Made by a program: the position numbers and the translations under genes | Notes under the pieces: generated by a model | The model's input: the letters and a program-made list of their open reading frames with translations, nothing else | Database searches by the model: none | Told to the model about the DNA's origin: nothing | Shown here: positions 1 through 41,086 of the stretch, piece after piece | Position numbering within the stretch: position 1 is the first letter of the stretch | Layout: every line of letters begins with the position of its first letter | From: Paracoccaceae bacterium | Lineage (GTDB): Bacteria > Pseudomonadota > Alphaproteobacteria > Rhodobacterales > Rhodobacteraceae | Direction of reading: 5' to 3' | Assembly: GCA_007694945.1 (NCBI GenBank) | Contig: REER01000128.1 | Location: forward strand, 1 to 41,086 | DNA: 41,086 bases

Positions 1-838
1 CGGCCTTGGCCGCGATCACATGCATCAGCGGGCCACCCTGAATGCCGGGGAAGATCGCGGAATTGACCTTTTTCGCGATGGCCTCGTCATCGGTCAGGAT
101 CATGCCGCCGCGAGGGCCGCGTAAAGTCTTGTGGGTGGTGGTGGTGGCGACATGTGCATGCGGGAAGGGCGAGGGGTAAAGCCCCGCAGCCACGAGCCCC
201 GCGAAATGGGCCATATCCACCAGCAGATAGGCGCCGACCGAGTCCGCAATCTCGCGCATCTTGGCGAAATTGATGATCCGTGGAATGGCCGAGCCGCCAG
301 CGATGATCATCTTCGGCTGATGCTGGTGCGCCAGTTCTGCAATCTGGTCGTAATCCACATCGAGCGTGTCGCGCCGCACCCCGTATTGCACCGCATTGAA
401 CCATTTGCCCGACTGATTGGGCTTGGCGCCGTGGGTCAGGTGGCCACCGGCATCGAGGCTCATGCCGAGGATCGTGTCGCCCGGTTTAAGGAGTGCTGTG
501 AAGACACCCTGATTGGCCTGCGACCCGGAATTGGGCTGCACATTGGCAAAGCCACAGCCGAACAATTCGCAGGCGCGCGCGATGGCGAGATTCTCGGCCA
601 CATCGACATATTGACAGCCGCCATAATACCGCCGCCCCGGATAGCCCTCGGCGTATTTGTTGGTCAGCACCGAACCCTGCGCCTCCATCACGGCTTTCGA
701 GACGATGTTCTCCGACGCGATCAGTTCGATCTCGTCGCGCTGGCGGCCCAGTTCGGAGCGGATGGCGGCAAAGAGTTCGGGGTCACGGCTTTCCACGCCT
801 TCGCTGAAAAAGCCAGAATCGCGCGCGGTAATGTCCAT
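1..838 (-). CDS. glyA: Serine hydroxymethyltransferase (N-terminal part, runs off window)
   Basis: PLP enzyme that interconverts serine + tetrahydrofolate with glycine + 5,10-methylene-THF in the cytosol; it supplies one-carbon units. Translating the minus strand from the ATG at 836-838 gives about 279 residues. They open with [11 protein letters not shown] and contain the family landmarks [41 protein letters not shown] and GGHLTHG. The PLP-lysine motif [14 protein letters not shown] has its Schiff-base Lys at about residue 237 (codon 128-130). A GGAGG Shine-Dalgarno lies just upstream of the ATG. The remaining third of the protein is outside the window. The frame is open to base 1, so truncation is by the window edge, not a mutation. 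Confidence 0.97.
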
Positions 839-1016
839 GGGGCGGCCTCCGGGGCTGTGATGAGTTTGGCGGTCATGTATCGCATCATGGGCAAGAGGCA
901 AAGGCTGAATTCGCCGCATCGCAGGTGGCAAGCGACCGCAGCGCAGTGCTATGCTCGGTACGGGACTGCGCTATGTTGAAGAATTGGCCAAGTCACCTTT
1001 ACCGGGACCACTCGCG

Positions 1017-1538
1017 ATGGAACCTGACTGCACAGTGATTGATGACCTCTCGGCGCCGCATCCCCATGCGGCAAATGGTGCGCGCTGGGAGTTGATCTCG
1101 GATCGCGTGATGGGCGGGGTCTCGCGCGGGGTCATGGAACGCGAGATGGTCGCCAGTCGCATGGCCTTGCGGATGCGGGGTGCGGTCAGCCTCGAAAATA
1201 ATGGCGGCTTTGTACAGATGGCGCTCGATATGAGCCCAGACGGAGGCACAGTGGATGCGCGTGCATGGCGCGGGATCGAGCTGGATGTGCTGGGCAATGG
1301 CGAAGCCTATAACCTGCACCTGCGCACCGCAGATGTGACCCGCCCGTGGCAATCCTATCGCCAGGGTTTCACTGCGACACGTGAGTGGCGCAGGCTTCGA
1401 CTGTCCTTCGCGGATTTCAAGCCGCACCGGCTGGATGCAGCCCTTGACTTGTCGCGCCTGCGCCGTCTGGGCCTTTTGGCCATCGGGCGCGCCTTTGACG
1501 CCGATCTTGCGTTGGCTGGAATACGGTTTTTCCGCTGA
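1017..1538 (+). CDS. CIA30 family protein
   Basis: Protein of about 173 residues resembling the CIA30 domain (complex I intermediate-associated protein 30; a galactose-binding-like jelly-roll). Recognisable segments are WELISDRVMGGVSRG near the N-terminus, a central WRGIELDVLGNGEAYNLHLRT and the C-terminal WRRLRLSFADFKPHR. The bacterial role is not established; the eukaryotic name comes from complex I assembly. I start at ATG 1017 (MEPDCTVIDDLS) because the DRVMGG-type core then sits at the usual distance from the N-terminus. An in-frame ATG at 951 would add 22 unconvincing residues. No signal peptide is seen. The gene is convergent with the tct operon, with a GC hairpin between them. Confidence 0.75.
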   Translation: MEPDCTVIDDLSAPHPHAANGARWELISDRVMGGVSRGVMEREMVASRMALRMRGAVSLENNGGFVQMALDMSPDGGTVDARAWRGIELDVLGNGEAYNLHLRTADVTRPWQSYRQGFTATREWRRLRLSFADFKPHRLDAALDLSRLRRLGLLAIGRAFDADLALAGIRFFR

Positions 1539-1554
1539 GCGCGTGAAGACGTGC

Positions 1555-1576
1555 GGGGGCCGCGCAGGCGGCCCCC
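1555..1576. terminator. GC hairpin between convergent CIA30 and tctC genes
   Basis: GGGGGCCGC and GCGGCCCCC form a perfect 9-bp stem around a GCAG loop, in the 48-bp gap between two convergent genes. There is no strong U tract on either strand, so it is a plausible bidirectional terminator rather than a proven one. Confidence 0.55.
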
Positions 1577-1586
1577 GACGCTTGTC

Positions 1587-2516
1587 TCAATCGCCGCCCA
1601 TGACCTCTTCATTCGCGGCGCGAATGCGGCGGACATTGGCTTCCATCTCTTCCTGACCGATATTGACGACCGGGAAGAAGGTGTTGCCCTCGGTGATATC
1701 GATGAAGGCTTCGGCCTCACTGGCGAAAGCCGCCGCTTCCATCAGCCGCTCCTTGACATCATCCGGAACACCTGTGGGCACAACGATGGTGCGGTAATCC
1801 TCGATCGAGTAGTTATAGCCCAGTTCGATCAGCGTCGGGCTGTCGGGGTAGAAGGGCGAGCGCTCGGCCGACATGAAGGCGGCAATCGTCATCTCGCCCG
1901 TGGGCGTGTATTGCGCATGCGTGCCGCCAGAATAGGCGAAATCGACCTCGCGGCCCAGCACCAGCGGCGCCATGCCAGCACCACCGCCTGTGGGCACAAT
2001 CGCCAGATCAAGCCCTTCTTCCTCGGCAATGGCACGGATGATGGCCTCGTCCAGCGCAGTCTGCTGAGCATAGGTCATCGGGTTTTCCTTGCCGTGTTCG
2101 ATGATCTCGTCAAAAGTCTGGAAGGGCTGCTCGGACGAGGTGACGATGGCGTTCTGCGCCAGCGCGAGTGCTGCCAGATATTCGAAATCGTCGATCTCGT
2201 ATTCCACCGGCGTGACAATCGGGGTGAAGGTCAGCGCCGTCAGCCCGCCGAAGAGGAAGGTATAGCCATCGGGCTCAGTATTGGCGAGGCGCGTGAAAGC
2301 CACTGCCGAACCACCGCCGGGCTGGTTGACCACATTGACCGGCTGGCCGAGGGCTTCCTCCAGCACATTGGCAAGCACGCGGCCCTGAATGTCGGTCGAG
2401 CCGCCCGGGTTGAAGCCGATCACCATCGTCAGCGGCCGCGTCGGCCAGTCATCAGCCATCGCGGCCGGTGCAGTCAGCATCGTCGCGCCGAGAATCGCTA
2501 CGAGTGTCTTTTTCAT
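1587..2516 (-). CDS. tctC: Tripartite tricarboxylate transporter substrate-binding protein (TctC/Bug), copy 2
   Basis: Periplasmic extracytoplasmic solute receptor of the TTT family (309 aa) that hands a carboxylate-type ligand to the TctAB membrane complex. A Sec signal peptide is visible (MKKTLVAILGATMLTAPAAMA|DDWP). The mature protein has the Bug-family pattern: WPTRPLTMVIGFNPGGSTD at the start, then VNVVNQPGGGSAVAF and the central AIVPTGGGAGMAPLVLG. It is the last gene of the operon tctB-tctA-tctC1-tctC2 and lies 19 bp after the preceding tctC. It shares the same architecture and many identical blocks with that gene but is clearly diverged, so the pair is an old tandem duplication. The ligand cannot be read from sequence. 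Confidence 0.93.
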   Translation of the reverse strand: MKKTLVAILGATMLTAPAAMADDWPTRPLTMVIGFNPGGSTDIQGRVLANVLEEALGQPVNVVNQPGGGSAVAFTRLANTEPDGYTFLFGGLTALTFTPIVTPVEYEIDDFEYLAALALAQNAIVTSSEQPFQTFDEIIEHGKENPMTYAQQTALDEAIIRAIAEEEGLDLAIVPTGGGAGMAPLVLGREVDFAYSGGTHAQYTPTGEMTIAAFMSAERSPFYPDSPTLIELGYNYSIEDYRTIVVPTGVPDDVKERLMEAAAFASEAEAFIDITEGNTFFPVVNIGQEEMEANVRRIRAANEEVMGGD

Positions 2517-2535
2517 CTGTCTCTCTCCTGTTGTG

Positions 2536-3489
2536 TTAATCGGCCATCAAGGCCTCGTTGGCTGCGCGAATCTCGCGCAGCGTGGCCTCAGTTTCCGCAC
2601 CGTCCATGAAGACAATCGGATGCTGAGTATTCTCCACCGTGACATTCACGAAAGGCTCATGCTCGACAGCGAAGCGCGCGGCATTCTCGAACGCCTCCAC
2701 AATCTCGTCAGGCGTGTCGCCGGGAAGGAAGAACGAGCGGAAATCGTCCATGGCATAGGGATAGCCGAGGTCGACCAGGGTCGGCACATCCTCATAGAAG
2801 GGCGAGCGGTCGCGGGTGAAGAAGGCCAGGATATTCATGTCTCCGGTCGGCACATATTGCGAATGGATCCCGCCCGAGAACGCGAAATCGACCTCGCCGC
2901 CCAGCAGCAGCGGCGCTACCCCACCGCCACCGCCCGTGGGCACCATCGCCAGATCAAGCCCTTCCTGATCGGCGATATTCTGCATGATGGCGGCATCCAT
3001 CGGCAGTTGCTGGGCATAGGTCATCGGGTTCTCGCGCCCGTATTCGATCAGTTCCTCGAAGGTCTGAAACGGTGCATCGCCCGCTGCGATAACGCCGAAC
3101 TGGCCACCGACCAGCGTAGCCGCATAGCGGAAATCGTCGATGTCATACTCGGTCTCGGTCACGACGGGCGAGAAGGTCAGGCCCAGCATCACACCGAACA
3201 TGAACGTATGGCCATCGGGTGCGGCATTCATGAAGCGCGTCAGCGCCACTGCCCCGCCGCCACCGGGCTGGTTGACGACATTGACGGGCTGGCCGAAATA
3301 TTCCTCCAGAGAGCGCGCCAGAACGCGGCCCTGGATGTCGGTCGAGCCACCTGCAGCGAAGCCGATCACCATGGTCATCGGTTGTGTGGGACGCCATTCA
3401 TCGGCCATAGCTATGGGCGCAGTCATCAGCGCGCAGAGCGCTGCCCCTGCGGTCAGGATATTGCGTCGTTTCAAGGTAGTCTCCTCCAT
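2536..3489 (-). CDS. tctC: Tripartite tricarboxylate transporter substrate-binding protein (TctC/Bug), copy 1
   Basis: Second TctC-type periplasmic receptor (317 aa), between tctA (6 bp gap) and the other tctC. The N-terminus METTLKRRNILTAGAALCALMTAPIAMA contains an RR pair before the hydrophobic stretch, so Tat export is possible though not a perfect consensus. Mature landmarks are TQPMTMVIGFAAGGSTD, NVVNQPGGGGAVALTRF and MVPTGGGGGVAPLLLGG. Length and pattern are typical of the Bug family. Two receptors feeding one TctAB pair suggests a broadened or switched ligand range; that is inference. Start chosen as METT, preceded by a purine-rich AG tract. Confidence 0.93.
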   Translation of the reverse strand: MEETTLKRRNILTAGAALCALMTAPIAMADEWRPTQPMTMVIGFAAGGSTDIQGRVLARSLEEYFGQPVNVVNQPGGGGAVALTRFMNAAPDGHTFMFGVMLGLTFSPVVTETEYDIDDFRYAATLVGGQFGVIAAGDAPFQTFEELIEYGRENPMTYAQQLPMDAAIMQNIADQEGLDLAMVPTGGGGGVAPLLLGGEVDFAFSGGIHSQYVPTGDMNILAFFTRDRSPFYEDVPTLVDLGYPYAMDDFRSFFLPGDTPDEIVEAFENAARFAVEHEPFVNVTVENTQHPIVFMDGAETEATLREIRAANEALMAD

Positions 3490-3495
3490 CTTACT

Positions 3496-5010
3496 TTAGT
3501 CTGCCGGCGCATTGGCCAGCGGTTTTTCCTTGCGGAAAGTGCGTATGATCAGCGCGACCAGCGCGATCGCCGTGCAGGCGATGAAGACCATCGCAATCGG
3601 GCGGTCCAGCAGGATCGCCCAGTCGCCGCGTGACAGGATGATCGACTGGCGCAGGTTCAGCTCCAGCATGGGCGTGATGATGAAGGCCACCAGGAAAGTG
3701 ACGAACGAGTAGTCGTATTTCTTCATCAGATAGCCTAGAAGCGCGAAGACCATCAGGATGATCAGCCCGAAGGTACCATAGCCCTGCAACATCATCCCGG
3801 CAAGGCAGAAGAAGATCACGATAGGGATCACCACATGCGGCGGCACCTTCGTGATCTGGGCAAAGAACATCAACCCGTACCAGCCCAGCACCAGCATGAT
3901 CAGCGAGGCGAGGATCATGCCCGCGAAGATCGAATAGAGCAGTTCCGGTTCGTCGCGCAGCAAGAGCGGCCCCACGGTGATGCCGTGGATGGCAAAGGCC
4001 CCGATCAGTAGCGCCGCCGACACATTGCCCGGGATCCCCAGCCCGAAGAGCGGGATCAGCGCTGCCGGGATCACGGCATTATCCGCCGATTCCGAGGCCG
4101 CGATGCCCTTGGGTTCGCCCTTGCCGAAGCGTTCGGGGTTCTTCGATGCCTTCTGTGCCATGCCATAGGACATGAACGATCCGACTGACGGGCCAAGCCC
4201 CGGCAGCGCGCCGACAAAGGTGCCGATCCCGGTTCCGCGCAGAATTGTCGGGACGATGCCCCGGAAAATTGGCCATGTGATGCGGTCACTCTGATCCTTC
4301 TTGAGTACGACCGACATCGTCTCGCGCTCATAGCGCAGCTTTTCGGATTGCACGAACATCTCGGAGAGCGCCAGCGTACCGATGGCGACCGCGATCAGTG
4401 GCATGCCGTCCATTAACTCGGCATAGCCGAAGGTGAGCCGCGGCAAGCCGGTCTGATTGTCGAGCCCGATGGTGCCGAGAAAAATACCAAAACCCCCGGC
4501 GGCCAAACCCTTGAAAACATTGCCGCTGGACAGACCGGCGATGAACACCAGTGCAAAGGCCAGGATCGCGGCCATTTCATAAGGCCCGAACATCAGGGCG
4601 ACGCGCGCGAAAGGGATCGCTACAAAGATCAGGATGATCGTGGCCAGAATATCGCCGATCACCGAGGCCAGAAGCCCGATCTGCAACGCTGTCTTGGGCT
4701 TGCCTTGCTTGGCCATCGGGTAGCCGTCCAACGCTGTCGCGGCCGAAGACGCCTCACCCGGGGCGTTGAGCAGGATGGCCGAAACCGCCGAGCCCGCTGC
4801 CGAGCCCTTCGACAGCCCGATCAGGAAGGAAATCGCGATGAAGGGCGACATGTAGAAGGTCATCGGGATGGCGATGGCAATCGCAACCGAGCGCGACAGG
4901 CCGGGGATGACGCCCACGACATAGCCCAGCAGCACCCCGCCGCCGATGCCGATGAAAGACGCTAGCGTCAGTGCCTCACCAGCGGCGGCCCCTACAGCAG
5001 AAAAATCCAT
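3496..5010 (-). CDS. tctA: Tripartite tricarboxylate transporter large permease TctA
   Basis: Large inner-membrane permease subunit (504 aa, the usual length of DUF112/TctA proteins) of the sodium- or proton-coupled TTT carboxylate transporter. It is hydrophobic throughout, with about 11-12 membrane segments. It carries the two conserved TctA repeats: GLSKGSAAGSAVSAILLNAPGEASSAATALDG-type near residue 70, and GALPGLGPSVGSFMSYGMAQK...GIAASESADNAVIPAALIPL near 260-320. It lies 3 bp downstream of tctB and 6 bp upstream of the first tctC, so it is one transcription unit. Confidence 0.95.
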   Translation of the reverse strand: MDFSAVGAAAGEALTLASFIGIGGGVLLGYVVGVIPGLSRSVAIAIAIPMTFYMSPFIAISFLIGLSKGSAAGSAVSAILLNAPGEASSAATALDGYPMAKQGKPKTALQIGLLASVIGDILATIILIFVAIPFARVALMFGPYEMAAILAFALVFIAGLSSGNVFKGLAAGGFGIFLGTIGLDNQTGLPRLTFGYAELMDGMPLIAVAIGTLALSEMFVQSEKLRYERETMSVVLKKDQSDRITWPIFRGIVPTILRGTGIGTFVGALPGLGPSVGSFMSYGMAQKASKNPERFGKGEPKGIAASESADNAVIPAALIPLFGLGIPGNVSAALLIGAFAIHGITVGPLLLRDEPELLYSIFAGMILASLIMLVLGWYGLMFFAQITKVPPHVVIPIVIFFCLAGMMLQGYGTFGLIILMVFALLGYLMKKYDYSFVTFLVAFIITPMLELNLRQSIILSRGDWAILLDRPIAMVFIACTAIALVALIIRTFRKEKPLANAPAD

Positions 5011-5013
5011 CGC

Positions 5014-5466
5014 TCACACCACCCCGACACGCATCAGGTAAACCGAAAGAATATAGAGCAGCACCACCGGCACGATGGAGCAGCCCAGAAGCATGTACCA
5101 GCGGCGCTCGCCCAACAGAAACAGCATACCCCCGATCAGGAAAGGCCCGAACCAGGTCAGCTTGATGAAAGTCATGAACCAGATCGCCACTGCGACATAG
5201 GCAAAGGGCCATGCCGCCCAGGCGACTGCGTCCCAATGCAGATCACCTACAAACGGCGGTATCCGCGCGGCAATCATCTGAATAAGGCTCTTGGCGGCAA
5301 CTATGCCGCCACAGATCACCATGAACCATGCGCCGATACTAGGCACGAGACCGGGTGGCATTTGGGCGAATGGATTGGAGCCAGCGTAATTCGGAATCAT
5401 CCAGAACAAGGCGAGCAGCCCGAAAGCGACTACAGCAAGCCCGGACCAGAAATCTGATCTCTGCAT
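5014..5466 (-). CDS. tctB: Tripartite tricarboxylate transporter small permease TctB
   Basis: Small membrane subunit (150 aa) with four predicted transmembrane segments: VVAFGLLALFWMIPNYA, MVICGGIVAAKSLI, WAAWPFAYVAVAIWFM, and the C-terminal MLLGCSIVPVVLLYILSVYLM. This is the standard TctB topology. It is the first gene of the tct operon. Order here is B-A-C-C; in many operons C comes first. The ATG at 5464-5466 has a GGGAAG purine tract upstream. Expression is probably controlled from the 5467-5804 intergenic region. Confidence 0.88.
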   Translation of the reverse strand: MQRSDFWSGLAVVAFGLLALFWMIPNYAGSNPFAQMPPGLVPSIGAWFMVICGGIVAAKSLIQMIAARIPPFVGDLHWDAVAWAAWPFAYVAVAIWFMTFIKLTWFGPFLIGGMLFLLGERRWYMLLGCSIVPVVLLYILSVYLMRVGVV

Positions 5467-5804
5467 ATCTACTTCCCATTGTGAGTCTCGGGTTTCGCAT
5501 GCCGCATGTGCGGTTAAAGCTGTCCCGGACCTATTAGCCTTAACTCAATCGTGAACGATTGAGTCACAGCGCGCAACCCCCAGTCCCATTTTATTCGAAT
5601 TGCAACCCTCCGTGATGCTCAGACCTGCAACGCGCGCAGAATTTGATCGCTCAGGAATAGGCACCCGCGAACACGCTGTGGGCCGGCGTCAGGTTCCGGT
5701 GCCTGCCTTGCCGTACAAAGATAAGCGCAGCACCCCGCGAGAGCCGTTGCCGGCCGGTGATAGGCGGGCGACCATACCCCGAGATTGGGCTGGCCGCCGC
5801 GCGA
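5467..5804. promoter_or_regulatory. 338-bp intergenic region upstream of the tct operon
   Basis: No convincing coding sequence. It holds the promoter side of tctB and the 3' side of the flavin monooxygenase gene. The clear structured element is a perfect palindrome at 5543-5564 (listed separately). No strong terminator hairpin for the monooxygenase gene was recognised here. Confidence 0.5.
5543..5564. promoter_or_regulatory. Perfect 10+10 bp palindrome, candidate operator of the tct operon
   Basis: ACTCAATCGT - GA - ACGATTGAGT: two perfect 10-bp arms with a 2-bp centre, 77 bp upstream of the tctB start. Size and symmetry suit a dimeric repressor or activator. The ATCGT..ACGAT core resembles the TxGTxxxACxA style of GntR sites, but the regulator is not in the neighbourhood. 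There is no T tract, so a terminator is unlikely. Confidence 0.6.
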
Positions 5805-7292
5805 TCAACTCACCTCATAGCGAGGCGCAGTAGCGAGGTAGCGGCCATATGAGGGCGCGTGCGGGTAGGAGAATTGCTCGGCCAGCGGATTGGACCGCTT
5901 GCACTCTTTCGCCCCGATGTCAGCGAGCAATTCATCAAAGTGCCGGAAATGGAACGGGGCCGAACACAGCCCGCCATATACCTGCGCAGCCGGACGCTCC
6001 TTGCGCCGCCAGTGCAGCATCGCCTCGATATTTTCCTCCATCTCGGCGCGGCTGGGCTGGTGGGCGAGCTTGCCATCGACATAGCGCACCAGCCAGTTGG
6101 CGATCATCTCGGCCGACAGCACAGTGCAGAAGCTGGAGTTGAAGCCGACAAAGCCCGTATCCGGCAGATCGGGATTCACCGCGAGCCGGTAGGTCCGGTA
6201 CTGGCCATCCGCCTCGATCAGCTTGTCGCGGTATTCCTGCGGCAGATAGGGTATCCCCAGCTTCCAACCCACCGCCAGAATGGCCATATCACAGTCGATC
6301 TTGTCGCCATTCTCCAGCACGACGCTGTCGCCCTCATAATGCGAGAAACCGCTCCGGATGGGGCGGATGCTGCCATCCTTGAAACACTCGAACATCCCGG
6401 GCGTGACCAGAGGCAACGAGCATGAAGCCTCTTTCTCGATCGGAGTTTCCGGCACCATGTCCCATTTTTTCAGCCCCAGTTGCAGCTTGAGCAGCGTCTC
6501 CAGCCCGCGAAAATTGGCCCAGACAAGCGGTTTGGTCACTGCTCTCAGCACCCGTCCCAATGGTGACGGGCTCCAGCCGTTGAACTGCACCTCCTGCGCG
6601 CGCATGTAGAGGAGCCGCTTGAAATTGATCCCGCCCACGAAATAGGGCACCCGCCAGACATTGTGGCGAAAGACCAGCGTGACCGATTTCGCGCCGCGTT
6701 TCGCCGCGCTGACCGCGATATCCGTCGCCGATTTGGACCCGCCCAGCACCACGACGCGCTTGCCCCGGATCATCTCGGGGTCGGTATATTCCGACGAATG
6801 CATCACCTGCCCGCCCTGCGCGACGAAGTCTTCCTGCCCCGGATGCATGATGATGTTCTTGTCCGAGAATTGCCCAGTGCAGATGGCCACAAAGTCGACA
6901 TCCTGCTGGCGCACCCGTCCGGCGCTTTCGAGCGTCAGGGTCCAGCCCGGCTCGCCATCCGCGCGCCGCTCCATCGCCATGACATTGGTGTTGAGTTGGA
7001 ATAACCGGCCCAGCTTGTGCTTGGCGGCATAGGAATGCAGGTAGGCATGCACCTGCGGCCCCTTGGGCCATTCCGGGTAGTCATCCGGCATCGGATGATC
7101 GGTGAAGCAATAGAGATCCTTGGGCGATTGCGTCTGCACATCGGGGTAGGAGCGGGATAACTCCCACACACCCCCAAAATCATGGCTGCGCTCATAGCCC
7201 AGCACGCGGTGCCCCTGCGCGTCAAAGGCCTTGGCAGCGGCCAGCCCGCTGACGCCCCCGCCGATCACGGCGACGGTCTTGCGCTTGGTCAT
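5805..7292 (-). CDS. Flavin-containing monooxygenase (class B, FMO/BVMO-like)
   Basis: FAD/NADPH monooxygenase of 495 aa, oxidising a soft heteroatom or carbonyl substrate. The FAD-binding Rossmann motif VAVIGGGVSGLAAAKAF is at residues about 7-23. An FMO-like HSSEY segment precedes the NADPH Rossmann motif VVVLGGSKSATDIAVSAA (about 177-194). Further marks are FVAICTGQFSDKNI and the C-terminal FVGFNSSFCT. It lies 12 bp downstream of the cupin gene; the AAGGGGG Shine-Dalgarno overlaps the cupin stop, so translation is probably coupled. The divergent AraC regulator beyond the cupin gene probably controls both. Substrate unknown. Confidence 0.85.
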   Translation of the reverse strand: MTKRKTVAVIGGGVSGLAAAKAFDAQGHRVLGYERSHDFGGVWELSRSYPDVQTQSPKDLYCFTDHPMPDDYPEWPKGPQVHAYLHSYAAKHKLGRLFQLNTNVMAMERRADGEPGWTLTLESAGRVRQQDVDFVAICTGQFSDKNIIMHPGQEDFVAQGGQVMHSSEYTDPEMIRGKRVVVLGGSKSATDIAVSAAKRGAKSVTLVFRHNVWRVPYFVGGINFKRLLYMRAQEVQFNGWSPSPLGRVLRAVTKPLVWANFRGLETLLKLQLGLKKWDMVPETPIEKEASCSLPLVTPGMFECFKDGSIRPIRSGFSHYEGDSVVLENGDKIDCDMAILAVGWKLGIPYLPQEYRDKLIEADGQYRTYRLAVNPDLPDTGFVGFNSSFCTVLSAEMIANWLVRYVDGKLAHQPSRAEMEENIEAMLHWRRKERPAAQVYGGLCSAPFHFRHFDELLADIGAKECKRSNPLAEQFSYPHAPSYGRYLATAPRYEVS

Positions 7293-7304
7293 GGTAATGC
7301 CCCC

Positions 7305-7748
7305 TTATTCGTTCGGAGGCGGCAGGAAATCGACCTCGTGCAAGGCCGACAGGCGCACCAGTTCTTCCGGGTCAGTCACCCCGTCGAGCGCGCAGAACAG
7401 ATCGAACAGCTTGCGCGCCGGGGCCACGCCAAAGACGACAACGGCATCCTTACCCGAGCGGTTGAAAATGCCATGCGCAATGCCCATCGGCATGCGCACA
7501 GTGTCGCCCGGTCCCGCCTTGTGCACATCGGGGCCGAATTCCACTTCGAGATTGCCCTCGATCACATAGATCCACTCATCCTGTGTGGGGTGGATATGTG
7601 GCGGCACGAATGTGCCATCGGGGATATGCGCATGCCATATGAAGGCGGCATCCGTGTGCAGCTTGGGCGTATAGGTATGGCCGACGACGTTCCAGGACTT
7701 GCCATCTATCCCGTCACTGGCCAGCGTCACTCCAGCTTGATCACTCAT
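7305..7748 (-). CDS. Cupin domain-containing protein
   Basis: Single-domain cupin of 147 aa. Cupin motif 1 is HAHIPDGTFVPPHIHPTQDEWIYVIEGNLEV (two His and a Glu for metal) and motif 2 is GPGDTVRMPMGIAHGIFN. The C-terminal DPEELVRLSALHEVDFLPPP is typical of small quercetinase-like or isomerase-like cupins. I start at ATG 7748 (MSDQAGVTLAS), preceded by a GGGAGA Shine-Dalgarno; a longer open frame to 8123 overlaps the regulator gene and is rejected. First gene of a cupin-monooxygenase operon. A small-molecule catabolic step is likely; the substrate cannot be told. Confidence 0.85.
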   Translation of the reverse strand: MSDQAGVTLASDGIDGKSWNVVGHTYTPKLHTDAAFIWHAHIPDGTFVPPHIHPTQDEWIYVIEGNLEVEFGPDVHKAGPGDTVRMPMGIAHGIFNRSGKDAVVVFGVAPARKLFDLFCALDGVTDPEELVRLSALHEVDFLPPPNE

Positions 7749-7877
7749 GATTGTCTCCCTGTTTTTGATCTTCTGAGCGCAGTCTACGCCCGGTCGAGAA
7801 AAATCATTATCCGAAATGCGCAAAAATCCTGCGGATACGACACTTGATTTAAGCTTGAAATACTTTACGCTGCCTGC
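7749..7877. promoter_or_regulatory. Divergent promoter region between cupin operon and araC-type gene
   Basis: 129-bp AT-richer gap between two divergent genes. It should hold both promoters and the AraC-type operator. No perfect direct-repeat pair could be fixed by eye. Confidence 0.45.
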
Positions 7878-8936
7878 ATGGAAAACTCGCAGCCGGTGCT
7901 TCGCCGCGAACCGCTCGCCGCGTTCCCTCTGTTCGGAACGCGCGAGGTTGATGTTGCGCGCGATGTGGTGGGGCGCACCTTCTGCCCGCACCGGCTCGAA
8001 ATCCCCCAGCACGCCCTGCCGCGGTTCGCGACCCGCCATAACCATGTCGCCGGAGAGTTCCTCTCGCTCAATCATCTCAGCTACGGCGCAGAGGTCGAGA
8101 TCGACCCCGGATTGCTGGAACATTTCTATCTGGTCCAGATCCCGCTTGAGGGCGGAGCCGATATCACGAATGGCGGGCGCAGTTTCTGCGCTGACCGACA
8201 GGTGGGCAGCATCCTGAACCCCAGCCTGCCGACGCGCATGATCTGGGGCGACGGCTGCCGCAAGCTTCTGGTCCAGATCCGCCGCGATGCCCTGTCAGAA
8301 CTGGTCGAGGTGATGCTCGGCGCTCGACTCGAGACACCGCTGGTCTTCGACCCGCGGCTGGACCTGAGTCGCCCCGGCCCGCACGCCTGGCTCAGATTAC
8401 TTACGCGCTGCGTGCAGGCCGCCGAGGCCCGCCGCGCCTTTGGCGCCAGCGGGTATCGGTTCCAGAGGGTCATCGAAGAGGAACTTGCGCTGGCGCTGGT
8501 GCAGGCCCAGCCCAGCTCGATCACGCATTTCCTCGAAAGCCCTTGCGCCCGCGCAGCCCATGCCACCCATATCCGCAAGGCCCGCAGTTTCATTCACGAC
8601 CATATCGCCGAGCCGTTCCGCATGCGCGACCTGACCCGCGCGGCTGGATGCAGTCTGCGTTCGCTGCAGATCGGGTTTCAGACCGCCTTTCAGGTCACAC
8701 CGCAGCAATACGCTATCCGGGCGCGGCTTGATCGCGCCCATTCGCGGCTGCAATTCGCGACGCCAGCAGAGTCGGTCGCCAGCATCGCCCACGATTGCGG
8801 TTTCACCCATATGGGAAGGTTCGCGCAGACTTATCAGGAGGTCTATGGCCAGCCACCATCGGCCACATTACGGACCGGAAAAGCCGAAAGCTTCGATGCT
8901 GCCGGGCTTCGTAGTGACAGCGACACGCAACACTGA
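7878..8936 (+). CDS. AraC family transcriptional regulator
   Basis: Regulator of 352 aa. The N-terminal about 200 residues look like the AraC_binding_2 type sensor (HNHVAGEFLSLNHLSYGAEVEI, FYLVQIPLEGGADI). The C-terminal double helix-turn-helix (about 245-340) shows IHDHIAEPFRMRDLTRAAGCSLRSLQIGFQTAF for the first HTH and SVASIAHDCGFTHMGRFAQTYQEVYGQPPS for the second, matching the AraC signature. It is divergent from the cupin-monooxygenase operon and is the obvious candidate activator. Members with this sensor often regulate aromatic or heterocyclic catabolism, but the inducer is not deducible. No good Shine-Dalgarno is visible before the ATG. Confidence 0.9.
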   Translation: MENSQPVLRREPLAAFPLFGTREVDVARDVVGRTFCPHRLEIPQHALPRFATRHNHVAGEFLSLNHLSYGAEVEIDPGLLEHFYLVQIPLEGGADITNGGRSFCADRQVGSILNPSLPTRMIWGDGCRKLLVQIRRDALSELVEVMLGARLETPLVFDPRLDLSRPGPHAWLRLLTRCVQAAEARRAFGASGYRFQRVIEEELALALVQAQPSSITHFLESPCARAAHATHIRKARSFIHDHIAEPFRMRDLTRAAGCSLRSLQIGFQTAFQVTPQQYAIRARLDRAHSRLQFATPAESVASIAHDCGFTHMGRFAQTYQEVYGQPPSATLRTGKAESFDAAGLRSDSDTQH

Positions 8937-9029
8937 GATGCGACGCAGCGCCGAGTGAGCAGAGCTCGGCCCGTCACCGACGGCGCGAGGTCATCGCCAC
9001 CCGATGCAGGATGCCTGTTTTGGCCTGAC

Positions 9030-10160
<1,131 letters not shown>

Positions 10161-10467
10161 TGTCTCCTCCCTGATTACGGCTTGCACACATCCTGCCTGT
10201 TTCAGCGCTCGAGGTTAAGCCTTAAAATGCGCACCGGCTCAGCCAATAAATCGGTTCTACCTGATACCCGTTCTGACAGGTGCAACGCTCACAGGACGGA
10301 TTGACGATGATTGGCATCATTCTGCTGTTCTCCGACCTCTGCTATGATTGCAGAGACAACAGCTTAAAATGCCGCTCTACCGCCAGAGCGACACCCGGCC
10401 TGCCCCCCCTTCCCTTCCCCATCTTCCACGCGTATAGCCCGCTCCAACACCGCGACAGGAGCCCCCG
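10161..10467. promoter_or_regulatory. 307-bp divergent intergenic region (frmA / inositol monophosphatase)
   Basis: Should hold promoters for both flanking genes. A short open frame crosses it on the plus strand but has no gene-like composition. No hairpin or operator was recognised with confidence. Confidence 0.4.
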
Positions 10468-11262
10468 ATGCAAGGCAGTGCCAACCTCACCATCATGATC
10501 AACGCCGCCCGCAAGGCCGGGCGCTCGCTGGTCAAGGATTTCCGCGAGGTGGAGAACCTGCAGGTGTCCTCGAAGGCCGCAGGTGATTTCGTCAGCCGCG
10601 CCGACATTGCCGCCGAGACGATCATCCGCGAGATGCTGACCGAGGCGCGGCCGAATTACGGCTGGTGCGGCGAGGAATCCGAGCCCGTCGAAGGCAAGGA
10701 CCCGACCCGACGCTGGATAGTTGACCCACTGGATGGAACGACAAACTTCCTGCACGGGCTACCGCATTGGGCAGTCTCGATTGCGCTGGAGTTCAAGGGC
10801 GAGATCGTGGCGGCGGTGGTCTTCGACCCCGCCAAGGACGAGCTTTTTGTCGCCGAAAAGGGCCAGGGCGCCTTCATGAATGACCGCCGGTTGCGGGTAT
10901 CGAACCGCAGCACGATGATCGAGTGCATTTTTGCTACCGGCGTGCCTTTCGCCTCGAAAAAGACCCTGCCTGCGACGCTGCAAGACCTCGCGCAGCTCAT
11001 GCCCGCCTGCGCGGGTGTGCGGCGCTGGGGCTCGGCCGCGCTCGATCTCGCCTATGTCGCGGCGGGGCGGTATGACGGCTATTGGGAACGCGAGTTGAAC
11101 GCCTGGGACATTGCCGCAGGGGTTTTGCTGGTGCGCGAGGCCGGGGGCTTTGTCGGGCCGATCCGCGAGGGCGAGAAGGTGCTGCAGGTTGGTGAAGTGA
11201 TCGCGGCGAATTCCGCGATTTTCGACAGTTTTTCGAAAACACTACGCCAACGTTGGGCCTGA
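10468..11262 (+). CDS. suhB: Inositol monophosphatase family protein (SuhB-like)
   Basis: Mg-dependent phosphatase of 264 aa. All family motifs are present: metal-binding Glu in GWCGEES, the Asp-rich WIVDPLDGTTNF (motif A), and the C-terminal ELNAWDIAAGVLLVREAGG (motif B). Length matches bacterial SuhB. Substrates may be inositol-1-phosphate or related sugar phosphates. E. coli SuhB also acts in rRNA transcription antitermination, which cannot be assumed here. Divergent from frmA; no partner genes downstream, where a pair of hairpins separates it from a convergent gene. Confidence 0.92.
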   Translation: MQGSANLTIMINAARKAGRSLVKDFREVENLQVSSKAAGDFVSRADIAAETIIREMLTEARPNYGWCGEESEPVEGKDPTRRWIVDPLDGTTNFLHGLPHWAVSIALEFKGEIVAAVVFDPAKDELFVAEKGQGAFMNDRRLRVSNRSTMIECIFATGVPFASKKTLPATLQDLAQLMPACAGVRRWGSAALDLAYVAAGRYDGYWERELNAWDIAAGVLLVREAGGFVGPIREGEKVLQVGEVIAANSAIFDSFSKTLRQRWA

Positions 11263-11281
11263 ATCTGACTGCGGAAGAAGC

Positions 11282-11338
11282 CCCCGTTCGGGGTATCATG
11301 ACCCGCTCGCAGTCGTTGGCCTGCGCTGCCGCGCAGGC
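11282..11338. terminator. Two hairpins between convergent suhB and aldehyde dehydrogenase genes
   Basis: CCCCG-TT-CGGGG at 11282-11293 and GCCTGCGC-TGCC-GCGCAGGC at 11319-11338 (perfect 8-bp stem) fill the 82-bp gap between two convergent stop codons. Neither has a U-rich tail; bidirectional termination is the likely role. Confidence 0.5.
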
Positions 11339-11344
11339 AGGCCG

Positions 11345-13639
11345 TCACGCGCCGTAGGGCACCCAGATGGTCTTGATCTGAGTCGCAGCAGCAAGGAAGC
11401 TTTCGCCATAGGTTTGGGGGTCGGGCACCTGCCATACCGGCTTGAGATTGCCCGCGCTTTCGCGCTCGACCATTTCCACAAGTGCGGGTTGCGCGCACCA
11501 GAGCGCCGCGACATCGTCATGTGCTGCCAGCGTCGCGGCGAGGTCGGCAAGCGGGCCGGAGATAGTGTTGATCACCCCGCCGGGAATGTCGGAACAGGCG
11601 AAGACCTGCGTAAGTTCCAGCGCGGGTAGCGGATTCCCCTGTGCGGGCAGCGCAACAATGCGATTGCCCATGGCAATCGCAGGCAACACCAGCGAGAGAA
11701 AGCCTGCGAGCGGCGCTTCCTCGGCGCAGATGACGCCCATCACGCCGAAAGGTTCCTTCATCGCCAGCGTGACATGCCCCGCAACTGTGTCATGCACGCG
11801 CGCGTCGAACTTGTCGGCCCAGGCGGCGTAGTGGAAGGCACAGGCGACGGCCGCGTTGATCTCGGGTTCAGGCGCGAAGGCGCGCAGGCTGTCGCGCCGC
11901 GCCTCGATATTCTCGGCAAGGAAATAGAGCACCTGCGCGCGGGCATGGCCGCTCATCCGCGTCCATGCGCTGGCCTTTTGCGCGGCCTCGACCGCGTTGC
12001 GGATATCCTTGCGCGACCCCAGCGGTGCATGGCCGCGTAACACGCCATTGTCGGAAATTGTAAAGCTCTGACCCGAGTCAGCGCGTTTTTGCGCCCCTCC
12101 AGTGTAGAGTTTGTGCGTGCGGTCGATGCCCTGTGCCGAGGCGGTCGCAGGCAGGATTTCGAGGGGCCCCGGCCTTGCGGCCGGGGCTTGCCTGGTCTCG
12201 GACCGCAGATAGGCCGCCATCCCCTCGCGCGCGCCCTCGCGGCCAAAACCGCTCTCGCGCATGCCACCAAAGGGTGCGTTGGCATCAAAAAGATTGGTCG
12301 CGTTGATCCAGACCACCCCGGCCTTGACGCGCGCAGCAACGTCCATGGCCTGCGTCAGGTTTTCCGACCAGATTGAGGCGGCGAGACCGTACCGGGTGTT
12401 ATTGGCGAGTTCGACGGCCTCATCCGGCGTGCGGAAGCTGGTCATCACCGCAATAGGGCCAAAGATTTCTTCTGTAAAGCAGGGGTTTGCGGGGGAAACT
12501 TCGAGCATCAGTGACGGCGGGCAGAAACAACCCTTGGGGGCTTTGCCCTCATGCAGCACGCCCCCGGCCGCGACGCCTTGCGCCACCAGATCGCGGATAC
12601 GGTCCAACTGGCGCGGATGGACGATTGCGCCGATATCGGTGGATTTGTCGAGCGGCTCGCCTACGCGCAGGCTGGCCATGCGCGCGCGCAGCCGGGCTGC
12701 AAAACTCTCGAGCACCGCCTCGGCCACGAGGATACGGGCGCCTGCGCAGCAGACCTCGCCCTGATTGAACCAGATCGCATCGACCACGCCTTCGACTGCG
12801 GCATCGAGATCGGCATCGGCGAAGACGATGAAGGGCGATTTGCCGCCCAGCTCCAGCGTCAGCGCCTTGCCCGTCCCGGCAGTGGCACGCCGGATCTCGC
12901 GCCCGACATCGGTCGAGCCGGTGAAGGCGATCTTATCCACATCCGAGTGCGTGACCAGCACCGCGCCGGTCGCCCCGTCGCCGGTGACGATATTGACCAC
13001 ACCCGCAGGCAGCCCCGCCTCGACGCAAAGCTCGGCGAAGAGGAGCGCGGTCAACGGCGTATATTCGGCGGGCTTCAGCACGACCGTATTCCCCGCTGCC
13101 AGCGCAGGCGCGATTTTCCAGGCCAGCATCAGCAACGGGAAATTCCAGGGGATGATCTGCCCGCAGACGCCATGCGGCCCCTGCCCCGGAAACTGCTCTG
13201 CCACCAGTTCGGCCCAGCCCGCATGATGATAGAAATGCCGCACGACCAGCGGCATATCCCCGTCACGCGCCTCGCGCAGGGGCTTGCCATTATCGAGGCT
13301 CTCCAGGACTGCAAACAGCCGCTCGCGCTTCTGGATCTGGCGCGCGATGGCGTAGAGATGACGCGCGCGCCGATGGCCAGAAAGTGCCGACCAGGCCGGA
13401 AAAGCCGCTCGGGCGGCGGTGACGGCGGCATCCACATCGGCGGCATTCCCTTGAGTGACCTCGGCCAGAACCTTGTCGCGGGCAGGGTTGCGGGTCTCGA
13501 ACAGCGATCCGGGTTCCGTAAAGGTCCCGCCAATGAAATGACCAAAGGGACCGCGCGCGAGCCAGTCGTGGGCGATTGTCTCGCTCTCGGGCGCAGGGCC
13601 GTAATCCATGGTCTCGAGTATCTCCGTCAGGGTCGTCAT
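11345..13639 (-). CDS. Aldehyde dehydrogenase family protein with two ALDH-type domains
   Basis: NAD(P)-dependent aldehyde oxidation. The 764-aa length is about 1.6 times a normal ALDH (about 490). Residues 1-480 are a complete enzyme: QIIPWNFPLLMLAWKIAPALAAGN, GSTDVGREI, the general-base Glu in LELGGKSPFIVF, and the nucleophile region WFNQGEVCCAG. Residues about 500-764 resemble a second ALDH fold (VAGHVTLAMKEPFGVMGVICAEEAPLAG) but lack the GxxxxC active site, so this half is probably structural. It starts 10 bp after deoC ends. Together they would convert deoxyribose-5-phosphate to glyceraldehyde-3-phosphate + acetaldehyde and then acetate; the acetaldehyde step is inferred from context. 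Confidence 0.9.
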   Translation of the reverse strand: MTTLTEILETMDYGPAPESETIAHDWLARGPFGHFIGGTFTEPGSLFETRNPARDKVLAEVTQGNAADVDAAVTAARAAFPAWSALSGHRRARHLYAIARQIQKRERLFAVLESLDNGKPLREARDGDMPLVVRHFYHHAGWAELVAEQFPGQGPHGVCGQIIPWNFPLLMLAWKIAPALAAGNTVVLKPAEYTPLTALLFAELCVEAGLPAGVVNIVTGDGATGAVLVTHSDVDKIAFTGSTDVGREIRRATAGTGKALTLELGGKSPFIVFADADLDAAVEGVVDAIWFNQGEVCCAGARILVAEAVLESFAARLRARMASLRVGEPLDKSTDIGAIVHPRQLDRIRDLVAQGVAAGGVLHEGKAPKGCFCPPSLMLEVSPANPCFTEEIFGPIAVMTSFRTPDEAVELANNTRYGLAASIWSENLTQAMDVAARVKAGVVWINATNLFDANAPFGGMRESGFGREGAREGMAAYLRSETRQAPAARPGPLEILPATASAQGIDRTHKLYTGGAQKRADSGQSFTISDNGVLRGHAPLGSRKDIRNAVEAAQKASAWTRMSGHARAQVLYFLAENIEARRDSLRAFAPEPEINAAVACAFHYAAWADKFDARVHDTVAGHVTLAMKEPFGVMGVICAEEAPLAGFLSLVLPAIAMGNRIVALPAQGNPLPALELTQVFACSDIPGGVINTISGPLADLAATLAAHDDVAALWCAQPALVEMVERESAGNLKPVWQVPDPQTYGESFLAAATQIKTIWVPYGA

Positions 13640-13648
13640 GGGGTCCTC

Positions 13649-14593
13649 TCAGGCCAGCGCGTGGCGGTGATGCGCGGCATAGCGCCCGGTGACTTGGTGG
13701 GACAACTGGCGCTCGATATCGGCCAGCATGGACGAGGCGCCAAGCCGGAACAGGTCCGGGCGCAGCCAGTCGCGGCCCAGTTCCTCGCGCATCAGCACCT
13801 GCCAGTTGAGCGCGTCCTTCGCGGTCTTCATGCCGCCTGCAGGCTTGAAACCCACGATATGGCCTGTCGCCTCTCGATAGGCGCGGATGGCGCGACACAT
13901 GGTCAGCCCCACGGGCAGCGTGGCATTCACCCCCTCCTTGCCGGTCGAGGTCTTGATGAAATCGGCCCCGGCCTGCATGGCGACAATGGATGCCGCAAAG
14001 ACATTGCGCAGCGTGATCAGATCACCCGTGGCCAGAATAGCCTTAAGATGCGCCGCACCACAGGCCTCGCGCATTGCGGCGACCTCGTCATAGAGTGCTG
14101 TCCAATCACCGCCCAGCACATGCGCACGGGTGATGACGATGTCGATCTCCTGCGCGCCCTCCTCCACCGCATAGCGAATCTCGGCCAGCCGCAGATCGAG
14201 CGGCATAAGCCCCGCCGGAAAGCCCGTCGCGACCGAGGCCACGGGGATGCCCGAGCCCTCGAGCGCGCGCAAGGCCGCGCCCACCATGGTCGGGTAAACA
14301 CAGACGGCCCCCACTTTCGGCATCGACTCAAGCTCCAGCCCGCCGACAATCTCATCCGCCAGCGGGCGGCGCGCCTTGGTGCAGAGGCGCCCGACACGGC
14401 CCTCGGTGTCATCACCCGCCAGCGTGGTCAGATCCATGCAGGCGATGGCGTTCACGAGCCACGCGGCCTGATGCGCGCCCTTAAGCGAGCGGCGCGCGAC
14501 CAGCGAGGCAGCGCGGCGCTCACTTGCCGGACGATTGACGGGCGCGAAAAGTCGCGGGTCCAGCTGCGCGCCGGGGTTGCGGGGATGGGTCAT
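13649..14593 (-). CDS. deoC: Deoxyribose-phosphate aldolase
   Basis: Class I aldolase cleaving 2-deoxy-D-ribose-5-phosphate to acetaldehyde and D-glyceraldehyde-3-phosphate in deoxynucleoside breakdown. The sequence is the long (eukaryote-like) DERA type. Features seen are DLTTLAGDDTEGRV, VCVYPTMV, IPVASVATGFPAG, EIDIVITRAHVLGG, LKAILATGDL, the Schiff-base lysine strand ADFIKTSTGKEGVNAT, and VGFKPAGGMKTAKDA. With ATG 14593 (MTHPRNPGAQ) it is 314 aa. The frame stays open to another ATG at 14719, which would add 42 less plausible residues; the start is uncertain. First gene of a deoC-ALDH operon. Confidence 0.93.
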   Translation of the reverse strand: MTHPRNPGAQLDPRLFAPVNRPASERRAASLVARRSLKGAHQAAWLVNAIACMDLTTLAGDDTEGRVGRLCTKARRPLADEIVGGLELESMPKVGAVCVYPTMVGAALRALEGSGIPVASVATGFPAGLMPLDLRLAEIRYAVEEGAQEIDIVITRAHVLGGDWTALYDEVAAMREACGAAHLKAILATGDLITLRNVFAASIVAMQAGADFIKTSTGKEGVNATLPVGLTMCRAIRAYREATGHIVGFKPAGGMKTAKDALNWQVLMREELGRDWLRPDLFRLGASSMLADIERQLSHQVTGRYAAHHRHALA

Positions 14594-14823
14594 CGCAGGC
14601 CTTTGCAGAGAGTCACTGTCCGCACTATGCGCGACAGCGGGTGCGATGGGCAATCCCTCACGCAGCGCCCGGCTTGCGCCCAAGCGAGTCTGTAGTTGAC
14701 TAAACTTGTCGGTTTTCATATCTGAACTGAAGTGGCGGGTGATATCCTCTGACCCGCTGTTTATTACCTGACGCCGGTTTGCGTCATGACAGAACGCCAG
14801 AGCGCAACAGGCGACCCGAGAGA

Positions 14824-15912
14824 ATGAACGAGACGCCCAAGATCCTGAGCTTCAAGATGCCCGCCGAGGCGACGCCGCTCGGGTATCGGCCGCGGCGCGC
14901 CAAGACCTTGCTGGAGGTTAAGCGGCTGCGCAAGCATTTCGCCCATGGTGATGCGCCTGCGGTGGAACGCGCGAGTTTCGATCTGGGCGAGGGCGAGATG
15001 CTGGCGCTGCTCGGCCCGTCGGGCTGCGGCAAGACCACGACGCTGCGCATGATCGGCGGCTTCGAGGCCCCGGACGAGGGCCAGATCTGGCTGCGCAGGC
15101 GCGACATCACCCATCTGCCGCCCGAAGAGCGCGGCATTGGCTTCGTGTTCCAGGACTATGCACTGTTTCCGCATCTAAGTGTTCTGGACAACGTGAAATT
15201 CGGTCTGCGCAACCACCCGCGCGTCACGCGGGAATTGCGCGCGCGAGAGATGCTGGCGTTGGTGGGTCTCGCAGGGCTGGAGAAACGCAAGCCACACGAA
15301 TTGTCGGGCGGCCAACAGCAGCGCGTGGCGCTGGCGCGCACGCTCGCAGTGGCCCCGCCCTTGGTGCTGATGGACGAGCCCTTCTCGAACCTCGACGCGG
15401 CCATGCGGGTCGAGACGCGGCAGGAAGTGCGCAAATTGCTGAAAGCCTCGGGGTCGGCATCGATCCTCGTCACGCATGATCAGGAGGAGGCGATGGCCGT
15501 TGCCGACCGCATCGCGGTGATGGAGGCCGGGCGCGTGGTCCAGATCGGCACGCCCGACGAGATTTACCGCAACCCGGTCTCGGCCTTCGTGGCCTCTTTC
15601 CTGGGGCGCTCGAATATCCTGTCGGGGACCGCGTCTGGGATGGTGGTCAAGACCGAGTTCGGCGACCTGCCGCTCTCGCGCGCGGCCAATGGGGCGGTGT
15701 CACTCTCGGTGCGGCCCGAACAGATTATGCTGGAACCTGACCCGGACGGCCCGGCCTCAGTCGTCGGGCGCGAATTTCGCGGGCATGATCAGCTATACTG
15801 GGTGCAGGAGGGCGAGCGCTGCATGCTGGTGATCTCGGGCGCCGGGGCGACCTTCGAGGTAGGCCAGCGTGTGCGGCTGCGGATCTGCGATTGCGTGGTG
15901 CCGCTGGCTTGA
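14824..15912 (+). CDS. ABC transporter ATP-binding protein (PotA/FbpC-like)
   Basis: Cytoplasmic ATPase of an import-type ABC transporter, 362 aa from ATG 14824. Walker A is LLGPSGCGKTTTLRMIGG, the Q-loop is VFQDYALFPHLSV, the signature is LSGGQQQRVALARTLA, Walker B is LVLMDEPFSNLD and the H-loop is ILVTHDQEEAMAVAD. The C-terminal about 110 residues form a TOBE-like regulatory domain (LSVRPEQIMLEPD). This resembles ATPases for spermidine/putrescine, ferric iron or other small solutes. No permease or binding-protein gene is adjacent, so its partners must be encoded elsewhere. A TTG at 14779 could extend the N-terminus by 15 residues. Divergent from deoC. Confidence 0.9.
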   Translation: MNETPKILSFKMPAEATPLGYRPRRAKTLLEVKRLRKHFAHGDAPAVERASFDLGEGEMLALLGPSGCGKTTTLRMIGGFEAPDEGQIWLRRRDITHLPPEERGIGFVFQDYALFPHLSVLDNVKFGLRNHPRVTRELRAREMLALVGLAGLEKRKPHELSGGQQQRVALARTLAVAPPLVLMDEPFSNLDAAMRVETRQEVRKLLKASGSASILVTHDQEEAMAVADRIAVMEAGRVVQIGTPDEIYRNPVSAFVASFLGRSNILSGTASGMVVKTEFGDLPLSRAANGAVSLSVRPEQIMLEPDPDGPASVVGREFRGHDQLYWVQEGERCMLVISGAGATFEVGQRVRLRICDCVVPLA

Positions 15913-15937
15913 TCTGCCGGGTTGCGCGATGCAACGA

Positions 15938-16549
15938 TCACGCCTTGCGAAACAGACTGTATTGAAAGGCCTGCGTGCTGCCCCACGGGGTCTGGTGGCT
16001 GTGCTGTATTTCCGCAACCAACGAAAATCCTGCGCCGAGCGTATCCGCGAGGGTCTGCGGCGCGTAACGCATGACGGGCAGCCCGCTGCATTTTTCCGGA
16101 CCATCCAGCGCAAAGGTCGCGATCACGGCATGGCCGCCTGACTGCAGGCTCCGCGTCAGTCGCGCAATATAGGCCGCACGGTCCTCGGGGGTGACGAGGA
16201 AATGAAACACGGCGCGGTCATGCCAGATGTCATATTGCCGCGCAGGCTCCCAGCGCGTCACGTCACCGACAATCCAGGTCACGCCAGACCCGGCCTCACC
16301 CAGTCGCGCGCTTGTCGCCTCGATTGCGGCCTCGGACATGTCCAGCACAGTGATATCACGGATGCTGCGCGCCAGAAGAGCATCGGTTATGCGCGAGGTG
16401 CCCGCGCCGATATCGATGACCGACATCCCGTCCTGCAGTCCCGCAAGCTCCAGCAACTCGATGGAGACCGCCGGGGCCTCCTGATGCCAGCTAAGTTCGT
16501 CCTCGCTTTTCTCACGATAAACGGTTTCCCAATGCGCTTGTTTGCTCAC
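15938..16549 (-). CDS. Class I SAM-dependent methyltransferase
   Basis: Small cytosolic methyltransferase, 203 aa. It starts at GTG 16549 (VSKQAHWETVYREK), with a perfect AGGAGG five bases upstream. SAM-binding motif I is SVIDIGAGTSRITDALL (about 40-56), motif II the acidic ITVLDMSEAAIE, then VGDVTRWEP and FDIWHDRAVFHF-like post-motifs. The sequence resembles the Methyltransf_11/12 families that act on small molecules such as thiols or tellurite/selenium compounds. The substrate is unknown. A longer frame to 16774 is rejected because of the strong Shine-Dalgarno. Confidence 0.85.
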   Translation of the reverse strand: MSKQAHWETVYREKSEDELSWHQEAPAVSIELLELAGLQDGMSVIDIGAGTSRITDALLARSIRDITVLDMSEAAIEATSARLGEAGSGVTWIVGDVTRWEPARQYDIWHDRAVFHFLVTPEDRAAYIARLTRSLQSGGHAVIATFALDGPEKCSGLPVMRYAPQTLADTLGAGFSLVAEIQHSHQTPWGSTQAFQYSLFRKA

Positions 16550-16640
16550 ACGGACCTCCTTCCAAGGTGGTGTCGGAGCGGCGACCGATACAGAGCGAAT
16601 ATCGCGCTGATCGTGTCTCTGTGCAATGCGGTGTGCCGAC

Positions 16641-17417
16641 TTATCGCCGCCACGGGCTAGGCCGGAAGCGGCGCTTGCGCGTGACCTTGGGAATCGGGGT
16701 CTTGACGAAATTATAGCGCGCTTCGGGATGCGGCGGGTGGCCCTCATGGACAGTCCAGTAAGCCCGCCCGCCAAGCTTGCGCCAGATCGGAAAGGTCAGC
16801 ACCAGCCCGGCGATGAACCCGCCAGCATGGGCCCAATAGGCCACCCCGCCCTGATCGACCGGCGCATTGAGCCCGCCCAGCACCTGCAGGACGAACCAGC
16901 TTCCCAGCACCAGCCAGGCAGGAATCGGGATGATGCGGAAAATCACGATCAGAAACAGGAACATATCCACCCGTGCGCGCGGATAGAGCAGCAGGTAGCC
17001 GCCAAGCACCCCCGCAATCGCCCCCGAAGCCCCGACCATCGGGACCATGCCCCCGGGTTCAGTCAAATATTGCAGCCCGGCAGCAGCCAGCCCACAAATG
17101 AGGTAGAAGGCGAGGAATTTCCAATGACCCCAGACATCTTCAAGATTGTCACCAAAGATCCACAGAAAGAGCATATTCGAGCCCAGATGGATCAGGTCGC
17201 CATGCAGAAACTGATGCGAAATCAGTGTGATATGGCCTTCACCATGACTCAGGCGTGCGGGCAGCATACCCCATTCGTGAAAGAAGCGCATCAGCGCGTA
17301 ATCATCGGCGAATAGCGGGGAGTAGAGCGCGAAGATGATCACATTCGCAGCCAGCAGCGCGTATGTCACATACGGGCGCCGGGTCGACGGGTTATGATCG
17401 CGGATCGGAATCAGCAT
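16641..17417 (-). CDS. Rhomboid family intramembrane serine protease
   Basis: Integral membrane protease (258 aa) that cleaves transmembrane helices. About six hydrophobic segments. The catalytic Ser is in MVGASGAIAGVLGGYLLL and the catalytic His in YWAHAGGFIAGLVLTF. The conserved GDLIHLGSNMLFLWIFGDNLED corresponds to the HxxxN loop of the family. The short basic C-terminal tail (TRKRRFRPSPWRR) should be cytoplasmic. Same strand as the downstream methyltransferase gene but 91 bp apart, so co-transcription is uncertain. Confidence 0.93.
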   Translation of the reverse strand: MLIPIRDHNPSTRRPYVTYALLAANVIIFALYSPLFADDYALMRFFHEWGMLPARLSHGEGHITLISHQFLHGDLIHLGSNMLFLWIFGDNLEDVWGHWKFLAFYLICGLAAAGLQYLTEPGGMVPMVGASGAIAGVLGGYLLLYPRARVDMFLFLIVIFRIIPIPAWLVLGSWFVLQVLGGLNAPVDQGGVAYWAHAGGFIAGLVLTFPIWRKLGGRAYWTVHEGHPPHPEARYNFVKTPIPKVTRKRRFRPSPWRR

Positions 17418-17502
17418 GTAGCGCTGGCGTTGTTGATGGCCGCGCGGGCCGGGGCAGCTGCGCCATGGCAGGTCGCAGGACCTTTGGCAGATTGAAAGGT
17501 AA

Positions 17503-17533
17503 GCGGCGCCCCAGGGAAGGCCCGAGGCGCCGC
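17503..17533 (-). terminator. Putative terminator of clpA
   Basis: GCGGCGCC (17503-17510) and GGCGCCGC (17526-17533) form an 8-bp perfect stem; the loop contains a further GGG/CCC pairing. On the minus strand it follows the clpA stop by 30 bases and is followed by TTACCTTTC, a weak U-containing tail. Confidence 0.5.
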
Positions 17534-17563
17534 GCGCGGAACAATGGGGCGCAACGCCCGCAA

Positions 17564-19885
<2,322 letters not shown>

Positions 19886-20056
19886 GTCAGACGCTCCTGT
19901 TCTTAGTGGTCGGCGGGTCGCCCCGTCATGACCAGTTTCGCCTCTTAGTCTTAAACTTCGGTTTTATTCAGCGCGCTTCAAGGTGTTTTTGTTCAACTCT
20001 GCCGGATCAACCTGTTTCTGGCAAGAATTGTTAACATATGCCCGCATTTTGCACGC

Positions 20057-20824
20057 TCAGAATGAGTCCTTCAAGCCGCGAAGGTGGGCAAAGACGAGGC
20101 GGTCTTCTTCGCCCGACATTCCGTGACGCTCCTTCAGGTAGCTTTGCCCCGCACGAAGGAAAGGGTTCGTTGCCTTTTCGACCCCCAACGGAACCACGGC
20201 CATCGGGCGCCCGGCCGCACGGTCGTCGTCCATCTGTGCGATGCGGGCCTGCAGGTCGGAATTGTCGGGATCCACATGCAGCGCAAAGGCCGCGTTTCCC
20301 TTGCTGTAGTCGTGCCCCGAACAGACCTTGGTGTCATCGGGCAGCGCCATCAGCTTGGTCAGGCTGTCCCACATCTGATCGGGGCTGCCCTCGAAGAGCC
20401 GCCCGCAGCCCAGCGCCATCAGGCTGTCAGCGGAGAAGACGAGCGCGGAATCGGGGAAGTGAAAGGCGATATGGCCGATAGTGTGACCTGATACGTCGAT
20501 CACATGGCCGGTCTCACTGCCAAGTGTGACAGTGTCGCCCTCGTGCAGCGCGTGGTCGAGCGCCGGCAAGCGATGCGCATCGGCCGCCGCACCCCAGACC
20601 TTGGCCCCAGTGGCCGCGCGCAGGGTATCCACGCCCTGAATATGGTCATCATGATGGTGCGTGATGAGAATATCGCTCAGGCTCCAAGCCCGCTCGGCCA
20701 GGGCCGCCTGCACGGGTGCAGCGTCGGGCACATCGATGACCGCTGTACGGCCTGTCGCAGGATCGTGGATCAGATAGGCGTAATTATCGCTCAGGCAGGG
20801 GACAGGCTGCATGACAAGTGGCAT
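20057..20824 (-). CDS. gloB: Hydroxyacylglutathione hydrolase (glyoxalase II)
   Basis: Binuclear-metal hydrolase (255 aa) converting S-D-lactoylglutathione to D-lactate + glutathione in methylglyoxal detoxification. The metallo-beta-lactamase motif ITHHHDDHIQGVD supplies the THxHxDH ligands. Further ligands are in VIDVSGHTIGHIAFHF and ALVFSADSLMALGCGRLFEG. The glyoxalase II C-terminal domain has VCSGHDYSKGNAAFAL and FLRAGQ. I use ATG 20824 (MPLVMQPVPCLSDNYAYLI), with AAGGA seven bases upstream; longer starts are possible but the first conserved residues come at once here. Divergent from the methyltransferase-like gene. Confidence 0.95.
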   Translation of the reverse strand: MPLVMQPVPCLSDNYAYLIHDPATGRTAVIDVPDAAPVQAALAERAWSLSDILITHHHDDHIQGVDTLRAATGAKVWGAAADAHRLPALDHALHEGDTVTLGSETGHVIDVSGHTIGHIAFHFPDSALVFSADSLMALGCGRLFEGSPDQMWDSLTKLMALPDDTKVCSGHDYSKGNAAFALHVDPDNSDLQARIAQMDDDRAAGRPMAVVPLGVEKATNPFLRAGQSYLKERHGMSGEEDRLVFAHLRGLKDSF

Positions 20825-20914
20825 GGGTTTTCCTTGCATTATGGTCATCTTTATCCAATCTGTGCGATGTAGAGGCGCTCTGCAACCACCCGGAGCGCGG
20901 ATTGGTGGGAAAGC

Positions 20915-21763
20915 ATGCACCAGGACGTCTGCGATCTGCGTGATTTCTATTACACGACCGCGCTTGGCCGCGCCGCGCAGAAGGCTATGCGTGACCAGTT
21001 GCGCGCGGTCTGGCCCTCAGTCGAGGGCCTGTCGGTCGCGGGGTTCGGTTTTGCCGCGCCGTTGTTGCGGCCGTTTCTGAACGAAGCGCGCCGCGTCATG
21101 GCGCTGATGCCAGCGCAGCAGGGCGTCATGCACTGGCCCGCCGAGATGGCCAATCACGCGCTGCTGGTCGAGGAAACGCTCTGGCCACTCGCCACGGATT
21201 CCATCGACCGGCTGGTAGTTCTGCATGGCGTCGAAACCTCGGAGCGGCCGGCCGCGCTTATGGAAGAGGCCGCGCGGGTTTTGAAGGTGGGTGCGAAGGC
21301 GATGCTGATCCTGCCCAACCGCTCTGGGCTCTGGGCGCGCCGCGATGGCACGCCTTTCGTGCTGGGTCAGCCTTATTCGCTGGGCCAGGTCGAGACGTTG
21401 TTCACGGATCACGGCTTCGAGGTCGACAACCATTCCGCGGCGTTGTTCTTCCCGCCGCGCGACCGAAAGACCTGGCTGCGCTGGGCGATGATGCTGGAAG
21501 GCATGGGGCAGAAGCTCTCGCGCTATCACGCGGGCGGAGTGTTGCTTGTCGAAGCCACGCGTGTGCCTGACACGCCGCGTCCGTCGGGCCTGGCGGAGCG
21601 CGAGCGCAAACCTCTGCGCATTCTCGACCCGGTCCGGGCGCCGGGTGCGCGACCTGCCCTGCGCAACAGCATCGAAAAGAGAGGTGGGGGAATCAGCAAT
21701 TTGACGGCCTTGGCTGCGCACTCGGAACGGGCGCAAGGCTGTGCCAAATCGCCCACGCCATGA
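20915..21763 (+). CDS. Methyltransferase domain protein (SAM-dependent, uncharacterised)
   Basis: Protein of 282 aa. The N-terminal two-thirds looks like a Methyltransf_11 fold: SVAGFGFAAPLLRPFL (Gly-rich motif I) and DSIDRLVVLHGVETSERPAALMEEAARVLKVGAKAMLILPNRSGLWAR (motifs post II to III, with the D-x-hydrophobic strand and the usual ARVLKxGG-like turn). The C-terminal 60 residues are low-complexity and Arg/Pro-rich. Divergent from gloB across 90 bp, a recurrent arrangement in Rhodobacterales as far as I recall. Substrate unknown. Confidence 0.75.
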   Translation: MHQDVCDLRDFYYTTALGRAAQKAMRDQLRAVWPSVEGLSVAGFGFAAPLLRPFLNEARRVMALMPAQQGVMHWPAEMANHALLVEETLWPLATDSIDRLVVLHGVETSERPAALMEEAARVLKVGAKAMLILPNRSGLWARRDGTPFVLGQPYSLGQVETLFTDHGFEVDNHSAALFFPPRDRKTWLRWAMMLEGMGQKLSRYHAGGVLLVEATRVPDTPRPSGLAERERKPLRILDPVRAPGARPALRNSIEKRGGGISNLTALAAHSERAQGCAKSPTP

Positions 21764-21845
21764 ATGATAGCGCAAGCTTGTGGCGGTTTGTCACATAAGC
21801 CCTGTCAAAAGCCGGCGCTTTCTCACAGTGGCGCGACCTTGGCGG

Positions 21846-21874
21846 TTGCAGCATGGAAAACCCTCTGCTAAACC
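21846..21874 (+). promoter_or_regulatory. Candidate promoter of the atp operon
   Basis: TTGCAG (21846-21851), a 17-bp spacer and TAAACC (21869-21874), about 90 bp upstream of atpH. The -35 is good but the -10 matches only half of the consensus, so this is tentative. Confidence 0.3.
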
Positions 21875-21962
21875 CGCGCCGATTTCACATGCCGCGTCGA
21901 TAGTCGCATTCATGGCGCCGGGCCAGCGCGAGGCCCTGTGCAAACCAGATGGAAGGATGGAC

Positions 21963-22523
21963 GTGTCCGAACCAGCTTCGATCTCTTCGGGCATCGCGAA
22001 ACGCTATGCCACGGCCATTTTTGAACTGGCCCAGGAAACCAAATCTCTCAAATCTCTTGAAGCCGATGTCGCGGCGCTGGATGGCGCCTTGAATGTGAGC
22101 GAGGACCTGCGCGGGCTGATCGCCTCGCCGCTCTATACCCGTGATCAGGTCTCGAACGCGATCACGGCGCTGGCCGCGAAGATGGAGCTTTCGCAGACCG
22201 TCGCAGGCGCGCTCGGGCTCATGGCCCAGAAGCGCCGCCTCTTCGCCCTGCCGCAAGTGCTTGCAGCGCTCCGCGCCCTGATCGCAGAGGCCAAGGGTGA
22301 AGTCACCGCCGAGGTCACCTCGGCACAGCCGCTGACCAAGACGCAGGAAGCCGATATTGCCAAGACGCTGAAAGCCCGCGTCGGCAAGGAGATAAATCTG
22401 AAACTGACCGTCGATGAAAGCCTCATCGGCGGTCTTGTCATCAAGGTGGGCTCGCAGATGATCGACTCGTCGATCCGTGCGCAGCTCGCGGCCCTCAAGA
22501 ACAGCATGAAAGAGGTCGGATAA
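21963..22523 (+). CDS. atpH: F1 ATP synthase delta subunit
   Basis: Peripheral-stalk subunit (OSCP homologue, 186 aa) linking the F1 alpha3beta3 head to the F0 b-subunits. N-terminal helical domain [21 protein letters not shown]-terminal conserved [23 protein letters not shown] choose GTG 21963 (VSEPASISS) because GGAAGG lies six bases upstream; the ATG at 21957 would abut the Shine-Dalgarno. First gene of atpHAGDC. The stop overlaps the atpA start (TAATG). Confidence 0.95.
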
Positions 22524-24061
22524 TGGGTATCCAAGCTGCTGAGATTTCTGCGATCCTCAAGGAGCAGATCAAGAACTTCGGACAGGATGTTGAAGTCACC
22601 GAAGTGGGCCGTGTGCTCTCGGTCGGCGACGGGATTGCCCGTGTCCACGGCCTCGACAACGTGCAGGCCGGCGAGATGGTCGAGTTTCCCGGCGGCATCC
22701 GCGGCATGGCGCTCAACCTCGAGATGGACAATGTAGGTATCGTTATCTTCGGCGATGACCGGGGCATCAAGGAAGGCGACACCGTCAAACGCACCAAATC
22801 CATCGTGGACGTTCCGGTTGGCGATGCGCTTCTGGGCCGCGTGGTCGACGGTCTGGGCAACCCGATTGACGGCAAGGGCGAAATCAAGGCCTCGGGTCGG
22901 TCGGTGGCCGATGTGAAGGCGCCAGGCATCATCCCGCGCAAATCGGTGCATGAGCCGATGGCGACCGGTCTGAAATCCGTGGACGCCATGATCCCGATTG
23001 GCCGTGGCCAACGCGAGTTGATCATCGGCGACCGTCAGACCGGCAAGACCGCGGTGGCGCTTGACACCATTCTGAACCAGAAGAGCTATAACGAAGCCGC
23101 AGGCAGCGATGAGAGCAAGAAGCTCTATTGCGTCTATGTCGCCATAGGCCAGAAGCGTTCGACCGTGGCACAGTTGGTGAAGAAGCTCGAAGAGACCGGC
23201 GCCATCGAGTACTCGATCGTTGTCGCCGCGACCGCCTCGGACCCCGCGCCGATGCAGTTTCTCGCGCCCTATGCCGCGACCGCCATGGCTGAACATTTCC
23301 GTGACAATGGCCGCCACGCCCTCATCATCTATGATGACCTGTCGAAACAGGCCGTGGCCTATCGCCAGATGTCGCTGCTGCTGCGTCGCCCGCCAGGCCG
23401 CGAAGCTTACCCCGGTGACGTCTTCTACCTCCACTCGCGCCTGCTGGAGCGTTCGGCCAAGCTGAACGAAGACCATGGCGCTGGCTCGCTGACGGCGCTG
23501 CCGATCATCGAGACGCAGGGCGGCGACGTGTCGGCCTTTATCCCGACCAACGTGATCTCGATCACCGACGGGCAGATCTTCCTTGAAACCGAGCTGTTCT
23601 ATCAGGGCATCCGCCCCGCGGTGAACACGGGTCTGTCGGTGAGCCGCGTGGGCTCTTCGGCGCAGACGGATGCGATGAAATCGGTCGCAGGTCCAGTCAA
23701 GCTGGAACTTGCGCAGTACCGCGAAATGGCGGCCTTTGCGCAATTCGGCTCGGACCTCGACGCCTCGACCCAACGTCTGCTGAACCGCGGCGCGCGCCTG
23801 ACCGAGCTGATGAAGCAAGGCCAGTATTCGCCGATGACCAATGCCGAGATCGTCTGTGTGATCTTTGCAGGGACACAGGGCTATCTCGACAAGGTCGCGG
23901 TCAAGGATGTGGGGCGCTTCGAAAAAGGGCTGCTCGCCCATCTGCGCGGCAAGCACAAACCGCTGCTCGACGACATCACCAATAACGACCGCAAGGTGAA
24001 GGGCGAGCTGGAAGAGAAAATCCGCGCGGCACTCGACGAATTCGCGAAAGACTTCGCCTGA
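22523..24061 (+). CDS. atpA: F1 ATP synthase alpha subunit
   Basis: Regulatory/structural nucleotide-binding subunit of F1, 512 aa. P-loop [20 protein letters not shown] at about residue 170, [14 protein letters not shown], and the alpha/beta signature region [17 protein letters not shown] with the arginine-finger neighbourhood. Full length. Overlaps atpH by one base (TAATG), indicating translational coupling; atpG follows after 21 bp. Confidence 0.99.
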
Positions 24062-24082
24062 GGGCGGTGAGAGGGACAGCTT

Positions 24083-24952
24083 ATGCCTAGCCTCAAGGAC
24101 CTCAAGAACCGGATCGAGAGCGTCAAGTCGACGCGCAAGATCACCAAGGCCATGCAGATGGTCGCGGCGGCCAAGCTCCGCCGCGCCCAAGAGGCCGCCG
24201 AGGCCGCCCGACCCTATGCCGACAAACTGGCCGATGTGGTCAACGGCCTCGCGGCATCTGTCGCGGACTCGCCCACGGCACCCAAATTGCTGACCGGCAC
24301 GGGAAGCGACCAGACCCACCTGCTGGTGGTGATGACCTCCGAGCGGGGCCTCTGCGGCGGCTTCAACTCGTCGATTGTGAAAATCGCGCGCTACCGCGCC
24401 GAAAAGCTCATCGGCGAGGGCAAGACCGTCAAGATCCTGACTGTCGGCAAGAAGGGGCGCGAGCAGTTGCGCCGCGATCTGGGCGAACATCTGGTTAGCC
24501 ATGTCGACCTGAGCGAAGTGAAGCGCGTGAGCTATGAAAACGCGGCCGATATCTCGAAACAGGTGCTCGAGATGTATGAGGCGGGCGAGTTCGACATCGC
24601 GACGATCTTCTACAACCGTTTCGAATCGGTCATCAGTCAGGTTCCGACCCCGCGCCAGATCATCCCCGCCGAAGTGCCCGAGGATGCCGAAAGCAACACA
24701 CTCTATGATTACGAGCCCTCGGAAGAAGCGATCCTTGCAGACCTGCTGCCGCGTGCAGTGACGACGCAGATCTTCACGGCTCTTCTGGAGAATGGCGCCT
24801 CCGAGCAGGGCGCGCGGATGACCGCAATGGACAACGCGACGCGCAATGCGGGCGACATGATCGACCGGCTAACCATCGAATACAACCGCTCGCGTCAGGC
24901 CGCGATCACCAAAGAGCTTATCGAGATCATTTCGGGCGCGGAAGCGCTCTAG
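24083..24952 (+). CDS. atpG: F1 ATP synthase gamma subunit
   Basis: Central rotor shaft, 289 aa. N-terminal coiled coil [33 protein letters not shown] and the C-terminal helix [38 protein letters not shown] are both conserved. The middle holds the family [13 protein letters not shown]. Lies between atpA and atpD with short gaps; full length. Confidence 0.98.
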
Positions 24953-26392
<1,440 letters not shown>

Positions 26393-26403
26393 GGGGGATC
26401 AGG

Positions 26404-26799
26404 ATGCCCGAGACCATGCAATTCGACCTCGTCAGCCCCGAGCGCAAGCTTGCCTCGGGTCAGGTCCGCGCGGTGCAGATACCGGGTGCAGATGGCGATA
26501 TGACCGCCATGCCCGATCATGCGCCGACGATCACCACGCTGCGCCCCGGCATTCTCGTGACCGAAGGGGCCGAGGGCGCGACGCGCTACGTCGTCACGGG
26601 TGGTTTCGCCGACATCACGCCCGAGGCAACCTCGGTTCTGGCCGAGCGCGCCTATGGTGCCGATGCCGAGGGCCGCGCGGCCCTCGAAGCCATCCTCGCC
26701 GAAACCCACGACAAGGCGGCGAGCCTGTCGGGTCCGGAAAAGGATGCGATGAACAAGGTCGCGGATGATCTGGCCCGCACGATCGACACGATCGGCTGA
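26404..26799 (+). CDS. atpC: F1 ATP synthase epsilon subunit
   Basis: Rotor-associated epsilon subunit (131 aa) that couples F1 to the c-ring and can inhibit ATP hydrolysis. The N-terminal beta-sandwich is recognisable ([45 protein letters not shown], with the conserved GDM/LGxxxxHxP-like region). The C-terminal helix is short. Last gene of the operon, followed 25 bases later by a strong terminator. Confidence 0.97.
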
Positions 26800-26823
26800 G
26801 ATACGGGTTTTCCGATCCAGAGG

Positions 26824-26856
26824 CGCCCCGCTCTTCGAGCGGGGCGTTTTTCTTTT
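26824..26856 (+). terminator. Rho-independent terminator of the atp operon
   Basis: Perfect 10-bp stem CGCCCCGCTC / GAGCGGGGCG around a TTC loop (26824-26846), followed directly by TTTTTCTTTT. A textbook intrinsic terminator. Confidence 0.92.
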
Positions 26857-26889
26857 GAAGATGCGAAGGGCGAGGCCGAGAGACTGGGG

Positions 26890-26914
26890 GCGCCCCGCTC
26901 TTCGAGCAGGGCGC
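26890..26914. repeat. Second copy of the atp terminator stem-loop without U tract
   Basis: GCGCCCCGCTC-TTC-GAGCAGGGCGC repeats the hairpin of 26824-26846 with one base changed (G to A) in the 3' arm and one extra closing G-C pair. It lacks the poly-U tail. Same loop and same stem 67 bases apart, so it looks like a local duplication. Confidence 0.7.
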
Positions 26915-26959
26915 TTGACACTCCGCTGACCGGGGAAGCATGAGTTCGGGAGACGGTAA

Positions 26960-26980
26960 CCCCGGCCCGCAGGGTCGGGG
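26960..26980 (-). terminator. GC hairpin downstream of the ceramidase-like gene
   Basis: CCCCGGCCC-GCA-GGGTCGGGG, a 9-bp stem with one G-T pair, starting 17 bp beyond the stop of the minus-strand ceramidase-like gene. It is suited to end that transcript; no U tail. Confidence 0.4.
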
Positions 26981-26996
26981 CTCTCGGAGCATCTGT

Positions 26997-27641
26997 CTAT
27001 CTCGGCTTCGCTTCCCGCATATGGCGGCAATAGACATGGATCATCCAGGCCAGCATGACCGCATTCAGGATATGCCACATGAAATGCGTGCCAATCGGGA
27101 AGACAGCACAGACAGCATCATCCGCCATGCGAAAGCCCAGCGATACACAGAGGATCGCCGCTCCGATCAGCAGCCCCTGCCCTGTCCGGCTGGACCGCAG
27201 CCAGAGCCCATAGGAGGCGATCAGCGCGGCCACACTGAAATACGCCGCATTCGCCCCCAGCCCCGGCAGAACCTGCCCGACCGTCCACGCGAAACCGACA
27301 GCATAGGGCAGGAACAGAAACACCGCACCCAAGGCCCAGAGCGTGCCCAAGCGCAGAAAATCGCGCGTGGCGGCAAAGAGATAAAGCAGGATGAACGCGA
27401 GGATCGGCAGCACATCCGCTAGCCCCGCCCAGCGCGTCGCATGCGTGTGCCACAGGAAGGACCCCAACCCGATCACCGCCAGCACCACCGCCAACGCCCG
27501 CGCCAAGGCCAGACCTTCGGTCTGGCGCCACACGACCGCGGCTGCGATGAGAAAGGCCGCGTTGGTCACGGCGTTCACCGGCTCGGACCAGTAGCTGAAA
27601 TCCGTGCGCTCACAATAGGCGATGACCTGTTCGCTCAGCAT
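26997..27641 (-). CDS. Ceramidase-like (CREST superfamily) membrane protein
   Basis: Seven-helix-type integral membrane protein, 214 aa, resembling PF05875 ceramidases. YCERTDFSYWSEPVNAVTNAAFLIAA is the family start. The conserved residues expected for the zinc hydrolase are present: GLGSFLWHTHATRWAG (Ser and His) and, near the C-terminus, MADDAVCAVFPIGTHFMWHILNAVMLA (Asp and HxxxH-type His pair). CREST enzymes hydrolyse amide bonds of lipids. Whether this one acts on ceramide or on another amide lipid is not known. Starts 9 bp after tadA ends, so the two are probably co-transcribed. Confidence 0.8.
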   Translation of the reverse strand: MLSEQVIAYCERTDFSYWSEPVNAVTNAAFLIAAAVVWRQTEGLALARALAVVLAVIGLGSFLWHTHATRWAGLADVLPILAFILLYLFAATRDFLRLGTLWALGAVFLFLPYAVGFAWTVGQVLPGLGANAAYFSVAALIASYGLWLRSSRTGQGLLIGAAILCVSLGFRMADDAVCAVFPIGTHFMWHILNAVMLAWMIHVYCRHMREAKPR

Positions 27642-27650
27642 GCTTACCTT

Positions 27651-28103
27651 TCAGCGCAGGGCTGCAAAAAAGGCGCGCAGCAGCGCCTCGGACTCAGTGG
27701 CATTGATCCCGTCATAGATTTCGGGCACATGGTGGCATTGCGGATGCGCGAAGATGCGCGGCCCCTGCGCCACGCCGCCCGATTTCGGGTCAGCCGCCCC
27801 GAAATAAAGCCGCCGGATTCGCGCCTGCGCGATGGCAGAGGCGCACATCGGGCAGGGCTCCAGCGTGACATAGAGATCGCATCCGCTCAGTCTTTCCTGC
27901 CCCAGCGCAGCGCAGGCCGCGCGTATCGCGCGCATTTCGGCATGGGCCGTGGGGTCACGGGTCTCGCGCATCCGGTTGCCTTCTGCAGCGATCACCTGAC
28001 CGTCGGGAGCGACGATGACCGCACCCACGGGAACCTCACCCCGCGCCCCTGCGGCGCGGGCCTCGGCAAGCGCCTGACCCATATGGCTGCGGAACTGGCT
28101 CAT
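27651..28103 (-). CDS. tadA: tRNA-specific adenosine deaminase
   Basis: Deaminates A34 to inosine in tRNA-Arg(ACG), needed to read CGN codons. 150 aa with the CDA-fold zinc motifs TAHAEMRAIRAA (His and catalytic Glu) and TLEPCPMCASAI (PCxxC), plus the TadA-type C-terminal GINATESEALLRAFF. Upstream gene of the pair with the ceramidase-like protein. It starts at ATG 28103. Confidence 0.95.
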   Translation of the reverse strand: MSQFRSHMGQALAEARAAGARGEVPVGAVIVAPDGQVIAAEGNRMRETRDPTAHAEMRAIRAACAALGQERLSGCDLYVTLEPCPMCASAIAQARIRRLYFGAADPKSGGVAQGPRIFAHPQCHHVPEIYDGINATESEALLRAFFAALR

Positions 28104-28235
28104 GGCGGCAGGATATCACGCCAGAGGTGGCGAGATGCAAGATGCGTCGCACCAGACGCCGCACCGCAGGGGCGGCGCCCTCGACAAACCATTATCTGAC
28201 GCGCGCCTCTGAGGCAGCCTGCGCGTGTTGACAAA

Positions 28236-28260
28236 GGCCGGGGCGCAAAGCGCCCCGGCC
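28236..28260 (-). terminator. Strong terminator of the orphan binding-protein gene
   Basis: Perfect 11-bp GC stem GGCCGGGGCGC / GCGCCCCGGCC around a 3-base loop. On the minus strand it follows the stop by 30 bases and runs into TTTGTC. It separates this gene from tadA. Confidence 0.8.
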
Positions 28261-28290
28261 CCTCGTGCAGCTGTGCTGCGAAGCGTCCGC

Positions 28291-29433
28291 TTACATGTTG
28301 CAATTCTCGCCATGTACGTCGACATGTTCTTCAAACGCCACACCAACAATCCGGTTGGTGAACTCGCCATCCACTTCGACCACCTCACGAATATACACCC
28401 GCTGGATCGGATGCTGGTTCGGCGCCCAGGCGAAATCACCCCGGACCGAGGTGAAATCCGCCGCCCGCAGCGCCTCGCGGAAAGCGTCACGATCCGAGAC
28501 ATCGGCTTGCGCGGCCGCCGAGAGGATCAGGTTGGCCGTGTCAAACCCCTGGCTGGCATAGAGCGAAGGGATGCGCCCGAACGCCTCGCGGAAGGCTGCG
28601 ACGAATTCGACATTGGCCTCATTGTCGAGATCGGGCGACCATTGGCTGGCATTGAACACGCCCAGTGCGGCCGAGCCGACAGCCGGCAGGATATCCTGGC
28701 TGAATGTGAAGGCTGCGGAAACAATCGGCAGATCAAGGCCCGACTGTTCATACTGCCGCATGAAACTGATGCCCATGCCGCCGGGCAGGAAGATGAAGAT
28801 CGAATCCGCTCCCGAGGCCCGGATCTGCGCGATTTCGGCGGCGTAATCGGTCTGGCCCACTTGCGTGAACAATTCGCCGGCCAACTCGCCCGCGTAATAG
28901 CGCTTGAACCCGGCCAGCGCATCGGTGCCCGCCGGATAGTTCGGCGCCATGATGAAGGTGTTTTCATAGCCCAGCTCATTGGCATAGGCGCCTGCCCCCT
29001 CATGCAGCATGTCATTCTGCCAGGCGACGTTGAAATAGTTCGGATGGCAGTTCGCACCCGCCAGCGCCGATGGCCCGGCATTGGGCGAGAGATAGAAGAT
29101 ATCCTGCGCCACGGTCGAGGGCACCACCGCCATGGCGAGGTTCGACCAGATGATGCCGGTCAGGATATCGGCACGCTCGGACTGGATCATCCGCTCGGCG
29201 ATCTGCACGGCGAGTTCCGGGCGCTGCGCGTCATCCTCGACCACCAGATTGATATTGTGCTCGCCCACCATGTCGAGCGCGAGTTGAAAACCGTCGCGCA
29301 CATCGACACCAAGCCCGGCGCCCCCGCCCGACAGGGTGGTGATCATGCCAACGGTGATATCCTCGGCAGCGCTCATGCTGGCGCAGAGCGCCAGCGCGGC
29401 GCTCAGCCCCGCAATTTTCGGTGTATGTTTCAT
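28291..29433 (-). CDS. Branched-chain amino acid-type ABC transporter substrate-binding protein
   Basis: Periplasmic type I binding protein (Peripla_BP_6/LivK family), 380 aa. Sec signal peptide MKHTPKIAGLSAALALCASMSAAE, then ITVGMITTLSGGGAGLGVDVRDGFQLALD, INLVVEDDAQRPELAVQIAERMI, and the hinge/ligand segments NCHPNYFNVAWQNDML and FIMAPNYPAGTDALAGF. The mature end HGENCNM has a terminal-region Cys. No permease or ATPase gene is adjacent, so it is an orphan receptor. Ligands in this family range from amino acids to amides, urea and aromatic acids; none can be assigned. Confidence 0.88.
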   Translation of the reverse strand: MKHTPKIAGLSAALALCASMSAAEDITVGMITTLSGGGAGLGVDVRDGFQLALDMVGEHNINLVVEDDAQRPELAVQIAERMIQSERADILTGIIWSNLAMAVVPSTVAQDIFYLSPNAGPSALAGANCHPNYFNVAWQNDMLHEGAGAYANELGYENTFIMAPNYPAGTDALAGFKRYYAGELAGELFTQVGQTDYAAEIAQIRASGADSIFIFLPGGMGISFMRQYEQSGLDLPIVSAAFTFSQDILPAVGSAALGVFNASQWSPDLDNEANVEFVAAFREAFGRIPSLYASQGFDTANLILSAAAQADVSDRDAFREALRAADFTSVRGDFAWAPNQHPIQRVYIREVVEVDGEFTNRIVGVAFEEHVDVHGENCNM

Positions 29434-29587
29434 TCCTCTCTCCCTGATGTCGCCGCTGATCCGGCGTTGTCATGTTGTGATCCCGGTCAGAATCATAGCA
29501 ATCATTCCCCTTGCGCTCCCATTGCGCAAGAGGCAGCGCTGCTGGCGACAGAATGCAAACGGCGCGAATACAGAAAGCGGAGAAGCT

Positions 29588-30037
29588 ATGGTGATCTATG
29601 TCGATGGCGATTCCTGCCCGGTGAAAGCCGAGATCGAGCGCGTTGGAACCCGTCACGGCATACAGATGGTAATCGTAACCAATGGTGGCCTGCGCCCTTC
29701 GACCAATCCGCTGATCGAGACGATCTTTGTCTCGCAAGGGCTGGATGTGGCCGATGCCTGGATCGCAGAGCGCGCGACCGCGGGCGATGTGGTCATCACG
29801 GGGGATATCCCGCTTGCCGCGCAATGTATTGGCAAGGGTGCAGCGGTTATCCAGCATGATGGAACAGTGCTGAACGCAGAGAATATCGGCCCCGTTCTCG
29901 CCAGCCGCAATCTGATGACCGATCTGCGCGCCGCCGACCCGCTGCGCCAGTCCGGCGGGCGCGGGTTCTCGGGGGCCGACCGCGCTCAGTTTCTCAACGC
30001 GCTGGAGCGCGTCCTGCGCAGCCACTCGCGCCGGTAG
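29588..30037 (+). CDS. YaiI/YqxD family protein (DUF188, UPF0178)
   Basis: PIN-like fold protein of 149 aa. MVIYVDGDSCPVKAEIERVGTRHG, VVITGDIPLAAQCIGKGA and the C-terminal SGADRAQFLNALERVL match the DUF188 family. Acidic residues in DGD, DVADAWI and TGD suggest a nuclease-like active site, but the function is not established. ATG 29588 with GGAG five bases upstream; the longer open frame back to 29336 overlaps the divergent binding-protein gene and is rejected. Confidence 0.9.
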   Translation: MVIYVDGDSCPVKAEIERVGTRHGIQMVIVTNGGLRPSTNPLIETIFVSQGLDVADAWIAERATAGDVVITGDIPLAAQCIGKGAAVIQHDGTVLNAENIGPVLASRNLMTDLRAADPLRQSGGRGFSGADRAQFLNALERVLRSHSRR

Positions 30038-30050
30038 ACTGTGCGCCCCC

Positions 30051-30079
30051 TTGTCAAGCGTCCCGCGCTTTCGTATACG
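30051..30079 (+). promoter_or_regulatory. Promoter of tRNA-Pro
   Basis: TTGTCA (30051-30056), exactly 17 bp spacer, TATACG (30074-30079), with the tRNA beginning 12 bases after the -10. A good sigma-70 type match. Confidence 0.65.
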
Positions 30080-30091
30080 CCTCGGGACGGT

Positions 30092-30168
30092 CGGAGTGTA
30101 GCTCAGCCTGGTAGAGCACTGTCTTCGGGAGGCAGGGGCCGGAGGTTCGAATCCTCTCACTCCGACCA
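30092..30168 (+). tRNA. tRNA-Pro (anticodon CGG)
   Basis: 77-nt cloverleaf with encoded CCA. Acceptor CGGAGTG pairs with CACTCCG, discriminator A, D-arm GCTCAGCCTGGTAGAGC, anticodon stem CTGTC/GGCAG with loop TTCGGGA (CGG at 34-36, G37), variable GGGCC, T-arm GGAGG-TTCGAAT-CCTCT with a terminal G-T pair. It is intact and lies directly before an integrase-bearing region, a typical setting for an integration target. Confidence 0.95.
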
Positions 30169-30544
30169 ATATTTTCAGTGACTTAGCTGGCCCCTTCAAG
30201 TGTGCTTACTTTAGCGGTAAGCACATAGTAAGCACTGCGGGGGTGAATCGGGGTCATTTCGAGTCGAATTTGGCCCTTTCGGCTAACCGCCCTATTCCCT
30301 GCAGCGCTTGCCGGAACCAGCCGCTTTGGTTTTCTCGATGCGATCCTTGGCGAGATGACAGAAGGCTATGCAAGCAGGAACGCTGAAATCATGTGCCTGC
30401 GATAAGGAAGCCACATGAAAGATTCGATAGGCTGACAATAAGTCTCATCTTACTGCGGTGACCGCACTGCTTACACGACTTTGCCACTTAAGCACTGAAT
30501 CTTCAAAGAGGTTGAAGCTTAAGCGGCTAATACATAGTGTTTTT
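30169..30544. other. Gene-free stretch with clustered TGCTTAC repeats
   Basis: No convincing gene between tRNA-Pro and the tRNA-Arg fragment. The heptamer TGCTTAC or its complement GTAAGCA occurs at 30203-30209, 30217-30223, 30228-30234 and 30468-30474, with a variant TTAAGCAC at 30488-30495 and a further copy at 30731-30737 just before the integrase start. The pair at 30217 and 30228 is spaced 11 bp, one helical turn. This pattern suits arm-type recombinase or excisionase binding sites; inference only. Confidence 0.55.
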
Positions 30545-30590
30545 TGGCGCACCCGATAGGATTCGAACCTATGACCTCTGCCTTCGGAGC
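30545..30590 (-). mobile_element. 3' half of tRNA-Arg(CCG): integration-site (att) remnant
   Basis: On the minus strand this reads from the anticodon loop CTCCGAA through anticodon 3' stem GGCAG, variable AGGTC, a perfect T-arm ATAGG-TTCGAAT-CCTAT, acceptor 3' strand CGGGTGC, discriminator G and CCA. Upstream of the anticodon loop the tRNA stops: no matching anticodon 5' stem, D-arm or acceptor (GCACCCG) follows. A clean break in the anticodon loop is where many tyrosine recombinases cross over. The geometry says the element lies on the high-coordinate side and an intact tRNA-Arg should stand at its other end. Confidence 0.8.
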
Positions 30591-30768
30591 TGGCCTAATG
30601 GCCTTTCCGAAACGTACGACAGAGCCCGCCAGAGCGCGATAACCATCAGTTTTTTATAGACATTCCTGAACGTCGCTCCGAAAGCTCTATCCGAAAATAC
30701 GCCTTGTTTTCCGCCCGCGTGCTTGCGTGGTGCTTACTCGAAACCGGGCGCAGCCGAGGATTGGGAGC

Positions 30769-32106
30769 ATGCCGAAGCTCACGAAACGATTTGTCGAAGC
30801 GGTCGAACCGGAGGTCAAGGGCCAGGCGATCTGGGATGACGAAATGCCCGGCTTCGGGCTCCGCGTTTATCCGTCCGGCAAGCGCAGCTATATCGTCCAG
30901 TACCGCGCACGGGGTCGGTCGCGCCGCTACACGATCGGACTGCACGGCGTCTGGACGCCAGAGACGGCACGACGTGAGGCAAAGGCCCTGCTCGGCCGCG
31001 TCGCCCGGGGCAACGATCCGGCCGAAGAGCGCGACGAGGAGCGTAAGGCAATGACGGTCAAGCAGCTCTGCGAGCAGTATATCGAGGATATGGAGGCCGG
31101 CCTGATCATGGGCAAAGGTGGCCGCCCGAAGAAGGCCTCGACGATCGAGATCGATGTCGGCCGCATCCGCCGACATATCATCCCACTGCTCGGCACACGA
31201 CGCGTCCGCGACATCACCAAGCCGGACATGAACAACCTGATGAAGGACATCATCGCGGGCAAGACCCGCGTCGTTATGAAAACCGAGAAGCTGCGCGGCA
31301 AGGCCATTGTCCGCGGAGGGCGCGGAACGGCCATCCGCACCATGGGGCTGCTTGGCGGAATCTTCTCCTACGCGGTGGAAGCTGGCGTGATCGACCACAA
31401 TCCGACCCACGGCTTGCGCAAACCGAAATACCAAGTGCGCGATCGGAGGCTGAGCGAGGCGGAATACCGGATCCTGGGCGACATTCTGGGACAGGCGCGG
31501 AAGAGCGACCACTTTCGCCTGCATGCCGAAATCCTCTGGATCCTCGCCGTGACCGGTTGCCGACGTGGAGAGATCATCAATCTCAGATGGAGCGAGGTCG
31601 ATATCGAAGGCAGTTGCCTACGCCTGATCGACAGCAAGGAAGGCGCGTCGGTGCGTCCGATCGGGCTTCCCGGGATCGAGTATCTGGAAAGCAAGCGATC
31701 AACCCGAACCGGCGCTTATGTCTTCCCAGGCCAAGGCATCGACAACGCAGTGGGAAATTTTCCGCAAAGCTGGAAGAAGCTCCTGACCGACACGCCGCTC
31801 TGGGATGTGACACCGCATGTGCTCCGACACAGCTTTGCCAGCATCGCGAATGACCTCGGCTTCACCGAGATCACGATCGCTGCCCTGATCGGCCACGCAA
31901 AGGGCTCAGTCACAAGTCGGTACGTGCACACGCTCGATTCGACGCTGATCATGGCGGCTGACACAGTCGCAGGATATCTGAAGGCGTTGCTGGAGGGTGT
32001 GGAGTTCCGGCGAAACACCTACACGCTCGACCGGGAGTCGCGACGGTCGGCGATCGAGCACATGTTGATCGAGTCGCGGCCTGCACCAAAGCCAAGGCTG
32101 CTTTAG
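30769..32106 (+). CDS. int: Tyrosine recombinase / site-specific integrase
   Basis: Integrase of 445 aa from ATG 30769 (MPKLTKRFVEAVEPE). N-terminal DUF4102-like arm-binding domain (PGFGLRVYPSGKRSYIVQYR), SAM-like core-binding domain at about 95-210, catalytic domain at about 220-400. Catalytic residues are visible: Arg265 (TGCRRGEI), His350 and Arg353 (HVLRHSFAS), His376 (LIGHAKG) and the nucleophile Tyr385 (SRYVH). All are present, so the enzyme may be active. It starts 178 bp from the tRNA-Arg fragment, the usual position for an element's integrase. A GTG at 30727 would extend the N-terminus by 14 residues. Confidence 0.95.
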   Translation: MPKLTKRFVEAVEPEVKGQAIWDDEMPGFGLRVYPSGKRSYIVQYRARGRSRRYTIGLHGVWTPETARREAKALLGRVARGNDPAEERDEERKAMTVKQLCEQYIEDMEAGLIMGKGGRPKKASTIEIDVGRIRRHIIPLLGTRRVRDITKPDMNNLMKDIIAGKTRVVMKTEKLRGKAIVRGGRGTAIRTMGLLGGIFSYAVEAGVIDHNPTHGLRKPKYQVRDRRLSEAEYRILGDILGQARKSDHFRLHAEILWILAVTGCRRGEIINLRWSEVDIEGSCLRLIDSKEGASVRPIGLPGIEYLESKRSTRTGAYVFPGQGIDNAVGNFPQSWKKLLTDTPLWDVTPHVLRHSFASIANDLGFTEITIAALIGHAKGSVTSRYVHTLDSTLIMAADTVAGYLKALLEGVEFRRNTYTLDRESRRSAIEHMLIESRPAPKPRLL

Positions 32107-32826
32107 TATCGTGACGCAAGCTCCTGACGTCGAAAGGATCGTATCAGTTCGCAACCTATGGTCGTCGGTAGAGTGCGTCTGGCGCGATCCATCGTTCCAA
32201 AAACTCTACTGGAGCGAGTGCTCCAATCTTGGATTCCGCCAAATCAAGCCGAGAGGAAAATGCCTGGCGTCGTTCCGGCTCAAGACGCGCAAGATGCCCA
32301 TCCGCTTCTCAAAAGAAACCGTCGCACGACATCGCAAGAAACCATTTCTGGATCATCCTGGATCACCTCGGACAGTTGGTCGCGGCTTTGGGAAAAGGCC
32401 CTGTCCACGTTGCGTTGGTCCTCTTCGCGCTCCCAGCGTTCCTGCTTCGCCTCCCATCCGCGTCGTTGTCGTATGGCCTCTGACCTTTACCGAAGTTCGG
32501 TAAAAACACTGCGAAATCGGTCGAAATAATCGTACATCATGGGCGGGCCGCGAAGCGAAGCGGGGGAGAGCGGGGTTCAATCCGCCAAAGGAGTAGCTGC
32601 TGAAGTGCGACCGAAACTAGAAAATTTGCCCAGGAGCAACCAACAACTGCTTGACGCTTCTTTTTTGCACAGCACCTATTTGCTGGAGAACATGAAACAC
32701 AAATAATCGACACCATCTTGCCCGGCCACCTGCCAATGCATTCCGATTGACCGGGGCATTACGCAAACGTACTGGTATTATATGCACTTGAGATATGCAT
32801 TTCTGAACCTCTTGGCGCGCAGGCAG
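32107..32826. other. 720-bp region after the integrase without a confident gene
   Basis: A GTG-initiated 130-codon frame (32111-32503, plus) starts 4 bp after the integrase stop. Its first about 78 residues look protein-like (NLWSSVECVWRDPSFQKLYWSE), but the rest is Pro/Arg-rich out-of-frame-looking sequence. Another frame from about 32310 to 32483 encodes a more natural hydrophobic tail (NHFWIILDHLGQLVAAL), so this may be one small gene broken by a frameshift. I recognise no family. A perfect 19-bp palindrome sits at 32486-32504. The rest, to 32826, is AT-richer and shows nothing recognisable. Confidence 0.35.
32486..32504. promoter_or_regulatory. Perfect 19-bp palindrome TTTACCGAA-G-TTCGGTAAA
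   Basis: Two perfect 9-bp arms about a single central G, followed by AAACACTG. It could be an operator for a dimeric HTH regulator. A hairpin is unlikely because the loop would be too small unless pairs open. No regulator gene of matching type lies within 5 kb. Confidence 0.5.
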
Positions 32827-33405
32827 TCACGTTGTCGCTTTGCTTTCGAAATCAAAAGACGCGCAAATCTTCTTGGCAACCTCTGCGGCGGGAAGGTTTG
32901 AGTTATCGATTCGAAGATAGTTATCGTAAGCAAGCTCGCCAGAGATCGAGTTGAACCGATATTTCTCTTGGATTTCCCGAATATTCTTATCGGACCAGTC
33001 AAGATCACGTTTGGTTGGCTTGTTTGCCAACCTGTTCTCGCTGCGGTTTCGGTCCAACCGCACTTCGAATGCAGCCTCTAGTTCTACCCAGTAAACTTTG
33101 TGCCCTGCTGACCGAAATTGTTCCGCAACCCCATCAATGTATTCACGTTCTCCAGGCTCTCCAAAGGCCCATACAAAGGTGAAAATGTAGCCATTCTCTT
33201 TGTCAGCAGCGAAAGCGTCGAAGAATGCACGCCTTATCTGACCAACAAGTCTGCGACCCTGAGGGGTTCCATAGGAGAAGTATGGAGCCACAACCTCGAT
33301 AGGGACATGATTATGGAACAGCTTGTAGCCCGTGCGCCGTTCAAGCTCTTGGCCCACAGTCATCTTCCCGACAGCGGGCGGACCGATTATGAAGATCAAT
33401 GGCAT
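32827..33405 (-). CDS. P-loop NTPase, small-molecule kinase-like
   Basis: 192-aa protein starting MPLIFIIGPPAVGKMTVGQELERRTG: Walker A GPPAVGKMT at residues about 8-16, then a shikimate/gluconate-kinase-like layout, FFDAFAADKENGYIFTFVWAF with a possible Walker B strand, and a basic lid segment VRLDRNRSENRLANKPTKRDLDW. The C-terminus DNYLRIDNSNLPAAEVAKKI is typical of adenylate/cytidylate-kinase-like AAA_18/33 proteins in accessory DNA. The gene is clearly AT-richer than its surroundings, pointing to horizontal origin. Start chosen at the Met directly before the first strand; no good Shine-Dalgarno. Substrate unknown. Confidence 0.7.
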   Translation of the reverse strand: MPLIFIIGPPAVGKMTVGQELERRTGYKLFHNHVPIEVVAPYFSYGTPQGRRLVGQIRRAFFDAFAADKENGYIFTFVWAFGEPGEREYIDGVAEQFRSAGHKVYWVELEAAFEVRLDRNRSENRLANKPTKRDLDWSDKNIREIQEKYRFNSISGELAYDNYLRIDNSNLPAAEVAKKICASFDFESKATT

Positions 33406-33538
33406 GGGACAAGATACTGCTGGTGGGATGGCTGACTCGTGTGTTGTACACCATATCAACGGCTGCAAAGATAATACAGATGACATCCGTGCATCTGACA
33501 GAATCGGGAAAAAGGACTCGTCGGGCCGCTCCCCCTGA

Positions 33539-33721
33539 CAGCCTCAACCTCCGCTTCCGCCCGAGGCTCCAATCGATCCCCCCGCCTTCGTGGGCCACGT
33601 CGCTGACGTGCTGCCCCATCCGAGGCTCGATCTCGCGCGACCTGGGGACGAGCTGGAAACTGCGGCCGCCGTCCGGGCCGATGCATTCGATCATCGCATA
33701 GCGGTCCGAGGCCAGCCTGTT
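33539..33721 (-). pseudogene. C-terminal remnant of a DUF3363-type (VirD2-like) conjugative relaxase
   Basis: The minus-strand frame reads NRLASDRYAMIECIG..., ...FQLVPRSREIEPRMGQHVS..., ...GGGIDWSLGRKRRLRL. From memory this matches the extreme C-terminus of DUF3363 domains fused to VirD2-like relaxases (pattern RFAMI...FQLVPW...LGQ-VSG...DWSFGRKRGLGL). Only about 60 residues remain of a protein normally 600 or more. The frame begins at the ABC exporter's stop codon and runs on past the expected end without a native stop. It indicates a deleted mobilisation gene. Identification is by pattern memory, not by search. Confidence 0.5.
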
Positions 33722-33747
33722 CGTTACGCAACAAGCTGGCCGCGAGT

Positions 33748-35505
33748 TCAACTTGCCAGCGCCTGACGGGCTCGAAGCGCGCGGTACAAGCCCTGGCTGC
33801 GCGCAAGCAACTCGGCAGGCGTGCCGTCTTCCACGATCTTGCCGCCGTCAAAGACGAGGATGCGGTCCATCCGTTCTACGGTGGCCAAACGATGCGCGAT
33901 CACCAGCGTTGTGCGTCCCTCCATCAGGCGCTCTGCGGCTTCTGCGACCTTTGCCTCGGCCTCGGAATCCAGAGATGACGTCGCTTCATCCATGATCAGC
34001 ACCGGCGCCTGAGACAAGAACGCCCGGGCGATGGCGACCCTCTGGCGTTCGCCGCCTGAGAGTTTCACGCCCCGCTCGCCCACGATCGTGCCAAATCCCT
34101 TCGGCAGTTGGTCGATGAAATCAGCAGCGCCGGCACGTCCTGCCGCCTCACGAATATCATCCATGGCCGCGCCTGGACGGGCATAGGCGATGTTGTCGGC
34201 CAGGGACCGGTGAAACAGAACCGGGTCTTGCGGAACCAGCGCGATATGCCCCCGCAAGGTTTGCAAAGGCACTTGCTGAAGGTCGACCCCGTCCAGCGTG
34301 ATCGTGCCGCCATTGATCTCGTGCAGCCGCTGGATCAGCTTCACAAAGGTCGTCTTGCCCGACCCGGACCGCCCGACCAACCCCACTTTCTGACCGGATG
34401 GTATGGCAACATTCAGACCCGTGAACAGCGGTGTCGCTGCACCCGTGTAGCCATAGTCGACATGGTCGAAGGCGAGTGCCGCCGCGCGCGCAGGTAAGGC
34501 CGCTTCGGGTCTTTTCACAACCGACTGCTCTGGCGTGACACCCATCAGTGCCACCAGTTCTTCGGCATCGTTCACGGCCTTTTGCAGGCCCCGCACATGG
34601 TTGCCCATCTGGCGCAGATACCCGTCCAACATGCCAAGCGCAGAGACCACAAAGGCAATCTCGCCCGCATCTGCCAAGTCGCGTGTATAGGCAAGCAGGG
34701 CACCCCCAAGCACGGCCGCCCTCAGCCCCCAGATCGTGACGTCCTGCGACAGGCCAGACCATGTGCCACGCCGCCATGTGCGCCGCGAGCGGTGTGCCCA
34801 TTTGGCAAGGACAAGGTCCAACCGCGCGTCTTCGCGCGCTTCTCCGGCATGGGCGCGCACGACGCTGTTAGATGTGATGGCATCCGCCACTGCACCAGAC
34901 ACACGGCTGTCCTGCGCATTCGCCAGCCGGGCGGCAGGTGCCACCCAGAACAATGTCAGGCTCAAGGAGATCCCCAGGAAAAGGACTGCCCCCAGACCGG
35001 CGACAAGCCCCACCTCCCAGCGGAAGGCCGAGAGCGTGCCGATCGTTCCCAGCAGGATCAAGCCCGAGGGCAGGAGAGCCAGAAACAGCAGATCGCCCAT
35101 ATCATCCAAAGCCCAGGCGCCGCGCGTGATCTTGCGCACTGTGGCCCCGGCAAAGGCATTCGCATGCCAGTCTGCAGGCAGCCTTTGCACATGCGCAAAG
35201 GCTTCGGCCTCTGCGGTGCGCATCGTCGGAATGGTCAGCTCTATGATGGAGAAGTAGCTCAGGATCTTGGCTGCAATCGACACGACGCCAGCGGCCAGAA
35301 GCGCGGCAAACGCCCCCCAGGGGGGTTGCCCGCCGGCGACGGCATCGACAAGCCGGCCTGTGACAACCGGCACCGCGATATCGGCTGCCGTCGAGATGAT
35401 GACCAGTATCAGGATCGTCACGACCGTGCCGCGCCTGCGCAACCACAGCCGAAACGTGAACGAAAAGACACGCGCAAACGCGCCGTTGGTGGAAATTAGG
35501 GACAT
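33748..35505 (-). CDS. ABC transporter, fused permease and ATPase (type I exporter half-transporter)
   Basis: 585-aa MsbA/MDR-like half-transporter, working as a dimer in the inner membrane. Six hydrophobic segments span about 20-310 (VVTILILVIISTAADIAVPVV, LLFLALLPSGLILLGTIGTL, GLVAGLGAVLFLGISLSL, and others). The nucleotide-binding domain is at about 340-580: Walker A VGLVGRSGSGKTTFVKLIQ, Q-loop VPQDPVLFHRSL, signature VKLSGGERQRVAIARAF, Walker B VLIMDEATSSLD, H-loop LVIAHRLATVERMD. All ATPase motifs are intact. Substrate unknown. No clear Shine-Dalgarno before the ATG. It is flanked by a relaxase remnant downstream and a gene-free stretch upstream. Confidence 0.92.
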   Translation of the reverse strand: MSLISTNGAFARVFSFTFRLWLRRRGTVVTILILVIISTAADIAVPVVTGRLVDAVAGGQPPWGAFAALLAAGVVSIAAKILSYFSIIELTIPTMRTAEAEAFAHVQRLPADWHANAFAGATVRKITRGAWALDDMGDLLFLALLPSGLILLGTIGTLSAFRWEVGLVAGLGAVLFLGISLSLTLFWVAPAARLANAQDSRVSGAVADAITSNSVVRAHAGEAREDARLDLVLAKWAHRSRRTWRRGTWSGLSQDVTIWGLRAAVLGGALLAYTRDLADAGEIAFVVSALGMLDGYLRQMGNHVRGLQKAVNDAEELVALMGVTPEQSVVKRPEAALPARAAALAFDHVDYGYTGAATPLFTGLNVAIPSGQKVGLVGRSGSGKTTFVKLIQRLHEINGGTITLDGVDLQQVPLQTLRGHIALVPQDPVLFHRSLADNIAYARPGAAMDDIREAAGRAGAADFIDQLPKGFGTIVGERGVKLSGGERQRVAIARAFLSQAPVLIMDEATSSLDSEAEAKVAEAAERLMEGRTTLVIAHRLATVERMDRILVFDGGKIVEDGTPAELLARSQGLYRALRARQALAS

Positions 35506-35937
35506 GGGTGTGTCACAGCTTGTTCAGCTGTGCCTTGCTAGGACGTGAGGGTGGATCCACAAACGGGGATCAACTGACCCGAGAAGACTGGCGAAATGCG
35601 CTTCAGTGTCTCAGGTAAGGGGAGCACCAGATCGGTTGCGTCCCGGGAGGAAGCGATAAGCGATTGTCATATGCATCCTCCAAGCAAGGGGTTTCATCGG
35701 TATGTGCGTAGTGACGAAGGCGGTTTCAGTCAAGCACAACTTCTGCGGAAGTTGAGGTCTGATCGACCGTCGTCAGCCGTTTGTCGCTGATAGCGGCAAT
35801 GCGACACATGAGCGCCCCGCTTATGAAGGCTCTGCACAAAATGGAGCGTTCGCCACATCCCGGGCCAGCCCCGGCATTGCAACAGGGCAACGCGCCGATT
35901 GACAGCCGGTCTGCAGCGTTGCGGGGCTTTGCGGTCG
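35506..35937. other. 432-bp region without a recognised gene; leader of the ABC exporter
   Basis: Several short open frames but none with gene-like composition or a recognised family. Next to the exporter start is a small inverted repeat CACAGCT-TGTTC-AGCTGTG (35514-35532), perfect 7-bp arms, which could be an operator or a hairpin in the 5' untranslated leader. The rest may be decayed coding DNA. Confidence 0.4.
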
Positions 35938-36378
35938 CTAGAACAAAAGCGCCTTGGGATAGGGCAGCGCGAGTACGGGCATTTCGGCTTTGGCGAAGTA
36001 TCGAAGCTCTTGGGTCTCGGGATCTGTGGGCGCGAGGTTTCCGGCGGCCAAGGTGCATCGGAAGACGATCACCGTGTATTCCACCAGATGCCCATTGGGG
36101 TAACGGTAGCGAAACCCTTCCCCACCCAAGACGGCTGCGAGCTCGGCTTTGAGAGTGGTCAAGCCAGTTTCTTCAAACACTTCACGATGAAGCGCTTGGT
36201 GCGGGGTTTCGCCAAGTTCAATGCCTCCCGCCGGAAGGCTCCAGCTCTCCGGACCAGACTTTCTCTGCAAGAGCAGCCGCGTCTGCCGGTCATGGATAAG
36301 CGCTGCCACACACGGCAGCAAAAGAAGATCGATGCCGATTTTGGCTCTTAACCCGGCGATGTAGGAGCTTGCTGTCAT
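35938..36378 (-). CDS. NUDIX hydrolase
   Basis: 146-aa pyrophosphohydrolase cleaving a nucleoside diphosphate linked to X. The Nudix box is perfect: GGIELGE at about 52, then REVFEETGL, fitting Gx5Ex7REUxEExGU. The N-terminal strand LLLLPCVAALIHDRQTRLLLQRK and C-terminal ELRYFAKAEMPVLALPYPKALL complete the fold. The LPYPK tail is common in MutT-like proteins of unknown substrate. Divergent from the acetyltransferase gene at 36584. Confidence 0.88.
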   Translation of the reverse strand: MTASSYIAGLRAKIGIDLLLLPCVAALIHDRQTRLLLQRKSGPESWSLPAGGIELGETPHQALHREVFEETGLTTLKAELAAVLGGEGFRYRYPNGHLVEYTVIVFRCTLAAGNLAPTDPETQELRYFAKAEMPVLALPYPKALLF

Positions 36379-36583
36379 TGCTCTATCCTAACCCTCATGG
36401 GCCTGTGCCGGACGAGGGTTTGGCTGCGCTCTTGCGTTGGTGATGCCATAAGCCGACCGGCGCCCGACCGGCGGCGGTCCGGGACGGAGCGGAAGTCCAC
36501 CGCAACTGCCGAGTGGACGATTATGCGGGTCCATAGGCGTCTGGCTGTGGCAATTCCCCCTTGTTTCGTGGCAACCTCCGGCG
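36379..36583. promoter_or_regulatory. Divergent promoter region (Nudix / acetyltransferase) with inverted repeat
   Basis: 205-bp gap between divergent genes. It contains AACCCTC (36390-36396) and GAGGGTT (36414-36420), a 7-bp inverted repeat with 17-bp centre, next to the Nudix gene start. Possible operator; no other signal recognised. Confidence 0.35.
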
Positions 36584-37135
36584 ATGATTGACCACGTCCC
36601 AATACTCAAGAGCGCCCGGGTTCGGCTAAGGCCCTTTCGCAAATCCGACATCGCCGGGCGGCTCGCTCTTGGGCGTTCGCCCGAGATTGTCCGGGGTTTC
36701 GGAGGCTGCCCAGAGGGCCTTGCACCATATACCGAAGAAGACGCACGTCAGTGGGTGGAGCGAAATCTGGCACGCCCAATGGCGTGGGCCGTCGAAGTTG
36801 AAGACCGATTGCTGGGAGAGGTGCGATTGGACGGGGTCGATCTTCATGACCGCCGCGCGCGCCTTGCGATCGGGCTTTATGACGTCAGGCAGCTGTCTCT
36901 GGGGCTGGGTCGTGAAGCCATAAGACTCGTTCTGTCACATGCCTTTCACACCATGGCACTCCACCGGGTCGACCTCCGCGTCATTGCGACAAACGAACGC
37001 GCGATCAGATGCTATCGGGCCTGCGGGTTCGTTGAGGAAGGGCGCGCGCGCGAAAGCGCCAATATCGCTGGCGAATGGCACGACGACATCATCATGGGAC
37101 TACTTGCTTGGGAATATCAGGCCCAGGTCCGGTAG
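36584..37135 (+). CDS. GNAT family N-acetyltransferase (RimJ/RimL-like)
   Basis: 183-aa acetyl-CoA-dependent acetyltransferase. SARVRLRPFRKSDIAGRL is the usual N-terminal strand and helix. The acetyl-CoA loop region is YDVRQLSLGLGREAIRLVLSHAF (pattern QxxGxG degenerate to SLGLG). The C-terminal HRVDLRVIATNERAIRCYRACGFVEEGRARESANIAGEWHDDIIMGLLAWEY is the RimJ/L signature. It probably acetylates a protein N-terminus, an antibiotic or a small amine. ATG 36584; no strong Shine-Dalgarno. Confidence 0.88.
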   Translation: MIDHVPILKSARVRLRPFRKSDIAGRLALGRSPEIVRGFGGCPEGLAPYTEEDARQWVERNLARPMAWAVEVEDRLLGEVRLDGVDLHDRRARLAIGLYDVRQLSLGLGREAIRLVLSHAFHTMALHRVDLRVIATNERAIRCYRACGFVEEGRARESANIAGEWHDDIIMGLLAWEYQAQVR

Positions 37136-37261
37136 CGTGCGATCAGTTGTCGTAGCCAATGAGACGCTCCGGCACGGCGCTCTTCGCGCAGAGCCGCCGT
37201 CTGGTTGTCCCGCGCTGACACTCCGGACAACAGGAGGCCAATGACACTGGGATGGACGGAT

Positions 37262-37882
37262 CTACTTTGGGGCTGAAATTGCCTGAAGGTCGTCATCCAG
37301 AAACCTGGCTACAGGATCATCGGTCCAGACCTGAACTTCGATGTATTTCTCGAACCTTCGTGTGTGGTAGCCCTCATATGCATCATCTGGGTTGCCGTCT
37401 GGAAGGCCATGCTCTGCCACCACATCTGCAAGTTCGTCCATGAAAAACACGCGCTCGTGGTATGGCTCACGGGGATCGGCCCGCAAGCCGTAATCAGGCC
37501 CAAACCGCATCGAGACAAAGCTGTCTGGATAGGTGAAGCTCAGAGCCTCTTTCGGCAATGACCGCCAATCGAGAGTGACGGTCTCTGGATCAGGGTATAG
37601 CCCGGAAAACCATGCGCATTCTCCCAGAACAAAATAATGCGGTGACTGTCTTTCCGGCTTGCCGCCCCGCGCTTCGAAAAGGCTCCGGAGCCTCATTTCG
37701 GTCTTGCGGCGAAAGTCCATGTATCGTTTGCCAAAAACCCGCTTGTAGTTCGGGTTGTCGGCTCTGCGCTGGTTCAGCTTCTCAAGGGTTCCGGCCAACT
37801 CTTCCGGCTTCAGATCGCTGAGGTTCTGGAACGGGCGGTCGCTTCGGGAATAGTAATGTGTGATCACATCAGGCAAATTCAT
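37262..37882 (-). CDS. Conserved-looking hypothetical protein
   Basis: 206-aa soluble protein, start taken at MNLPDVITHYYSRSDRPFQNLSDL. Protein-like throughout, with blocks such as YKRVFGKRYMDFRRKTEMRLRSLFEARGG, HYFVLGECAWFSGLYPDP, LSFTYPDSFVSM and YHERVFFMDELADVVAEHGLPD...FEKYIEVQVW. Similar uncharacterised proteins exist in distant bacteria as far as I recall, but I know no function. No signal peptide or membrane segment. Acidic C-terminus. Confidence 0.7.
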   Translation of the reverse strand: MNLPDVITHYYSRSDRPFQNLSDLKPEELAGTLEKLNQRRADNPNYKRVFGKRYMDFRRKTEMRLRSLFEARGGKPERQSPHYFVLGECAWFSGLYPDPETVTLDWRSLPKEALSFTYPDSFVSMRFGPDYGLRADPREPYHERVFFMDELADVVAEHGLPDGNPDDAYEGYHTRRFEKYIEVQVWTDDPVARFLDDDLQAISAPK

Positions 37883-38008
37883 GGGCGATGTTATCCAGTT
37901 TCTTTGCGCTAGAGTAGCAGACATTCGAACCGAGCGCAGCATGGTCACTGCCGCAAGATGCGGGGCAGCAGTTTGCGTTCCGGCTTGGCAATATCTGGAC
38001 GCCCCAAA

Positions 38009-38668
38009 TCATACTGCGCCAAGCATCGCCCGAAACTCTTCAGCCTTTGCATGCACGAGACTGGACGCACTGGCCGCGGTATGCGCGGCCAGATATCGCG
38101 CCACGATCTGATAGCCCAGAGAATAGCCCAGCCATCGTGGGAGGGGCCCAGTCCCAAAAAACCATGCGCTGTGGTCGTAGTCGACCTGCTCCCACGCTTT
38201 CGCCGCGTCTGCCACATGCGCGCGCAGAACCGTGATCGGAACGCACTCCCACGGCTCTGGCGGCGCGCCATAGAGTTCCTGCGCGAAGTGTCCGGCCAGT
38301 CCTTCCGAGGTCAGGGCATCGCCAAGGGTCTTGCCATACCCGGGCCCGTCCCAACGCGCGCAATGATGCAATTCATGCGCAAACATTCTCTCAATCGCAT
38401 TGTGCTCGTTCGCGCGCAGAGACGGATGGTCGGGGTCCACTGTGAGATAGATCAGGCCCGGCTCCGGTGCCCATCCCACATGCCCTTTCTCAGGAATGAC
38501 AAATGTACCCGCTTTCACGACAACATCGACAGTCCCGAGAGGCAAAAGCCGTGCTGATCTCGAAAACGTCTCTGAAAGCGCGCCTTCCAGCCATGTCTGC
38601 AGGCTGGACAACTGCCCACGTGCATTGAGAAAATGGAGGGCAATCTGGGGCATGTGTCTGTTTAACAT
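38009..38668 (-). CDS. Putative zinc metalloprotease, DUF2268-like
   Basis: About 219 aa from ATG 38668 (MLNRHMPQIALHFLNA; an alternative ATG is at 38653). The zincin motif HELHH is in ERMFAHELHHCARWDGPGYG, followed by TLGDALTSEGLAGHFAQELYG, where the Glu about 24 residues later would be the third zinc ligand (pattern HExxH...E). This arrangement matches DUF2268 'predicted Zn-dependent protease'. The C-terminal RWLGYSLGYQIVARYLA is the usual helix. Cytoplasmic by appearance (no signal peptide). Substrate unknown. Confidence 0.72.
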   Translation of the reverse strand: MLNRHMPQIALHFLNARGQLSSLQTWLEGALSETFSRSARLLPLGTVDVVVKAGTFVIPEKGHVGWAPEPGLIYLTVDPDHPSLRANEHNAIERMFAHELHHCARWDGPGYGKTLGDALTSEGLAGHFAQELYGAPPEPWECVPITVLRAHVADAAKAWEQVDYDHSAWFFGTGPLPRWLGYSLGYQIVARYLAAHTAASASSLVHAKAEEFRAMLGAV

Positions 38669-38724
38669 GCGGCGGGCGGCTTGAGAACAGACCAGCCTCG
38701 GATCACAACCGCTCTGATGAGCGA

Positions 38725-39735
38725 CTACGCGCAATCAGGTGCTCTGATGAACCATGTGACCGCGTTTTTGTAGCCTGCTTTTCTCAAAAGCTCGATCTTC
38801 GATGTCCATGCGGCCGGGCATACGACCAGAACCGACGTATTGTCGCGCCTGCCGCGCGCTGCTTCTGCCGCCTCAAACAGTGCAGCAGCCTGGATGCCAT
38901 CAGCCTGAAGGGTGCGGGCATCCACCAGCTCTTCGTGGAAAAAATCGTCGATCACGCCAACGGTCGCGATGTCGTGTGGGGGAGGGAAATGCAGCGGGGT
39001 GGCGGGCTGAGAGATCGCGTAGCCCCGGACCCTCCCGGCGGTTTCCGAGACGAACAGGTCGCGGTCGCTCAGGGTCAGGCTGCGCTTCATCCATGCGCCA
39101 AACCGGATGTCCGCCTCGACATGTGGCCTCCAGAACAACGGGTGCAGATCATTCAGGATCTGCCTGTTGGTGGCGCTCGATGCAACAATAGAGGGCACAT
39201 CTTCGGACAGGGCCTGTCGCACATCGGGAACAGCGCTGGCAGTGCTCAGACCGGACTTGGCAAAATACATGGTGAGCGGCTCTAACCCCTGGCGCATATA
39301 GTGGCGTTCCCAATCCCCCCCAGCCACACTTGACGCCAGAAGGATCCGGGCACCGGCATCGGCCAGATCGGCTGCGGTGGCGTCAAACAGCTTGCTCCGC
39401 GTTTCAGGTGGGGCATTGGCTGCGATACAGCAGTCTTCCATGATCAGGCCGGGTGGACCGAACTCCCCTGCATAGATGGGGGGAACAGGCAGAAGAATGG
39501 AATGCGTCACTCCAATGATGCGCCGGTCAGCTTCCGCGACAAGCCATTGCTGGCGGAAGGGTGGATTGTCGGCCTCCAGCGCCGTCGTCACGCTGGCGAG
39601 GATTTTCTGCCGCGGGTCATTGTGCAGTTTCCACAAATCAGGATCTCGCGCGCAGCGGCTTTCGGCATCGGCCAGCAAGAGGTCCGCGAGTGCGGCGAGA
39701 TCGGAAAGCCCGGCGGGCCTGATGGTCATCATCAT
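38725..39735 (-). CDS. GNAT-like acetyltransferase, two-domain length
   Basis: 336-aa protein starting MMMTIRPAGLSDLAALADLLLADAE, a standard GNAT opening. GGAAGGAG lies four bases upstream of the first of three tandem ATGs. The first half has RRIIGVTHSILLPVPP and EFGPPGLIMEDCCIAANAPPETRSKLFDATAADLADAGARILLASSVAGGDWERHYMRQGLEPL, fitting a GNAT core. The second half (about 190-336) ends HNTSVLVVCPAAWTSKIELLRKAGYKNAVTWFIR-like and may be a second degenerate GNAT. Divergent from the LysR gene, which likely regulates it. Confidence 0.78.
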   Translation of the reverse strand: MMMTIRPAGLSDLAALADLLLADAESRCARDPDLWKLHNDPRQKILASVTTALEADNPPFRQQWLVAEADRRIIGVTHSILLPVPPIYAGEFGPPGLIMEDCCIAANAPPETRSKLFDATAADLADAGARILLASSVAGGDWERHYMRQGLEPLTMYFAKSGLSTASAVPDVRQALSEDVPSIVASSATNRQILNDLHPLFWRPHVEADIRFGAWMKRSLTLSDRDLFVSETAGRVRGYAISQPATPLHFPPPHDIATVGVIDDFFHEELVDARTLQADGIQAAALFEAAEAARGRRDNTSVLVVCPAAWTSKIELLRKAGYKNAVTWFIRAPDCA

Positions 39736-39830
39736 TTCACTCCTTCCACCTTCGACAACATGTCGTGACGGCGCCCGGTTGTGATCGCAGACCACCGGCG
39801 CGTTGACAAAGCATCAAAACTGCAGAAGGT

Positions 39831-39845
39831 GTTAGAAAATCTAAC
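39831..39845. promoter_or_regulatory. LysR-type operator (T-N11-A box)
   Basis: GTTAGA-AAA-TCTAAC: perfect 6-bp arms and a TTAGAAAATCTAA core that fits T-N11-A exactly. It lies 14 bp upstream of the LysR start and 96 bp from the divergent acetyltransferase start. A TTGACA at 39803-39808 lies nearby. It fits an autoregulated divergent LysR promoter. Confidence 0.7.
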
Positions 39846-39858
39846 GCCTTGGTGCGGC

Positions 39859-40770
39859 ATGGCCCAAAACGTAAACCTGAATGCAGTGCGGGTGTTTGCC
39901 GCTGCCGCACGCCATGGCAATTTTCAGCGCGCAGCAGAGGTCTTGAACCTTTCGCATGGCGCCGTTTCGCAACGCATCAAGCAGCTTGAACTGGATCTCG
40001 GGGTCGTGCTCTTCGAGCGCAAGGCACGCGGGGTAAGCCTGACGAAAAACGGCGAAAGGTATCGCGATGCGGTTGAAAAAGCGCTCTCTATTCTCGCCAC
40101 GGCCGGTGCCGACCTTGAGCGTGCAGGTGATCAGGTCACGCTTCACCTTGGGCCGTCATTCGCGTCCAGATGGTTCATTCCCCGGCTGAAAGCCTTCACC
40201 ACCCGGTATCCGGACCTCACCCTGACCACCGAGGTCCACCAGAACCTGATCAAACGACGGCTTGGGCGAAACGAGATTGCAATCTGGCCGGGAAAGATGG
40301 CGGATCGGGTTGCGGGCCACCATGTGAGGCAGCTTGCGGATGTGCAGCTTGTTGCAGTGTGCAACCCTTATCTTCTCAAGGCCCATTGTCCGATGGATAT
40401 CGAGGCGCTGCTGACATTACCGCTCTTGCAGGATGGGCATCGTAGATGGGAACGTCTGATCGAGGGGTCCGGCCATCGTGCCAAGCCCAGCTTGCTGAAT
40501 TTTGGCCGGGCAGCCCTTGCACTGGACGCAGCAGTCAAGGGTCACGGGGTAGCCATCGCACCGACCTATATGATTGATGAGGATCTTGTCGCAGGACGGC
40601 TTGTCGAACTCTGGCGCAGCCCGGATATTGCGGACGAATTTCTCTTCATGTCGTGGTCGGAACATGAGAACGGCTCGAGGCAGTTGCAGCAGACGGTTGA
40701 CTGGATCTTATCAGAGTTCGGCCTGGATGCGGAGTTCAGAGGAGCCCGAAGGTATCCAAGACGTCCTTGA
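39859..40770 (+). CDS. LysR family transcriptional regulator (GcvA-like)
   Basis: 303-aa regulator from ATG 39859 (MAQNVNLNAVRVF). The winged HTH is at residues about 5-65: NFQRAAEVLNLSHGAVSQRIKQLELDLGVVLFERKARGVSLTKNGERY. The co-inducer domain is GcvA-type: LHLGPSFASRWFIPRLKAFTTRYPDLTLTTEVH, VCNPYLLKAH, AALALDAAVKGHGVAIAPTYMIDEDLVAGRLVELW. The last residues (GARRYPRRP) run into an integrase remnant read in another frame, so the natural C-terminus may have been replaced. Likely target: the divergent acetyltransferase and itself. Confidence 0.92.
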   Translation: MAQNVNLNAVRVFAAAARHGNFQRAAEVLNLSHGAVSQRIKQLELDLGVVLFERKARGVSLTKNGERYRDAVEKALSILATAGADLERAGDQVTLHLGPSFASRWFIPRLKAFTTRYPDLTLTTEVHQNLIKRRLGRNEIAIWPGKMADRVAGHHVRQLADVQLVAVCNPYLLKAHCPMDIEALLTLPLLQDGHRRWERLIEGSGHRAKPSLLNFGRAALALDAAVKGHGVAIAPTYMIDEDLVAGRLVELWRSPDIADEFLFMSWSEHENGSRQLQQTVDWILSEFGLDAEFRGARRYPRRP

Positions 40771-40861
40771 CGGCGTCAAATTCAAACACACAACCTATGC
40801 ACTGGATAGCACTGCGCGGCGCGAGCACCTTTCGCGGTTCCTTGCGCAGTCAAGTGCTTAG
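40754..40861 (+). pseudogene. C-terminal remnant of a second tyrosine integrase
   Basis: In the frame ending TAG at 40859-40861 the reading GIQDVLDGVKFKHTTYALD...ARREHLSRFLAQ aligns with the C-terminus of the integrase at 30769-32106 (LLEGVEFRRNTYTLD...RRSAIEHMLIES). Shared are L-x-G-V-x-F, TY-x-LD and an RR pair in the same order and spacing. Only about 35 codons survive, with no catalytic residues. They overlap the end of the LysR frame by 17 bp. It is diverged from, not identical to, the intact integrase, so it comes from a related but different element. Confidence 0.65.
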
Positions 40862-41086
40862 TCGAACTTCTGCGTTCCTCCAGACGCGAACAATGTCCAT
40901 CGCCTTGCGGGCTGGGCTGCCAGAGGAGGGAAAGCCTTTCGGACTTCCTGTTCACGGGTATGCCACTACTCTGAGGTGGCTGACACTTCAGCGTCAGCGC
41001 GGAAAATAGAGCAAGAGTTCGGCGACTTTCGCCGTGACGGGTTTGGAGGTCGAGAGAGAGGCTTTCGGCCGCCCGTCGCGGGAGAA
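40862..41086. other. Window end: no complete gene, possible leader of a gene beyond the edge
   Basis: No recognised protein. GCTGAC (40979-40984) and GTCAGC (40993-40998) form a 6-bp inverted repeat. The last bases contain a purine tract GGAGGTCGAGAGAGAGG and end in GGGAGAA, which resembles a Shine-Dalgarno right at the edge, so a plus-strand gene may start just past 41086. Confidence 0.3.

Follow-up and report, generated by a model that had tools for sequence, protein, structure and literature searches.

The window analysed here is the entire contig C135 (41,086 bp) of a Paracoccaceae bacterium genome in 145 contigs (95.4% complete, 2% contaminated), and the far end of the element is therefore not readable in it. 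Its features, listed in Table 1, centre on a tRNA-Arg(CCG) 3' half and a tyrosine integrase. On the minus strand, 30545-30589 reads CTCCGAA GGCAG ... CCA, with anticodon CCG. A preliminary description had read this stretch as a 3' half cut at the anticodon loop and lacking its 5' half. The half and the place of the cut stand, while its end had been set 1 nt too far, base 30590 lying outside it; the 5' half is absent from the window and closes a separate contig of the same genome, C126. ARAGORN reports a single tRNA in the window, the complete tRNA-Pro(CGG) at 30092-30168, which was tried as an integration target and rejected, its 3' end being unique in the genome when up to 3 mismatches are allowed.

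Table 1. Features around the tRNA-Arg(CCG) half, with positions counted in the window
Feature	Position	Strand	Basis or remark
Complete host tRNA-Pro(CGG), chromosomal neighbour outside the element	30092..30168	+	ARAGORN; 27952-30168 matches contig C147 of genome G045
Left flank, like DNA after the element-borne tRNA in sister genomes	30333..30544		75-78% over 173-304 bp, tRNA half included
Host tRNA-Arg(CCG) 3' half, right-end junction of the element	30545..30589	-	Anticodon loop to CCA, 45 nt
10-bp core CTCCGAAGGC, common to both junctions	30580..30589	-	Junction comparison in relatives
Element end, core to integrase, similar among relatives	30590..30768		Upstream sequences compared by eye
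Tyrosine integrase, 445 aa	30769..32106	+	Profile matches and motifs; earlier in-frame GTG of the listed ORF at 30727
First 9 kb of cargo: ABC transporter, NUDIX, LysR-type regulator, unknowns	32107..41086		Runs off the contig

A 42-nt pattern of the tRNA-Arg half occurs once in the window's genome at up to 3 mismatches and has no second copy (a control pattern occurs 0 times), so that the second tRNA with the same 3' half that had been expected was not found in this genome at that threshold. Arginine tRNAs with the anticodons ACG, CCT and TCT are present, and no intact tRNA-Arg(CCG) is among the 34 tRNAs found in the bin, a gap that says little by itself since Trp, Tyr, Glu and Ile tRNAs are likewise absent from those 34.

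The tRNA half and the integrase across loci

The preliminary description of an intact integrase beside the half held up. The protein, 179 nt from the half, matches Arm-DNA-bind_3 (5.8e-17), Phage_integrase (1.9e-15) and two more integrase models, which together represent the arm-binding, core-binding and catalytic parts. It contains the motifs TGCRRGEI, HVLRHSFAS and IGHAKGSVTSRYVH, which we take to be the catalytic R, HxxR, H and Y. Two arm-like repeats (GTGCTTGCG and GTGCTTACT, at about 30719-30738) lie between the core and the integrase gene and would bind the integrase as arm sites.

A scan of the genome collection for related integrases gave 52 loci, which are not independent, as some are close kin. 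In 40 of them, a half differing at no more than 7 of its 45 positions is present, its CCA end 222-225 nt ahead of the integrase match; this fixed spacing puts the linkage of half and integrase beyond chance. The 12 others comprise five distant integrases (22-26% identity) and seven loci in which the integrase match or the upstream DNA is cut off or rearranged. Across loci, the DNA from the half to the integrase is alike, and the DNA beyond CCA differs. The proposals that integration takes place at tRNA-Arg(CCG), that the element extends rightward, and that one boundary of the island is defined to a few bases are all borne out, the junction lying at the 10-bp core. It is very improbable that the fragment is an old scar unrelated to the integrase, or that the integrase's element uses tRNA-Pro(CGG), even with that gene 376 bp to the left of the half and arm-like repeats adjoining its 3' end: the distance from half to integrase stays constant while the outer flank varies, and ARAGORN reported no tRNA-Pro in the 52 loci. 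A tree of the integrases, drawn without support values, joins the window as a pair with Natronohydrobacter, in which the host tRNA is split by the element; their cluster also holds HLUCCA08 (likewise split), Nioella and two bins, one of Paracoccaceae and one misplaced.

The far end in related genomes

Further copies of the half were searched for in 27 chosen genomes, and the 5' half with the core in 42 genomes including the window's own, with a match in 40. In many relatives, the far (left) end runs in the order host flank, host 5' half, core CTCCGAAGGC, GATGTCAAG-like element DNA with two GTAAGCA repeats, complete tRNA-Arg(CCG) and cargo. A complete tRNA-Arg(CCG) follows all 32 distinct chromosomal left junctions (30 of 30 by ARAGORN, plus two later ones), a count that would miss junctions without any tRNA sequence because most loci were fetched by tRNA-half patterns; a search with the junction only gave a single match, likewise with a tRNA behind it. 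The host 5' half precedes the core at 29 of the 32. At the remaining three, the contig starts there (L188), the junction lies inside a protein gene (L113), or it follows the apparent end of another element (L119). The distance from the core to the carried tRNA is 124-137 bp, with two GTAAGCA repeats, in 28 of 28 scorable cases, and both element ends are found on one contig in nine genomes (G001-G006, G010, G027, G030), 36 to 91 kb apart. The exact left-junction pattern was found in 1 of 385 genomes of a class sample, at a junction identical to that of G039 and probably in the same genome, and within the window's genus (24 genomes, its own included) left ends were seen in G042, G044, G045 and G049.

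If one gene was split by the element, the acceptor stem of the 5' half must match that of the 3' half at the other end. In the sequences extracted from the loci, the acceptor stems of the two host halves match at 7/7 positions in 22 of 25 genomes, and incompletely in G002, G014 and G016. Shuffled pairings gave a mean of 7.8 and a best of 18, and none of 100,000 reached 22, which is not to be read as a probability since related genomes are counted several times. The telling pairs come from G006 (GGTCCCG with CGGGACC), G017 (GGACCCA with TGGGTCC), G004 and G033. The anticodon stem pairs at 5/5 positions in 24 of the 25, failing in G010. This comparison leaves out G020 (whose left end was not recognised by the script), G011, G039, G041 and the genomes of the window's genus. 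The carried tRNAs have 7/7 acceptor and 5/5 anticodon-stem pairs in all 28 scored, and among the host 5' halves the D-arm stretch is changed in 4 of 29.

For one relative, Nitratireductor sp. pb3 (G001), the chromosome is a single contig of 3.70 Mb. Among its 44 tRNA matches, the carried copy is the only tRNA-Arg(CCG), and none is a tRNA-Arg with the anticodon TCG. Under the usual decoding rules, CGG codons then depend on tRNA-Arg(CCG), and in this genome on the carried tRNA. A search for the promoter of the carried tRNA in 32 aligned left ends gave a TTG triplet near position 70 in most of them with weak consensus scores, and the best promoter-like site upstream of the tRNA varies among them.

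The nature of the element was explored through scans of 10 chosen proteins each from the split-type islands of Jannaschia (G002) and Marinicaulis (G006). The former matched the DUF3363 (1.4e-86), T2SSE, TraG and TrbE models, with a relaxase match below its cut-off, and the latter a T4SS-DNA_transf coupling protein, TrbI, TrbE, T2SSE and DUF3363. No conjugation gene was found among the 10 window proteins scanned, which cover 9 kb of the island, and in a phage collection no recorded integrase reaches 60% identity. Four plasmid records, three from Agrobacterium and one from Sphingopyxis, match the left-end query with its tRNA over at least 80% of its length; in the two Agrobacterium records that were read the left end lies outside a tRNA gene, and the Sphingopyxis one has a host-type 5' half. 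On the Agrobacterium plasmids pAtK224b and pAt3 (L333, L334, L337), the left end and tRNA-Arg(CCG) stand at a site without a tRNA 5' half, and pAtK224b has an integrase at 60% identity ~59 kb from the left end in fitting orientation. Bradyrhizobium septentrionale plasmid pBs162S2a (L336) carries an integrase at 66% identity with a tRNA-Arg 3' half of the same kind before it.

Several loci depart from the common arrangement. At L113 (G011), the left end and carried tRNA lie at position 1322 inside a gene with a KDPG-aldolase match (E 1.5e-15) that contains the core; this is a secondary integration site. Hyphomonas pacifica (G020; L119/L156) has two elements apparently in tandem; the second has GTCAGCAC repeats and a tRNA-Arg(CCG) of its own whose acceptor stem differs, and may represent another family with the same strategy. 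In Thalassococcus profundi (G041; L083/L192), an intact carried tRNA stands next to the host 5' half, and ~1.8 kb away is an integrase match that spans residues 35-195 only; this may be a small element that has decayed but retained its tRNA. Woodsholea (G005; L073) has two identical 3' halves, at approximately 3665-3709 and 9777-9821 of the locus; the second is 6.1 kb outside the integrase-side half, and the DNA before it is not the end of this element; the locus is an array with another element.

Beside the window's own half, the 376 bp from tRNA-Pro(CGG) to the half (30169-30544) carry arm-like GTGCTTAC/GTAAGCAC repeats close to either end and are similar to the DNA past the carried tRNA in G042, G045 and G049. 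In G045, whose contig C147 matches window positions 27952-30168 at 95% over 2217 bp, the counterpart of this interval measures 6.7 kb and includes methyltransferase and regulator genes. The interval perhaps consists of fused remnants of other integrative elements, and judging by its sequence the part at 30333..30544 is perhaps a remnant arm of one.

The window's own left end

C126, a contig that carries suf genes, closes with the 5' half that the window lacks, then the core and a further three bases, 45 bases in all, ending in ...GGCAGA. In this genome, the core closes C126 and opens the 3' half, and the C126 5' half pairs with the window's 3' half at 7/7 acceptor and 5/5 anticodon-stem positions. 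The element's left end is missing from the assembly: a search of the genome with the left end of the closest relative returned only the C126 tail, the 3' half, other tRNA-like stretches and one 16-bp chance match. The end of C126 is compatible with a filled or an intact site. If the host tRNA is split, C126 should be followed by GGCAGAAGTCAAG and then tRNA-Arg(CCG). In an ordinary island, the element would bring an identical 3' half that restores the host tRNA at the far end, and the fragment would be the original 3' half, displaced; were the window of this kind, C126 would run into GGCAGAGGTCATAGG leading into the island.

The nearest relatives favour the split form. The sister genome G045 has the same flank as C126 (306/313 bases), then AGTCAAG after GGCAGA, then the carried tRNA; its 3' half is identical over 45 nt and stands at the start of the contig that matches the window's left side. 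A carried tRNA is also present at the left end of the closest element (Natronohydrobacter, L039; G044, from the window's genus, matches the integrase end at 99% over 556 bp). That the far end would hold an intact host tRNA sharing the fragment's last 46 nt, as the preliminary description expected, is thus not the likeliest outcome: in many relatives, Natronohydrobacter and the G045 site among them, the host tRNA is split and the element has its own ~137 bp inside the far junction. Two contigs of G042 share the 94 bases ahead of the core (62 of flank, 32 of 5' half) but continue differently, C88 with an intact tRNA and C176 with a filled junction; they agree for 107 bases and diverge after GGCAGA. 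In G057, a contig that stops on GGCAGA overlaps by exactly 121 bp another with an intact tRNA. C126 may stop at GGCAGA because the sample contains both occupied and empty sites, a coexistence that the G042 assembly suggests.

The suggested comparison with relatives came out both ways: many are split and carry a tRNA, and two islands that were checked end to end rebuild it. The ordinary form is exact in Cucumibacter (G008; integrase 85%, island 34.1 kb) and Mesorhizobium (G012; integrase 64%, island 23.8 kb), each with only two cores, so that the same integrase family serves two architectures; in the integrase tree, Cucumibacter is placed within a group of split-type elements, which implies that the form can switch. 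Nioella (G018, 95% to the window's integrase) and Marivita (G037, 94%) have an intact, host-flanked tRNA with a 3' half equal to the fragment, and the ordinary form may fit them, with their element ends sitting on different contigs. Further intact tRNAs are found in G015, G038 and G040, with one copy each in G031 and G035, and the ordinary form probably occurs in more islands than those of Cucumibacter and Mesorhizobium. For the window itself, we consider it unlikely, though well above the scar or tRNA-Pro alternatives: against it stand the split form in Natronohydrobacter (97%), HLUCCA08 (96%) and the sister site of G045, the bin with its 5' half and no intact tRNA-Arg(CCG), and the end of C126 at the exact base where the intact and filled sites of G042 diverge.

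With a probability of roughly 0.8, then, the window is the integrase end of an element that splits the host tRNA-Arg(CCG) gene and carries its own complete copy inside its other end. In the proposed mechanism, the integrase would recombine within the 10-bp core in the anticodon loop of the host gene. Since this core is too short to rebuild the gene, the host tRNA would be left as two dead halves, one per end, for which the element would compensate with a whole tRNA-Arg(CCG) gene and upstream DNA of its own, immediately within the other end. From the relatives, we infer that the window's own left end carries this tRNA, which the cell would express and require once the element is integrated, so that the host probably becomes dependent on the element. 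The element may also be conjugative, by analogy with the two relatives that have conjugation genes, none having been found in the window's 9 kb.

Significance and comparison with known systems

On balance, we favour a broader reading in which a family of alphaproteobacterial islands of conjugative type replaces the host's only CGG-reading tRNA gene with a copy of its own, is thereby hard to lose except by exact excision, has spread one tRNA-Arg(CCG) between orders and, as G042 suggests, coexists naturally with empty sites. If true, this would take tRNA-carrying integration beyond phages to conjugative-type islands, explain why such islands carry a tRNA gene, and provide both a natural lock against island loss and a route for horizontal replacement of an essential tRNA gene. 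The host halves, free to decay, could act as an integration clock. It also carries a warning: a search for an intact tRNA with the fragment's 3' half, such as the check proposed in the preliminary description, overlooks islands of the split kind.

The closest parallel is the tRNA-dependent lysogeny of actinobacteriophages, for which the available text of Guerrero-Bustamante and Hatfull 2024 (PMC10865867) describes related phages that rebuild or carry the tRNA, as well as secondary sites in protein genes. The present elements share with it, and with the phages of PMC8631192, a short core, a split host tRNA and a carried tRNA, and the presence of two architectures within one integrase family recalls the phages of PMC10865867. 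The window's integrase is a tyrosine integrase, the core in the host tRNA gene is short (~10 bp), with CTCCGAAGGC at both junctions in relatives, and the host tRNA is not rebuilt at the junction in split relatives but is rebuilt in G008 and G012. A temperate phage is not indicated, given the conjugation-type genes among the chosen proteins of G002 and G006; the window's island is seen for 9 kb. The published cases, in the part of PMC10865867 available, are temperate phages of Actinobacteria that use tRNA-Lys, -Ile2 and -Leu, with mutants as proof, whereas ours are alphaproteobacterial islands at tRNA-Arg(CCG), two with conjugation genes, known from sequence alone.

Phages of Alphaproteobacteria offer further comparisons. 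According to the available text of PMC8631192, Rhizobium phages of the vTRX32-1 group have a 12-bp core inside tRNA-Leu and carry a full tRNA-Leu, presumed to be a replacement, which does not contain the 12-bp motif; in contrast, 29 of the 34 carried tRNA-Arg copies retain the exact core here, which would expose them to further insertion. For Sinorhizobium meliloti, prophages in tRNA genes are treated in PMC11476347, the available part of which discusses replacement of the host tRNA gene and cites tRNA-dependent lysogeny, and the available part of PMC12429752 reports no features of tRNA-dependent lysogeny for phiLM21-like prophages; these elements are alphaproteobacterial as here, but phage-related. 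Standard tRNA-integrating islands, as described in the available text on Islander (PMC4383910), share the tRNA target, the tyrosine integrase and the displaced fragment at one end. In the open-licence literature, we found phage cases only, and no island or ICE with a carried replacement tRNA. What appears to be new is thus the conjugative-type setting, the tRNA species and the spread across orders, along with the position of the tRNA, which follows the arm-like repeats immediately within the left junction, and the retention of the exact core by most of the carried tRNAs.
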